Shown: positions 1 through 64,000 of the stretch, one piece after another
How the letters are laid out: every line of letters starts with the position of its first letter
How positions within the stretch are numbered: position 1 is the first letter of the stretch
Assembly (NCBI RefSeq): GCF_023264855.1
Contig: NZ_JAHFUW010000019.1
Location: forward strand, 1 to 64,000
DNA length: 64,000 nt
Reading direction: 5' to 3'
DNA from: Herbiconiux sp.
GTDB taxonomy: Bacteria; Actinomycetota; Actinomycetes; Actinomycetales; Microbacteriaceae
Made by a program: the position numbers and the translations under genes
Notes under the pieces: model-generated
Told to the model about the DNA's origin: nothing
The model's database searches: none
Seen by the model: the letters and a program-made list of their open reading frames with translations, nothing else

Positions 1-1
1 G

Positions 2-220
2 CGCGGGCGAGGCCGCGGGCGCGCTGCGGCGGCCGCCGGCTGGATCCTCGTGGCGGGGGCCGCCGTGCTGGCCTTCCCCCTCGCCGACTACGTTCTACTG
101 AATCCGTTCACCGGAACGCACGACTCCCCGGTCGGCAGCGCCGCCCCGGCCGCACTCGCCCTGCTCGCCGCCGGTACGGCGTTCGCGGCGGCGTTCGTCA
201 ACGCTCGCGAGGAAACCTGA
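2..220 (+). CDS. C-terminal fragment of a membrane protein (truncated by window edge)
   Basis: Open frame from base 2 to TGA at 218-220; hydrophobic C-terminus ...GWILVAGAAVLAFPLADYVLL...AALALLAAGTAFAAAFVNAREET. Confidence 0.55.
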   Translation, partial: RGRGRGRAAAAAGWILVAGAAVLAFPLADYVLLNPFTGTHDSPVGSAAPAALALLAAGTAFAAAFVNAREET

Positions 221-316
221 TCTCTACTCACTGACGGATGGAGCCCGGTCTGGCCCGTCCCCTCCCCGGTTCTGATCCTGCCTGCGCACCGAGGGTTCTG
301 CCATCCGGCCGGTCCG

Positions 317-2257
317 TCACTCGGCGGAGCGGCCGTCGAGGGTATCGAGGGAGGTCTCCTCCGCGTCGAGCGCGACGCGCATCGCGTCGATCGCTTCGGA
401 CGAGAACGCGCCGCGCTCGTACACGTCGCGCAGGGCGTCGCGTTCAGCGACCAGCTGCACCCGGCGCAGGTGCTGGTACTGGGCCACGTGGTTGTCGGGG
501 TCGGCGAGGTCGGCGTTCGCCCAGACCTCGAGGTGGTTCACCCAGCGGTCGCTCTCGGCCTGCACATCGGCGAGCGCCTTCGGCTCGAGCGGCGACCCCG
601 CGGATTCGGCCTTCGTGGCCGCCGCGGCCACCGCGGTGTCGCCCGCGTCCTTCAGCAGTTTGCGGAGTTCGTACAGCTCGGTGCGCTCGCTCCCCGGGTC
701 GTCGCCGGCCGGGCGCAGCCGGCGCACCACGGGCGGCAGCAGCAGTCCCTGCACGACCAGCGTCACGATCGCCACGGCGAACGCGATCAGCACGAGCGAC
801 TCGCGCATCGGCTGGCCCTCGGGAATGGTCTGCACGGCGGCGACGGTGACCACGCCGCGCATGCCCGACAGGCCGAGGATCACCCCGTCCCGCCACCCCA
901 GCGCCTGGTCGCGCTCGGCGGTGAGGTCGTTGTTCTGCTGGTCGAGACGCTTGCGGAAGTTCTCGAACATCTTCGAGAACCGCGCCCGCATGGTCGGGTC
1001 GATCTCCACGGGTTCCGGCGGCGGATTCCGCTCCAGCTCGGCCAGCCGCGCCAGGATGTCGTCGCGCGCGGCCTTGTCCTTCTTCGTCACGATGCCGAAC
1101 CGCGCCCGCAGGCCCCGCGTGATCGATTTCAGGGGCGACTGCCGGATGCCGAGCCGGCGCATGTTCGCGGCACGCTGCTGGAAGTCCTCCTCGGTGACTG
1201 CACTGAACCGCTCCTGCGTCTTGTCGGCCCGCGCGGCCCGCTGGCGATAGCGGCGACGGATCGTCCAGAGCAGGGGCGGCATCGCGGCGAACCGGATGCC
1301 GACCAGCAGCAGGATGACGAGCCCGGCGACCCCCAGGGTTCCCAGCAGCTGATTCTGGGCGAGCACCTCGGTGACCACCGGCCACAGCTGGAACCCCATG
1401 AACAGGAACACCGCGTTCTCCACCAGCAGCGTCACCGTGCGCCAGGTGTTCGCCTCGGCGAGACGGAACGAGGCCCGGATGCGGTACGCGCCCTGGTTGC
1501 CCACGACGATGCCGGCCACCACCACGGCCACCACCCCGGAGGCGTGCACGGTCTCACCCGCCAGGAACGCGAGGAACGGGATGACCAGCGACACCGCCGC
1601 ATCCAGAACCGGATCGGTGATGCGCCGCCGGAGCGCGACGGCCGCCACCCCGAGGAGGCCCCCGATCACCGCCGCGCCGACGACGGCCCAGAGGAAGGTG
1701 AGCGCGATCATCCAGCCGTTCGGCGACTCCGCCGAGGTGGTGACGATCGCGAGCATGGTCGACAGCAGCACCAGAGCGGTGGCGTCGTTGACCAGCCCCT
1801 CGCCCTCGAGGATGGTGACGATGCGGGGCGGCAGGCCGAGGCGTTTGCCGAGGCTCGTGGCGGCGACGGCATCCGGGGGCGCCACCACGGCCCCGAGGGC
1901 GATGGCCAGCGCGATCGGCACGGTCGCCCAGAGCAGATGCACGAGTGCACCCACCAGCACCGCCGACACCACCACGAGCACGATCGCGAGAAAGCCGATC
2001 ACCCGCAGGTTCCGGCGGAAGTCGACGAACGGCACCTGCCGGGCGGCCGCGTACAGCAGCGGCGGCAGGATGACGGTGAGCACGAGCGACGGTTCGACCT
2101 CGAAGTGCGGGATGCCCGGGATGGCGCCCACGATCACGCCCACGACGGTCAGTGCGAGCGGTGCGGCGACCCCGATGCGGCCCGCGAAGAACGACACGGC
2201 CCCGATCACCAAGACGACGCCCACCACCACGAGCGTGATCAGCTCTGTGCTCTCCAT
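317..2257 (-). CDS. Na+/H+ antiporter, CPA1/NhaP-like
   Basis: 646 aa, multiple TM segments, cation/proton antiporter core (VVAPPDAVAATSLGKRLGLPPRIVTILEGEGLVNDATALVL). Confidence 0.92.
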   Translation of the reverse strand: MESTELITLVVVGVVLVIGAVSFFAGRIGVAAPLALTVVGVIVGAIPGIPHFEVEPSLVLTVILPPLLYAAARQVPFVDFRRNLRVIGFLAIVLVVVSAVLVGALVHLLWATVPIALAIALGAVVAPPDAVAATSLGKRLGLPPRIVTILEGEGLVNDATALVLLSTMLAIVTTSAESPNGWMIALTFLWAVVGAAVIGGLLGVAAVALRRRITDPVLDAAVSLVIPFLAFLAGETVHASGVVAVVVAGIVVGNQGAYRIRASFRLAEANTWRTVTLLVENAVFLFMGFQLWPVVTEVLAQNQLLGTLGVAGLVILLLVGIRFAAMPPLLWTIRRRYRQRAARADKTQERFSAVTEEDFQQRAANMRRLGIRQSPLKSITRGLRARFGIVTKKDKAARDDILARLAELERNPPPEPVEIDPTMRARFSKMFENFRKRLDQQNNDLTAERDQALGWRDGVILGLSGMRGVVTVAAVQTIPEGQPMRESLVLIAFAVAIVTLVVQGLLLPPVVRRLRPAGDDPGSERTELYELRKLLKDAGDTAVAAAATKAESAGSPLEPKALADVQAESDRWVNHLEVWANADLADPDNHVAQYQHLRRVQLVAERDALRDVYERGAFSSEAIDAMRVALDAEETSLDTLDGRSAE

Positions 2258-2372
2258 GCCCCAAGGGTACCGAGGGCCCGCGGCCCGGCTGGCGACATCG
2301 TGGTGGCGGGGCCCGCACCGGCTATCGGTCAGGGATGCGGTGCTCGGTGCGGCATCCGTCGGTATGCGACCG

Positions 2373-3107
2373 TCATTCGGCCAGTGCCGCGTCGAGCTGG
2401 GCGCGGAACCCGTCGAGGCTCTCGATGGTCATCTTCTCGCCGTCGAGGAAGAACGTCGGAGTGCTGTCCACGCCGAGTGCCACTCCTTCGTCGTAGTCCT
2501 GCAGCACGCGGGCCAGCGTCTCGGGAGCGGCGACGGCGGCGTCGTAGGCGGCCAGGTCGAGCCCGAGCTGCTCGGCGTACGTGCGGAACAGCGGTGAGCG
2601 GTCCTGCTGGCTCTCCCCCCAGGCGCCCTGGGTCTCGAACATCATCCGGTACATCTCCTCGAACTTCCCCTGCGCCGCGGCGGCCTCGACCGCGACCGCG
2701 GCGTTCCGGGAGTTGTGGTGGGCGGGAATCGGGAAGTACCGGGCCACGAACGTGATCCGGCCCTGGTACTCCGCGCGGAACTGCTCGACGTAGGGGTAGA
2801 ACGCGCCGCACGCCTCGCATTCGAAGTCGAGGAACTCGACGAGGGTGACCGTGCCGTCGGATGCTTCGCCGAGCACGTGGCTGTTCTCCCGCACCACGGA
2901 CGCGCCGTCGGCCGCGGCCGTGCCGCGCTCCAGGCCCTGGGTGACGCTGACGGCGAGGATGGCGACCGCCGCCACGATGACGGTGAAGACGGCGACCAGG
3001 GCGAGGATCGCGAGCCTGCCCGGTGACTTTCGTGCGGCCGCGAGCCGGGAGGCGCTCGAGCGCGCGGTTTCGGTTCGAGCGGAGGCGCTCGGGTTCTTCT
3101 GAGACAT
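2373..3107 (-). CDS. DsbA-family thioredoxin-fold protein, membrane anchored
   Basis: N-terminal TM segment followed by FLDFECEACGAFYPYVEQF (CxxC) and C-terminal TPTFFLDGEK. Confidence 0.88.
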   Translation of the reverse strand: MSQKNPSASARTETARSSASRLAAARKSPGRLAILALVAVFTVIVAAVAILAVSVTQGLERGTAAADGASVVRENSHVLGEASDGTVTLVEFLDFECEACGAFYPYVEQFRAEYQGRITFVARYFPIPAHHNSRNAAVAVEAAAAQGKFEEMYRMMFETQGAWGESQQDRSPLFRTYAEQLGLDLAAYDAAVAAPETLARVLQDYDEGVALGVDSTPTFFLDGEKMTIESLDGFRAQLDAALAE

Positions 3108-3215
3108 GGGGGGGGGTTCCGTTCGGGTGAGATGCGGGAATCGCCCTCGGGCGCGACGAGGCGCCGAGGCGGGGGCCGTCGGGGGAAGGGACGCCGCAGC
3201 GTCCGCCGAATCGGC

Positions 3216-3695
3216 CTAGGTGCGCAGAACGGAGAGCGCGAGAACGGAGGGGGCGGCGCGCTGCACGACCTGGGTCGCTGCAAGCGGCGCACCCCGAGGC
3301 GGTGCTGTGGACGGCGCCTGTGACGAGGGACGACGTCCCGTCACCGCTCGTCTGATCAGTGCGACGACACCGAGTGCGCAGAGCAGGCCGGCTGAGGCGC
3401 ATCCGAGCAGTCCGGCCAGTTCGGCCGCCTCATCGCCGGATGCGGCGACCGGTGTCGTGGCGGAGGTGGCCGCGTCGGTGGTCAGGCCGGTGGCCAGGTC
3501 GGCGGCGAGCGATCCGCCCTCGTCAGGACCGTCCGCCGTCATCCCCGCGATCACGATCGTGGGTTGCCCGGCAGGTCCGACGGTGCGCTCGAGAGCGTGC
3601 ATCGACGCCAGTCCGGCCAGCACGGCGAGCAGAGCGACCAGGCAGGCCAGCAGTCTGGCGTGCGGTCGAGCGCGACGAGCGGGATGCGGGTCCAC
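3216..3695 (-). CDS. small membrane protein, DUF6153-like
   Basis: Probable GTG start within the longer ORF; two TM segments (LLACLVALLAVLAGLASMHAL; LLGCASAGLLCALGVVALI). Confidence 0.5.
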   Translation of the reverse strand: MDPHPARRARPHARLLACLVALLAVLAGLASMHALERTVGPAGQPTIVIAGMTADGPDEGGSLAADLATGLTTDAATSATTPVAASGDEAAELAGLLGCASAGLLCALGVVALIRRAVTGRRPSSQAPSTAPPRGAPLAATQVVQRAAPSVLALSVLRT

Positions 3696-3816
3696 GGATC
3701 GATGATACCCAGCGCGGTCTGTCCGGTTACGGGTTGCGGCAGGTGGATGCGCGGCGTCGGCGGTCGGGCGTACGCTTCGAGCGACGGCATCAGGCCGCCG
3801 GTGAGAGGAGATCAGG

Positions 3817-4074
3817 ATGGCAATCGACGACGACGACATCACGACCGACGCAGCTGCGGGCGGCGAGGGAACCGCCGACGGCGGAGCGAACCCGGGCGGC
3901 CACGACGGCGGGGCCGACGGCTCGGCGGCGGGCGGCGAAGGCCCGGCCGACGGTGGTGCGAACCCCGACGGGCACGACGGCGGCGCCGACGGCTCGGCCG
4001 ACGAGGGAGAGGGCACCGCTGACGGCGGCGCGAACCCCGGCGGCCACGACGGCGGGGCCGACGGCTCGGCGTGA
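3817..4074 (+). CDS. 85-aa repeat peptide: 13-aa acidic leader plus three 24-aa Gly/Asp/His repeats
   Basis: ATG with GAGGAG-like RBS; repeats end ...ADGGANP(G/D)GHDGGADGSA; synonymous differences between copies; GTGA overlap with downstream JmjC gene. Confidence 0.8.
   Translation: MAIDDDDITTDAAAGGEGTADGGANPGGHDGGADGSAAGGEGPADGGANPDGHDGGADGSADEGEGTADGGANPGGHDGGADGSA
3856..4071 (+). repeat. 3 x 72-bp in-frame tandem repeat
   Basis: Units 3856-3927, 3928-3999, 4000-4071; Asn25/49/73 and His29/53/77 at exact 24-aa spacing. Confidence 0.9.
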
Positions 4075-5435
4075 CGAACGGTCTCGAGCGCGGGTCGGAT
4101 GACCGGCCCGCGCTCTCCCGCTGCATCTCGGTCGCTCCGGAGGAGTTCGACCGTGCGTTCTGGGGGCGGGCGCCCCTGCTGTCCCGGGCGGAGACGCTTC
4201 CGGAGGGGTTCCGCGACCTGCTCACCGAGGAGGCGGTCGACGAGCTCGTGAGCGAGCGCGGACTGCGCACCCCGTTCATCCGGATGGCCCACGAAGGGTC
4301 GGTGCTCTCCCCCGCCTCGTACACCGCGCCGGGCGGGTTCGGGGCCGAGGTGGGCGACCAGGTCAGCTCCGAGAAGGTGCTCGCCGAGTTCGCCGGCGGG
4401 GCCACGATCGTGCTGCAGGGGCTGCATCGCACCTGGCCGCCGCTGATCGACTTCACCCGGCATCTGGTCGACGACCTCGGGCACCCGATCCAGGTGAACG
4501 CGTACATCACCCCCGCGTCCTCGCGCGGTTTCGATCCGCACTACGACGTGCACGACGTGTTCGTGCTGCAGATCGCGGGCGAGAAGCACTGGCGCATCCA
4601 CGCGCCGGTGCACCCGGATCCGCTCCGCGACCAGCCCTGGAGCGACCACCGCGCCGCCGTGGCCGAGGCCGCCAGGCACGAGCCCGTGATCGACGCGGTC
4701 TTCCGGCCCGGTGACGCGCTGTATCTGCCACGCGGGTGGATCCACTCGGCCGAAGCGCTCGGCGGCACCAGCGTGCACCTCACCATCGGCGTGGCCGCTT
4801 ACACGCGCGCCGACGTGGTGCAGGCGCTGATCGGCTCGCTCGGCGACGTCGCCGCGCTGCGCTCGTCGTTGCCGGCCGGCCTCGACTTCTCCGACCCCGA
4901 GGCGCTGCGCCCCGTGGTCGACGAGACGCTCGCCGCGCTGCAGCAGGCCTTCGCCGCCATGGCGAGTGCCACTCCTTCGCCGAGCGCTCCGGATGCTGCG
5001 CCGGCTCCGGGTGCGGCACCTGCCTCAGCTGCGGCACCCGCTTCAGCTGCGGCACCCGCTTCAGACGCGGCACCCGCCTCAGATGCGGCCCTCACCGTCT
5101 CGAAGCGTCTCGCCTCGCGCTTCGCTTCCGCCACCCGCCCCGAGCCGGTGTCGCCCCTCGCCACCGTCGACCTCATCGCAGCGCTCGACGCAGGCTCGCG
5201 GGTGCGCTGGCGCGGCTCGCTGCATGCCGCCGTCGATCTCTTCCCCGAGGGCGAGACCGTGCGCATCCGTACCTCGTCGAAGACCGTGTCGCTGCCGGCC
5301 GAGGCCGAAGCCGCCGTGCGCCGGCTGCACGCCGGCGGTGCTCTCTCGGTCGCGGAGCTCCCGGAGCTCGACGCGGCCAGTGCACTCGTCGTCACCCGCC
5401 GCCTCCTCCGCGAGGGCATCCTGGTCCCCGCCTGA
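4071..5435 (+). CDS. JmjC / cupin_4 domain oxygenase (ribosomal-oxygenase-like)
   Basis: HYDVHDVFVLQIAGEKHWRIH and LYLPRGWIHSAE (2-His-1-carboxylate cupin motifs); GTG start overlapping upstream stop. Confidence 0.88.
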   Translation: MTNGLERGSDDRPALSRCISVAPEEFDRAFWGRAPLLSRAETLPEGFRDLLTEEAVDELVSERGLRTPFIRMAHEGSVLSPASYTAPGGFGAEVGDQVSSEKVLAEFAGGATIVLQGLHRTWPPLIDFTRHLVDDLGHPIQVNAYITPASSRGFDPHYDVHDVFVLQIAGEKHWRIHAPVHPDPLRDQPWSDHRAAVAEAARHEPVIDAVFRPGDALYLPRGWIHSAEALGGTSVHLTIGVAAYTRADVVQALIGSLGDVAALRSSLPAGLDFSDPEALRPVVDETLAALQQAFAAMASATPSPSAPDAAPAPGAAPASAAAPASAAAPASDAAPASDAALTVSKRLASRFASATRPEPVSPLATVDLIAALDAGSRVRWRGSLHAAVDLFPEGETVRIRTSSKTVSLPAEAEAAVRRLHAGGALSVAELPELDAASALVVTRRLLREGILVPA

Positions 5436-5632
5436 TGCACCGGCACCCCCACCGCAACCCGCACCCGCACGCACACCCGCACGCCCACCTCAACCCGCAC
5501 TCGTACTCTCACCTCAACCCGGTGTGCATCCAAAACGACGGAGTTCTTGCCCGACACGCCGCCGCACAGTGGCTCCGCTGCAGCGCGGTGAGTAGAAAAT
5601 CCGTCGCTTTGGATGGCGGCAGGCCCGCATGA
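5435..5632 (+). CDS. His-rich 65-aa mini-ORF (putative)
   Basis: MHRHPHRNPHPHAHPHAHLNPHSYSHLNPV...; start overlaps JmjC stop (TGATG), stop overlaps next start (ATGA). Confidence 0.4.
   Translation: MHRHPHRNPHPHAHPHAHLNPHSYSHLNPVCIQNDGVLARHAAAQWLRCSAVSRKSVALDGGRPA
5527..5615. repeat. imperfect inverted repeat, CATCCAAAnCGACGGAnTTnT arms
   Basis: CATCCAAAACGACGGAGTTCT ... AGAAAATCCGTCGCTTTGGATG. Confidence 0.75.
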
Positions 5633-6609
5633 GCGACGCACGGTTGGAGTGGCGGCCGTGCAGCGACCGGTCGCGCGAGCGCGACGATCCGCTGGCCGCC
5701 ACCGGAGGGCGCGGGTTGCAGTGGTTCCTGGTCGAGAACGAGGGCGCGTGGGGAACGCGCGCCTTTCTCGACCCGCCCTTCGATGTGGAGCTGGGGCGAG
5801 CCCTGGTGACCCGCATCGAGAGCGCCGGCATGCGCCCGCTCGCCATCCGCCGCACAGGCCGCCATCCGGAGCGCATCGACCGCAGCACACCGCAGCGGTG
5901 GCGCTGGGCCTTCGTCGACAGCCGGCCCGGGCACGAGACCGTGCGCTGGGGCGAGGTCGACGAGCCGCACCAGCTGCTCGACGTTCCGCTGGACGGCTCG
6001 GCGGGCGTCGCATCCGATCGGCCCGTCTTCGCCGTCTGCGCCCACGCCCGGCACGATCAGTGCTGCGCCGTTCGCGGGCGACAGGTCGTGGCGCGCCTGG
6101 CCGAGGCCTTTCCCGAGGAGACCTGGGAGTGCTCGCACCTCGGCGGCGATCGCTTCGCCGGCACGATGATCCTCTTCCCGCACGGGCTCTACTACGGGCG
6201 GGTCGACGACGACGATGCCGCCCGCATCGCCGCGAGCTACCGGGCCGGGCGCGTCGAGGAACGCTTCTACCGCGGGCGCAGCTCGCTCACGCATCCGGTG
6301 CAGGCAGCACAGCACTACGCGCGCCTCGAGTTCGGCGACGACCGCGTCGAGGCCTACGCCCCGCTCGGCGAGGAGTGGCACGACGGCGGCGACGGCCACG
6401 CCCGCTGGACGGTGACCCTGGCCGACCTGGCCGATCCGGCCGACCTGGCGGATCCGGCCGCTCCGGCCGATCCCGGCGAGACCGCCCGCCCCGCCCGCAC
6501 CATCACCGTCGAGCTCGCCGAGGCCCACTCCGACCCCCTGCTCTCCACCTGCGCCGCCACCCGCCCCGGCCGCGTGCGCCAGTGGAACCTCGTCACCCTC
6601 TCCCGCTGA
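5629..6609 (+). CDS. sucrase/ferredoxin-like family protein
   Basis: VFAVCAHARHDQCCAVRGRQVVARLAE...WECSHLGGDRFAGTMILFPHGLYYGRV. Confidence 0.88.
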   Translation: MSDARLEWRPCSDRSRERDDPLAATGGRGLQWFLVENEGAWGTRAFLDPPFDVELGRALVTRIESAGMRPLAIRRTGRHPERIDRSTPQRWRWAFVDSRPGHETVRWGEVDEPHQLLDVPLDGSAGVASDRPVFAVCAHARHDQCCAVRGRQVVARLAEAFPEETWECSHLGGDRFAGTMILFPHGLYYGRVDDDDAARIAASYRAGRVEERFYRGRSSLTHPVQAAQHYARLEFGDDRVEAYAPLGEEWHDGGDGHARWTVTLADLADPADLADPAAPADPGETARPARTITVELAEAHSDPLLSTCAATRPGRVRQWNLVTLSR

Positions 6610-6655
6610 CGCCCCCAGTCCGTGCCCGGTATCGACGGAGATATCGGCCCTTCGC

Positions 6656-6688
6656 GGGTAACGACGGATCGTGAGTCCGTCGTTGCCC
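6656..6688. repeat. extragenic hairpin GGGTAACGACGGA-N7-TCCGTCGTTGCCC
   Basis: 13-bp stem with one T-G position. Confidence 0.7.
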
Positions 6689-6877
6689 GTTCGCTCCGTC
6701 GCTGCGACCATCACCACCGCCCCGCCCGCCGCCCGAGGCGGCCCGCCGCGATGCATCTGCGGATTCTGACCGTCACACCCCCGAAACATCGCCGAGACAC
6801 CGCATCCCTAGGGTGAGCCCTGAGCGGCGTCCGTCGTAAGCGACGGTCACCCAGCGCCGCGGCGAGGGAGAAGACCC

Positions 6878-9055
<2,178 letters not shown>

Positions 9056-9065
9056 CAGCAACCGC

Positions 9066-9105
9066 TCCCCCTGCCGCCCTTCTCTCTGAGGGGGGGCGGC
9101 GGGGG
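9066..9105 (+). terminator. putative terminator downstream of glutamine synthetase III gene
   Basis: CCCCCTGCCGCCC...GGGGCGGCGGGGG inverted repeat; no clear U tract. Confidence 0.45.
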
Positions 9106-9140
9106 CATGGTTGTCCCGACAAGTGCTTAGGATTGGGGGC

Positions 9141-9620
9141 ATGGATGCACCCCGCTGGCTGAGCGCCGAACAGTTGCGGGCGTGGATCCGGCTCGAGGCC
9201 GTCGTCGAGCTGCTGCCGGCCGTGCTCGACTCGCAGCTGCAGCGGGATGCGGCGCTGACGCACTTCGAGTACCTGGTGCTCGCGAAGCTCTCTGAGAGCC
9301 CGGATCGGGTGCTGCGGATGACGGCACTGGCCGCCACCACGAACTCCACGTTGCCTCGCCTCTCGCACGTCGTGAGCCGCCTCGAGGCTCGTGGCTACGT
9401 CGAGCGGCTGCCCTGCCCGGGTGATCGCCGCGCCACGAACGCGCACCTCACAGATGCCGGCTGGGAGAAGGTCGTGGCCACGGCGCCCGGCCACGTCGAC
9501 ACCGTGCGCTCGCACGTGATCGACCTCCTCACCGAGGAGCAGGTCACCCAGCTCGACGACATCATGGCCGCGCTGCTGCAGAAGCTCGACCCCGAGAACA
9601 CCCTCCGCGTCCTCCCCTGA
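9141..9620 (+). CDS. MarR-family transcriptional regulator
   Basis: Winged-helix: VLRMTALAATTNSTLPRLSHVVSRLEARGYVERLPCPGDRRATNAHLTDAG. Confidence 0.88.
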   Translation: MDAPRWLSAEQLRAWIRLEAVVELLPAVLDSQLQRDAALTHFEYLVLAKLSESPDRVLRMTALAATTNSTLPRLSHVVSRLEARGYVERLPCPGDRRATNAHLTDAGWEKVVATAPGHVDTVRSHVIDLLTEEQVTQLDDIMAALLQKLDPENTLRVLP

Positions 9621-9684
9621 CCTGGTGCACTTCACACCACGGGGGTGGGTGGTGGGTGTCGGGGGTGAGGGGGAAGATGGGGGC

Positions 9685-10632
9685 ATGCCTGAGCTGCCCG
9701 AAGTGCACGCCCTCGTGAGCGATCTCGGGGCGCGGCTCGGTGGGCGCACGATCGAGCGGTTCGAGGTGGTGTCGTTCGCGGCGCTCAAGACCTTCGACCC
9801 GACGCCGTCGACGCTGGCCGGGCAGCGGATCGAGAGCGTCTCGCGTCACGGCAAGTTCCTCGACTTCACGGTGGGTGCTCCGGATGCCGCGACCGAGCGG
9901 TCGACACCGCATGCGTCGGCCGGTGGCGGCGCATCCGATGGTCAGGTGCACCTGGTGCTGCACCTCGCGCGGGCGGGGTGGATTCGTTGGCGCGAGGGTC
10001 CGCCACCGCCGCCGAGCGGGCGCCCGGGCAAGGGCCCGCTCGCCGCGCGGCTGGTGCTGGCCGACGACGGGATCGGCCCGGCCGGATCAGGCCTCGACAT
10101 CACCGAGGCCGGCACCAAGAAGAGCCTCGCGCTGTATCTGGTGCGGGATGCGGCCGAGGTGCCGGGGATCGCGCAGCTGGGGCCCGATCCGCTCGACGCC
10201 GCCTTCACCGAGGAGGTGTTCGCGGGCATCCTGGCGGGCTCCGGGCGCGCGCAGATCAAGGGCGTGCTGCGCAACCAGTCGGTGATCGCGGGGATCGGCA
10301 ACGCGTACTCCGACGAGATCCTGCACAGCGCGCGGATGTCGCCCTTCAAGCCCGCCGCGATGACCGCGGAGGAGACCTCCGCTCTCTACAGTGCGATGCA
10401 GTCGACCCTGCGCGGCGCGATCGAGCGCGCCGACGGACTGGCCGCCTCCGAGCTCAAGCGCGAGAAGAAGTCGGGCCTGCAGGTGCACGGCCGCACCGGG
10501 GAGCCCTGCCCCGTGTGCGGCGATACCGTGCGCCAGGTCACCTACGCCGACTCCAGTCTGCAGTACTGCCCCACCTGCCAGACCGGGGGCAAGCCTCTCG
10601 CCGACCGCGTGCTCTCCCGTCTGCTCAAGTAG
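9685..10632 (+). CDS. Fpg/Nei family DNA glycosylase
   Basis: N-term MPELPEV, C-term zinc finger CPVCGDTVRQVTYADSSLQYCPTCQTGGKPLADR. Confidence 0.95.
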   Translation: MPELPEVHALVSDLGARLGGRTIERFEVVSFAALKTFDPTPSTLAGQRIESVSRHGKFLDFTVGAPDAATERSTPHASAGGGASDGQVHLVLHLARAGWIRWREGPPPPPSGRPGKGPLAARLVLADDGIGPAGSGLDITEAGTKKSLALYLVRDAAEVPGIAQLGPDPLDAAFTEEVFAGILAGSGRAQIKGVLRNQSVIAGIGNAYSDEILHSARMSPFKPAAMTAEETSALYSAMQSTLRGAIERADGLAASELKREKKSGLQVHGRTGEPCPVCGDTVRQVTYADSSLQYCPTCQTGGKPLADRVLSRLLK

Positions 10633-10664
10633 CGACGGCGCGTCGCCACGGCGTGGCACACGTG

Positions 10665-11516
10665 TCAGCGCACGCGGCGCGCGGTGAACTGCATGCGAGG
10701 GTGCGCGTAGAACTCCTGCGACTCCACCAGGCGCAGCTCGCGCTCGCCCGAGGCGAGGGTGGCGTCGATGAGGTCGAAGATGCTCGAGGCCGTGCGCTCC
10801 AGCGCCACCGAGGCCGAGCCCGTGGCCCGGTAGTGGGCGGTGAACAGCCCGGCCGTCACGTCGCCCGATCCGTTGGCCTTGATCGGCAGCTGCGGAGTCT
10901 GCACGATCCACGCGCCGGCCGAGTCGACGGCGAGCATCTCGACGGTGTCGGGCTCGCGGTCGGGGCGCTCGACGCTGGTCACCAGCACGGTCGAGGGGCC
11001 CATCGCGCGGGCCAGGTCGACGGATGCGAGGGTCGAGTCGAGATCACCCGGCTCGGTCTCCGTGAGGAAGCCGAGCTCGAACTGGTTCGGCGTGATGATG
11101 TCGGCCACCGGAACCACCCGCTCACGCAGCAGCACGGGGATCTCCGGCGCCACGAAGCAGCCCGACTTCGCGTTGCCCATCACGGGGTCGCACGAGTAGA
11201 TGGCCGAGGGGTTCGCCGCCTTCACACGCTGCACGGCGTCGATGATGACGTCGCCGATGCCTGCGCCGCCCTGGTAGCCCGAGAGCACGACGTCGATCTG
11301 GGGGAACACGCCCCGCTCCTCGATACCGGTGATGACCTCGCGCACGTCGTCGGGCGAGATCAGCGGCCCGCGCCACGACCCGTACCCCGTGTGGTTGGAG
11401 AAGTTGACCGTGTACACCGGCAGCACCTCCACCCCGATGCGCTGGAGGGGGAAAACGGCTGCCGAGTTGCCGACGTGGCCGTACGCCACCGCCGACTGGA
11501 TCGAGAGGATCTTCAT
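10665..11516 (-). CDS. pdxY: pyridoxal kinase PdxY
   Basis: MKILSIQSAVAYGHVGNSAAVFPLQRIGVEV...NGSGDVTAGLFTAH. Confidence 0.92.
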   Translation of the reverse strand: MKILSIQSAVAYGHVGNSAAVFPLQRIGVEVLPVYTVNFSNHTGYGSWRGPLISPDDVREVITGIEERGVFPQIDVVLSGYQGGAGIGDVIIDAVQRVKAANPSAIYSCDPVMGNAKSGCFVAPEIPVLLRERVVPVADIITPNQFELGFLTETEPGDLDSTLASVDLARAMGPSTVLVTSVERPDREPDTVEMLAVDSAGAWIVQTPQLPIKANGSGDVTAGLFTAHYRATGSASVALERTASSIFDLIDATLASGERELRLVESQEFYAHPRMQFTARRVR

Positions 11517-11577
11517 CCCTTTACTCTCGCAGACCGCGAGCCCTCCCGTGTCATCCGACGCGAGACGTGGAGCAACA

Positions 11578-13251
11578 TCACGACACGAACACGCCCCCGT
11601 CGCTGCGCGGATCCGCCCCCGCCGAGAGAAGGCCCGACGGGTCGAGCCGCGCGATCATCGCGTGCCCGGCATCCGAGTCGAGGTGCGTTCCCTCGACCAG
11701 CCGCAGGCTGCCGCGCTCCAGCTGCTCGCGCACGAGCGGCGGCAGTGTCGGCTCCACCACGATGTAGTCGTTGGAGGTGCCCTTGTCCAGACCACCCACG
11801 ATGAAGCGCGGCGCCGTCACCGCCTCGTGCGGCGAGGCGCCCTCGAGCACCCGCAGCAGCAGCTGCGCGTGGATCTGCGACTGCGCCTTGCCCCCCATGG
11901 TGCCGTGCGCCGCCACCTGCCCCGCGGCCGTCTCGACGAGCACCGGCATCAGCGTGTGCGCGGGCCGCTTGCCCGCGGCGACCCGGTTCGGCGCCCCCTC
12001 CTGCAGGGTGAAGAACGCCGCCCGGTTGTGCAGCACGAGTCCGGTCGAGGGCTCCAGCAGGAGAGAACCGAAAGAGTGGAAGACCGACTGGATGAGGGAG
12101 ACCGCGGTTCCGTCTGCGGCGACGGCCGTCACGGCGATCGTGTCGCCGCCGGGCCGCGGGGTGACCACCGATTCGGCACGGGCCCCGGTGCGCGCTCCAG
12201 CGAGCGCCGCGGATGCGGCATCGGCGAGCGCCGGCGGCGACAGCACGCCGGCCACGTCGACCGGCACCACGAGCGGGTCGGCCAGTTCCGAGTCGCGCAG
12301 CACGTCGCCGCTGTGGAACAGCTCGGCGAGCACGGCCGCGTCGACCACCGACGGCGACGGACGCGATGAGGGCGCCGAAGGCGCTCCGGCCACCGGCGGG
12401 TGCGACGGATCGGCGCCGGCGATCACCTCCAACGCTCCTAGCGTGCGCAGCATCGTGTACCCCTGCGAGTTCGGGGCGGCGGTCGAGACCCGCAGCCCGG
12501 CGAATTCCGCGGTGAGCGGCCGCTCGAGCCGCGGCTCGTGCGCCGCCAGGTCGCCGGCGGTCACGGGCACCCCGAGCTCCGCGAACCCCGCGGCCAGCCG
12601 ACCGGAGACGGCACCGGTGTAGAACGACGGCAGCCCGTCGGCGGCCAGCGACTCGAGTGTGGCGGCCAGGGCCGGCTGCCGGATGACGGTGCCGGCCGCG
12701 GCGGGAACCCCGTCGGCGAAGAACACCGCCCGCATCCCCGGATCGGCGAACAGCGCCTCCCGGTCGTCGAGGATCGCGCCGGCCAGCCCCGGGCTCACCA
12801 CCATCCCATCCCGCGCCAGGGCGATCGCCGGGGCGAGCACGCGTGCCGCCGGCAGCGAGCCCCAGCGCTCCAGCAGCGTCGCCCACCCCGAGGGCGTTCC
12901 CGGCACTGACACGGTCAGCGGCCCCGACACGGGCATCGTGGCCACACCCGCGAACAGCTCGTCGACGGATGCCCCCGACCCGTACGCCCCCGAGGCGTTC
13001 ACGCAGGTCTGGGTGCCGTCGGCCGAACGCACGAGTGCGATCAGGTCGCCGCCCACACTGCACATGTGCGGGTACACGACGGTGAGCACCGCGGCGGCGC
13101 ACACGGCGGCATCGACCGCGTTGCCGCCCTCGGCGACGACCGCCCGGGCGGCCCGTACGGCGTCGAGGTGAGGCGCGGCGAGAGCGACCGCAGGGCCGGA
13201 GGGGGCCGCATGGCCGGAAGCGCCGGACGGCGCACGGAAGGACGGTGTCAT
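11578..13251 (-). CDS. gamma-glutamyltransferase family protein
   Basis: EGGNAVDAAVCAAAVLTVVYPHMCSVGGDLIALV, TMGGKAQSQIHAQLL; start MTPSFRAPSG. Confidence 0.9.
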   Translation of the reverse strand: MTPSFRAPSGASGHAAPSGPAVALAAPHLDAVRAARAVVAEGGNAVDAAVCAAAVLTVVYPHMCSVGGDLIALVRSADGTQTCVNASGAYGSGASVDELFAGVATMPVSGPLTVSVPGTPSGWATLLERWGSLPAARVLAPAIALARDGMVVSPGLAGAILDDREALFADPGMRAVFFADGVPAAAGTVIRQPALAATLESLAADGLPSFYTGAVSGRLAAGFAELGVPVTAGDLAAHEPRLERPLTAEFAGLRVSTAAPNSQGYTMLRTLGALEVIAGADPSHPPVAGAPSAPSSRPSPSVVDAAVLAELFHSGDVLRDSELADPLVVPVDVAGVLSPPALADAASAALAGARTGARAESVVTPRPGGDTIAVTAVAADGTAVSLIQSVFHSFGSLLLEPSTGLVLHNRAAFFTLQEGAPNRVAAGKRPAHTLMPVLVETAAGQVAAHGTMGGKAQSQIHAQLLLRVLEGASPHEAVTAPRFIVGGLDKGTSNDYIVVEPTLPPLVREQLERGSLRLVEGTHLDSDAGHAMIARLDPSGLLSAGADPRSDGGVFVS

Positions 13252-13345
13252 GGTGAGGCATTCCCAGGTTCGAGAGGAGGTGAGCAGAAGAACGGACGCG
13301 CCCGGCGCATCCGGAACGACGGGATGCACGAGCGGGGCGGGAGGA

Positions 13346-14065
13346 TCAGGGCGACGGGGACGATCGGCCGAAGTACGCCGCGTGCAGGCTCTCGTCGTCG
13401 GCCATGGCGGAGGCACTCCCTCCGCCGCTCAGCGTCGCGGTCTCCATCAGGTACCCGCGATGCGCGATCGACAGCGCCATGCGCGCGTTCTGCTCCACCA
13501 GCAGCACGCTCGTGCCCTGCGCGTTCACGTCGGCGATGAGCTCGAACATCTGCTTCACGATCAGCGGTGCGAGCCCCATCGAGGGCTCGTCGAGCATCAG
13601 CAGTTTCGGCCGCCGCACGAGCGCCCGCGAGATGGCGAGCATCTGCTGCTCGCCGCCGGAGAGGGTGGCGGCCACCTGGTGCGCGCGCTCCGCCAGCACG
13701 GGGAAGAGCGTGTGGATGCGCTCGATCTCGTCCTTCAGGCGCCGCTTGCTCGCCCAGGTGGCGATCTGCAGGTTCTCCTGCACCGTCATCCGGCCGAAGA
13801 TGTGCCGGCCCTCGGGCACGAGGCTGAGTCCCGAGCGCACCCGCGACTCGGCGGAGGCGCCCGTGATGGTGCGGCCGGCGAACGAGACCGATCCGGCCGA
13901 GGCCTTGGTCAGCCCCGACACCGCGCGCAGCAGGCTCGATTTGCCGGCCCCGTTGGCGCCCACGATCACCACCAGCTCGGCGTCGTCGACGTGCAGCGAG
14001 GCGTCGTTCAGCGCGCGCACCGCGCCGTACTTCACGGAGAGTCCGTCCACACTCAGCAGGCTCAT
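13346..14065 (-). CDS. livF: branched-chain amino-acid-type ABC transporter ATP-binding protein (LivF)
   Basis: GANGAGKSSLLRAVSGL, LSGGEQQMLAISRALVRRPKLLMLDEPSMGLAP. Confidence 0.92.
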   Translation of the reverse strand: MSLLSVDGLSVKYGAVRALNDASLHVDDAELVVIVGANGAGKSSLLRAVSGLTKASAGSVSFAGRTITGASAESRVRSGLSLVPEGRHIFGRMTVQENLQIATWASKRRLKDEIERIHTLFPVLAERAHQVAATLSGGEQQMLAISRALVRRPKLLMLDEPSMGLAPLIVKQMFELIADVNAQGTSVLLVEQNARMALSIAHRGYLMETATLSGGGSASAMADDESLHAAYFGRSSPSP

Positions 14066-15921
14066 GCGTCGCTCCCCAGGTAGGCCTCGAGCACGGCGGG
14101 CTCGCGCCGCACCTCGTCGGGGGTTCCGGATGCGATGACCTCGCCGTGATCGAGCACCACGATCCGGTCGGAGACGCTCATCAGCAGGTCCATGTCGTGC
14201 TCGATCAGCACGATGTCGGTGCCGGCGTCGCGGATCGCGGTGATCAGCGACGCGAGTTCGCGGGTCTCGCTCTCGTTCATGCCGGCGGCCGGTTCGTCCA
14301 GCAGCAGGATGCTCGGGCGGGTCATCAGGGCCCGGGCGATCTCGACGCGGCGCTGGGCGTCGTAGCTGAGCGAGGAGGCGCGGTCGTTGCGCCGCTCCCC
14401 CACCCCCGCGAACTCCAGCAGGATGCCGGCCTCGGCGAGCGCCGCCGACTCGTCGTGGCGGTGCCGCGGAAGCCGCAGCGCGAACGCCGGAACCCAGCCG
14501 CGCAGCCGCTCGTGCGCGCCGACCAGCATGTTCTCGAGCACGGTCATGTCCCAGAACAGCCGCACGGTCTGGAAGGTGCGGGCGATGCCGCGCACGCTCA
14601 CCCGGTCGCTCTCGAGGCCGTCGATCCGCTCGCCGCGGAACGTGATGGTGCCGCGCGAGGGCTTCGTGACGCCCGAGAGCACATTCAGCAGTGTCGACTT
14701 GCCGGCGCCGTTCGGGCCCATCAGGCCCAGGATCTCGCCCCGCCGCACCTCGAAGCTCACCGAGCCGAGCGCGGTGAGGCCACCGAAGGTGCGCCCGACA
14801 CCGTCGACGACGAGCACGGGCGTGCCGGGAGCTACCGAATCAGCAGCCGGCGTGATCACGTTCTCGACCGGAGGCATGATCACTCCTTCTGGCTTCGTTT
14901 CGGCCGGCGTCGAGCCGCGCGTCAGCTTCAGCCGCCGCGACACGATGCCGCCGGGTCGCAGGATCATCAGCACGATCACGATCAGCGCCAGGAACCCGGT
15001 GCGGAACTCCGGATGCTCCTGCACGATCGTCCAGTCGCGGGCGATCGCCTGGAAGAAGATCCAGAGCGTCGCGCCCACCACCGGGCCCCAGTAGGTGCCC
15101 GCGCCACCCAGGATGACGAGCGAGAGCACGATGAAGTTGTCTTCGAGCGTGAAGCTGTCGGGGTTGATGAACTGCTGCATGTGCGCGAAGAACACCCCGG
15201 TCACGCCTGCGATCGAGGCGCCGCACACGTAGGCGAGCAGCTTGTAGCGGCGCGTGCGGATGCCCATCGAGGAGGCCACCAGCTCGTCTTCGCGGATGGC
15301 GACCCAGGCGCGGCCGACCGGCGAGGCGACGACGCCGGCGAGCGCCACCAGGATGACCACCACCATCGCGAGCACCACGTAGTAGTTCGCGGCGGGGCTG
15401 ACGAGCTCGACCGAGCCCACCCCGAACGGCGGGATGTTGCGGATGCCCACCGAGCCCCCGGTGAGGTCGATCCAGTTGATCGACACGATCCGCACGATCT
15501 CGCCGAACGCCAGCGTCATGATGGCGAGGTAGTCGCCGCGGGCCCGAAGCGTCGGATAGCCGATGATCGCCCCGGCGATCCCCGCCAGCAGCAGCGCTGC
15601 CACGAGACTCACCGGGAACAGCCACCAGAGCGAATCCGGGTCGAAGCCCAGCTGATCGACGAACAGCCGCACCGTGAGGATCGCCGTCGTGTAGGCGCCC
15701 ACGATGAAGAAGGCGATGAAGCCGAGGTCGAGCAGCCCCGTGAGGCCCACCAAGATGTTCAGGCCCGAGGCGAGCGCGATGTAGATCAGCGCGAGGGCCG
15801 CCACCCGCACCCAGCGGTCGCCGGGAAGCAGCACCGGGGCGAGCAGGGCGACGATCGCGAGCACGGCGGGCGGGATGAGCCGCAGCAGTCGCGAGGAGGT
15901 CGCGGAAGTCGACGTCGTCAT
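14062..15921 (-). CDS. fused Liv-type permease and ATP-binding protein (LivM-LivG fusion)
   Basis: N-terminal LivM-like membrane domain (LNILVGLTGLLDLGFIAFFIVGAYTTA) continuous with LivG ATPase (GPNGAGKSTLLNVLSGVTKPSRG). Confidence 0.92.
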   Translation of the reverse strand: MTTSTSATSSRLLRLIPPAVLAIVALLAPVLLPGDRWVRVAALALIYIALASGLNILVGLTGLLDLGFIAFFIVGAYTTAILTVRLFVDQLGFDPDSLWWLFPVSLVAALLLAGIAGAIIGYPTLRARGDYLAIMTLAFGEIVRIVSINWIDLTGGSVGIRNIPPFGVGSVELVSPAANYYVVLAMVVVILVALAGVVASPVGRAWVAIREDELVASSMGIRTRRYKLLAYVCGASIAGVTGVFFAHMQQFINPDSFTLEDNFIVLSLVILGGAGTYWGPVVGATLWIFFQAIARDWTIVQEHPEFRTGFLALIVIVLMILRPGGIVSRRLKLTRGSTPAETKPEGVIMPPVENVITPAADSVAPGTPVLVVDGVGRTFGGLTALGSVSFEVRRGEILGLMGPNGAGKSTLLNVLSGVTKPSRGTITFRGERIDGLESDRVSVRGIARTFQTVRLFWDMTVLENMLVGAHERLRGWVPAFALRLPRHRHDESAALAEAGILLEFAGVGERRNDRASSLSYDAQRRVEIARALMTRPSILLLDEPAAGMNESETRELASLITAIRDAGTDIVLIEHDMDLLMSVSDRIVVLDHGEVIASGTPDEVRREPAVLEAYLGSDA

Positions 15922-15923
15922 AG

Positions 15924-16832
15924 TCACACCTTCTGCACTTCGCGGCGGCCGAGCAGCCCCTGCGGCCGCAGCCACAAGACCAGCACGAGCACGCCGAAGG
16001 CGATCACGTCACGGTAGGCGGAGCCCTGCGGCACGTACCCGGCGGCGAACTCCTCGACGAGCCCGATCACGAGCCCGCCCACGAAAGCACCGGGGATGCT
16101 GCCGATTCCGCCGAGCACCGCCGCGACCAGCGCCTTGAGCCCGGGCAGGAAGCCCATGCCGGCGGCCGCGAAGCCGTATTTCTGGGAGTACAGGATGCCG
16201 GCCAGCGCCGCCATGATCGAGCCGAGCACGAAGGTGGTCGAGATCACCTTGTCGACGCCGATGCCCATCAGGCGGGCGGCGTCCTTGTCCTGCGCGGTGG
16301 CGCGGATGGCCCGGCCGATCGGCGAGAAGCGCACCAGGGCCCAGAACGCGGCCGTGGCGAGCACGGCCACCCCGAAGATCACGATGTCGATGGGCTGTAC
16401 GCGAGCGCCGAGAACGCTGATCGCGTCACCGAGAGCGGGCGCGGGCACCGGTGACTGCGAGGCGCCGAAGAGGAAGGTGCCCACCGCCCTCAACAGCATC
16501 GAGACGGCGATGGCCGTGATCAGCATCGACAGGATGGGGGCGTTGCGAAGCGGCTTGTAGGCGATCCGTTCGATCAGGAGGCCCACCAGCGCGCCGACCA
16601 GCAGGCCGACGCCGATCGCCGCCCACTGCGGCAGCGCGGGGCCGGCGAAGTCGGCGCCGGCGATCTGGGTGTTCGCCGCCGAGGCGACCAGCGCCCCGAA
16701 GGCACCGAACATGAAGACCTCGCCGAAGGCGAAGTTCACCATGCCGAGCACGCCGTAGACGACGCTGAAGGAGACGGCCAGCAGGCCGTAGATCCCTCCG
16801 ACCGCGAGGCCGTTGATGAGCGTTTGGGTCAT
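15924..16832 (-). CDS. livH: branched-chain amino-acid-type ABC transporter permease (LivH)
   Basis: MTQTLINGLAVGGIYGLLAVSFSVVYGVLGMVNFAFGEVFMFGAFGAL. Confidence 0.93.
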   Translation of the reverse strand: MTQTLINGLAVGGIYGLLAVSFSVVYGVLGMVNFAFGEVFMFGAFGALVASAANTQIAGADFAGPALPQWAAIGVGLLVGALVGLLIERIAYKPLRNAPILSMLITAIAVSMLLRAVGTFLFGASQSPVPAPALGDAISVLGARVQPIDIVIFGVAVLATAAFWALVRFSPIGRAIRATAQDKDAARLMGIGVDKVISTTFVLGSIMAALAGILYSQKYGFAAAGMGFLPGLKALVAAVLGGIGSIPGAFVGGLVIGLVEEFAAGYVPQGSAYRDVIAFGVLVLVLWLRPQGLLGRREVQKV

Positions 16833-16916
16833 GATCCCTGGTTCTGGTTCGGAAGGAGCGGAAGGGGCGAGGACGGTGGCGGGGCGCCGCGGGGGACGCG
16901 CCCCGCCACCGCGTTC

Positions 16917-18086
16917 TCACTCGGCGACGAACGCGCCGCCGTCGACCTTGAGGAACACCAGCTCACCGAGGCGGTCGCCGCCGTCGTCGAAGCTGATGTC
17001 ACCGGTCACTCCGGCGAAGCCGTCGATCGCGGCGAGCGCCGTGGCGACGTCGGCGCGGTCGGTGCTGCCGGCATCCGTGATGGCCTGGGCCACCACGTTC
17101 GTGGCGTCGTAGGCCAGGGCCGCCCAGGAGGACGGGTCCTTGTCGAACTTCTCGTTGAACGCGGCCACGAAGTCGGTCGCGGCCGGGGTTCCGGCAGCGG
17201 CGGAGAACGCCGAGTAGACGGTCATGCCCTCGACGGAGTCGCCACCGAGCGAGACGAGGTCAGGGCTGACCGCGCCGTCGGTACCGTAGATCGGCAGGTC
17301 GGATCCGCTGGACCGCAGCTGCGTCGCGATCTTGGCGGCCTCGGTGTAGAAGCCGCCGATGAACACGCCGTCGGGCGAGTCGGCGAGCGCCGTATTGATC
17401 AGGGTCGCGAAGTCGACCGTGCCCAGCTGGTAGGCCTGCGAGCTGGTGACCGTTCCGCCGGCCTCCTCGAACGCGGTGCTGAAGGCTTCGGAGACGCCCT
17501 GGCCGTAGTCGTCCTGCTGGTAGAGCACGGCGACCTTCTTCGTGCCGCCGTCGTAGACGTGTTCTCCCATCGCAGCGCCCTGGTAGGCATCCGTGAACAC
17601 GTCGCGGAAGAACACGCTGCTGGCACCGGTGAGCTCGGGCGAGGTGACCGCCGAGGCGACGACCGGCAGGCCGCACTGGTCGTAGACCGGGAGGGCCGCG
17701 AGCGCGACCGACGAGAAGCTGTAGCCGAGCACGGCGGCGATGGAGCTGTCGTCGCAGAACTGCTGCGCCACGACCGGGCCGTTGGCGGGCGAGCCCTCGT
17801 CGTCGGCCGAGACGATGGTCACCTGGCGGCCGTCGATGCCGCCGGCCGCGTTGATCTGCTCGACGGCGAGGTCGACGCCCTCGCGCATCTCGAGACCGTA
17901 GCTGGCGAAGTCGCCGGTGAGGGTGGCCGTGTAGCCGAGGGCGATGTCGCCGCCCGACGACGAGCCGGCGTCGGATGCGCCGGCGTCGCTGGAACAGGCG
18001 GCGAGCGAGAGCGACAGCGCCGCGACCGCGGCACCGGCGACGAGGAGGCGGCGCGCGGGGCGGGCGCCGGAGGTGCGTCGGATCAT
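16917..18086 (-). CDS. Liv-type substrate-binding lipoprotein
   Basis: Lipobox ALSLSLAACSS; periplasmic binding fold GYTATLTGDFASYGLEMREGVDLAVEQINAAGGIDGRQV. Confidence 0.92.
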   Translation of the reverse strand: MIRRTSGARPARRLLVAGAAVAALSLSLAACSSDAGASDAGSSSGGDIALGYTATLTGDFASYGLEMREGVDLAVEQINAAGGIDGRQVTIVSADDEGSPANGPVVAQQFCDDSSIAAVLGYSFSSVALAALPVYDQCGLPVVASAVTSPELTGASSVFFRDVFTDAYQGAAMGEHVYDGGTKKVAVLYQQDDYGQGVSEAFSTAFEEAGGTVTSSQAYQLGTVDFATLINTALADSPDGVFIGGFYTEAAKIATQLRSSGSDLPIYGTDGAVSPDLVSLGGDSVEGMTVYSAFSAAAGTPAATDFVAAFNEKFDKDPSSWAALAYDATNVVAQAITDAGSTDRADVATALAAIDGFAGVTGDISFDDGGDRLGELVFLKVDGGAFVAE

Positions 18087-18087
18087 G

Positions 18088-18579
18088 TCAATCAACCGTT
18101 TCTATAGTGAGGACGTTCTCGAAGCAGTGGTTGCCGGCGAGGGCCGCGACGCCGATGGTGGCGCGCCCGCCGAGGCCGGCCTCGTTCCCGAAGAGCTCGA
18201 GGAACAGGTCTGTGGCACCGCTGGAGATGAGGTGGACATCGGTGAACCCGGGAGCGACGGCCACGTAGTTCAGCGAACCGACGAGGCTCTTCACCCGATC
18301 CAGGCTCCCCAGGGCGAGCCGGATGGTGGCGAGGCAGTTGAGGGCGGTGAGGCGGGCGGCCTCGTACCCCTCCTCCACGCTCACCTCGGCGCCGAGGCGC
18401 CCCGCGTGCTGCGGGTCGCCCTCGTGGCCGGGTGCGTCTTCCACATGACCGGAGAGGAACAGCAGGTTCCCGGTCTGGTGGAAGGCCTTCATCGAGCCGT
18501 AGGAGAGGCCGTGGTAGGGCACGGCCGCGTAGTCCGGAATGGCGAGGCCGAGTTCGGCTGCGCGGGTTTCGAACGACAC
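18088..18579 (-). CDS. RidA/YjgF family protein
   Basis: NLLFLSGHVEDAPG...EGYEAARLTALNCLATIRLALGSLDRVKSLVGSLNYVAVAPGF; GTG start. Confidence 0.88.
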   Translation of the reverse strand: MSFETRAAELGLAIPDYAAVPYHGLSYGSMKAFHQTGNLLFLSGHVEDAPGHEGDPQHAGRLGAEVSVEEGYEAARLTALNCLATIRLALGSLDRVKSLVGSLNYVAVAPGFTDVHLISSGATDLFLELFGNEAGLGGRATIGVAALAGNHCFENVLTIETVD

Positions 18580-18796
18580 GGATGCTCCTCGGGTTGGTGC
18601 GGGTGGGGAATTTCGGATTGGTGCTTGTTGCTTGCTAAATCGTGACACCATACTGAAAGTAATTCCATCGACAGACGAAGGTTTTACGTGCTCGTAACAG
18701 AGCCGACCTACGGAATCCGTTGCCGATTGACAGAATCATGTTCGATTCCGGCACGATCAGACCCATTCAGCAATCTCGAGCGATTCGGAGACACCC

Positions 18797-20107
18797 ATGT
18801 TTCATCTCGGCTGGTTCGTCGGCAACGGCTACAGCGTGCAGTCCTGGCGGCGCGACTGGGCCGGCACCGACAACGACGACTGGTGGTCGCCGAGCCTGTA
18901 CTCCGATGCCGCCCGGGCGCTCGAGCGCGCCTGCTTCGACTTCATGGTGTTCCAAGACGGCCTGATGGTGCCCGACATCTTCGGCGGCGACATGCAGGCC
19001 GACCTCAAGTACGCCCAGGAGATCCCTCGCTCCGACCCCACGGCGATGGTGGCCGTGCTCACGCAGGTCACCAAGAACCTCGGCTACATCCCCACCATCT
19101 CCACCTCCTTCTACCCGCCCTTCATGGCGGCACGGATGCTCGCCACGCTCGACCAGCTCTCCGGCGGCCACGCGGGCGGCAACCTGGTGACCTCGGCGAG
19201 CGACCGCGCGGCGCAGAACTTCGGCCTCGAAGGCCATCACGACCACGACCTCCGCTACGTGATGGCCGAGGAGTGGGCCGATCTCGTGACGCAGCTCTGG
19301 GACTCGTGGGAGCCCGGCGCCGTCGTCATGGACACCTCACGGGGCGTCTTCGCCGACTACACGAAGGTGCGCCCCATCCACTTCGAGGGCGAGCACTACT
19401 CCTCGCGCGGGCCGCTCAACACGCCCCCCGGGCCGCAGGGTCGCCCGGTCATCTCGCAGGCCGGCGGCTCCCCCGCGGGCCGCGAGTTCGGCGCGCGTTT
19501 CGCCGACGTGATCTTCTGCGTGCCCAACGGACTCGACTCGATGAAGGCCTACCGGGCTGACATCCACAAGCGGATGGAGGCGTACGGCCGGGCGCCCGAG
19601 GAGTGCAAGATCCTGTTCATGGTCGACCCCATCATCGGCGAGACCGACCAGATCGCGCGCGACATCGCCGCCGCCCGGGCCGCCGCCAAGACCACCGACG
19701 AGTACGTCGAGGAGCACCTCTCGGTGATGTCGTACTTCAGCGGCATCGACTTCTCGGCCTTCGACCTCGATCAGCCGATGCCGAACCTCGACGGCAAGGT
19801 GAACGCCCAGCAGAGCACGATGGCGCGCTACCAGAAGGATGCCGCGGGCAAGACCCTGCGCGAGCTCGTGATCGAGCACAACATGGTGGCCACGATCGAC
19901 CTCGTCGGCAGCGCCGACACCGTCGCCCGCAGGATGGGCGAGGTCATCGACGAGGTCGGCGGCGACGGATTCCTGCTCTCGGGCCCGCTCAACCGCAAGA
20001 ACCTGGCCGAGATCACCGACGGCCTGGTGCCCGCGCTGAAGCGGCGTGGGCTCACCCGCTCGTCGTACACGGGCGCCACCCTGCGCGACAACCTCCGCGA
20101 GTTCTAG
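18797..20107 (+). CDS. NtaA/DmoA/SnaA-type FMN-dependent monooxygenase (LLM class)
   Basis: ERACFDFMVFQDGLMVPD, STSFYPPFMAARMLATLDQLSGGHAGGNLVTS, GPQGRPVISQAGGSPAGREFGARFADVIF. Confidence 0.93.
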   Translation: MFHLGWFVGNGYSVQSWRRDWAGTDNDDWWSPSLYSDAARALERACFDFMVFQDGLMVPDIFGGDMQADLKYAQEIPRSDPTAMVAVLTQVTKNLGYIPTISTSFYPPFMAARMLATLDQLSGGHAGGNLVTSASDRAAQNFGLEGHHDHDLRYVMAEEWADLVTQLWDSWEPGAVVMDTSRGVFADYTKVRPIHFEGEHYSSRGPLNTPPGPQGRPVISQAGGSPAGREFGARFADVIFCVPNGLDSMKAYRADIHKRMEAYGRAPEECKILFMVDPIIGETDQIARDIAAARAAAKTTDEYVEEHLSVMSYFSGIDFSAFDLDQPMPNLDGKVNAQQSTMARYQKDAAGKTLRELVIEHNMVATIDLVGSADTVARRMGEVIDEVGGDGFLLSGPLNRKNLAEITDGLVPALKRRGLTRSSYTGATLRDNLREF

Positions 20108-21156
20108 GCGCCGGCGGTCGAGGCTCGAACGCGGAGATCGATCGTGAAGGGCTCGACGATGGGGGGCGCATCCGGAGCCGTCGCGGGCGGCGCGGGCGCA
20201 GCATCCGGCGCCTGCTCGCCGAGCGGGGCGGGGGTGAGGGCTGACAGCAGCAGGCGGGCGCAGCGCATGCCGAAGTCGCGGGCGTGCAGGTCGATGGCGG
20301 TGACCGGGGGGTCGCACATCTGCATGGCCAGACTGTCGGCGTAGGCGCTGACGAGCACGTCGTCACCCACGTTCAGACCCAGGGCACGGGCGGCCGAGAC
20401 GGCGCCGACCGCCGATCCGTCGGGGGCCGAGACGATCGCGTCGGGGCGGTCGTCGGAGACCAGCAGCTCGGTGGCCACGCGGCGCACGTCGTCGGGCATG
20501 AAACGGCGGCTCGATTCGCGCACGAGCGGGCGGATGCCGCGAGCGGCGCACCAGGACTGGTACGACTCGAGCAGGGAGCGCCCCCAGGTGGTGTTCGTGG
20601 CCGGCGCGATCAGGGCGGGGCGGCGGGATCCGCGCTCGTGCAGGTGGTCCATCAGCTGCGCCATGCCGAGTGAATGGTCGGAATAGACCGTGCCCCACGG
20701 TGCCGGCAGGGCGGCGGGCACGACCTCACCCGACACCACGGGCAGGCGGCCCTCGAGGATGCGGCGCACGGCGGCGTCGTCATCCGGCGGGTCGATCAGG
20801 ATGAAGCCGTCGACGTGGGCCTGCACGGTTCCGGTGGTCTCTGATCCGGCCACGATCGTCACCGACTGCCCGCTCGCCGAGGCCACCTCCACCACGCCGA
20901 AGATGAAGTCCATGTAGTACGCCAGGCCGTTGGTGCTCTCGGGCAGGTAGAGGCCGATCGCGCCGGCACGCGCCCGGCGCAGGTTGCGGGCGCCGAGGTT
21001 CACGGCGTAGTCGAGCTCGGCGGCCACGGCCCGCACGCGGACACGCGTCTCGTCGGAGAGGCGTCCGGTGCCCGACAGCGCGAACGACACCGTCGCGCGC
21101 GACACCCCCGCCGCGCGCGCCACGTCTTCGAGGGTCGCAGCGCGTCGACGATTCAC
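20104..21156 (-). CDS. LacI-family transcriptional regulator
   Basis: RRAATLEDVARAAGVSRATVSFALSGTGRLSDETRVRVRAVAAELDYAVN. Confidence 0.93.
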   Translation of the reverse strand: MNRRRAATLEDVARAAGVSRATVSFALSGTGRLSDETRVRVRAVAAELDYAVNLGARNLRRARAGAIGLYLPESTNGLAYYMDFIFGVVEVASASGQSVTIVAGSETTGTVQAHVDGFILIDPPDDDAAVRRILEGRLPVVSGEVVPAALPAPWGTVYSDHSLGMAQLMDHLHERGSRRPALIAPATNTTWGRSLLESYQSWCAARGIRPLVRESSRRFMPDDVRRVATELLVSDDRPDAIVSAPDGSAVGAVSAARALGLNVGDDVLVSAYADSLAMQMCDPPVTAIDLHARDFGMRCARLLLSALTPAPLGEQAPDAAPAPPATAPDAPPIVEPFTIDLRVRASTAGA

Positions 21157-21180
21157 GCTGCGACGCTACCATCCGCCCGC

Positions 21181-21966
21181 TCAGTCGCGCGGAGGGTAGC
21201 CGTCGGCGGGGTCGAGGGTGGGGCGCGCCGCCGCGCCTTCGCCGCGTACGGCGGGGGTCACCGTGCGCGGGTCGGCGAGGAACGCGTGCGACCAGGCCAC
21301 CCAGTCGCCTCCGGCGGCGTCCAGACGCGCGAGGTGCGCCCGCGTCGGCAGCATCACGTGCGGGCCCCCGTCTGCGAGCCCGGCGAGCACCTCGCGCGGC
21401 TCGAGCCATTGCGCGCCCAGGATCTCGACACCGTCGACGGCCTCGCTCACCGCGCCCGCGGCAGCCGGAGCCTCGGCGGCGTAGAACCAGGTGTCGAATC
21501 GCTTGGGCTGCACCTCGGGCGTCAGCCAGCGGGAGAGCGGATGCAGCAGCCCGAGGTCGATGCGCAAGCCCGTGGCCCGAAGCACCGCGAGCAGCCCGTC
21601 GCCCGCGCTCACACCCGCGGCGTCCAGTCGCTCGGCGGCCTCCGACCCGTGACCGAGCAGCAGGTGCGTCTCCTCCCACAGTTCACGCGCGGCGGCCACC
21701 CGCCGGGCGCGCTCCGCGACGTCGAGCCCGCCGGCCTCGCCCCCGTCGCCCGCCCCATCGGGCACGCCGATGCGCCCGGGCACATCGACGAACTCGAGCC
21801 ACCCCTCGTCGGAGTCCTCCGCATCCACCACCCCGCCCGGAAACACCAGGGCCCCCGGAAACGCCCCCACCGACCCGCGCTCCACCATCAGCACGGCCAG
21901 TGGATCGCGCCGCACGAGCAGCACCGTCACAGCGGCCCGCGGAACAGCAGCGCTCGTCTCGCTCAT
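21181..21966 (-). CDS. NUDIX hydrolase
   Basis: VFPGGVVDAED...RVAAARELWEETHLLLG. Confidence 0.88.
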   Translation of the reverse strand: MSETSAAVPRAAVTVLLVRRDPLAVLMVERGSVGAFPGALVFPGGVVDAEDSDEGWLEFVDVPGRIGVPDGAGDGGEAGGLDVAERARRVAAARELWEETHLLLGHGSEAAERLDAAGVSAGDGLLAVLRATGLRIDLGLLHPLSRWLTPEVQPKRFDTWFYAAEAPAAAGAVSEAVDGVEILGAQWLEPREVLAGLADGGPHVMLPTRAHLARLDAAGGDWVAWSHAFLADPRTVTPAVRGEGAAARPTLDPADGYPPRD

Positions 21967-22030
21967 CCCTCCACCCTGCCAGAGGCCGCCGCCCGCCCAT
22001 GCCGCGAGCCGCGCATGGCAGAGCTCCACG
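21931..22030. repeat. imperfect direct repeat, copy A (NUDIX start region)
   Basis: CGGCCCGC(GG)AACAnCAGCGnTCGTCTCGCTCATCCCTCC...CCAGAGG shared with 23800-23890. Confidence 0.7.
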
Positions 22031-22086
22031 GGGAACGCGCCGGGCGGAGAACCACCGCGACGCCGAGTCCGGGCGCGTTCCGGGCG

Positions 22087-23031
22087 TCAGCCGTTGGGTG
22101 CACCGCACGCCGGGCACGCGAGCGGTCGCATCGCGCGCTCCCAGGCCCCGACGAGCTTGTCGCCGGCATCTCTCATCAGGATGCGGAACCGCGGAACCGA
22201 TTCCCGGATCCACGGAGTCGCCCACGATCCCAGCCAGGCGACGAAGCGATCCCAGGTGTCGGCCACACGGATGAGCATGGTGGGCACACTGTTCTTCGTG
22301 AAGGTGCTCGCCCAGTCCAGAGCCGCTCCGGCGAGTGCGCCCATCAGCATCGCCACGAACGTCTCAGCCCAGAACTGGCCGGACTTCATGTCTTCATTGT
22401 TGAAGTGCGCCTGCAGAACCCGGGCCACGAGTGCGGCCATCGCACCCGCTACCGCTTTGCAGGTGATCGAGGCGACCCCGCCCGTCAGCGAGACGGCCGC
22501 CGCGATGCATCCGTAGAACGCCAGCGCCGAGGTGGCAGCGGTCGCGGCGACGATCCCCGCCGTCTTCATCACCTCGCCCCACGAAGCCGCGCGGATCGAA
22601 TCGGTCTTGACCCTGACCGTGATGGCGTAGGGCTCGAACGTGACGGTCCCCGTGCTGCCGGAGTCGGCAACCCGCGAGATCCACGAAGCTCCCGTGGCGG
22701 TGAAGGGCACGGTGCCCCCCGGGGCGGGGTTCGCGGTGGTGTACGAACGGATGAAATCCTCGACCCGGGTGCTTCCATAGAGGTCGGTGAACTGCTTGCG
22801 GGCTTTCCCGCTGTCATAGGGGAATCCTGTCGTGGACATGGTGTACACGAGCTCGGACGGCGTGGCGGAGGCCGACTGCACCGGGGCGAGCGCGTTCGCC
22901 CCGAGAATCACGGCGGTCGCTGTGGCGATCGCCACCAGCCTGTGCAGAATGCGCGAGCGGCGCTCCGGCCGCGGGGAGGAGATATGCCCCGCTCGAGAGC
23001 GCAACGGTGGTGTGCGAAGGAGAATCGTCAT
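22087..23031 (-). CDS. hypothetical exported/membrane protein
   Basis: Signal-like N-terminus, two hydrophobic segments; no family recognised. Confidence 0.65.
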   Translation of the reverse strand: MTILLRTPPLRSRAGHISSPRPERRSRILHRLVAIATATAVILGANALAPVQSASATPSELVYTMSTTGFPYDSGKARKQFTDLYGSTRVEDFIRSYTTANPAPGGTVPFTATGASWISRVADSGSTGTVTFEPYAITVRVKTDSIRAASWGEVMKTAGIVAATAATSALAFYGCIAAAVSLTGGVASITCKAVAGAMAALVARVLQAHFNNEDMKSGQFWAETFVAMLMGALAGAALDWASTFTKNSVPTMLIRVADTWDRFVAWLGSWATPWIRESVPRFRILMRDAGDKLVGAWERAMRPLACPACGAPNG

Positions 23032-23101
23032 AGCGACACCATCCCAGAGCCATATTTCGGACATCAAGTCCAATAAATGGTAATAGGCAATTCTTTACAG
23101 G

Positions 23102-23784
23102 ATGTTCACCGACTGGAAATCCCCATGGATGCACGACATCCACGACTACAACGGGCAGAGAGCGATCCGCGCGGCGGACCTCTGGGAACCGTTCAGCAGG
23201 CTCATCCACCGCGGCGGCGAGGCCACCAGGATCGTGGATCGCCACGGATCTCTGCTCTACGAAGACTTCGACGACGGGGAGCTCGCCCGCCCCGAGGTCG
23301 ATCGGGGCCGGCTGCGGGACATGCTCCTCGACTCGCTGCCCGACGCGACGGTGCGTGGTCGAAGGTGCGCGCACGGGTGTCGCCGGCATCCCCTGCCTGC
23401 ACGGGCATCTCTTTCATCGAGACCGACCTCTTCGCCACATCAGCCGATCATCCTGCCCAGGCGGGACTCGTAGGAGACAGCATGCTCTTCGACGCCGCAT
23501 CCGCGAGGCATGCGGTGCTGAGCCTGCTCGAAGGATGGAGCGAACCGATTCGAGGGCTGGTACGCGATTCGGATTGCCCGCTCGTCCCCCGCCGGATAAG
23601 CGTGCTCGCCGCCTGCCTCGCCACGACCGCAGACACAGAGGCCGCGCTTGCCGACTACGAGGCCGAGCTGTTCCCCCGCTCGGCCGAGGCGGCGGCCGAG
23701 TCCGCGCGCAATCTCGACGTGATCTTCAGCGATCGTTCCCCTCAGACCCTCGTAGAACTGTTCGAGAGCTTTCGCCACGACTAG
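23102..23784 (+). pseudogene. degraded FAD-dependent monooxygenase remnant
   Basis: Frame 2 LIHRGGEATRIVDRHGSLLYEDFDDGELARPEVDRGRLRDMLLDSLPDA followed in frame 1 by ADHPAQAGLVGDSMLFDAASARHAVLSLL...ALADYEAELFPRSAEAAAESARNLDVIF; no N-terminal Rossmann motif. Confidence 0.72.
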
Positions 23785-23799
23785 ACGATTCCTGGGCGG

Positions 23800-23890
23800 G
23801 GCGGCCCGCAACACCAGCGTTCGTCTCGCTCATCCCTCCCCTCGGCCAGAGGCTGCGACCGGCCCGTGCCGAGAAGCGCACATCGGGGCA
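23800..23890. repeat. imperfect direct repeat, copy B
   Basis: Similar to 21931-22030; minus strand still reads MSETNAGV versus MSETSAAV of the NUDIX protein. Confidence 0.7.
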
Positions 23891-23900
23891 CGATGGATGA

Positions 23901-24245
23901 ATGCGTTGCATTACTTATGCCGGTGGCACCCTTCTCACCACCGATGATGTCGCCGAGCACCTGATCGACCTCACCGCAGCCCTGGCCGACAGGGGGAAGG
24001 CGAAAGCGGTCGAGATCCCGATCGTGCCCGAGAACGGCGAGGGCCCGCGCACCGCCGAACTGGTCATCGGGGTCGGCAACGACGTGCTGTCGGTGCCGCA
24101 GGACTGGGACGGCGAGGAGCCCGATTTCTCGGCCGACGCCGCCCGTCTCGAAGACCTGCTGAAGAAGCAGACCCCCACTGCGACGGCCGTGGTCATCCCC
24201 GACGACGAGGCCGCCGATTACTACCCCGAGGACTACCCGGTCTGA
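23901..24245 (+). CDS. hypothetical acidic protein
   Basis: 114 aa, coherent high-GC3 frame, ATG start. Confidence 0.6.
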   Translation: MRCITYAGGTLLTTDDVAEHLIDLTAALADRGKAKAVEIPIVPENGEGPRTAELVIGVGNDVLSVPQDWDGEEPDFSADAARLEDLLKKQTPTATAVVIPDDEAADYYPEDYPV

Positions 24246-24305
24246 CCGGGCGACCTCTCGAACGCTGAACGTCGGCAGCTTGGCTGATCCGCCGGCCGGC
24301 CGGGC

Positions 24306-24644
24306 TCAGCGGAACGAGCGGCCCGCGTCGGAGCGCAGCGCGGCCGCGAAAGCCTCGGCGGCGAGCCGCTTCTGACCCTTGGCGCTCAGCTGCGGGTCGC
24401 GCATGTCGAAGCGCACGGAACGCGAGCGGCGATGCACGAGCACGGCCACCACCGCTCCGGCGTCGGGCGGCCAGAAGTCGATCACCCAGCGCGGCTCGCC
24501 GATGCGGGCGCGGCGCACGGTGCCGTCGGCCTCGCGAACGTCGGCGGCCCAGGCGCGGGTGGGGGTGAGACCGTCGCTGCTCATGCGCACGATGTGCACG
24601 AGCACGATGGTGGCGGAGGCGGGCTGCCATTTCTTCGAGAACAT
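24306..24644 (-). CDS. hypothetical protein
   Basis: 112 aa MFSKKWQPASATIVLVHIVRMSSDG...; start inferred inside longer ORF. Confidence 0.55.
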   Translation of the reverse strand: MFSKKWQPASATIVLVHIVRMSSDGLTPTRAWAADVREADGTVRRARIGEPRWVIDFWPPDAGAVVAVLVHRRSRSVRFDMRDPQLSAKGQKRLAAEAFAAALRSDAGRSFR

Positions 24645-24655
24645 GATCGTGGCCT

Positions 24656-26386
24656 CTACTTCGCTGCCGGCGTGGCCGGGGTGGGGGTGGATGAAGGTGC
24701 GGGCTTGGCGGCCGGGGTGGGCTTGGCTGCCGGGGCGGGCTCGGCTCCCGGGGTGGGCTCGACTGACGGCATGGGTTCGGCCGTGGGCTTGGCCGCCGGC
24801 GCCGGGCTGGGCGCGACTGACGGCGTGGGCGACGGACTCGGCGTCATAGCAGTCGGCATGTGCGTCGGCGACGGTGTCGGCGTCGCGGTGGGCTCGGCAG
24901 CGGTCGAATCCGTGTGCGCCGACTTCGCCGAATCCGACGACGAGGGAGCCGTCGACGGCACCGCGTTCTGCACGGGAGGCAGCGGCTTCACGATCGTCGC
25001 CGTCGCCGCACTGGTCTTGCTGAGCGTGGCGAAGCCCGCCTTCGTGGCCGTCACGGTCACCGTCAGCTTCGCTCCGGCATCGTTCGCCGTGAGCAGGCGC
25101 GTCGCCGAGGTGGAGCCGGTGATCACGGCCCCGTTGCGCATCCACTGGTAGGTGAACGTGGCGCTCGAGGGCGCCCAGCCGGCCACGCTCGCGGTGAGCT
25201 TCTGCCCCACCGTGGTGGTTCCGCTGATCGTCGGCGTCACGCCGGTCATGGTGCCGCCCGTCACCAGGGCGGTGGGCGCGCTGGCCTTCGTGACGGTGGT
25301 GTAGGTCTTCTTCGCTCCCGTGACGGCGACCGTCAGCGTTCTGCCCGCATCCGCACCGGTGACCAGGTAGCTCGCCTTGGTGGCGCCGGGGATCGAGACA
25401 CCCCCGCGCTTCCACTGATAGCTCAGTGTCACGGGTGCCGGGCCCCAGGCGCCCGGGTTAGCGGTGAGCGTCTTGCCCACCTTCGCCGTGCCCGAGATGG
25501 TCGGAGCCGGGGTCGCCGTGAGCACCTTCGGATTCACGGTGATGGTGACCAGGGCCAGCTTCGACAGCCCGCCGTGGTTGTCGCTCACGCGGTAATAAAA
25601 GGTGTCGGTGCCTACGTAGCTCGGGTCGGCCTTGTAGACGAACGCCCCGGTCTGCTGCGCCGACATCGTGACGACGCCGTGCGCGGGACCGAACAGCGGC
25701 ATCGAGGATGCGGTCAGCTTGTCCTTCTCCGCGTCGGTGTCGTTCTTCGTCAGGCCCGATCCCGACACGGTCATCGTCGAGCCGACCGTGGTGGTGTAGG
25801 TGTCGGGCACCGCCACGGGTGCCTTCTGCGCCACCACGGTGATCATGATGGCCGCCTTGTAGGGGCTCACGGCGCCGTGCTCGTCGATGTCGTCGTACAT
25901 CAGCGCATCCGTGCCGGTGTAGCCATCATCCGGAACATAGGTGAACGAGCGAGCCGGATCGGAGCCCGCGAGGGTCGAGAAATCCGTGCGGTAGCCGTGC
26001 ACGGGCATGGTGATCTCGTTGAGGTACACCTGGTCGTGCTCGGCGTCCTTGTCGTTGCACAGGAAGTCGGTGACCTTGATGGTACGCGGATGGTTCTGCA
26101 CCACCGTGACGGCGTCGCCCCAGACGATCGGCTGCGTGTTCGGCACCGACCCGGCGAGCACAGGCACCTCGTCGACTCCACCCGGGGTGGGCACCCAGGC
26201 CGGGCAGCCGTTCGACACGGGCGCGCCAGGTCCGCCCGGAACCTCGTAGACGTCCTTGGGGTCCGCGAATGCGGCGCTCGGCGCACCGACGGCGATCGCA
26301 CCGCCCAGCACGGCCGCGAACACGGTGGCGGCGGTCAGGCGCAGACGGAGGGAGCTGGTGTCGAAGGGCTTACTGGTGGAGGGCAT
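24656..26386 (-). CDS. secreted protein with cadherin/Ig-like domains and Pro/Ala/Thr-rich C-terminus
   Basis: Repeats TISGTAKVGKTLTANPGAWGPAPVTLSYQWKRGG / TISGTTTVGQKLTASVAGWAPSSATFTYQWMRNG; VKVTDFLCNDKDAEHD-type cadherin segments. Confidence 0.82.
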   Translation of the reverse strand: MPSTSKPFDTSSLRLRLTAATVFAAVLGGAIAVGAPSAAFADPKDVYEVPGGPGAPVSNGCPAWVPTPGGVDEVPVLAGSVPNTQPIVWGDAVTVVQNHPRTIKVTDFLCNDKDAEHDQVYLNEITMPVHGYRTDFSTLAGSDPARSFTYVPDDGYTGTDALMYDDIDEHGAVSPYKAAIMITVVAQKAPVAVPDTYTTTVGSTMTVSGSGLTKNDTDAEKDKLTASSMPLFGPAHGVVTMSAQQTGAFVYKADPSYVGTDTFYYRVSDNHGGLSKLALVTITVNPKVLTATPAPTISGTAKVGKTLTANPGAWGPAPVTLSYQWKRGGVSIPGATKASYLVTGADAGRTLTVAVTGAKKTYTTVTKASAPTALVTGGTMTGVTPTISGTTTVGQKLTASVAGWAPSSATFTYQWMRNGAVITGSTSATRLLTANDAGAKLTVTVTATKAGFATLSKTSAATATIVKPLPPVQNAVPSTAPSSSDSAKSAHTDSTAAEPTATPTPSPTHMPTAMTPSPSPTPSVAPSPAPAAKPTAEPMPSVEPTPGAEPAPAAKPTPAAKPAPSSTPTPATPAAK

Positions 26387-26519
26387 GGGGTCTTCTTCGC
26401 TTTCGTCATCACCTCGTTCTGAGGCACGACGCGAGCGTATGGGCGGCCCTGCACCCACCATCACCGTGCCCGCTACGGTAATCGCCACCGCGACTACGGT
26501 GGGCCATCGCGATCCGGTT

Positions 26520-27414
26520 TCAGCTGTCGGTGAGCATCCGGATGAGCAGGGCGACCATGAGATCTTTCTCCTTCGGATCGCTCATGGCGACCATGAGGGT
26601 TATCGCGGCCAGCGCGTTGTTCGTGATTCGTGAACCGCCCGTGGTCTCCAGCAGTCCGTTTCGCGCCAGGAATGTGACGAACAGGGCGGCAGCGGAGCGC
26701 TTGTTGCCGTCGGAAAGCGGATGATCCTTGACGACGAGGTAGAGCACGTTCGCCGCCTTCTCCTCGACGGTGGGATACAGATCCTGCCCGGCGAAGCCCT
26801 GATAGATGGCTCCGATCAGCGATGACAGCCCGCGCCACATCGGGCGTGAGCTCCCAGCCGGGGATTTGCCCCGGAGCAGCGTCGATGTGGCGCTCGTCGT
26901 AGTCGCGCAGCAGAGTGAGACCGGGTAAGAAATCGGCCAGGACATCGGCGACTCCCGAGACCAGCTCGTCACCGGAGCGGGACAGGATTCGCACGATCGA
27001 GCCGAGTTGCTCCAGGCGCTGCTCGTTGATGGCATAGCCACGCACCAAGTAGTCATGCAGACGCTGCGTGGCCCAGATGCGGAACTGGGTGGCTACAGCG
27101 CTCTTGACGCGGTAGCCGACCGAGATAATCAGGTCGAGGTTGTAAAACGGGATCTCGCGGGTGACTTGGCGTGCCCCCTCGGTGCGAACCTGTCGGGATC
27201 TCCGACAGGTTGCCGCCTCGTCGAGTTCGCCCTCTTCGTAGACACGATGGATGTGTTCGACGATATTGGTGCGCGAGCTGTGGAACAGCTCTGCGATCTG
27301 CTGCTGACTCAGCCACACGGTCTCGGCGTCGAGCCGCACCTCGATCGCCGGAGACCCGTCCTCTCGCTGGTAGAGAATCACCTCTCCAGAGCGTTCGTCC
27401 GTCATGGGAAACAC
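26520..27414 (-). pseudogene. RhuM-Fic/DOC family gene disrupted by a frameshift
   Basis: N-part (ILYQREDGSPAIEVRLDAETVWLSQQQIAELFHSSRTNIVEHI) and Fic part (KDHPLSDGNKRSAAALFVTFLARNG) lie in different frames, junction near 26815-26830. Confidence 0.82.
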
Positions 27415-27526
27415 CTTTCACACCGGTGACGGTCGCGCAGGGAGCCCGAGAAGGCGCGGTGGATCCGGTCGGTCTCACCGTACAGTCCGGCACCGACACT
27501 CCGTCTCGCCAGGTGCGGGAACGACA

Positions 27527-27554
27527 AAACCCCCGGGTCGGCTGAACCGGGGGT
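27527..27554 (-). terminator. intrinsic terminator downstream of tRNA-Ala
   Basis: minus strand ACCCCCGGTTCAGCCGACCCGGGGGTTTTGT. Confidence 0.7.
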
Positions 27555-27560
27555 CCTGTG

Positions 27561-27636
27561 TGGTGGAGCTACGGGGATTCGAACCCCGGACCTTCTCATT
27601 GCGAACGAGACGCGCTACCAACTGCGCCATAGCCCC
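27561..27636 (-). tRNA. tRNA-Ala (CGC)
   Basis: GGGGCTATGGCGCAGTTGGTAGCGCGTCTCGTTCGCAATGAGAAGGTCCGGGGTTCGAATCCCCGTAGCTCCACCA, encoded CCA. Confidence 0.96.
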
Positions 27637-27702
27637 GCTGACGTCGAAACGACAACCCCGAAAGTCTACGACGAAACCACGTCCGAATGCGAACCGGCTG
27701 CG

Positions 27703-28779
27703 CTACTGAGGCCCCTCGCAGGACTGCAGGGCGGCCACGCCCGCCGACAACGACGCCGGCCCGCCGAGCAGCGTCACCTTCTTCGCTCCCAGCTCGGCGA
27801 TCTCGACCAGGATGCCCGACGGCACGCAGTCGCCGTGCACCACGAACAGCGGCGACTTGAGAGCCCCCGCGTAGGCGGCGCCGGCCAGGGCATCCGGGAA
27901 GTTGCTGCCGGTGGCCAGGAAAACCCGAGCCGGTGCCGTGCCCGTGAACGCGTCGTGGTTGATGGCGAGGGAGGCCTCGAACCGGTCCGCCCCGGCGAAG
28001 CGCTTCACGTCGTCGGTGATGCTCCGCAGATAGGCCTCGATGCCGGGCGAGACCGAATTCGGGCCGCCGGCGATCTTCACGGAGACGTTGGCGTCGCGCG
28101 TGGTCAGGAAGGACTGCGTGGCTCCGTCGAGCGTCGGCTTGCCGCCGTCCACGAGCAGCACCGGGGTATCCGCCGCACCGCCGGCGGACCCGGCCGAGAG
28201 CGCGTCGGGGAAGTTCGCGCCCGTCGCGATGTAGAACTTCGACGCCGCCGTGCCGAAGGCGTACGTGATGATGTTGCGGGAGGCCTCGTAGCGGTCGGCT
28301 CCCGCTACCCGGTTGATGGCCGGATGCGTTTGGTCGGGATTGATGATCGCCCCGATCTGGGTCTCCACGGCCTTCGAAACCGAGTTCACGCCGCCGACGA
28401 TCACCACGAGCTGTGGCGCGAGTCGTTCGATCTCAGCCAGCACCACCGCCGGCAGCGAGTCCTTCGTGGTGAGCAGCAGGGGAGCACCCAGATGCACTGC
28501 GGCGGGGGCGGCGCTGAGCGCGTCGGGATAGTTCTGCCCGGTCACCAGGAACACCACCGGCGATCCGCCGGGCTTGGACGCCTTGGAGATGTTCACCGCC
28601 GCCTCGTAGCGGTCGGCTCCGGCGATGCGATCGACCGTGGGCCCAGCGGCATCGGCGGCTTCGGCGGCCGGCGCGGCAGGCGCTGCGACGGCGGCACCGG
28701 CGAAGCCTCCGACGCTCACGGCGGCGGCCAGCAGAGCGGCGAGAACGATGGAGCGGGTGGAACGGACGGCGAAAGTCAT
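27703..28779 (-). CDS. cell-wall-binding repeat 2 (CWB2) family exported protein
   Basis: Three repeats: RIAGADRYEAAVNIS, RVAGADRYEASRNI, RFAGADRFEASLAI with VTGQNYPDALSA-type motifs. Confidence 0.9.
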   Translation of the reverse strand: MTFAVRSTRSIVLAALLAAAVSVGGFAGAAVAAPAAPAAEAADAAGPTVDRIAGADRYEAAVNISKASKPGGSPVVFLVTGQNYPDALSAAPAAVHLGAPLLLTTKDSLPAVVLAEIERLAPQLVVIVGGVNSVSKAVETQIGAIINPDQTHPAINRVAGADRYEASRNIITYAFGTAASKFYIATGANFPDALSAGSAGGAADTPVLLVDGGKPTLDGATQSFLTTRDANVSVKIAGGPNSVSPGIEAYLRSITDDVKRFAGADRFEASLAINHDAFTGTAPARVFLATGSNFPDALAGAAYAGALKSPLFVVHGDCVPSGILVEIAELGAKKVTLLGGPASLSAGVAALQSCEGPQ

Positions 28780-28858
28780 GGAATCCCCCTGGCGACGAGC
28801 GGCGGCGCAGCGGTGCGAGTTTAGGCCCGCCATCCGCTCACCGCAATGCTCGCGGGGC

Positions 28859-30172
28859 TCATCGCATCGACGGATCTCCGGATGCCACCCGCCCGCGCCC
28901 CAGCATCAGGATGGCGACCCCCAGCAGCACGCTGCCGACGATCGCGATCGGCAGGTCCATGAAGAACTCCATCACCGCGAACGGCGGGATGAACGCCAGC
29001 ACGGTCGCCACCGTCACGACCGGCGTCGGCGGGGTTGCCCCCACTTCCCGCGGCGCCTCCCAGCGCCCCACGAGGAACGACAGCCCGAACACCGCGGCCA
29101 TCACGATCACGAACATCAGCGGGCGGGTCCACCACCAGGCGAGGCTGGCCGGTTCCGGGCTCGCCCCGGGGATCAGCAGCGCCGCCCCCGACACCAGCAG
29201 GATCACCGGCAGATGCCACAGGTAGATCGTCATCAACCGGGTGCCCATCAGGAACACGAAGGCCCTCGCCGCGTGCGTGTTCATCAGCTTCGCGAGCGCC
29301 GGGCGCAACAGGCACAGGATGCTGGCCTGGGCCACCGCGAGCGCCACCAGCGGCAGCGTGGGCGGGTTGAGATTGGTGAGCATGTCGTCGGCGTACGGCC
29401 CGACGGCGGTCATCGGCACGAGGGTGGCGTAGGCCACGACGGCGATCACGACGAGCGTCCACCAGCGGCGGGCGGCGAACCATCCGTCGGCGTACCAGAA
29501 GCCGAGCTGCTGCACGAGCAGCCAGACGAAGAACAGGTTGGCCAAGCCGATCGCGTCGATGCCGGTCGAGAAGCGGAGGGCGTCGACCGCGACGGCTCCC
29601 GCGAGCAGAACGAGCAGCGTCGCGCGAGGGGCGCGCCGATGCCAGGTCACCATCAGGGGCACGAGCGCCTGGCAGAGCATGTACGCCGCGAGGAACCAGA
29701 GGGGCGAGGCGGCACCCACGACCGCGAGACGGACGAGTTCGGGGTCGATCCCGATGAGCTGGGCACCGCCGATCACGATCGCGTAGAAGAGGAACAGCGG
29801 GAAGGCCGGCTGCGCGAGTCGCAGCACGCGGTTGCGCACGTACCCGGCGGCGGTGCCGCCACGACGCACGGTGCTGCGCCAGGCGGTGATCGACGCGAAG
29901 CCGCCCACCACGAAGAACAGCGGCATGATCTGACCCACCCAGGTGACGGGCGCGAACCACCACTGCGTCTCCAGCGGGCGCGACACGATCACGCCGCCGT
30001 CGGGCCCGAGGCCCACGCCCACCATCAGCAGGTGGATGACGACCACGAGCAGCACGCAGAAGACGCGGGCCAGATCGAGGGTCAGGTCGCGCTTGGAGAG
30101 ATCGATCGACGAGCTGCTCCGCGCGGCCTTGCTCGCCGAAGGTGCGATCCGGAGTCCCGCGTCGTCGCTCAT
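28859..30172 (-). CDS. acyltransferase family (type 3) membrane protein
   Basis: LTLDLARVFCVLLVVVIHLLMVG, WFAPVTWVGQIMPLFFVVGGFAS. Confidence 0.88.
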   Translation of the reverse strand: MSDDAGLRIAPSASKAARSSSSIDLSKRDLTLDLARVFCVLLVVVIHLLMVGVGLGPDGGVIVSRPLETQWWFAPVTWVGQIMPLFFVVGGFASITAWRSTVRRGGTAAGYVRNRVLRLAQPAFPLFLFYAIVIGGAQLIGIDPELVRLAVVGAASPLWFLAAYMLCQALVPLMVTWHRRAPRATLLVLLAGAVAVDALRFSTGIDAIGLANLFFVWLLVQQLGFWYADGWFAARRWWTLVVIAVVAYATLVPMTAVGPYADDMLTNLNPPTLPLVALAVAQASILCLLRPALAKLMNTHAARAFVFLMGTRLMTIYLWHLPVILLVSGAALLIPGASPEPASLAWWWTRPLMFVIVMAAVFGLSFLVGRWEAPREVGATPPTPVVTVATVLAFIPPFAVMEFFMDLPIAIVGSVLLGVAILMLGRGRVASGDPSMR

Positions 30173-30281
30173 GCAGTCATCCTAGGGTCAGTGACGCGAG
30201 CATATGCGGGCCACGGCATACGCGCCGGACGACACCCGCCCGGCACCGCACGAACCGCAGAGCCGCTCGCGTCGGCTCCGC

Positions 30282-31298
30282 TCAGCCGGCTCGGCGCCGC
30301 GCGAGCACGGCGTCGAGGTCGAGGTGCGAGGTCGTGTCGCCCTCCACGATGCCCATCCGGGCGAAGCGCGAGGGCACGGCGGGAGCGGCGACCGGGGCGG
30401 CCAGCAGGTCGGCGACCGTCTCGTGCTCGGCCTTCAGCCGCATCCGCAGCGCCTCTTCGGCGGCGGCCGCGGCGCGCAACAAGGCCTCGCGCTCGGCGGA
30501 TGCCACCGCCGGCGCTGCGGCGACGGCGGCAGCCGTGTCGGCCGCATCCTCGTCGCTGAATTCGTCGTCGTCCTGCCCCTGAGCGACCGCGACCGCGCTG
30601 TCAGGCAGCCCGAGCGGCGCGTGCGAAGCACGGTCGAGGTACAGCGGCCGGGGCACCACGACCGGCACCCAGCCCGACCCCGCCGATCCGTCGTTCTCGA
30701 GATCCTCGTCCGACTCCCCGGATTCACCGTCGGCCAGACCGGCGTCGAGCCCGGCTTCCGGATGCTGCTCCCCCACCGCGTGGTCGACGAACACCGGTGC
30801 GACGCGCACGCCCTCGGGACGCGGCAGTCGCAGGTGGCGCCCGGCGCGGGCGAGCCGCACGAGCACCGCAAGGCTCACGCCGGAGGCGATCACGCCACCG
30901 ACTAGGATGATCCAGGCGCCGGTGTACGCGGCCTGCATGCCGCCCAGCACGGCGACGGCGAGCGAGAGTGCCAGCACGCCGGCCATCACGGCCCGGGTGC
31001 GGCGCAGGCGGTCGGCGGTGCGCACGGCCGACGGGATCGCCTCCAGTTCGCGTTCGGCAGCGCGGTGCTTCAGGATGCGCTCCTGCTCGGCGATGCTGCG
31101 GGCATTGGCCTCGACCCGCACCTCGTCGGGCATCTCGGCGGTCTCGGCCAGGATGCGCAGCGTCTGCTGGAGGCGCACGGCGTTGCGCTCGGTGGCGAGG
31201 TACTGCCGGCTCTTCGACCACGACGGCACGAGGTAGACGAGCCACAGCACCGCCGCGAGGGCGATCATGAACCCTCCACCGAGCCATTCCGTAGTCAT
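30282..31298 (-). CDS. conserved membrane protein
   Basis: N-terminal TM, AERELEAIPSAVRTADRLRRTRAVMAGVLALSLAVAVLGG; coherent 338-aa frame. Confidence 0.75.
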   Translation of the reverse strand: MTTEWLGGGFMIALAAVLWLVYLVPSWSKSRQYLATERNAVRLQQTLRILAETAEMPDEVRVEANARSIAEQERILKHRAAERELEAIPSAVRTADRLRRTRAVMAGVLALSLAVAVLGGMQAAYTGAWIILVGGVIASGVSLAVLVRLARAGRHLRLPRPEGVRVAPVFVDHAVGEQHPEAGLDAGLADGESGESDEDLENDGSAGSGWVPVVVPRPLYLDRASHAPLGLPDSAVAVAQGQDDDEFSDEDAADTAAAVAAAPAVASAEREALLRAAAAAEEALRMRLKAEHETVADLLAAPVAAPAVPSRFARMGIVEGDTTSHLDLDAVLARRRAG

Positions 31299-31406
31299 GA
31301 GTCAACGGTAGGGGCGACGCGCGCGCCCGCCTCCGCGGCGCGCCGCAAGAAGCCCGTGCTCAGGCGAAGCCTTCGGGTTCCGCCGGGCCCCGCCCGCCGT
31401 ATCCGC

Positions 31407-32939
31407 TCAGGCGCACCCCTCGGAGTACCGCACCTGGGGCGTGCGGCCCGTCGAGATGGCCAGCACGCGCGCGTCCGCCCCTGTGTCGATCCGCATCGCG
31501 GTTCCCGAGGGCCCGGCCACGTCGATGTGCTTGCCACCGGGGATGTGCTGATGGTTCGTCACGGAGGCACCCGGGTACGCCGCGAGAACGCTGCTCAGCG
31601 TGGAGCCCACCCCGATCCCCGCGGCCGTGTGCGGCGCGGAGGCCCCGCTCGCCCCGGCCACACCGACGACGTCGACCGGATACGACGACCCCGGTCCGCC
31701 CGAATCCGAGAGCACGTCGATCGAAGCCCACGGCTCGATGGCGTTCGGGAAATAGGCCTGGATGCAGTACCCCTCGGTGAAGTCGACGATCTCGAGGGCG
31801 GGGTTCAGATCCGCCAGCGATGCGGTCGGGGTTCCGATGCGCACCGGCCCGACCCCGCCGAAGTCGATCAGCCAGCCGGGGCAGGGCGTCAGAGAGCGAA
31901 CCGCCGACGACAGCGAGGCCTGCCCACCGAGGAGGGTGACCGTGCTCGCCCCCAGCGACACGATCGAGTCGAGCACCGGCTGCGGTACGCAATCGCTCGG
32001 CACCACGTAGAGCGGCGCTCCGGCCTTGCCGGCCGAGGCTCCGCCCGCGAGCGCATCGGCGAATTTCAGGCCGGTGGCGAGGAACACCTCGTCGGCCGCG
32101 GCGAACGAGTCGTCGGTGATCGCCACCGAGGCCTCGAAGCGGTCCGCTCCCCCGAGTCGCACCGTCGGCAGGCCCCAGGATGCGACCTGGTTCTCGATGC
32201 CCTTGGAGATCGAGTTCGGCCCGCCGGTGATCTTCACCCCGCGCACGCCGAGCGTGTCTCGCAGGAGCGACTCCGTGGCGGTGCCCACCAAGGAGGCGCG
32301 TCCGTCCACCAGCACGACGGCTCCGCCGAGCAGCGCGGCCGCCGGGCCGGCGGAGAGCGCATCGGGGAAGTTCGCGCCGGCTGCCAGGAAGGCTGTGGTG
32401 ACGGGGGCGGGAAGCGCCAGCGCGACGTTGCGCGACACCTCGAAGCGGTCGGCGCCCGCGATCCGCACCACGGCGGGCGCACTCGGCAGGGCGGCCAGCG
32501 CCGTCTCCACCGCCTTCGACACCGAATTCGGGCCGCCGACGATCGTGACGGCGCTCGGCGCCAGCCGCTCGAGCTCGGTCTCCACCACCGGAGGCAGCCG
32601 ATCCGCCGTGGTCAGCAGCAACGGCCCGCGCTTCGCCGCCGCCAGCGGCCCTGCACTCAGGGCGTCAGGGTAGTTCGTACCCGTGGCGATCACCACGTCC
32701 GTCGTTGTCGCGGGATACGCGGCCTTCGAGATGTTCACGGCCACCTCGAAGCGGTCCGCCCCGCCGATGCGGTTCACCGTGACGCCCGGCAGCGTCGACT
32801 GCGTCGACACCTCGGTGCCGTCATCCGACGCGACGGCAGCCGGACCATCCGGAACCGCCGAGAACCCCGCGGTCAGCAGCGTGGCGGCGAGCGCGATCAT
32901 CGCGACCCGCCCTGCTCGAGAACGGTTGAGTATGCGCAT
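31407..32939 (-). CDS. CWB2 family exported protein
   Basis: NRIGGADRFEVAVNIS, RIAGADRFEVSRNV, RLGGADRFEASVAI; TGTNYPDALSAG. Confidence 0.9.
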   Translation of the reverse strand: MRILNRSRAGRVAMIALAATLLTAGFSAVPDGPAAVASDDGTEVSTQSTLPGVTVNRIGGADRFEVAVNISKAAYPATTTDVVIATGTNYPDALSAGPLAAAKRGPLLLTTADRLPPVVETELERLAPSAVTIVGGPNSVSKAVETALAALPSAPAVVRIAGADRFEVSRNVALALPAPVTTAFLAAGANFPDALSAGPAAALLGGAVVLVDGRASLVGTATESLLRDTLGVRGVKITGGPNSISKGIENQVASWGLPTVRLGGADRFEASVAITDDSFAAADEVFLATGLKFADALAGGASAGKAGAPLYVVPSDCVPQPVLDSIVSLGASTVTLLGGQASLSSAVRSLTPCPGWLIDFGGVGPVRIGTPTASLADLNPALEIVDFTEGYCIQAYFPNAIEPWASIDVLSDSGGPGSSYPVDVVGVAGASGASAPHTAAGIGVGSTLSSVLAAYPGASVTNHQHIPGGKHIDVAGPSGTAMRIDTGADARVLAISTGRTPQVRYSEGCA

Positions 32940-32993
32940 CGTGCCCCCCGGCGATCCGCGACCCTCCGATGGGCCGCCCTGCGACCCTATCGC

Positions 32994-33641
32994 CTAGGGC
33001 GTAGCGATGGGCCGCTGGGCTGCGATGCGCTCCGCTTCGGGCACAGCACCCTGCCCTACGGGCACGCGGCCCTCTTGCCAGCGGCGCAGCACGCCCACGG
33101 GCAGCTCTTCGCGCACGAGGGCGAAGCAGAAGTGGTCGCGCCAGTCGCCGTTGATGTGGATGAAGCGGCGCCGCAGGCCTTCGTAGCGGAAGCCGAGCTT
33201 CTCGACCACGCGCAGGCTCGGCGCGTTCTCGGGCCGGATGCAGATCTCGATCCGGTGCAGCCCCACCGAGAAGAAGCAGTAGTCGGCGGCCAGCGCCACC
33301 CCCGTCGGCGTGATGTTCTTGCCGGCGAAGCGCTCCGACACCCAGTAGCCGATCGACGCCGAGGCCACCGACCCGTAGCTGATCGACGACACGTTCAACT
33401 GCCCCGCGAGCTCACCGTCGTACTCGAGGATGAACGGCAGCCCGAGCCCGGCCCGCGCGTTGGCCTGCAGAGAACGGATGCTCGCGCGGGTATCGAACGA
33501 CATCGGCCCCTGCGGGTTGGTCGCCTCCCACTTGCGCAGCCACGGCCGGTTCTCGATCAGCTCGCGCTCGAGCGGCTTCGCGTCGCGCACGCGGATGGGC
33601 CGCACCGTGAACGGGCCATCGGAGAGAGTCGGAACGAACAT
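32994..33641 (-). CDS. GNAT acetyltransferase, RimJ-like
   Basis: IGYWVSERFAGKNITPTGVALAADYCFFSVGLHRIEICIRPENAPSLRVVEKLGFRYEGL. Confidence 0.92.
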   Translation of the reverse strand: MFVPTLSDGPFTVRPIRVRDAKPLERELIENRPWLRKWEATNPQGPMSFDTRASIRSLQANARAGLGLPFILEYDGELAGQLNVSSISYGSVASASIGYWVSERFAGKNITPTGVALAADYCFFSVGLHRIEICIRPENAPSLRVVEKLGFRYEGLRRRFIHINGDWRDHFCFALVREELPVGVLRRWQEGRVPVGQGAVPEAERIAAQRPIATP

Positions 33642-33727
33642 TTCTCGAACACTACCGCTCTGCGGCGGAAACGCTCAAAGACGCGTCGGGCGCGGCATCC
33701 GGAGCCTCCGATCTCAGCGCCCGGATC

Positions 33728-34618
33728 TCACAGCTTCGCGACGAAGTCCTTCAGCCACGGCCGCAGGTCGGGGCCCAGGTCGGAGCGGTCGCTGGCGAGC
33801 TGCACGATCGCCTTGATGTAGTCGAGCTTGTCGCCGGTGTCGTAGCGGCGGCCGTCGAACACCACGCCGTAGACGCCGTTCGCGATCGAGTCGTCGGCCG
33901 CGAGCGTGAGCAGCGCATCCGTCAGCTGGATCTCGTTGCCCTTGCCGGGCGGGGTGTTCTCGAGGATGTCGAACACCTCGGGCTGCAGCACGTAGCGCCC
34001 GATCACGGCCAGGTTCGAGGGGGCGGTGCCCTCCTCCGGCTTCTCCACGAGGCCGGTGACCTTCACCACGTCGGCCTCGTCGGTGGCCTCCACCGAGGCG
34101 ACCCCGTAGAGGTGCGTCATCGACGGGTCGACCTCCATCAGGGCGATCACCGTGGCGGTGCGCGCCTGCTCGACCTCGAGCATCCGCTTCAGCAGCGGAT
34201 CGCGGGCGTCGATGATGTCGTCGCCGAGCAGCACGGCGAAGGGCTCGTGCCCGACGTGCATCCGCGAGCGCAGCACGGCGTGACCGAGGCCCAGCGGGTC
34301 GCCCTGGCGCACGTAGTGCATCTCGGCGAGCGCGGTCGACTCGTTGACGACCTTGAGCATCTCGCCCTTGCCCTTGCGCTCCAGCGTCGACTCGAGCTCG
34401 TAGACCCGGTCGAAGTGGTTCTCGATCGCGGCCTTGTTGCGGCCCGTGACCACCAGCACGTCATTGAGACCGGCATCCACCGCCTCTTCGACCACGTATT
34501 GGATGGCCGGTTTGTCGACGACCGGGAGCATCTCCTTCGGCATCGCCTTCGTGGCCGGGAGGAACCGAGTCCCAAGCCCGGCCGCCGGAATCACTGCTTT
34601 ACTCAACGGGTTACCCAT
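33728..34618 (-). CDS. galU: UTP--glucose-1-phosphate uridylyltransferase
   Basis: KAVIPAAGLGTRFLPATKAMPKEMLPVVDKPAIQYVVEEA. Confidence 0.96.
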   Translation of the reverse strand: MGNPLSKAVIPAAGLGTRFLPATKAMPKEMLPVVDKPAIQYVVEEAVDAGLNDVLVVTGRNKAAIENHFDRVYELESTLERKGKGEMLKVVNESTALAEMHYVRQGDPLGLGHAVLRSRMHVGHEPFAVLLGDDIIDARDPLLKRMLEVEQARTATVIALMEVDPSMTHLYGVASVEATDEADVVKVTGLVEKPEEGTAPSNLAVIGRYVLQPEVFDILENTPPGKGNEIQLTDALLTLAADDSIANGVYGVVFDGRRYDTGDKLDYIKAIVQLASDRSDLGPDLRPWLKDFVAKL

Positions 34619-34703
34619 GCGCTTTAGCGTATACATGTTCGGGCGCCCGCAACGGCTCGGCGCGAAACACCGCCGTCATCTTTGCGCGCCTACAATTGCA
34701 CGC

Positions 34704-35282
34704 ATGGCCACCGACGCGACGAACGAGAAGCGCGCGCTGCGCGCCGAGCTCCGCGAGCGGCGACGCACGCGCCCCGCCCATGTGGTCGACAAGGCGAACG
34801 AGGGCTTCACGGCCAATCTGATCGCGCTGGCGACGCAGACGGATGCTCGCACCATCTCCGCCTACCTCTCCACCTCGTTCGAGCCGAACACTCGGCCCTT
34901 CCTCAACTGGGCGCTCGCCGACGGCCGACGGGTGCTGCTGCCCATCGCCCGGCAGGACGGCCTGCTCGACTGGGCCGAGGGCGACGGCGAGACCGAGACC
35001 GAGGGTCTGTACGGGCTGCCCGAGCCGGTCGGCGGCATCCTGGGCCCGATCGCGATCAACGACGCCGACCTCATCCTCATCCCCGCCTCGGCGGTCGACG
35101 AGCACGGCACCCGCATGGGCTGGGGTCGTGGCTACTTCGACCGCACGCTCGGTTCGATGGAGAAGTGCCCGCCCGTGTACGCGGTGGTGTTCGATGATGA
35201 GATCCTTGACGAGGTGCCCCGCGAGGTGCACGACGCCCCGATCGACGGGGCCGTCACGCCCACGCGCATCCTGCGTTTCTGA
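34704..35282 (+). CDS. 5-formyltetrahydrofolate cyclo-ligase
   Basis: LILIPASAVDEHGTRMGWGRGYFDRTL. Confidence 0.93.
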   Translation: MATDATNEKRALRAELRERRRTRPAHVVDKANEGFTANLIALATQTDARTISAYLSTSFEPNTRPFLNWALADGRRVLLPIARQDGLLDWAEGDGETETEGLYGLPEPVGGILGPIAINDADLILIPASAVDEHGTRMGWGRGYFDRTLGSMEKCPPVYAVVFDDEILDEVPREVHDAPIDGAVTPTRILRF

Positions 35283-35340
35283 CGCGTCACCGCTTCTGCT
35301 GCTTCACCGCCACCGCCTACGCTTCACCGAGAGACGACCA

Positions 35341-35664
35341 GTGCCCACCTACTCCTACCGTTGCACCGAGTGCGACAACGCCTTCGACATCCAGCAGGCG
35401 TTCACGGATTCCACGCTCACCGAATGCCCCGTCTGCGGCGGCAAGCTGCGCAAGGTGTTCAGCCCCGTGGGCGTGACGTTCAACGGCTCGGGCTTCTACC
35501 GCACCGATTCACGGGCGAAGAGCTCCTCCAGCGACTCCGCCGGCTCGTCGAGCTCGTCCGGCTCCTCGTCCTCGTCCGGATCGTCGGACTCGTCCGGTTC
35601 CTCCTCCCCCGCCCCCGCCAAGCCGGCCGCCGCACCGTCGAGCTCGAAGCCGGCCTCCGCTTAG
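35341..35664 (+). CDS. FmdB-family zinc ribbon protein with Ser-rich tail
   Basis: VPTYSYRCTECDNAFDIQQAFTDSTLTECPVCGGKLRKVF; GTG start. Confidence 0.9.
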   Translation: MPTYSYRCTECDNAFDIQQAFTDSTLTECPVCGGKLRKVFSPVGVTFNGSGFYRTDSRAKSSSSDSAGSSSSSGSSSSSGSSDSSGSSSPAPAKPAAAPSSSKPASA

Positions 35665-35674
35665 GCTTGTTCCC

Positions 35675-36136
35675 ATGATCAAGGGATTCAAGGAGTTCAT
35701 CCTCCGCGGCAATGTCATCGACCTGGCCGTGGCGGTCGTCATCGGAGCGGCCTTCACCGGTGTCGTCACCGCGATCGTCACCAACGTCTTCAACCCGTTG
35801 ATCGCCGCGATCTTCACGGCCAGCGACCTCGATGGCGTGGCGGTCGTCACCCTCAACGGGTCGGAGATCCGCTTCGGCGCGGTGCTCGGTGCGCTCATCC
35901 AGTTCCTGCTGGTTGCGGTCGTGGTCTACTTCGTGTTCGTGCTGCCGATCAACCACCTGAAGAAGGTCGCCTTCTCGAACAAGAAGACGCCGGCGGAGTC
36001 GCTCGAGGAGCAGAACGAAGAGCTGCCGCCCACCGAGACCGAGCTGCTCATCCAGATCCGCGACCTGCTCGCCGTGCAGCGAGCCGAAGCCGCAGGCGAG
36101 ACCCTCCCAGCCGAGCCGCACACCCCCAAGCACTGA
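35675..36136 (+). CDS. mscL: large-conductance mechanosensitive channel
   Basis: MIKGFKEFILRGNVIDLAVAVVIGAAFTGVVTAIV. Confidence 0.95.
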   Translation: MIKGFKEFILRGNVIDLAVAVVIGAAFTGVVTAIVTNVFNPLIAAIFTASDLDGVAVVTLNGSEIRFGAVLGALIQFLLVAVVVYFVFVLPINHLKKVAFSNKKTPAESLEEQNEELPPTETELLIQIRDLLAVQRAEAAGETLPAEPHTPKH

Positions 36137-36340
36137 CTACCAGTGCGGCGGGACGTCCTGGCGCAGGCGGGCGTCGTTGGGGCCTGAAGATCCTTCCGGG
36201 GCCGGGCGGCCGCCCCAGGACTCGTCGCGGTCTTCGGCCGCCTTCACGGGGTCGCGGGCGGGGAGCGCCTGCGGGGTCGGGTCGCTGCCGGGCACGGGTT
36301 CGGTCGCGGCGCGACGAGGGCCCGTCTTCTTGACGGTCAT
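36137..36340 (-). CDS. small hypothetical protein
   Basis: 67 aa, convergent with mscL and directly abutting its stop. Confidence 0.5.
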   Translation of the reverse strand: MTVKKTGPRRAATEPVPGSDPTPQALPARDPVKAAEDRDESWGGRPAPEGSSGPNDARLRQDVPPHW

Positions 36341-36371
36341 GCAGAAAGCCTAAGCTCCGGATGCTCCGGCG

Positions 36372-39300
36372 TCAGACCCGCACGATCGGCTGCGTCTCGA
36401 CCAGCGACAGCTCGCGCACGCCGATCACGTTGGCGATTCGGGCGGCCACGGCCTCCGGGTTCGCGAACAGCTCGAACGAGTGCACCCGCAGGTAGTGCCA
36501 ACCGAGGCGGCGCAGCATGTCGGGCCGCAGGCGCAGCGACTCGCGCAGCGAGGTGGAGTGCACCACGGCATCCGTCTCGATCGCGATCGCGCGGCCGTCG
36601 TGAGCGGCGACAAGCGTGAGCTTGCCGCGGTGCTCGAAGGCCACGTCGAGTCCGCGCGCGCCGAGGCGGCGGGCGAGGTCGATCAGAAGCGCGTCACCAG
36701 GGGAGGAGAAGGTGTCGGGCGTCGGCCCGTTCTCGGCCTCCTGCAGGATCTGGCGCAGGGCGACGACGCCGAAGTTCATCCGGTCTTCGTCGATGTCGGC
36801 CGGGTTGAAGCAGCTCACGATGTCCATCGAACGTCGGGCACGGGTCATCCCGACCGCCAGCAGGCGCTCTCCGCCGGGCTTCGCGAGCCCGCCGAAGTTG
36901 GTCAGCACCCGGCCGTGGGCGGTCTTGCCGTAGCCGACCGAGAAGATCACGCGGTCGCGGCTCTGCGCCACCGACTGCTCCAGGGTGGCCACCATGAACG
37001 GCTCGGCACGCTCCTTGAGCACGAAGTCGGCGAGGTCGCTGCGCTTGGCGAACGCGGCCAGCACGGCCTGCTGCACGCGCACGGCGTGCTTCGGCGAGGC
37101 CGTGATCACCATCAGCGACTCGCGCGGGTAGTTGATGGCGTGGTCGAGCACGAGCGAGACCACGCGCTCCACCTCGGCGTCGACGGATTCCACGGCCCCC
37201 GATTCGGAGTCGGGCATGCCGCCGCGCCCCTCCACGTAGTGCAGCGCGAGGCTGCCGTGGCCGAGGTAGGTTCCGGCCCAGGGCAGGGAGTCGATCTTGC
37301 CGCCGTAGAAGCGGTGGTTCACCAGCTCGGCGAGGTCTTCGCCGCCGGCCCGGTAGCTGCGCGTGAGCGAGAGCGTGGGCACCAGGTCGGCCAGGCGTGC
37401 CAGCGCCGAGTCGGTGTGCAGCTCGTCGACGGATGCCGCATCCATCGCCGTGCGGGTGCGCGAGTCGTCGAAGGGGCGGATGGCGATCTCGAAGTGCGAG
37501 GGGGTCTGCGTCACCGGGTCGCCGAACGCGACCACCTGGCGGGCACGGCGGATGGCGCCCACGTTCTCCGCGAGCGTGGTGGCGCCGGCGTCGACCAGGA
37601 TGACCGTGTCGAAGGTGACCGCATCCGTGATCTGGGCGACCTCGTAGGGCGAGGCCAGCCACACCGGCGCGAGCACCTTGCCGAGGCGCGGCGCCGCCTC
37701 GTGCAGTCGGAAGGAGTCGACGGCGTCGGAGCGCAGCAGCGCCTTGAGCGCGGCGGCCTCCATGGGGTTGTCGAGCAGCCCCACGCTCCAGGTCTCGGCC
37801 AGCTGCCAGGCCAGCAGCTGCCCGTTCATCGAGGCGTGCGCCTCGTCGACCAGGCGGAAGTCGCCCTCGAGCCGGTCGAGCACGCCGGTGTTGGCACCGA
37901 GCAGGGCGCGGTCGTTCGCGAGCATCAGCTCGAGCACCGACTGCCACCAGGCGAGCTCGAGCTCGTCGGCGACGCCGGCCTCGGGCACGTGCCGCTGCGA
38001 GAGGTCGACGAGGAGCGGATCGAGCGAGTGCTCGTGCAGCGAGTCGAGCAGGGCCGTGCGCTCCTGCAGGTTGGCGAGCACCTCGGAGTCGGCGGCGAGG
38101 CCCTCGACGAGACCGATCAGCTGATCGATCGGCAGGGCGGCGAGCTGGCGAGCCGTGCCGACGCTGCCGAGCGGCAGGTCGAGCTGCGCGAGGTCTTCGG
38201 TGACGCGCTGGAAGGCGATCTGCACGTCGTTGATGCCGACCGGGATCTCCGGCGGGATGCCGGCGGCGGCGAAGCGGTACCAGAGGGTGCGCTGCTGCTG
38301 GATGCGGCGCAGCGCCTCGTTGATGTCGCCGATGTGCACGCCGGGGCGCACGTACTCCTTGGCCAGTGCCTTCAGGCGGCGGCGCGAGGTCGACGACATC
38401 TGCGGGGCGTCGCGTCGCGGGCTGGTGGCGGCGATCAGGTCGGTGAGCGAGCGGTCGAAGACGACCGGCAGGAACTTGTCGAGCGTCTCGCGCAGGTCGG
38501 CGAGCAGGCGCAGGTAGGTGCCGAGCTCGTTCAGCGAGGTGAACGGGCGCATCCGGGTCTGGCCGATGAGCTCGTAGGCGCCGGTGAGCAGGCGCGGGAG
38601 GTCGGTCTTGTCGAGGCGCTTGGCCAGCTGGTGGGCGCGGTGCGCGTCGTCGCTGGAGGAGAACTGGGCGCCGTACCAGGGCGAGTCGTCGGGTCCGTAG
38701 CGGAACTGACCGAGCTCGGCGGCCCGGCTGAGCGCCTTGGCGGCTTTGGCGCGGCCCGAGGCGAGCGACTCGAGCGCCGAGCGGTCGAGTCGGGCGGTGG
38801 TCGACGGCGGATTCGGCACGAGCGCCAGGCGGGCGAGCTCGCGCAGGGCATCGAGCACCGAGACCTTGAGCACCGGGTCGACCCGCGACATCGAGGTGCG
38901 GTAGTCGAGCAGCACGCTGCGCAGACGCACGAGCGCCTCGTCGACGTCGGCCACGCGGGGCTGAGCGGCCTTCTCGTTGCGGCCGATCGACTGGATGAGG
39001 TCGCGACGCAGGGTGCGCGGGGAGACGGCCACGCCGGGCAGCCCCACATCCGAGAGCCGGCGGTTGATGCCGCCGAGGCTGAGCCGGCGGGGGCTCACGA
39101 CGAGCACGCGCTTGTTCTGGCCGACGAGGGCGCCGATGGCGTTGACGATGGTCTGGGTGCCGCCGGTGCCCGGTAGGGTCTTCACCACGAGCGAGTTGCC
39201 GCCGGAGATCTGCGCGATCACGTTCTCCTGCTCGCTGTCGGCGTCGAGCAGCAGCGTGTCGGTGGCGGGGGCGCGGTGGTCTTGCGGCGAGGGGTCGACG

Positions 39301-40160
39301 GGGTGGTAGCCGTCTTGCACGGCGCGGCGGGAGGTGAGGTTGCCGGCGAGGGCGTCGAGCACCGGATGCGCGAGGTCGGTGCTGTCGGCCAGCATGCCGG
39401 AGGCGACGTCGGCGAACGAGGAGACCACCAGGCGCGGCTGCACCTGGAACCAGGCCAGGTGCGAGGTGAGGCTGCGCAGGCGGTCGATGACCGGCTGCGG
39501 CTTGAAGACGCCGTTCGAGGCGGCGAGCGCGACGAGGCAGTCGCGGTCGAGGGTGATGTGGAACTGCTCCTGCAGGGCACGCACGAGCTCGGGGTTCACG
39601 AAGGGGGCGCCGCGCAGCTTGAGCTCGAAGTCGCGGCCGTAGCGCCGCACCGAGATGGGGCGCAGCAGCACGGGGGCGCGGAACGTGGTGGTGACGCCCT
39701 CGTCGTCGCGCCGCCACTCGGCCAGGCCGATAGCGAGCTGCACGGAGTCGATGCCGCGCACCGAGCGCAGTTCGACGCCCTTGTCGGTGATGGCGCCGGC
39801 CGCGAGGCGGGCGTTGCGCAACGCGAGCTCGTCGCGGATGAGGCTGGACAGCAGCGTGGAGTTGCCCGTGATGAACTGCGCCAGGCCTCCCGGATGGGTG
39901 GTGCTGAGCTCGATCCGCGAGCGCGGAGAATCGTCGAAGTGCAGAAGGGGGGACTCGCCGCCGAGCGCGGCGATCTCGTCTCGCCACTGATCGCGGGTCG
40001 GTTCGACCAGGCTCTCCGTGGAGTAGACCTGCCCGATCGGGCTGTTGCCGGACTGACCGCCGCGGCCCCAAGCGGCCTCGACGGAGTCCGTTGCGAACGA
40101 CGTCTCGTCCGCGTCTCGTTTCTTATCGGCGCGCCACACGCTGCCACAGTACGTGCGCAA
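36372..40160 (-). CDS. large SF1-helicase/AAA-like protein with C-terminal restriction-endonuclease-like domain (DUF4011-helicase-like)
   Basis: 1262 aa; degenerate Walker A LPGTGGTQT; VGMTRARRSMDIVSCFNP; C-terminal IETDAVVHSTSLRESLRLRPDMLRRLGWHYLRVHSFELF. Confidence 0.8.
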   Translation of the reverse strand: MRTYCGSVWRADKKRDADETSFATDSVEAAWGRGGQSGNSPIGQVYSTESLVEPTRDQWRDEIAALGGESPLLHFDDSPRSRIELSTTHPGGLAQFITGNSTLLSSLIRDELALRNARLAAGAITDKGVELRSVRGIDSVQLAIGLAEWRRDDEGVTTTFRAPVLLRPISVRRYGRDFELKLRGAPFVNPELVRALQEQFHITLDRDCLVALAASNGVFKPQPVIDRLRSLTSHLAWFQVQPRLVVSSFADVASGMLADSTDLAHPVLDALAGNLTSRRAVQDGYHPVDPSPQDHRAPATDTLLLDADSEQENVIAQISGGNSLVVKTLPGTGGTQTIVNAIGALVGQNKRVLVVSPRRLSLGGINRRLSDVGLPGVAVSPRTLRRDLIQSIGRNEKAAQPRVADVDEALVRLRSVLLDYRTSMSRVDPVLKVSVLDALRELARLALVPNPPSTTARLDRSALESLASGRAKAAKALSRAAELGQFRYGPDDSPWYGAQFSSSDDAHRAHQLAKRLDKTDLPRLLTGAYELIGQTRMRPFTSLNELGTYLRLLADLRETLDKFLPVVFDRSLTDLIAATSPRRDAPQMSSTSRRRLKALAKEYVRPGVHIGDINEALRRIQQQRTLWYRFAAAGIPPEIPVGINDVQIAFQRVTEDLAQLDLPLGSVGTARQLAALPIDQLIGLVEGLAADSEVLANLQERTALLDSLHEHSLDPLLVDLSQRHVPEAGVADELELAWWQSVLELMLANDRALLGANTGVLDRLEGDFRLVDEAHASMNGQLLAWQLAETWSVGLLDNPMEAAALKALLRSDAVDSFRLHEAAPRLGKVLAPVWLASPYEVAQITDAVTFDTVILVDAGATTLAENVGAIRRARQVVAFGDPVTQTPSHFEIAIRPFDDSRTRTAMDAASVDELHTDSALARLADLVPTLSLTRSYRAGGEDLAELVNHRFYGGKIDSLPWAGTYLGHGSLALHYVEGRGGMPDSESGAVESVDAEVERVVSLVLDHAINYPRESLMVITASPKHAVRVQQAVLAAFAKRSDLADFVLKERAEPFMVATLEQSVAQSRDRVIFSVGYGKTAHGRVLTNFGGLAKPGGERLLAVGMTRARRSMDIVSCFNPADIDEDRMNFGVVALRQILQEAENGPTPDTFSSPGDALLIDLARRLGARGLDVAFEHRGKLTLVAAHDGRAIAIETDAVVHSTSLRESLRLRPDMLRRLGWHYLRVHSFELFANPEAVAARIANVIGVRELSLVETQPIVRV

Positions 40161-40242
40161 CTCCGCAATTCCCCGGCAATCCGCGCGAGTTTCGCGTATT
40201 CAGCGGAATACTGCACGGCCGGCGCGCGCTACACCTCATGCC

Positions 40243-41343
40243 ATGACTGCTCTCTCGGTTCTCGACCTCATTCCCGTCCGCTCCGGCCAGAACTCGGGCC
40301 AGGCGATCGCCGCGGCCCTGTCGCTGGTGCGCACCGCCGAGCGTCTCGGCTTCACCCGCTACTGGGTGGCCGAGCACCACAACATGCCGGCCGTCGCCTC
40401 CACCTCACCGTCGACGCTGATCGCGCACTTCGCGGCGCAGACCGAGCGCATCCGTCTGGGGTCGGGCGGTGTGATGCTGCCGAACCACGCGCCGCTGGCC
40501 GTCGCCGAGCAGTTCGCCCTGCTGGAGGCCATGCACCCGGGCCGGATCGACCTGGGGCTCGGGCGTGCTCCCGGTTCGGATCCGGTGACCGCCTACATGC
40601 TGCGCGGCCAGCGCAACACGACGGATGCCGACCCGGCCGCCAGCTTCCCCACCGATGTCGAGACGGTCGCCGCCCTGCTCGGATCGGACCGGGCCGCCAC
40701 CGAAGAGCCCTTCTCTTACGGCGACGACCAGCCGGCGGTAGCCCTGAACATCCGCGGGCGTGCCTACGAGCTGAAGGCCACGCCGAACGTGGCGACCGCG
40801 CCGGAGATGTGGCTGCTCGGCTCGAGCGACTACAGCGCTGCGCTGGCCGCCTCCCTCGGCATGCCGTTCGTGTACGCCAACCACTTCGGGCAGTCGGGCA
40901 TCGACCAGGCGCTCGCCCTCTACCGCAGCCGCTTCCAGCCCTCGGTGGCGCTGGCCGCCCCGAAGACGCTGCTCACGGTGAACGTCTCGGTGGCCGAGAG
41001 CGACGACCTCGCGCAGCTGCTGGCGCTGCCGCAGCTGATCATGATGGCGCGGTTGCGCACCGGCGGCGCGCTCACCCCGCAGATGACGGTGGAGCAGGCC
41101 CGGGCGGTCGAGCTCACCGAGGCCGAGCAGCAGTCGGTGCTGGAGCAGTCCGGCCGCATGCTGATGGGCACCGCCGAGACGGTGGAGGCGCGCATCCGCT
41201 CGCTCGCCGAGCAGTACGGGGTCGACGAGGTGATGGTGTCCCCCGCGGGCGCCGCGTTCGACGCCGACCCGCTCGACTCCACCCCCGCTCGCGAGCGCGC
41301 GCTCGAGCTGCTCGCCACCCGCTTCCCGGAGCTCGCCGCCTGA
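40243..41343 (+). CDS. LLM-class flavin-dependent oxidoreductase (luciferase-like)
   Basis: LSVLDLIPVRSGQNSGQAIAAALSLVRTAERLGFTRYWVAEHHNMPAVASTSP. Confidence 0.94.
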   Translation: MTALSVLDLIPVRSGQNSGQAIAAALSLVRTAERLGFTRYWVAEHHNMPAVASTSPSTLIAHFAAQTERIRLGSGGVMLPNHAPLAVAEQFALLEAMHPGRIDLGLGRAPGSDPVTAYMLRGQRNTTDADPAASFPTDVETVAALLGSDRAATEEPFSYGDDQPAVALNIRGRAYELKATPNVATAPEMWLLGSSDYSAALAASLGMPFVYANHFGQSGIDQALALYRSRFQPSVALAAPKTLLTVNVSVAESDDLAQLLALPQLIMMARLRTGGALTPQMTVEQARAVELTEAEQQSVLEQSGRMLMGTAETVEARIRSLAEQYGVDEVMVSPAGAAFDADPLDSTPARERALELLATRFPELAA

Positions 41344-41374
41344 CCCCAGCCCCGCGCATCCCCGCCGCCCACCC

Positions 41375-41517
41375 GCGACTTGCCACACGTTGTGGCAAGT
41401 CGGCGCTTAAGGCGGCGACTTCTGCCAAGTCGCCGAAGGCTCCGCGCGCGCTCTGACCGCGACTTGCCACACGTTGTGGCAAGTGACCGCGAAAGGCGGC
41501 GACTTCTGCCAAGTGGC
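41375..41517. repeat. two tandem copies of an extragenic palindromic element (84-bp period)
   Basis: GCGACTTGCCACACGTTGTGGCAAGT...GGCGGCGACTTCTGCCAAGT(C/G)(G)CCG present twice. Confidence 0.9.
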
Positions 41518-41571
41518 CGCACTCGCGGCGTCATCGCCTGCGACGGACAGGACGGGACGGGCGGGCATGGG

Positions 41572-43506
41572 TCAGCCGCAGCTGCGCAGGCTCTGCACGT
41601 TCGCGTCGAGCGAGGCAGGGCCGCCGAGCAGGGTGACCCGATCGGCCTTGAAGTCGTTCAGGCTGAGTCGCACCGCCTGCGGCACGCAGTCGCCGTGCAC
41701 CACGATCAGGGGTGCGCCGAGCGAGCCGGCGAGGGCGGAGCCGGCCAGCGCGTCGGGGAAGTTCGATCCGGTGGCGAAGAACACCCGCGAGCTCGTGTCG
41801 TACGCCGCCTGGTTGATGTTGAGCGAGGCCTCGAAACGGTCGGCGCCCGAGATGCGCGTCACCGAGCTGACGCCCGGCACCGATCGCAGCGACGCCAGCA
41901 CTCCCGACGACACCGAGTTGGGGCCACCCGCCACGGTGACCTTCGTCACTCCGAGTGCCTTCAGGGCCGCGGAGGTGGCGGAGTCGATCGAGCCGGCCGA
42001 TCCGTTCACCAGCACCACCGGCTTGCCCGAGTGCCCGCCGGCGCCGCTCGCGCTGAGGGCGTCGGGGAAGTTCGTTCCGGTCGCGACGTAGGCTCCGGAT
42101 GCTCCGCCGGAGGACTTCGGGAAGGCGTACGCGGCCACGTTCCGCGACACCTCGTAGCGGTCGGCACCGCCGAGCCGCACGATCGTGACGCCGGGGCGCA
42201 GTGCTTTCAGCTGCTTCTCGACCGCCGGGGAGACCGAATTCGGCCCGCCGACGATCACGATTTTCGTGGGCTTCAGCTGGTTCTGGATCGAGTCGGCCAC
42301 CACATCCGGGAGCGACCCGGCCTGGGTCAGCAGCAGCGGGGCGCTCTGCGTCACCGCGGCGGGACCGGCCGAGAGCGCGTCGGCGTAGCCGCCGCCGTTC
42401 GCCAGGAACACCGTCTTCGTGCCGGACGGGTACGCCTCCTCGGCGATCGCGGCCGAGACGGCGAAGCGGTCGGCGCCCTGCAGGCGGTCGACGTCGATGT
42501 GCGGGTAGCCGAACCAGTCGGTGTAGATCACCCAGAAGTTGAGGTTGCCGTAGCTGGTGCAGGCATCCGGGCCCTTGTCCGGATCGAGTGCGTCGGCGTT
42601 CGGCGTGTAGGGCGTGTAGGCGTAGAGCGCGGCCGTGGCCTTGTTCTGGATGGTGACGTCGCCCGTTCCGCAGGCGGTGTCGGGTGCGTAATGGATGGGA
42701 GTGGTCGCTCCGATGGTGTACTTCGGATTCAGCTGGTAGTACCTCAGCTGCTGGGCCGCGTTGTAGACCTGGTTGGCGAAGCCCTTGTACTTGGGGTCGC
42801 AGGGATTGCCGTCGTCGAGGCACTTGTAGCCCGTCGCGGCGTCGTAGGCGCCGTTCGTGGGGGCCGTCGCGTCGATGACCTGCGACTCCTTCTGGATCAG
42901 CACGAGCAGTGCCCGCTGGCTCACACCGCAGGCCTTGCCGGCCTTCGCGATGATCGAGGCGGCCGACTCGGATGCGGTGCCGGCGTAGGCGGTGCACTCC
43001 GCGTTCGCCGGCTGCCCGGTCGAGGCGAAGGTCTTGCCGGCGATGCAGTTGCCGTTCGTGCACGCCGACGGCGGCGCCTGCGCCGTGAGGAAGGCCTGCA
43101 CCTGGGCGGCGGTCATCGCGCCGCCGTCGTACATGTTGCCGTCGGTGATGATGTCGCCCGGACGGAAGCTCGTGACGACAACGCCCTCCAGGTCGAAGTG
43201 CGGGTCGGGAAGCTCGGATGCGGGCTCAGCAGGCTGTGGAGCAGGCTCCTGGTCGGGCGCGGGGGTCGAGGTCGCCGGGTCGGGCGCGGGGGTCGAGGTC
43301 GCCGGGTCGGGCGCGGGAGTCGCGGGAATCGAGGTGGACGCGTCCTCCGCGGGGGTCGAGGTAGCCGGCGGCGTCGGCTCCGGCGTGGCCGCCGAGGCAC
43401 CCGCCGCTCCCCCGAACAGCAGGCCCGCGGCGAGCGCACCCGCCATCGCCACCGCTGCTGCACTGCGGATCAACCCGGTCCGCCCGATCGTCTTCGACTC
43501 AGCCAT
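41572..43506 (-). CDS. CWB2 family exported protein with N-terminal lysozyme-like region and TSTPAPDPA linker repeats
   Basis: RLQGADRFAVSAAIA, RLGGADRYEVSRNV, RISGADRFEASLNI; ACGVSQRALLVLIQKESQVI. Confidence 0.9.
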   Translation of the reverse strand: MAESKTIGRTGLIRSAAAVAMAGALAAGLLFGGAAGASAATPEPTPPATSTPAEDASTSIPATPAPDPATSTPAPDPATSTPAPDQEPAPQPAEPASELPDPHFDLEGVVVTSFRPGDIITDGNMYDGGAMTAAQVQAFLTAQAPPSACTNGNCIAGKTFASTGQPANAECTAYAGTASESAASIIAKAGKACGVSQRALLVLIQKESQVIDATAPTNGAYDAATGYKCLDDGNPCDPKYKGFANQVYNAAQQLRYYQLNPKYTIGATTPIHYAPDTACGTGDVTIQNKATAALYAYTPYTPNADALDPDKGPDACTSYGNLNFWVIYTDWFGYPHIDVDRLQGADRFAVSAAIAEEAYPSGTKTVFLANGGGYADALSAGPAAVTQSAPLLLTQAGSLPDVVADSIQNQLKPTKIVIVGGPNSVSPAVEKQLKALRPGVTIVRLGGADRYEVSRNVAAYAFPKSSGGASGAYVATGTNFPDALSASGAGGHSGKPVVLVNGSAGSIDSATSAALKALGVTKVTVAGGPNSVSSGVLASLRSVPGVSSVTRISGADRFEASLNINQAAYDTSSRVFFATGSNFPDALAGSALAGSLGAPLIVVHGDCVPQAVRLSLNDFKADRVTLLGGPASLDANVQSLRSCG

Positions 43507-43615
43507 CCGGCGATGCTACCTCCACCGCCCGGAGATTCGATCGAAATCAGATGAACACATGTCGACGAAATTCGCGTCCGGGCAGAGAGAACGATTGTTC
43601 CGTTACGGTGGGAGC

Positions 43616-44206
43616 GTGCCGTCCACCGTCGCCGCCGCAGCATCCGTCGCTCTCGCCGCCGAGCCCGCGGTCAAAGCGTCGCCGGCCCGCGAGCGGCTGC
43701 TGAGCGTCGCCTCCGAACTCTTCTACCGCGAGGGCATCCACCGCGTGGGCATGGACCGCCTGCTCGCCGAGGCCGGCGTCACCCGCGCCACGATGTACCG
43801 CCACTTCAGCGGCAAGGAAGCGCTCGTGGCCGCCTACCTGCACCGCGAGGACGCGCTGGCCCGGGCCGGTTTCGCGGCCCGGCATCCGGAGTCCGCCGAG
43901 CAGCTCATCCACTGGATCGCCGACGACCTCGCCGGCACGCACCCCCGCGGCTGCGCCTTCATCAACGCCGCCGCCGAATACCCCGACCCCGACAGCGCGG
44001 TGCGCCGGATCGTGCGCGACCACCGGGCCTGGTTCCGCGAGGCCGTGATGCGGGTGCTCGAGGCGGCATCGGTTCCGGATGCGACGACCGCCGCCGACGC
44101 CCTGGTGCAGTTGCGCGACGCCGCCCTCGTCGGCTGCTCCCTCGACGGCCCGGCGGTGGCCCGCCCCGCGTTCGTGGCGACGGCGCGCCGCCTCTTCGCC
44201 GCCTGA
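43616..44206 (+). CDS. TetR-family transcriptional regulator
   Basis: RERLLSVASELFYREGIHRVGMDRLLAEAGVTRATMYRHFSGKEALVAAYL; GTG start. Confidence 0.93.
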   Translation: MPSTVAAAASVALAAEPAVKASPARERLLSVASELFYREGIHRVGMDRLLAEAGVTRATMYRHFSGKEALVAAYLHREDALARAGFAARHPESAEQLIHWIADDLAGTHPRGCAFINAAAEYPDPDSAVRRIVRDHRAWFREAVMRVLEAASVPDATTAADALVQLRDAALVGCSLDGPAVARPAFVATARRLFAA

Positions 44207-44233
44207 CGCGCGCCTCGCCGCCGGGAGCGGGCC

Positions 44234-45547
44234 TCAGAAGTGGGTGATGCCGTACACGGGGGCGGTCGGCGTGAGCAGGGTCCGCAGGCGCGCGAGGGCG
44301 CCCGGGGTGCGCTCGCGCAGCAGTCCGGCGGCGCGCAGCATCGAGGGATCGAATCCGCCGAGATAGATCGAGGCGAGCGCCGAGGCGTCCAGCTCGACGT
44401 CGGGATCGGCGTCGGCGTCGGCGGTCACCACCCCGCGGCCGTCCGCCACCTGCAGCCGGTGCACCCCCGAGGCGTAGCCGAGGGCATCCGTCACCCCGAG
44501 CACGATCTCGCCGGCGACCTCGGGCAGGTACCCGCGCGCCTGGAACGCGGCCGGCAGGTCGAGCACACGCAGCCAGAGCCAGTCGTCCAGGCTCGTGGTC
44601 TTCAGCAGCCGCCAGTCGGCGAGCGCCCAGCGCAGCGGGTCGTCGACCGGCGCGAAAGCGTGCGTGACCTTCTCGACCAGGTCGATGGAACCGAGGAGTT
44701 GCCAGAGCCCCAGGTAGGCGTCGTCGTTCTGCGCCACGAGGTCGACCACCTCGACGGTGCGCGGTGTCGACTCCCAGCCCTTGAAGCGGTACGAGACGTA
44801 GCCGTCGACGCGGCCGGTTTCGTCGCGGTGGACGGCCGCGCGCACGGCGCGGTCCTCCTCGGGATCGTCGCCCTCGCTGTCCAGACCCGCGACGAGGCGC
44901 CAGTAGCGGGTCTGGCGGTCGACGGATCCGGGGTTCCGGGCGTGGAACTCGGCGAACACGTCCGGCGCGATGCTCAGCAGCTCGGCCGCGGCGATCAGTT
45001 CGCAGCTCCCTGCGGGCTCGCTCAGCAGCCGGAAGCGCTGATCGGTGGCGACCGTGACGGCGTGCACGGCGGTGGCCACCCCGAACCCGAAGCGCCGGTA
45101 GATGGTGGCCTCGGTCGCGGTCAGCGCGGCCAGCGCGTAGCCGTCGGCGTGGGCGCGGTGCAGATCGGCCGTCATCATCTCGCGCAGGATGCCGCGACGG
45201 CGGTCGGTCGGTCGCACGGTCACCGACGAGATGAGGTGCGCCCTCAGCGGCTCGTCCCCGCCGACGTTGACGGTTCGTTCGAACGAGGCGAAGGTCGCGA
45301 CCGGCAGCGCGGCGAGCGATGCGGTTCCGGATGCCCCGGTGGCGGCATCCCGGCGGAAGACGCCGGTGAGCATCCGCCCGTCCGCCGCCATGTTGGCCGC
45401 GGCGAGGTCGACCCGCTTTCCGAGCGGACGCGGCTCGAGAAAGCCCATGCTCTCGGCCTCGAACCACTCCCGGGTGGCGTCATCGGCCACCCCGTCCGGG
45501 GCGGCGGCGGCGAAGGTGCGGAACTCGTAGTCGTCGGTGGTGCTCAT
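44234..45547 (-). CDS. GNAT acetyltransferase, Eis-like
   Basis: ISSVTVRPTDRRRGILREMMTADLHRAHADGYALAALTATEATIYRRFGFGVAT. Confidence 0.92.
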   Translation of the reverse strand: MSTTDDYEFRTFAAAAPDGVADDATREWFEAESMGFLEPRPLGKRVDLAAANMAADGRMLTGVFRRDAATGASGTASLAALPVATFASFERTVNVGGDEPLRAHLISSVTVRPTDRRRGILREMMTADLHRAHADGYALAALTATEATIYRRFGFGVATAVHAVTVATDQRFRLLSEPAGSCELIAAAELLSIAPDVFAEFHARNPGSVDRQTRYWRLVAGLDSEGDDPEEDRAVRAAVHRDETGRVDGYVSYRFKGWESTPRTVEVVDLVAQNDDAYLGLWQLLGSIDLVEKVTHAFAPVDDPLRWALADWRLLKTTSLDDWLWLRVLDLPAAFQARGYLPEVAGEIVLGVTDALGYASGVHRLQVADGRGVVTADADADPDVELDASALASIYLGGFDPSMLRAAGLLRERTPGALARLRTLLTPTAPVYGITHF

Positions 45548-45668
45548 GCCTCCCACGCTACTCAGGTCGCGCACCCGGTAGGGGCACGGCCGGTAGCGGG
45601 GCGGGCGGTGGCGCGATCTGTAGTGGGCCGGCGGTAGTGGGGCGGTCCGCGGCGCGGCCGAGCGGAGC

Positions 45669-48047
45669 TCAGTCGCCGCGCGCGCGGAGGGCGTCCTGCT
45701 CGCGCTGGCGGCGCGCCTTCGAGACCCAGCCCGCCACCGAGCCGATGGGCACGCGCAGGGCGCCCGCCACCCGGTCGATCGGCTTGCCCGCGTCGAGAAC
45801 GGCGGCCACCGCGAGCTCCTCGACGCTCGAGAAGCGGCCGTACGACGCCGTGCTCGAGGAAGGCTGCGGATCGACGGCGGCAGTGCCGGCCCCCGCTCCC
45901 GCTGCCGCCGCCCGCGCCACCGGCACCGGAAGGGCGCGCTTCGGGGGAACACCGCGGGGCGGCCCGAGCGGTGCAGTGGGGGAACCGGCCGCCGATCCGG
46001 AACCGCGGGCCGATGGGGTCGCCGACGCAGCGGGCGGTGACGCCGGTCTCCCCCGCACACCGGCCGCCACCCTCGGTGACGACGACACGGCGGGAGCCGG
46101 AGCAGACTCCACCGCCGCCACCCTCGCTGCACGGGAGGGCGCCGCATCCGGAACCACAGCCATGACCTCATCCACCGCCACGTCAGCGTCCACCGCCGCG
46201 TCAGCATCCACGTCCACGTCCACGTCCGCGACGGCGCTCGCCACCTCGCCCGCCCCCACCCGCGCGCGCTCGTAATTCTGCTTCTCGGCCTGCGCCAGCG
46301 CGATCGTGGCCGACTCCACCAGGTCGCGGATGCGGCGCTGCCGCCGAGCCCGGTAGAACACGAACGCGATGCCCACCACCGGGATGATCAGCAGCAGCGC
46401 CCAGAGCAGGGCGAGCGGATGCGCCTCGACCCAGAGCAATACCTCCCAGCGCTCGGTCCAGCCCGAGTCGCTGTTCGACACCTCGGTCACGTCGTCGGCG
46501 CCGTCGCGCTGGGCGATCGCCGCGGGACCGCCGCCGGTGAGCGTGTTCCCTTCCGCCCGGGCCGAGGTGTGCGGCCCCTCGAAGACGATCCCGTCGCCCG
46601 GATCGACCGCGATGGTGTTGCCGATCACCTCGCTCTGCGAATCGCGCAGGTAGAGGCCGACCGTCTTCTGGCTGATCTCGTTGCCGGCGAACACCACGGA
46701 GCCGACCGTCGACACCCAGGCCCCGCCCGAGGCGTTGGCCGAGAGGATGCAGTCCTTCACGCTCAGCCCCCACGAGTTCTCGACCGGGTACCCGGCGGAG
46801 TTCTCGCCGTCGGCCCGCGGCGAACCGTCGAAGCGCAGTCCGTAGGCGCTGTTGCGGGTGAGGGTGGAGCCCTCGATGCTCACCTCGCCCGCGCCCTGGC
46901 GCACGTTCACGCCGCTGGAGCCCGATCCGATCACCGTGCTCCCGGTGATCGAGGTGCCGACCGTGCCGCCGCCGATCTCGAGGCCCTGCCGGCCCGCGTT
47001 GCGGATCGTGGAGTCGCTCACGGCGACGTCCTGAGCCGCGGCCAGGTAGACGCCGATGTGCAGCCCGGAGAAGGTGGAGTGCGCGATCGTGCCGGTCGCC
47101 GAGACGACGCTGCTGCCGGTGAGCGCGAAGCCGCCGGTGCGCCCGCTGAAGAAACCGAGGTCGGCGAAGTCGGCGTGATCGGTGGCCACCGTGCCCTCGT
47201 GCACGCGGATGTAGGCGCGCCCGTCGCTCAGGTCGGTGTCGGCGGCGCCGGCCGCCTCGTCCCAGGAGGTGAGGGTGATCGGGGCGCCCTCGGCCCCGGT
47301 CACGTGCAGCACGCCGCCCCACACCACGAGCGGAGCGAAGCCGCCTGCCCCGCTGGCCATCCGGAGCGTCACGCCGGCACCGTCGAGGTCGAGTTCGGCT
47401 CCGCGGGCCACGAACACGGTCTTGCCCAGCAGCAGCGTGCGGTCGTCGACCCGGGTCACGGCGCCGAGCGACACGAGGTCGGCGAGCGTGTACGCGCCCG
47501 GCTTCGCGGCGAGAACCACGACGGTGCCGGCCGTTCCGGCGTCGAGCGCGCCGCCGCGGGCGAGCAGGGCCCAGCGGTCGTCGTTGGCCTGCACCAGTTC
47601 GCTCTGGTGCAGCTCGTCGTCGTCGACCGGATACGGCGCGAGCGTCGAGGCGGGCCGCGCCGTCGCCTCGGCCGCGTGCACGGCCTGGATGGCGGCATCG
47701 TCTCCCGAGATGGGCGTGACGGCCGCCGTGGGGATCGCCACATCCGCACCCGCCGCCACCACGGCATCCGCTTCGCCCGTCGCGACCGGAGCGGCTGCCG
47801 GAGCGGCCTCGGGCCCGTCGGGCAGCAGCCCGCCGATGCCCGACCCGATCCCGCCGAGGAACGCGCTCACCCGCGCGGGCACTCCGTTCGACACGGCGAC
47901 GGTCGCGCCGAGCCCGGCCACGATCACCACGGCCACCGCGAGACGGATCAGCCACCGCCGCCCACCGCCGACCGTGTCGCCGCGCTCCTCCGCCGTCAGC
48001 CCGCCGGCCCGTTCAGCCCGTTCAGCCCGCTCGCCCTGCTCGCCCAT
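45669..48047 (-). CDS. right-handed parallel beta-helix (NosD-like) membrane protein
   Basis: GTIAHSTFSGLHIGVYLAAAQDVAVSDSTIRNAGRQGLEIGGGTVGTSITGSTVIGSGSSGVNVRQG; TM near C-terminus; TGATG overlap with upstream GT2. Confidence 0.85.
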   Translation of the reverse strand: MGEQGERAERAERAGGLTAEERGDTVGGGRRWLIRLAVAVVIVAGLGATVAVSNGVPARVSAFLGGIGSGIGGLLPDGPEAAPAAAPVATGEADAVVAAGADVAIPTAAVTPISGDDAAIQAVHAAEATARPASTLAPYPVDDDELHQSELVQANDDRWALLARGGALDAGTAGTVVVLAAKPGAYTLADLVSLGAVTRVDDRTLLLGKTVFVARGAELDLDGAGVTLRMASGAGGFAPLVVWGGVLHVTGAEGAPITLTSWDEAAGAADTDLSDGRAYIRVHEGTVATDHADFADLGFFSGRTGGFALTGSSVVSATGTIAHSTFSGLHIGVYLAAAQDVAVSDSTIRNAGRQGLEIGGGTVGTSITGSTVIGSGSSGVNVRQGAGEVSIEGSTLTRNSAYGLRFDGSPRADGENSAGYPVENSWGLSVKDCILSANASGGAWVSTVGSVVFAGNEISQKTVGLYLRDSQSEVIGNTIAVDPGDGIVFEGPHTSARAEGNTLTGGGPAAIAQRDGADDVTEVSNSDSGWTERWEVLLWVEAHPLALLWALLLIIPVVGIAFVFYRARRQRRIRDLVESATIALAQAEKQNYERARVGAGEVASAVADVDVDVDADAAVDADVAVDEVMAVVPDAAPSRAARVAAVESAPAPAVSSSPRVAAGVRGRPASPPAASATPSARGSGSAAGSPTAPLGPPRGVPPKRALPVPVARAAAAGAGAGTAAVDPQPSSSTASYGRFSSVEELAVAAVLDAGKPIDRVAGALRVPIGSVAGWVSKARRQREQDALRARGD

Positions 48048-49369
48048 CAGGCGTCCTGCCCCACGGGCGTCGCATCCGTCGCCGCGCCCGGGCCCGAGTC
48101 AGATTCCGAGTCCGTCGATGACGCCGACGCCGACGCCACATGCAGGCTCGCCTCCCGCTGCCCCTCGCCGCCGATCGAGTCGGCCGAGCGCGTCAACCAC
48201 CCCTGCGTGTTCATGGTGAACAGCGCGAACAGCTTGATCGGCAGCGCCACCAGCATGGTGATCACGGCCACCAGCGGCAGGATCACGATGTCCTCGGGCC
48301 GCCGCCACAGATGCGAGATGCCCCGGATGCCCCGCCCCACCAGCACCCACAGCAGCGCCACCCCGAACGCCAGCAGCGGAAAAGGCGCGGTCAGCGCGTG
48401 GAACACGTACGCGATGGCGATGAACATGCTGATCGGCGTGAACAGGATCTGCATCACCGTGATCTGCGAGATGAACGGCACCCGGAAGATCCAGCCCCGC
48501 CGGATCGCGGTCAGATAGCACCGGTACGAGTTGCGGCTCCAGCGCACCCGCTGCTTCACGAACGCCTGGAACGTCTCGGGGAACATCGACAGCGCCCGCG
48601 CTGAATCCTGGTGCGTCACCCGGTACCCCTCCGAGAGCACCAGCCAGGTCAGCCGCCCGTCGTCGCCCGCCACGCACTCCTTGCCGAGGAAGATCTCGTG
48701 CTCGAGGTCGGGCAGCTTCGGCAGGATGATCTCGCGGCGGTACGCGCTCGTGCGACCCGAGGCGCAGATCACACCGCCGAAGCGCCCCATCGCCGGCGCG
48801 TAGTCGTAGTAGCGCTGGTCGATGATCCAGTCGGCCACGCGCCGCCACACACTGGTCTTCGGCAGGTAGACGTTCTGCCGCGTGCTCACGGCTCCCACGG
48901 CGGCATCCACGAAGGGCATCTGGATGGCGTCGTGCATCCCGTCCTCCCACGCGGTGTCGGAGTCGACCAGGATGACCAGCTCTGTGTCGGCGGCGCGGAT
49001 GCCCACGCCCAGTGCGCTGCGCTTCCCCCGGTGCTTGAACATGATCACGTCGACATCCGGATGCCCCAGCTCGCCGATCTTCCGCTCGGCCTCGGTGTCG
49101 GCCACGTCGAGCACGATCACGATGCGCGAGGGGCCCTGCCGCCGCCAGGTCTCCAGGCACCGCAGCAGCACCTCGGGATCTTCGCGGTAGGAGGGCACGA
49201 CCACGGTCGTCGTGGTGCGGTAGTCGTTCACCACCGGGCGGGTGGATGCCGAGATCACCTTGCGTACCAGCCAGAAGCTCCACGACACGATCCCGAACAC
49301 GCCGAAGGGCAGCAGCCAGAGGAGGGATCGGCCGAGGTCGTCGAGGAACGACGAAAGGTCGCTGGGCAT
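48047..49369 (-). CDS. family 2 glycosyltransferase, membrane polysaccharide-synthase-like
   Basis: VVVPSYREDPEVLLRCLETW, LVDSDTAWEDGM, KQRVRWSRNSYRCYL (QxxRW), multiple TM. Confidence 0.9.
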   Translation of the reverse strand: MPSDLSSFLDDLGRSLLWLLPFGVFGIVSWSFWLVRKVISASTRPVVNDYRTTTTVVVPSYREDPEVLLRCLETWRRQGPSRIVIVLDVADTEAERKIGELGHPDVDVIMFKHRGKRSALGVGIRAADTELVILVDSDTAWEDGMHDAIQMPFVDAAVGAVSTRQNVYLPKTSVWRRVADWIIDQRYYDYAPAMGRFGGVICASGRTSAYRREIILPKLPDLEHEIFLGKECVAGDDGRLTWLVLSEGYRVTHQDSARALSMFPETFQAFVKQRVRWSRNSYRCYLTAIRRGWIFRVPFISQITVMQILFTPISMFIAIAYVFHALTAPFPLLAFGVALLWVLVGRGIRGISHLWRRPEDIVILPLVAVITMLVALPIKLFALFTMNTQGWLTRSADSIGGEGQREASLHVASASASSTDSESDSGPGAATDATPVGQDA

Positions 49370-49553
49370 CGGGTTGCCGCCTGCCTTTCGAGCAGTGGAG
49401 TCGGGGGCGGTGCGGAAGGGTGGAGCGGGTGGGAACCGCTCAGGGCCGGGTGAGCCCTGATTCCGTTTTCAGCATAGAGACGGCCGCCCCTCCCGTGGGG
49501 CATCCGCGCACCCCCCGTTCAGGGCGCGGCCGGAGCTTTGTAGGCTTGGGGGT

Positions 49554-50594
49554 ATGACGACGCCCGGGCGATCGACCGCCCCCGGGGCGAGGCTGTTCGC
49601 TGTCGTCGCGGCATCCGTCGCCCTGGTGTTCGCCGTCTCCGGATGCTCGGCACCGTCGCTCGAGTCCCCCTCCTCCTCGGCCCTGCCGGATTCGTGCCCG
49701 GCCGGCGCCGCGGTGAGCACCTCCGACGGCCTGCAGAGCGCCCTCGACTCGGCCTCCGCGGGAGACGTGCTGGTGCTGTCCGACGGACGCTACGAGGGCA
49801 CCTTCACGATCCGTTCCCAGGGCTCCTCCGACGCGCCGATCACCCTCTGCGGTGGCGCTGCCGCCGTGCTCGACGGCGGCTCGGTCGACAGCGGCTACAC
49901 CCTGCACCTCGACGGCGCGTCGAACTGGAGGCTCGAGGGCTTCTCGGTCACCGGCGGCCAGAAGGGCGTGATGCTCGACGCCTCCTCGCACAATGAGCTG
50001 ACCGGGCTCGCCGTCTCCGCGGTCGGCGACGAGGGCATCCACCTGCGCACGGGCAGCAGCGACAACCTGCTCGCGGGCCTGACGGTCTCGAACACCGGCC
50101 TCCGCATGCCCGACTTCGGCGAGGGCGTGTACATCGGCAGCGCCGAGGGCAACTGGTGCGATCTCACCGCGTGCGCTCCGGATGCCAGCGACCGCAACCG
50201 CGTCGTAGGCGCCACGATCACCGCGACCACCGCCGAAGCGATCGACGTGAAAGAGGGCACGACCGGTGGCGAGCTCACCGGCAACACCCTCGACGGCTCC
50301 ACGATCACGGCGGCCGACTCGCTGATCGACGTCAAGGGCTCCGGCTGGCAGGTCACCGGCACCACCGGCACGGCTTCGCCCGGCGACGGCGCCCAGGTGC
50401 ACGTGATCGTCGAGGGCTCCGGATCGGCCAACGTCTTCTCCGGCAACACCTTCGCGGTCGCCGCCGACGGCTACGCCGTGCAGCTCGCCGGCGACGCCCG
50501 GACGGCCGGCAACGTGGTGTCGTGCGACAACGTCGCCACGGTCGACGGCGCAGCCGAGCCCGCGTTCGTGACGAACATCAGCTGCACCGGCTGA
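49554..50594 (+). CDS. beta-helix repeat lipoprotein
   Basis: Lipobox FAVSGCSA; GDVLVLSDGRYEGTFTIRSQGSSDAPITLCGG, GNTLDGSTIT... Confidence 0.86.
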   Translation: MTTPGRSTAPGARLFAVVAASVALVFAVSGCSAPSLESPSSSALPDSCPAGAAVSTSDGLQSALDSASAGDVLVLSDGRYEGTFTIRSQGSSDAPITLCGGAAAVLDGGSVDSGYTLHLDGASNWRLEGFSVTGGQKGVMLDASSHNELTGLAVSAVGDEGIHLRTGSSDNLLAGLTVSNTGLRMPDFGEGVYIGSAEGNWCDLTACAPDASDRNRVVGATITATTAEAIDVKEGTTGGELTGNTLDGSTITAADSLIDVKGSGWQVTGTTGTASPGDGAQVHVIVEGSGSANVFSGNTFAVAADGYAVQLAGDARTAGNVVSCDNVATVDGAAEPAFVTNISCTG

Positions 50595-50627
50595 CAGGCT
50601 CTCCCGTCGCGCGCTAACCTCGGCTGC

Positions 50628-51071
50628 ATGAGCGACTTCAACACCATGATCATCGAGCAGTTCCGGGCGAACGGCGGCTACGTCGAGGCGAACGGCTTCG
50701 GCTCGCGCCTGCTCCTCGTGCACTCGATCGGTGCCAAGTCGGGCCAGGCCCGGATCAGCCCGCTGATGGCCCTGGCGCAAGACGACGGATCGTGGCTGAT
50801 CGCCGCGTCGAAGGCCGGCGCCCCCGACAACCCGGCCTGGTACGCGAACCTGCTCGCGCATCCGGAGACCGACGTCGAGGTGCCGACCGCCGTAGACGGA
50901 CCCGTGCCGGGAGGCGCCGTCGACACCGTCTCGGTGCGCGCCGTCTCGCTGCAGGGCTCGGCCCGCGATGCGGCCTGGGCGCAGTTCACCTCGGCGGCCC
51001 CCGGCTTCGCCGACTACCAGGAGCGCGCGGGCTCCCGGGTCATCCCGGTCGTGCAGCTGATCCGCCGCTGA
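50628..51071 (+). CDS. deazaflavin-dependent nitroreductase family protein
   Basis: LLLVHSIGAKSGQARISPLMALAQDDGSWLIAASKAGAPDNPAWYANLLAHPETDVEV. Confidence 0.92.
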   Translation: MSDFNTMIIEQFRANGGYVEANGFGSRLLLVHSIGAKSGQARISPLMALAQDDGSWLIAASKAGAPDNPAWYANLLAHPETDVEVPTAVDGPVPGGAVDTVSVRAVSLQGSARDAAWAQFTSAAPGFADYQERAGSRVIPVVQLIRR

Positions 51072-51106
51072 CGGCTCGTCGACACGGAATCGCCCGTTAA
51101 ACGTTG

Positions 51107-51132
51107 GTGGAGAGGGCCGAAGCCCTCCCCAC
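51107..51132. terminator. putative terminator hairpin between convergent genes
   Basis: GTGGAGAGGGCCGAAGCCCTCCCCAC. Confidence 0.5.
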
Positions 51133-51167
51133 GCAGAATCCTAGCAAGTCGCGCGCGTGTGCGCCAA

Positions 51168-51452
51168 TCAGCGCGTCAGCAGCCCGGCCCGCTCCGGATG
51201 ATCGTCGAACCACTTGCCGACGTACCAGCACATCGGCACGACCCGGTAGGGCGTCGTGCTCTCCACGTCGTCGACGGCGAAGGCCACGATCTCGCCCGCG
51301 TAGCCGTGCCCGCGCTGCCTGGGATCGGTGAAGGTGTGCGTGAACGAGATGGCGTTCTCGTTCTGCACGTAGTCGACCGCACTCACGAGAGCGCCGTCGA
51401 CCCGGAGGCTGTACCGACGCGCATCCGCGTCGTGGGTGAATTCGCGTGCCAT
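51168..51452 (-). CDS. small GNAT-like N-acetyltransferase
   Basis: ISFTHTFTDPRQRGHGYAGEIVAFAVDDV...VVPMCWYVGKWFDDHPE. Confidence 0.88.
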   Translation of the reverse strand: MAREFTHDADARRYSLRVDGALVSAVDYVQNENAISFTHTFTDPRQRGHGYAGEIVAFAVDDVESTTPYRVVPMCWYVGKWFDDHPERAGLLTR

Positions 51453-51634
51453 GCTCCGACCCTACGCCCGCGTCAGCCCGCCAGCACCTCGTCGCGCCAG
51501 CGAACCGACCTCCCCGGCCGGGCAGAAGACACACCCCTCATTGCGGGCGATCCCGGCGCGTTCTAAGCTGATTGTCAGACAGTCCGATCACCGTACGGCA
51601 TGGTCGGCGCGATGTCTCGAACAGCGAGGTTCAC

Positions 51635-52843
51635 ATGAATTCAGCCCACGTGATCGTGGTGGGGGCCGGCCCCGTCGGTCTGCTGTCGGCGCTGGCGCTC
51701 GCGCGCCACGGCATCGAGGTGACCGTGCTCGAGCGCGACACGCGCCTCAACGACTCCCCCCGGGCGGCCGTCTATCACTGGTGTGTGCTGGAGGTGCTGG
51801 AGAAGTTCGGGGTGCGCGAAGACGCCGAGGCGGAGGGCGTGATCGTGCGCGGCAACACCTTCCACCGGCTCTCCACCGGCGAGAGCGTGCAGATCAGCCA
51901 GACCGCCATCGAGGGCGTGGTGCCCTACCCCTACAACCTCAACCTCGGGCAGGACAGGCTCGGCCAGATCTGTCTCGACCACCTCTCCCGCCTGCCGAAC
52001 GCGACCGTGCGCTGGGGCGACGGCGTCGCCGCCGTGAGTCAGGATGCCGGCGGCCCGGGTGAGGACGGGGCATCCGGCGGCGTCACCGTCACCCTCGATT
52101 CCGGTGCCACGCTGGCGGCCGACTGGCTCATCGGCGCCGACGGCGGTCGCAGCGCCGTGCGCAAGGCCCTCGGGCTCGATTTCCCTGGCCTGACGTGGGA
52201 CGACCGCTTCGTCGCCACGAACATCCGCTTCGATTTCGAGGCCTACGGCTACGGCCGGGCGAACATGGTGATGGATGCGGACCTCGGCTGCATCGTGGCC
52301 CTGCTCGACCGGGAGGGCCTCTGGCGCGTCACCTTCGCCGAGAGCGACGACCTGCCCGAGGCCGCCATCCCCGACCGCATCGATGCCTTCATGAAGGCCT
52401 TCCTGCCCGGCGACAAGCAGTACGAACTGGTGCAGTTCTCGCCGTACCACATGCACCAGCGGTCGGCCGAGAGCTATCGCGTGGGCCGGGTGCTGCTGGC
52501 CGGCGATGCCGCGCACCTCACCAACCCCACCGGGGCGATGGGCCTCACCAGCGGCGTCTTCGACGTGGAACTGCTGGTCGACCGCCTCCTCGCGGTGATC
52601 GCCGGAGAGGCCGACGATGCGGCCCTCGACGACTACGCCGACCGTCGCCGCACCGCCTTCCTCGACAACGCCTCACCCACCGCGACCCGCTTCAAGAACC
52701 TGGTCTACGGCGGCGTGCAGGCCGACATCGACGAGGCCTTCGAGCTCTACCAGCGGGTCGAGCGAGACCCCGAGGCCTCCCGCGACTTCTTCCTGGGAGT
52801 GCAGTCCCTGCGCGAGCCCGAGTTCCGAGGCGTTCCCCTGTAG
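51635..52843 (+). CDS. FAD-dependent monooxygenase (aromatic hydroxylase type)
   Basis: VIVVGAGPVGLLSALALARHGIEVTVLERD; GRVLLAGDAAHLTNPTGAMGLTSGVFDVELL. Confidence 0.93.
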   Translation: MNSAHVIVVGAGPVGLLSALALARHGIEVTVLERDTRLNDSPRAAVYHWCVLEVLEKFGVREDAEAEGVIVRGNTFHRLSTGESVQISQTAIEGVVPYPYNLNLGQDRLGQICLDHLSRLPNATVRWGDGVAAVSQDAGGPGEDGASGGVTVTLDSGATLAADWLIGADGGRSAVRKALGLDFPGLTWDDRFVATNIRFDFEAYGYGRANMVMDADLGCIVALLDREGLWRVTFAESDDLPEAAIPDRIDAFMKAFLPGDKQYELVQFSPYHMHQRSAESYRVGRVLLAGDAAHLTNPTGAMGLTSGVFDVELLVDRLLAVIAGEADDAALDDYADRRRTAFLDNASPTATRFKNLVYGGVQADIDEAFELYQRVERDPEASRDFFLGVQSLREPEFRGVPL

Positions 52844-52855
52844 CCCGCCTCCGCC

Positions 52856-53092
52856 CTACTCGTCGGTGGTCTGTGCCTCAGCCGCGGCACGCTTCTGCGC
52901 CTTGTACCTCTTCCGAGCCTCCCACGCTTGTGCGATGCCGAGACACACCCAGCCGAAAGGCAGGAGCCACCGCCACCCCGCCTCGTCCGGGTCTCTGAGC
53001 ATCAGAGCCGCGCTCATCCCCGCCATGACGAAGAAGCCGACCGAGATCGAGGCCACTGCCTTCCAGCTCAACCCACCCCGCGGAACAACCAT
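52856..53092 (-). CDS. small hypothetical membrane protein
   Basis: MVVPRGGLSWKAVASISVGFFVMAGMSAALMLRD...; start inferred. Confidence 0.6.
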   Translation of the reverse strand: MVVPRGGLSWKAVASISVGFFVMAGMSAALMLRDPDEAGWRWLLPFGWVCLGIAQAWEARKRYKAQKRAAAEAQTTDE

Positions 53093-53422
53093 CCGATCCC
53101 CCAATCGGCAGCAACCATACTCGTCCTGGCATGACCCCGCCCAGCTCGCCTGGTCAGCCGCACGACGGATGGAGAGACAGCTCACCCCCAGAGGTGCCAC
53201 CTCGACGCCAAAGCCAGCCCGGCCACGAGAACGAACACCAACCCCGCGATCCAGCCCAGAGCGACCCGCGAGCCCCGGTTCACCGGGGATCCTTGTTCGT
53301 GCGCCGCAGCACGTTGACTCCGACCTGATCCCCCATACGCACCGACAGTACGCCGAACCGCCGGCCCACAGAACTCGCGCCGATCATGGCACGAGATCGC
53401 CGGGAGCGCGGTAACACCTCGG

Positions 53423-53494
53423 TGCCCCTGGAGGGACTCGAACCCCCAACCTGCTCCTTAGGACGGAGTCGCTCTTCCATTGAGCTACAGAGGC
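53423..53494 (-). tRNA. tRNA-Arg (CCT)
   Basis: GCCTCTGTAGCTCAATGGAAGAGCGACTCCGTCCTAAGGAGCAGGTTGGGGGTTCGAGTCCCTCCAGGGGCA. Confidence 0.94.
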
Positions 53495-53542
53495 TGACCC
53501 GCCCAGTTTAGCGGGCCGGCCGCAAGCGCAGCGCGGTGCGCG

Positions 53543-54043
53543 CTACGCGGCCGCCTCGAGGAAGGTCTCCCATTGCGGCTCGGCGCGCTCGGCGCCCTTG
53601 ATGCTCCAGCCGGCCTGGTGCGGCATCCGGGGCGAGGTGCGCAGCGACCAGCCCATCTCGGCGGGCGTGCGATCGCTCTTGATGTTGTTGCAGCGCAGGC
53701 AGCAGGCCACGAGGTTCTCCCAGGTGTCCTGGCCGCCACGCGACCGCGGCTGGATGTGGTCGATCGTCGTCGCCGATCCGCCGCAGTAGCCGCAGCGCTG
53801 GTTGTCGCGGCGCAGCACGCCCCGGCGCGACACCGGCATCATCCGGTTCAGCGGCACCCGCACGTACCGGGTGAGCAGGATGACCGCCGGGCGATCGTAG
53901 GCGTCGCCCGTGGTGCCGAAGACAGGATGCTCTTCATCCCGGGCCAGCACCCGCGCCTTCTCGTTCATCACCAGCACGAGCGCCCGCTTGAACGAGACGA
54001 CTCCGAGCGGTTCATATCCTGCGTTGAGGACCAGTGTTCGCAT
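53543..54043 (-). CDS. HNH endonuclease family protein
   Basis: RDNQRCGYCGGSATTIDHIQPRSRGGQDTWENLVACCLRCNNIKSDRTPAEMGW. Confidence 0.93.
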   Translation of the reverse strand: MRTLVLNAGYEPLGVVSFKRALVLVMNEKARVLARDEEHPVFGTTGDAYDRPAVILLTRYVRVPLNRMMPVSRRGVLRRDNQRCGYCGGSATTIDHIQPRSRGGQDTWENLVACCLRCNNIKSDRTPAEMGWSLRTSPRMPHQAGWSIKGAERAEPQWETFLEAAA

Positions 54044-54129
54044 GCTCTCCCTTTCGGACAGACCTGGACGGCTTCCAGGCGTTCGATGTTTCACAAGCCG
54101 GCATCGGGACGCGAAGACGCGCGGACAAC

Positions 54130-54300
54130 AAAAAAGGCGCCGTCACAATGACAGCGCCTTGCTCAGCAGAACCGATATGCGGTCCTGACTCAGTCCACTC
54201 GTGTGCCTGCGCACGAGCAGCAGGAGACGACCCGTGGGGCGGATGCTCCTACCGTGCGACATCAGGCTCTCCAGATCTCGAGGACGATCAGAGCTTCAGA
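54130..54300 (-). ncRNA. candidate small RNA or leader ending at an intrinsic terminator
   Basis: Non-coding stretch between two minus-strand terminators, internal CTCGTG...CACGAG hairpin; start not defined. Confidence 0.3.
54134..54160 (-). terminator. intrinsic terminator
   Basis: minus strand AAGGCGCTGTCATTGTGACGGCGCCTTTTTTGTTG. Confidence 0.8.
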
Positions 54301-54309
54301 GTACGACAG

Positions 54310-54343
54310 AAAAGGCGTACCACATATCTGTGGCACGCCTTTT
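54310..54343 (-). terminator. intrinsic terminator downstream of NlpC/P60 gene
   Basis: AAAAGGCGTACCACATATCTGTGGCACGCCTTTT. Confidence 0.8.
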
Positions 54344-54381
54344 CGCGTCTCGGTAACGAAGTGTTTACACGCCTCGAGTGG

Positions 54382-55380
54382 CTACGCCACGATCCGAACG
54401 AAGTAGTAGCTCCCCCACACCGGGCGGTGCTCGACGAAGCGGCCCCAGTCGGGCGAGTCGATCATCGTGCCGTCGCCGGCGTAGATGCCCACGTGGCCGA
54501 TCGGGTAGATCATGAGGTCGCCGGCCTGCGCGTCTTCCGGAGCGATCGGGATGCCCATGGCCGCCTGGTTGCTCACCGTGCGCGGAAGGTAGATGCCGAA
54601 GGCGCCGAACACGTACTGGGTGAGGCCGTCGCAACCGAAGCTGGTGTCGGGGCTCGCACCGCTGCCGTAGGGCACCACGCCGACGAACTGCTCGGCGAAG
54701 GCGACGAGCGCCGCTCCGCTGTAGGAGCCCGACGGAGGGTTGACCGTGAACGCGCCGTTGTTCGAGGCGCCGGTGGTCTTGGCGGTGGCGGCAGCCGCCT
54801 CGGCCGCCGCAGCGGCCTCGGTGGCGCGCACGGCCGCGGCAGCGGCCTCACGGGTCGCGGCGAGCTGCTCGGTCGTGGGGGCCACGTAGTTGTCGCGGCT
54901 CACGGCCAGCGCGGCCGACGCATCCGGAACCACCAAGGTCTGGTTGCCGCTGAGCGCCGCATCCGTCGCCACACCGTTGTCGAAGTTGCCGCCGCCGCCG
55001 AAGGCGTAGGCCGGGAGGGCCATGGTGGCGATCAGGGCCGCGGCGAAGGTCATCACGACAACGCTGACGGCGCCCTTCTTGGTGGGCTTCTTCAAACGAG
55101 GCAGGCGGATGCTCGGGCCCACCTTGCGGGGCTCGGCCACAGCGACAGCCGTCGTCGGCTTCGCGGCGGGAGGCGCGACCACGGGGCGCACCACCATTGC
55201 GGAACCGGCAGCCGCCGAAGCCGCGCCGGCAGCACGCGATTCGAGTTCACGACGCTCGCGACGACTGCCCGGTTGAGCGGATGCTGCGGTGGGAAGTGTC
55301 TCGGGTGTGTTCGGGTCTTCGGGGTTTCGCCCGGCTTCGGGCGACTCTCCATATGGGGCCAAAATGCAATCCTCCGGCAC
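54382..55380 (-). CDS. NlpC/P60 (C40) peptidoglycan hydrolase
   Basis: VVPYGSGASPDTSFGCDGLTQYVFGAFGIYLPRTVSNQAAMG...AGDLMIYPIGHVGIYAGDGTMIDSP. Confidence 0.92.
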   Translation of the reverse strand: MPEDCILAPYGESPEAGRNPEDPNTPETLPTAASAQPGSRRERRELESRAAGAASAAAGSAMVVRPVVAPPAAKPTTAVAVAEPRKVGPSIRLPRLKKPTKKGAVSVVVMTFAAALIATMALPAYAFGGGGNFDNGVATDAALSGNQTLVVPDASAALAVSRDNYVAPTTEQLAATREAAAAAVRATEAAAAAEAAAATAKTTGASNNGAFTVNPPSGSYSGAALVAFAEQFVGVVPYGSGASPDTSFGCDGLTQYVFGAFGIYLPRTVSNQAAMGIPIAPEDAQAGDLMIYPIGHVGIYAGDGTMIDSPDWGRFVEHRPVWGSYYFVRIVA

Positions 55381-55587
55381 CTCGCGCAGCTAGGGCACTG
55401 CTCCCGTCCACACGTTAAGGGCGTGTGTTTTCGGTGTCCAAGAGACGGGAAACGAGGTGTCTTGGCCCGGATCCACCCCCGTTAGGCGGGCGGTGGACTC
55501 GTTCGAGGATACGTGAGGCCCTCGCCTTTGTCACCTCGAAACCGACCCTTTTTAACAATTCGGTAACGCAAGGCGAAGGGGAAGGGC

Positions 55588-56280
55588 TCAGATCCCTACG
55601 AATATGTGGCTCGCGACCTCATTGGGCAGTTCGAGCCCGCCGTCGAAACCTTCGACCTCGACTAGAACGTAGGAGCCGACGGCCGAGAACGCGGCACTGT
55701 TGCCCGGCACCACGCCGGCCTGCTTCAGCTGCAGCAGGAGTTCGGGATCGACCTGAGCGGGCTCGCCGAGGCGGCGGATGGTCTTGGTCTGCTTGCCCAC
55801 GGCGCCGTGGACGAGCGTGACGATGTTCACCACGCCGCGCGTGAACGGCACCGCGGCGTCGTCGCCGAAGGCATCCAGGCCCGGGATCGGGTTGCCGTAG
55901 GGCGACTCCGTAGGGTGATCGAGCATGTCCAGGATGCGCAGCTCCACCTGCTCGCTCATCACGTGCTCCCAGCGGCAGGCCTCCTCGTGCACCAGCTCCC
56001 ACTCGAGGCCGATGACGTCGCTGAGCAGCCGCTCCGCGAGGCGGTGCTTGCGCATCACCGAGATGGCCTTCTTGCGGCCGGCCTCGGTGAGTTCGAGATG
56101 CCGATCGACCGAGACGACCACCAGACCGTCGCGCTCCATCCGTCCGACGGTCTGCGAGACGGTGGGGCCCGAGTGACCGAGGCGCTCTGAGATGCGGGCA
56201 CGCAGAGGGTTGATGTTCTCCTCCTCGAGCTCGAGGATCGTGCGGAGATACATCTCGGTCGTATCGATCAAATCTGCCAC
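55588..56280 (-). CDS. DtxR/IdeR-type metal-dependent transcriptional regulator
   Basis: LIDTTEMYLRTILELEEENINPLRARISERLGHSGPTVSQTVGRMERDGLV; GTG start. Confidence 0.95.
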   Translation of the reverse strand: MADLIDTTEMYLRTILELEEENINPLRARISERLGHSGPTVSQTVGRMERDGLVVVSVDRHLELTEAGRKKAISVMRKHRLAERLLSDVIGLEWELVHEEACRWEHVMSEQVELRILDMLDHPTESPYGNPIPGLDAFGDDAAVPFTRGVVNIVTLVHGAVGKQTKTIRRLGEPAQVDPELLLQLKQAGVVPGNSAAFSAVGSYVLVEVEGFDGGLELPNEVASHIFVGI

Positions 56281-56294
56281 TGCATACTCCTAGG

Positions 56295-56313
56295 CCTTGT
56301 GAGGCGTACCTAA
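56295..56313. promoter_or_regulatory. DtxR-box-like site
   Basis: TTAGGTACGCCTCACAAGG on minus strand, 12 of 19 positions to the TTAGGTTAGCCTAACCTAA consensus. Confidence 0.4.
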
Positions 56314-57489
<1,176 letters not shown>

Positions 57490-57515
57490 CCCGTCGGCCG
57501 CGATCGGCCGGAATC

Positions 57516-57573
57516 CTCCAAACGAAACGCCCACCGGCCTCCTAGACGGAGGTGGTGGGCGTTTCGTTTGGAG
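57516..57573. terminator. bidirectional palindromic terminator
   Basis: 20-bp perfect arms CTCCAAACGAAACGCCCACC / GGTGGGCGTTTCGTTTGGAG. Confidence 0.75.
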
Positions 57574-57584
57574 TACCCCAGGGG

Positions 57585-58376
57585 TCAGCGACCGGCGGAG
57601 TAGTCCTCGGCGTGCGGGTCGTCGTCCGTGCCGTCGGCGTAGAAGTCCTCGTCGTCCTGGTCCGTTTCTTCGTCATCGTCGGACTCATCGTCATCCGACT
57701 CATCGTCGTCGGACTCGTCGTCGTCGTCGGAGTCGTCTTCCGCGGCGGCCTCTTCGAGCTCGTCGTCGTCGGTGACGTGGTCGTCGATGTCGATGCCGTC
57801 GTCGAGGTCGAGACCGGTGTCGTCGTCGAGGTCGTCCTCGTCGTCGTGCTCCTCGTCGTCGTGGTCGTCATCGTCGTCGTCGTGGTCATCGTCGTCGCCC
57901 TCGGCGGACGCCGTGGCGGCGGCCAGCTCCTGGGCGAGCTGATACTCGGCCAGACGCTCCGACCAGGGCAGCCAGTCCGGCGCGATCAACGCGTTCTCGC
58001 CCGGCAGCATCTCCACCTCGAGCACCGAGGGCTCGGAGTCCTCGTCGATGCGTGCGAGGGTCACGGTCCAGTGCCATCCGGGGTAGCCGGGCAGCTTCGA
58101 CTCGAAGAACAGGCTCAGCACGTGGTCTTCAGCCGCCGACGACCCCACGATCGGCCCGATGTTCACCGAGGGGGTGATCTCCAGCAACGCCGCGCGAGCG
58201 AACTCCACGGAGCCCAGCAGCACCTCATCGGTCAGCGGCTCGCGCACCGGCTCGGCCTCCTCAGCCTCGATCTGCTCGGCCTCGATCTGCTCGGACTCCG
58301 GCTGCTCCGCCTCGAACTGCTCGGCCTCCGGCTGCTCCGCCTCGAACTGCTCGGGCACGACCTCGTCAGACGGCAC
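57585..58376 (-). CDS. DUF3027 protein with Glu/Gln repeat N-terminus and Asp-rich C-terminus
   Basis: SVEFARAALLEITPSVNIGPIVGSSAAEDHVLSLFFESKLPGYPGWHWTVTLAR. Confidence 0.85.
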   Translation of the reverse strand: MPSDEVVPEQFEAEQPEAEQFEAEQPESEQIEAEQIEAEEAEPVREPLTDEVLLGSVEFARAALLEITPSVNIGPIVGSSAAEDHVLSLFFESKLPGYPGWHWTVTLARIDEDSEPSVLEVEMLPGENALIAPDWLPWSERLAEYQLAQELAAATASAEGDDDDHDDDDDDHDDEEHDDEDDLDDDTGLDLDDGIDIDDHVTDDDELEEAAAEDDSDDDDESDDDESDDDESDDDEETDQDDEDFYADGTDDDPHAEDYSAGR

Positions 58377-58756
58377 TAGGCGTCCAGCTCGTCGGCCACC
58401 TTGCGCAGGAGCGCGGCGATCTTGCGGCTGTGCGCGCTGTCGGGGTAGCGGCCTCGCTTGAGGTTTCCGCCGATCGAATCGAGCACCTTCACCAGGTCTT
58501 CGATGATCACCGCCATGTCATCCGCGGGCTTGCGGGAGAGCTTCACCATGCTCGGCGGGGCTTCGAGCACCCGCACCGAGAGCGCCTGGGCGCCGCGCTT
58601 GCCGTCGGCGATGCCGAACTCGAGCTTCGTGCCGGCCTTCACCGTGGTACCGGCAGGCAGGGCCGACGCGTGCAGGAACACTTCTTGACCGTCATCGGAA
58701 CTGATGAAGCCGAAGCCCTTCTCGTCGTCGTAGAACTTGACCTTGCCGGTGGGCAT
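58376..58756 (-). CDS. cold-shock domain protein with C-terminal extension
   Basis: MPTGKVKFYDDEKGFGFISSDDGQEVFLHASALP. Confidence 0.95.
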   Translation of the reverse strand: MPTGKVKFYDDEKGFGFISSDDGQEVFLHASALPAGTTVKAGTKLEFGIADGKRGAQALSVRVLEAPPSMVKLSRKPADDMAVIIEDLVKVLDSIGGNLKRGRYPDSAHSRKIAALLRKVADELDA

Positions 58757-58836
58757 CGTGAATCTCCTCGTGTAATCGGGCCCGAATACCGCTTCGGGCC
58801 ACTGACCAGCCTACCGGTGCCCGTATCCTTGGTGAC

Positions 58837-59100
58837 GTGAGCGAAGCAGACTCCCCCTCCAGCGGCCGTATCGAGCGCGCGCTCGCCTTCATGATCGCCG
58901 CCACCCTCGGGCTCTCGGTGCTCGCCTTCCTGGCGCTGATCGTCGGCACCGCGGTGGGCGTGCGCGACTTCGGCGAGGGCGTCTGGCCGGTCATCATCTT
59001 CCTGCCGCTGATCGGCCTGCCGATCGGCTTCGTGCTCATGCTGGTGCTGCTCATCCTCAACATGCGCCGCCGGCTGCGCGACGCTCGCGGGAGTCGATGA
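58837..59100 (+). CDS. small membrane protein
   Basis: Two TM segments; 4-nt overlap (ATGA) with downstream gene. Confidence 0.75.
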   Translation: MSEADSPSSGRIERALAFMIAATLGLSVLAFLALIVGTAVGVRDFGEGVWPVIIFLPLIGLPIGFVLMLVLLILNMRRRLRDARGSR

Positions 59101-61178
59101 GCGAATCGCTCACGCTCGCCCGCCGGCTCAGCGCCCTCGACGACGACGCGCTCTGCGCCCTGCTGTCCTCGCGGCAGGTCACACCGCGCGATGCGCGCGA
59201 CTTCTTCGACCTGGCGGACCTGCTGCTGAGCCCCGCGTCGGTGCGGGCCGCCCTGCGCACGATCGACCGGCCCACGCTCGAGGCGCTGGCCTCGAACGGC
59301 TCGTTCCCGGATGCCGCGAGCGAACGGATGCTGACCCGGCTCGGCCTGCTCGTTCCGGATGCCGGTGTCCCGCTGGGTGTGCGCGAGCAGGCGGCTGACG
59401 CCCTCGAGGCCCGTCCGCTGGACGACCCGGCCTCCGGCACCCCGCCGATCATCCCGGCCGATGCCGCTGTCGCGGGCGAGCGAGCATTCACCGCGGTCTC
59501 CGCCGTGGCCGAGATGGGCCACCAGCTGCGGCTCACCCCGGCGAAGATCCGGGCGCACGGCGGTCTCTCCGCCTCCGACGAGAAGCGCTTCGCCGCGGTG
59601 CTCGGCCTCGACCCGGCCGTCATCCAGCCCCTGCTCGAGGTCGCCCGAGCGGCCGGCCTGGTGCAGATCGACGCCGACGCCGTCTTCTCCACCACGCTCG
59701 CCGAGGCCTGGGGCGAGCTCTCCCCCGCCGCCCGCTGGTTCGCGATCGCCACGGCCTGGCTGCGATCGCTCCCGACACCTGTGCGCCGAACCCTCGCCTC
59801 CGCAGCCGGGAATTCCTGGCTGTCCGGCGAGAGCCTGCGCCACGCGTTCAGCCGGCTCTATCCGGCCGCCGACGCCGCCCTGCTCGACGCTCTGCCTCCG
59901 GTCGACGCCGTCGCCGCGGCGCTGGGCCTCACGATCGACGGCGCTCCGACCGTGTTCGGCGCCGATCTGCTGCGTGCCTCGGCCGCCCTCGACCCGGCAC
60001 GGCGCCCTGGCTCCGCGGATCCGGCCACGCCGTCCGAGCCCGCCGACCCGGCCCAGCCGGCCGGCGAGATCACCCAGCCCGACCCGGACGACCTGGCCGA
60101 CCTGTCCACCGGGCCGGACCTGGCCGACGAGTCCACCTGGCCCGACCTGGCCGACGACGTCGCCCCACCCGCTCCGGCCGACGAGTCCACCTGGCCCGCC
60201 TTGGCCGGCGCGGCCGTCCTCCCGGAGCTCGCGGCCGCCCTGCCCGCCGAGGTCGACCGCGTCTACCTCCAAGACGACCTGACGATCATCGCTCCCGGCC
60301 CCTTGGCGCCGCCGGTCGATGCGCGCATCCGCTCGCTCGCCGATCTCGAGAACCGCGGCGTCGCATCGAGCTACCGGGTCTCCCGGCAGAGCGTCGATCG
60401 CGCACTCGCCTCGGCCGAGAGCGAAGCGAGCCTGCGCGAATTCCTCGGCGGCATCAGTCTCACCGGCATCCCCCAGGCCCTCGACTACCTGCTCACCGAG
60501 GGCGGCCGCCGCCACGGCCTGGTGCGCGTCGGCCCGGCGCGAGTCGAGGCATCGGCCCAGGCCCAGGAATCGACGTCGACATCGACATCGACATCGGCAC
60601 CGGCACCGGCACCGGGCTCCGGATCGGGCGTCGGATCGGGCACCGGCACCCGCATCCGCAGCGCCGACGCCACCCTGCTCGCCGCGCTGGCCGTCGACCA
60701 GTCCCTCGCCGCCCTCGGCCTCCGGCGCGACGAGCCGGGAGGGCTGATAAGCCGCGCCGACTCGGTCGCCTCCTACTGGCTGCTGCTCGACGCCGGCTAC
60801 CCCGTGCTCGCCGTCGATGCCGCCGGAGAACCGCGGATGCTGCGCCGCGCGCGCATCCTGGATCGCCGCGAGGCGCCACCGGCACCCTCCGACGACCCGC
60901 CGATCACTCCGGCCGTCGTCGAGCTGGTGGCCCGGCTCCGCCAGGTGTCCGTCGAGGCCGGCGACGACGAAGCGGCCTGGGTGGGCCGCGAACTCGGCAA
61001 GGCGGTGCGCGCCCGCACCCCGGTGATCATCGAGGTGAGCCTGCCCGACGGCACCGCGACCAGGCTGGAGGTCACGCCGCTCAGCTTCGCCAACGGCCGG
61101 CTGCGCTGCGTCGACGTGCGCGCCGGTGTCGAGCGCACGGTGCCCGTGGCGAACATCCTGTCGGTCACGACCGCCTGA
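59097..61178 (+). CDS. helicase-associated domain protein (XPB/Ssl2-like N-terminal helical region)
   Basis: 693 aa, directly upstream of XPB; LVELVARLRQVSVEAGDDEAAWVGRELGKAVRARTPVIIEVSLPDG. Confidence 0.82.
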   Translation: MSESLTLARRLSALDDDALCALLSSRQVTPRDARDFFDLADLLLSPASVRAALRTIDRPTLEALASNGSFPDAASERMLTRLGLLVPDAGVPLGVREQAADALEARPLDDPASGTPPIIPADAAVAGERAFTAVSAVAEMGHQLRLTPAKIRAHGGLSASDEKRFAAVLGLDPAVIQPLLEVARAAGLVQIDADAVFSTTLAEAWGELSPAARWFAIATAWLRSLPTPVRRTLASAAGNSWLSGESLRHAFSRLYPAADAALLDALPPVDAVAAALGLTIDGAPTVFGADLLRASAALDPARRPGSADPATPSEPADPAQPAGEITQPDPDDLADLSTGPDLADESTWPDLADDVAPPAPADESTWPALAGAAVLPELAAALPAEVDRVYLQDDLTIIAPGPLAPPVDARIRSLADLENRGVASSYRVSRQSVDRALASAESEASLREFLGGISLTGIPQALDYLLTEGGRRHGLVRVGPARVEASAQAQESTSTSTSTSAPAPAPGSGSGVGSGTGTRIRSADATLLAALAVDQSLAALGLRRDEPGGLISRADSVASYWLLLDAGYPVLAVDAAGEPRMLRRARILDRREAPPAPSDDPPITPAVVELVARLRQVSVEAGDDEAAWVGRELGKAVRARTPVIIEVSLPDGTATRLEVTPLSFANGRLRCVDVRAGVERTVPVANILSVTTA

Positions 61179-61205
61179 GAGCGGGTCGACGTAGACTCGG
61201 CTGCT

Positions 61206-62849
61206 ATGCCCGACGGCCCACTCATCGTTCAAAGCGACCGCACCGTTCTGCTCGAGGTCGCGCATCCGCAGGCCGAATCCGCCCGCCACGAGCTCGCCGT
61301 TTTCGCCGAGCTGGAGCGTGCGCCCGAGCACGTGCACACCTACCGCATCACCCGGCTGGGCCTCTGGAACGCCCGCGCGGCCGGTCACGGGGCCGAGGAG
61401 ATCGTCGAGACGCTCGAGCGCTACTCCAAGTTCGCGGTGCCGCAATCGGTGAGCCTGGAGATCGTCGAGACCATCGGCCGCTACGGCAAGCTCGTGATCG
61501 AGCGTGTGGGCGACGGCCCCTTGCAGCTGCGGTCGACGGATGCGGCGGTGCTGACCGAGATCAGTCGCGCCAAGAAGGTGGCTCCTCTGCTCACCGAGCG
61601 GCACGAGGACGGCTCGTTCAGCATCGAGCCCTGGGCCCGCGGGCAGCTGAAGCAGGAGCTGATCAAGCTCGGCTGGCCGGCCGACGACCTGGCCGGCTTC
61701 ACGCCGGGCACCCCGCACGCGATCGAGCTCGACGAATCCGGCTGGCAGCTGCGGGGCTACCAGCAGCAGGCTGTGGACGAGTTCACCTCTCACGGGTCGG
61801 GCGTGGTGGTGCTGCCCTGTGGTGCGGGCAAGACGCTGGTGGGCGCCGCCGCGATGGCCGCGGTGAAGACGAACACGCTCATCCTCGTCACCAACACGGT
61901 CTCGGCCCGGCAGTGGCGCTCCGAGCTGCTGAAGCGCACGAGTCTCACCGACGACGAGATCGGCGAGTACTCGGGTCTGGTGAAGGAGGTCAAGCCGGTC
62001 ACGATCGCGACCTACCAGATCCTCACCGCCAAGCGCGGCGGGGTCTACGCGCACCTCGAACTGCTCGACGCACTCGACTGGGGACTCGTGGTCTACGACG
62101 AGGTGCACCTTCTGCCGGCGCCGGTGTTCAAGCTCACCGCCGACCTGCAGGCGCGGCGGCGGTTGGGCCTCACAGCCACGCTGGTGCGCGAAGACGGCCG
62201 CGAGAGCGACGTGTTCAGCCTGATCGGCCCGAAGCGCTTCGACGCCCCTTGGAAGGAGATCGAGGCGCAGGGGTACATCGCCCCCGCGAACTGCTTCGAG
62301 GTACGGGTCGACCTGCCCTACGACGAGCGGATGACCTACGCCGCGGCCGCCGACGACGAGCGCTACCGCCTCGCCGCCACCGCTCCCGCCAAGCTCGAGG
62401 CCACGCGCCGCTTGATCGAGCACCATCGGGGCGAGCGCATCCTGGTGATCGGGCAGTACCTCGAGCAGCTCGACGAGCTCTCCCGCGCGCTCGGCGCTCC
62501 GCAGGTCACGGGAGCGACGCCCGTCGCCGAGCGCGAGCGGCTGTTCGAGGCGTTCCGCCAGGGCGAGCAGACGATCCTCGTGGTGAGCAAGGTCGCCAAC
62601 TTCTCGATCGACCTGCCCGAGGCGAGCGTGGCCATCCAGGTCTCCGGATCGTTCGGCTCACGCCAGGAGGAGGCGCAGCGCCTCGGCCGCCTCCTGCGCC
62701 CCAAGGAGTCCCGCCTCTCTGCCAGCTTCTACACCCTGGTGGCCCGCGACACCGTCGACCAGGACTTCGCCCAGAACCGCCAGCGCTTCCTGGCCGAGCA
62801 GGGCTACAGCTATGAGATCGTCGACGCAGAAACCCTCGCCATCGCATAA
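61206..62849 (+). CDS. DNA repair helicase XPB
   Basis: LRGYQQQAVDEF, LPCGAGKTLVGAAAM, VYDEVHLLPAPVF, QRLGRLLRPKE. Confidence 0.95.
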   Translation: MPDGPLIVQSDRTVLLEVAHPQAESARHELAVFAELERAPEHVHTYRITRLGLWNARAAGHGAEEIVETLERYSKFAVPQSVSLEIVETIGRYGKLVIERVGDGPLQLRSTDAAVLTEISRAKKVAPLLTERHEDGSFSIEPWARGQLKQELIKLGWPADDLAGFTPGTPHAIELDESGWQLRGYQQQAVDEFTSHGSGVVVLPCGAGKTLVGAAAMAAVKTNTLILVTNTVSARQWRSELLKRTSLTDDEIGEYSGLVKEVKPVTIATYQILTAKRGGVYAHLELLDALDWGLVVYDEVHLLPAPVFKLTADLQARRRLGLTATLVREDGRESDVFSLIGPKRFDAPWKEIEAQGYIAPANCFEVRVDLPYDERMTYAAAADDERYRLAATAPAKLEATRRLIEHHRGERILVIGQYLEQLDELSRALGAPQVTGATPVAERERLFEAFRQGEQTILVVSKVANFSIDLPEASVAIQVSGSFGSRQEEAQRLGRLLRPKESRLSASFYTLVARDTVDQDFAQNRQRFLAEQGYSYEIVDAETLAIA

Positions 62850-62853
62850 AAAG

Positions 62854-62909
62854 GCTGCAAATAGCGATGACCGACGCCCTATATGGGGTCGGTCATCGCT
62901 ATTTGCAGC
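62854..62909. terminator. bidirectional palindromic terminator
   Basis: 22-bp perfect arms GCTGCAAATAGCGATGACCGAC / GTCGGTCATCGCTATTTGCAGC flanked by A and T tracts. Confidence 0.85.
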
Positions 62910-62915
62910 TTTATT

Positions 62916-64000
62916 TCACTCGGGGAGGGCGGCTTCGGCCTCGTTGGAGTCGCCGGCGATGCCTCGGGCCAGAGTGCGGTTCTTGAAGAAGTCGGGGCGC
63001 AGGCGCGACTGCACGAGCATGATCACGATGCCCAGCACGATGATCGTCATGCCGAGGATGAACACCAGCCCCACGCCGCCGATGTTCGAGCCGCTGCCGT
63101 AGTCGGGGTTCGCGCTCTCGATGATGGTCGTGAAGAACAGGACGCCCAGGATCAGCCCGCCCACCAGCGGCGAGAAGAACTGGAAGAAGAAGTTGCGCGC
63201 GCTCGAGAACCACTGCTTGCGGAAATACCACACGCACGCGAACGCCGTCAGCCCGTAGTAGAAGCAGATCAGCATGCCGAGCGTGGTGATGGTGTCCCAC
63301 AGCACGTCCTCCGAGATGAACCGCATCACGGTGTAGAACACCGAGGCCACGATGCTCGACACGATCGTGGCGTAGCCCGGCGTGAAGAACTTCGGATGCA
63401 CCTTCGAGAACTTGGGCGACAGCGCCCCGTAGTGGCCCATGGCCAGCAGGGTGCGGGCGGGCGACACGAACGTCGACTGCAGCGACGCCGCCGATGACGA
63501 CAGCACCGCGATCGACACCAGGATGGCCAGCGGCCCGAGGATGGGGCCGGCCAGCGAGAAGAACACGTTGCCCTGGATCTCCTCGTTGCCGAGGCCGAAC
63601 TCCCCCGTGCCGGTGCCCGCGTAGTTGATCAGCGCCACCGAGAGGAAGAGGTAGAGCACCACGATGATGACGACGGTGGCCGTGGCCGCCCGGCCGGGGG
63701 TGGAGGCCGATCCCTTGGTCTCCTCGCTCATCGTGAGGGTCACGTCCCAGCCCCAGAAGATGAAGATGGAGAGCGAGAGCCCGGCCGCGAAGGCGCTGAA
63801 CGAGCCGACGGCGAAGGGGTTGAACCAGTCCAGCGAGATCGGCAGCGCGTCGAAGGCGTCGCCCGCCCCCACATGGATGAACGCCACGATGCCGAAGAAC
63901 ACCATCACGAGCAGCTGGAAGCCCACCAGCACGTACTGCAGCTTCTGTGTGGTCTGCATGTCGCGGTAGGAGATGAGGGTGGCGCCGAGCATGAACGCCA
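62916..64000 (-). CDS. APC-family amino acid permease (N-terminus beyond window)
   Basis: SIFIFWGWDVTLTMSEETKGSASTPGRAATATVVIIVVLYLFLSVALINYAG; frame open to window end. Confidence 0.88.
   Translation of the reverse strand, partial: AFMLGATLISYRDMQTTQKLQYVLVGFQLLVMVFFGIVAFIHVGAGDAFDALPISLDWFNPFAVGSFSAFAAGLSLSIFIFWGWDVTLTMSEETKGSASTPGRAATATVVIIVVLYLFLSVALINYAGTGTGEFGLGNEEIQGNVFFSLAGPILGPLAILVSIAVLSSSAASLQSTFVSPARTLLAMGHYGALSPKFSKVHPKFFTPGYATIVSSIVASVFYTVMRFISEDVLWDTITTLGMLICFYYGLTAFACVWYFRKQWFSSARNFFFQFFSPLVGGLILGVLFFTTIIESANPDYGSGSNIGGVGLVFILGMTIIVLGIVIMLVQSRLRPDFFKNRTLARGIAGDSNEAEAALPE

Follow-up and report, generated by a model that had tools for sequence, protein, structure and literature searches.

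A DGG-repeat peptide encoded with a JmjC oxygenase in actinobacteria: a probable RiPP-like hydroxylation substrate

Introduction

Why should a JmjC oxygenase, a member of a family best known as ribosomal oxygenases (PF08007), be encoded together with a small peptide made of Asp- and Gly-rich repeats? The question is raised by a three-gene locus on the forward strand of the window, that is, the whole stretch of 64,000 nucleotides analyzed here. The locus comprises an ORF for an 85-residue repeat peptide (positions 3817 to 4074), a gene for a JmjC_2/cupin_4 Fe(II)/2-oxoglutarate (2OG) oxygenase of 454 residues (4071 to 5435), and a gene for a Suc_Fer-like (PF06999) protein of 326 residues (5629 to 6609). 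Two PF08007 enzymes, NO66 and MINA53, are histidyl hydroxylases of ribosomal proteins, and NO66 is not a RiPP enzyme. RiPP systems commonly, although not universally, have a leader-binding RRE domain, and a protease and/or exporter is present in most of their clusters but not in all. Judging from comparative sequence analysis, we favor the view that the peptide is probably a multi-core RiPP-like substrate dedicated to the adjacent JmjC enzyme, which would β-hydroxylate it, most likely on Asp.

Results

The repeat peptide is a conserved protein. The peptide gene is preceded by a Shine-Dalgarno-like sequence, GAGAGGAG (3803 to 3810), which is a good match located 5′ of the ATG codon. Translation and comparison with the family define an acidic leader, MAIDDDDITTDAA (3817 to 3855), and, together with a repeat search, the core units AGGEGTADGGANPGGHDGGADGSA (3856 to 3927) and AGGEGPADGGANPDGHDGGADGSA (3928 to 3999); sequence, translation, and repeat search define the third unit with the stop codon, DEGEGTADGGANPGGHDGGADGSA (4000 to 4074). 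A preliminary description of this DNA spoke of three exact 24-residue units, which is correct for their length; the units differ at a few positions, as the pattern given in that description itself indicates. At the DNA level, three copies recur at a spacing of 72 nt with 77 to 80% identity, measured over the 98-nt reported repeat. The overlap of the peptide stop codon with the JmjC start codon was confirmed, with TGA at 4072 to 4074 sharing bases with GTG at 4071 to 4073. The nearest relatives of the peptide are from Herbiconiux, the genus of the source, while searches of Pfam, NCBIfam, and PDB sequences with the peptides retrieved no relative.

An orthologue encoding an identical peptide (L001) differs from the window by 14 synonymous and no nonsynonymous codons, and the remaining Herbiconiux orthologues differ by 14 to 18 synonymous and 1 to 4 nonsynonymous codons, in line with the earlier proposal that selection acts on the peptide. 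Among 279 units from 92 peptides, the consensus is EG[PTV]ADGG[AST][NT]Px[GQ]HDGGADG[ST]A, in which E1, G2, D5, G6, G7, and the DGGADG stretch are invariant and several further columns are more than 95% conserved. Three units are present in 79 of the 92 peptides, and most of the others have two or four. The leader consensus is M-x-[IL]-[ND]-D-D-D-[IM]-T-T. Thus, as in RiPP precursors, a constant leader (MALDDDDITT) is followed by core repeats that vary in number and sequence. Because conservation acts at the protein level, a chance ORF in GC-rich DNA is ruled out; by sequence comparison, the repeat peptide is a real protein under strong purifying selection.

Peptide and oxygenase genes are consistently paired. 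A collection scan yielded 189 peptide relatives among the candidates, and the best 80 of these 189 were retained. In all 80 loci, a JmjC gene lies directly downstream on the same strand. These loci range from Microbacteriaceae to Mycobacterium and Micromonospora, and their JmjC proteins share 43 to 84% identity. Gaps between the two genes of up to about 150 to 200 nt are tolerated, and a GTGA or ATGA stop-start overlap was seen in only 19 of the 67 loci examined. We also compared the positions of peptide and PF08007 matches in an even sample of the class (395 genomes). PF08007 is present in 145 of these genomes, and in every one of the 28 peptide-positive genomes a PF08007 match lies no more than about 1 kb from the peptide. 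A modifying-enzyme gene beside a precursor gene, as expected of a RiPP system, is therefore found in 80/80 loci and 28/28 genomes. The preliminary description had named the lack of a conserved repeat ORF beside homologous oxygenases as evidence against a dedicated pair; the ORF is kept there. Since the pairing recurs across many actinobacteria, it strongly suggests that the peptide is a dedicated substrate of the adjacent JmjC oxygenase. No recurrent protease, exporter, or other maturation gene was found at the type I loci, as we call those with this kind of peptide, and this counts against the RiPP-like reading.

JmjC loci chosen without regard to the peptide encode further Asp-rich precursors. 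From the enzyme side, we sampled 60 PF08007 loci irrespective of any peptide, and 59 of them were usable. Most have a short, same-strand, Asp-rich ORF directly upstream, often with a clear ribosome-binding site. With a threshold of at least 14% Asp, which was set after the peptides had been seen, such an upstream ORF accompanies 40 of 59 JmjC genes and 24 of 414 control genes (Fisher P = 5e-27). Five kinds of precursor recur upstream of PF08007 genes, at least four of them in addition to type I. Type I combines a MALDDDDITT-like leader (or MSExx...EGPADGGA) with DGGADGG repeats; the second type has an ...LVVAVEDI..RSR leader followed by PSDGGGTGRSDTNDG; the third is represented by IEVEVEDLAEVTSRD and DSDGTDGSSDFI; the fourth joins DLIVAVETL..IQDRFD to HSDSDGSDG; and the fifth is DPDP-rich and includes a locus on a Streptomyces clavuligerus plasmid. 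When precursor types are mapped onto a maximum-likelihood tree built quickly from 76 JmjC proteins, 11 changes are required, against a minimum of 9 and a mean of 32 after shuffling. Precursor type thus follows JmjC phylogeny, which, with the constant adjacency, supports the earlier claim of a dedicated peptide-oxygenase pair.

Several of these loci have features of their own. The S. clavuligerus plasmid locus (L215, 4772 to 8119) is a compact RiPP-like cluster of a 48-residue Asp/Pro-rich hypothetical peptide ending in ADNDPSDPPIAIADPDPFDPVI, a cupin (JmjC) protein, and an S9 peptidase, and an ABC transporter is encoded close by. L180 has a Cys-containing relative of its precursor (...ICDPDPSDDCWIVCNPNYCY). 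JmjC loci with a short precursor of the form ...PSDGGGTGRSDTNDG or ...GGRSDxND (L156 to L160, L164, L168, L175, L177, L184, and L188) look like a separate RiPP-like cluster family, in which an aldo/keto reductase (PF00248, L188) or an APH-like phosphotransferase (PF01636, L160) is encoded downstream. Candidate precursors of 35 to 37 residues, such as MDPIEVEVEDLAEVTSRDITAGGDSDGTDGSSDFI, lie upstream of a third JmjC clade (L204, L208, and L209).

It is unlikely, in our estimation, that the peptide is instead a protein partner of the JmjC enzyme (an iron-loading metallochaperone, a pseudo-substrate inhibitor, or an oxygen- or iron-sensing regulator) and that the real target is another protein. 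Such a role would be in keeping with type I operons devoid of a protease or exporter, with the translational coupling in Herbiconiux, and with the capacity that an Asp/His-rich peptide could have to bind Fe(II). However, repeat number and sequence vary widely while the Asp-rich character is constant, a pattern more readily expected of substrate repeats than of a partner with a single site, and at the related locus L215 a peptidase and an ABC transporter adjoin the precursor.

The oxygenase has an intact catalytic site and a ribosomal oxygenase fold. Both enzyme-side gene calls of the preliminary description held: the JmjC protein matches PF08007 with an E value of 4.7e-29 (100.9 bits; cutoff, 22), and the Suc_Fer-like protein matches PF06999 with an E value of 2.9e-17 (63.8 bits; cutoff, 34.9). 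Alignment of type I homologues places the Fe ligands at H157-x-D159 (4539 to 4547) and H225 (4743 to 4745) and a conserved Lys at position 172 (4584 to 4586); all four residues are invariant in 112 of 112 type I JmjC copies. An AlphaFold2 model of the protein (pLDDT, 90.8) displays the JmjC, helical, and C-terminal winged-helix architecture of ROX-type enzymes. NO66 is its best Foldseek match (E value, 6e-25; TM score, about 0.6), followed by MINA53 and YcfD, and the same three proteins are the nearest solved relatives by sequence search. All share with the window's enzyme the JmjC_2 domain, the HxD...H Fe site, the Lys, and the C-terminal winged helix, at about 20% identity. They act on ribosomal protein L8, L27A, or L16, whereas the gene context of the window's enzyme ties it genetically to a small repeat peptide.

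The winged-helix domain (residues 345 to 454; 5103 to 5432) was delimited by the structure model and fold search. Modeled alone (110 residues; pLDDT, 90.0), it matches MINA53 and NO66 first and then RiPP proteins that carry an RRE, namely, ThcOx, a heterocyclase (4v1t), PqqD (TM score, 0.61 when normalized to the target), TbiB1, and McbBCD. Sequence-profile searches of the domain gave no RRE match, so the resemblance to RRE is one of fold only, and it is not diagnostic because the ribosomal-protein enzymes NO66 and MINA53 have the same domain.

Could the enzyme, then, be an ordinary ribosomal oxygenase of the YcfD/NO66 type, with the short ORF serving as a leader, attenuator, or translational-coupling ORF whose product has no function? 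The kinship with NO66, MINA53, and YcfD, the GTGA overlap, and the absence of any second PF08007 gene from the genome would suit such an arrangement. We nevertheless consider it very unlikely, as the ORF changes synonymously and keeps its amino acid sequence, the overlap is confined to a minority of loci and sizeable gaps are tolerated (see above), and the type of ORF covaries with the enzyme clade.

Asp rather than His is common to the precursors. The preliminary description drew attention to the one His and one NP motif of each unit, but neither is supported as the defining target. His is indeed retained in 273 of 279 units from close relatives, but this does not extend to the whole type: among 26 type I loci picked by JmjC alone, 14 have HDGG and 12 lack it, having QDGG, SDGG, or pure ADGG repeats instead (L196 has nothing but consecutive ADGG units). 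The residue before DGG in the loci so picked is A in 229 instances, H in 27, G in 15, S in 14, and Q in 10. The other precursor types (SDTND, DSDGTDG, and DPDP) likewise have Asp in common and not His. By sequence, the shared feature of the type I precursors is the Asp of DGG, and because no reactive side chain other than that of Asp is found in every type, β-hydroxylation would most likely be on Asp, which is our best guess. The same enzyme-substrate pair with hydroxylation on His or Asn, the Asp/Gly-rich remainder acting as a scaffold, appears quite unlikely to us. The conserved His of close relatives and the histidyl hydroxylase activity of the nearest solved enzymes would fit it; the 12 loci in which DGG follows Q, S, G, or A in place of His, and the Asp-based peptides of the other types, speak against it.

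The Suc_Fer-like protein is accessory. Its conserved residues are C11, C137, H142, C145, C146, H170, D174, and C308; C137, C145, C146, H170, and D174 are invariant (81/81 for C137, C145, C146, and H170), and C11 and C308 are nearly so. The protein resembles Suc_Fer-like/Apd1-type proteins in its Pfam match and its cluster of conserved Cys and His residues. Apd1 has a two-His arrangement, in contrast to the invariant H170...D174 seen here. A PF06999 protein follows JmjC in 80 of 111 type I loci, at a median gap of about 50 nt, and is absent in the other 31, including those of Micromonosporaceae and some of Rhodococcoides. The family is also common in general, occurring in 215 of 395 genomes, among them genomes without the peptide. 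The Fe-S protein proposed earlier as redox partner is therefore not required, and an obligatory partnership is ruled out; the protein is accessory to the peptide-JmjC pair. A Suc_Fer-like gene is also found on the opposite strand, 1 to 3 kb from type IV JmjC genes, in L211, L212, and L213, hinting that the association of the two families extends past the type I operon.

The gap between the JmjC and Suc_Fer-like genes contains a REPIN/MITE-like palindrome (5527 to 5615) formed by CATCCAAAxCGACGGA and an inverted copy, the starts of which are 73 bp apart. The genome has 19 matches to it at up to one mismatch, versus none for a reversed control. A 66-residue His-rich ORF (5435 to 5632) fills the gap exactly, with TGATG and ATGA overlaps. 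It was considered as a further peptide and rejected, being unconserved in other Herbiconiux and overlapping the dispersed palindromic repeat; it is probably fortuitous.

Discussion

In the mechanism that we propose, the acidic leader (x-x-DDDITT) would be held by the JmjC protein, plausibly through its RRE-like winged-helix domain, while the Fe(II)/2OG center would β-hydroxylate core side chains, with Asp in the DGG motifs as the most likely site. Where a Suc_Fer [2Fe-2S]-type protein is present, it may assist. The product would be an Asp/Gly-rich peptide with many hydroxy-Asp residues and, more speculatively, a metal-binding polyanion. From the pairing of the genes, the co-inheritance of peptide type and enzyme clade, the purifying selection, the intact catalytic residues, and the fold, all of which are observed, we infer that the peptide is the substrate, that Asp is the target, and that the roles in leader binding and metal binding apply.

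JmjC/cupin enzymes that hydroxylate Orn in biphenomycin-type RiPP precursors have been described (BipG and PbsQ; PMC12707348, PMC12257519). By these descriptions, they resemble the proposed system in combining a JmjC-type Fe/2OG hydroxylase with a RiPP precursor in one cluster. They differ in their Orn target, single short core, and many-enzyme cluster, whereas the window's system has an Asp-rich multi-repeat core and one or two partner genes. PMC12710340 reports fish and algal proteins in which an RRE-like domain is fused to a PF08007 JmjC domain and for which no precursor peptide was found, and it places the closest bacterial homologues of these fusions in RiPP-like contexts. The window's enzyme shares with them a JmjC protein bearing an RRE-like domain; the passages on these fusions do not describe DGG-repeat peptides. 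Literature searches for the repeat strings, for PF08007 with RiPP, and for JmjC with precursor peptide, in a body of work that excludes most subscription journals, returned no description of such a family. A RiPP-like precursor with an Fe/2OG hydroxylase is thus a known combination, and the DGG-repeat peptide family is apparently undescribed.

A wider proposition, on which we are evenly divided, is that actinobacterial PF08007 JmjC proteins are peptide-tailoring aspartyl hydroxylases with clade-specific Asp-rich precursors (DGG repeats, SDGGGTGRSDTNDG, DSDGTDGSSDFI, HSDSDGSDG, and ADNDPSDPP...DPDP). They would then constitute a previously unrecognized RiPP superfamily, in which type I products would be poly-β-hydroxyaspartyl repeat peptides. 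In the actinobacteria sampled, PF08007 proteins (present in 145 of 395 genomes) appear instead to be linked with small Asp-rich peptides, and a large set of orphan oxygenases thereby gains a directly testable substrate. If the proposal is true, repeat peptides rich in hydroxy-aspartate would represent a new type of ribosomal polymer with a metal-binding or structural role, one that would extend to relatives of Mycobacterium, Micromonospora, and Salinispora.
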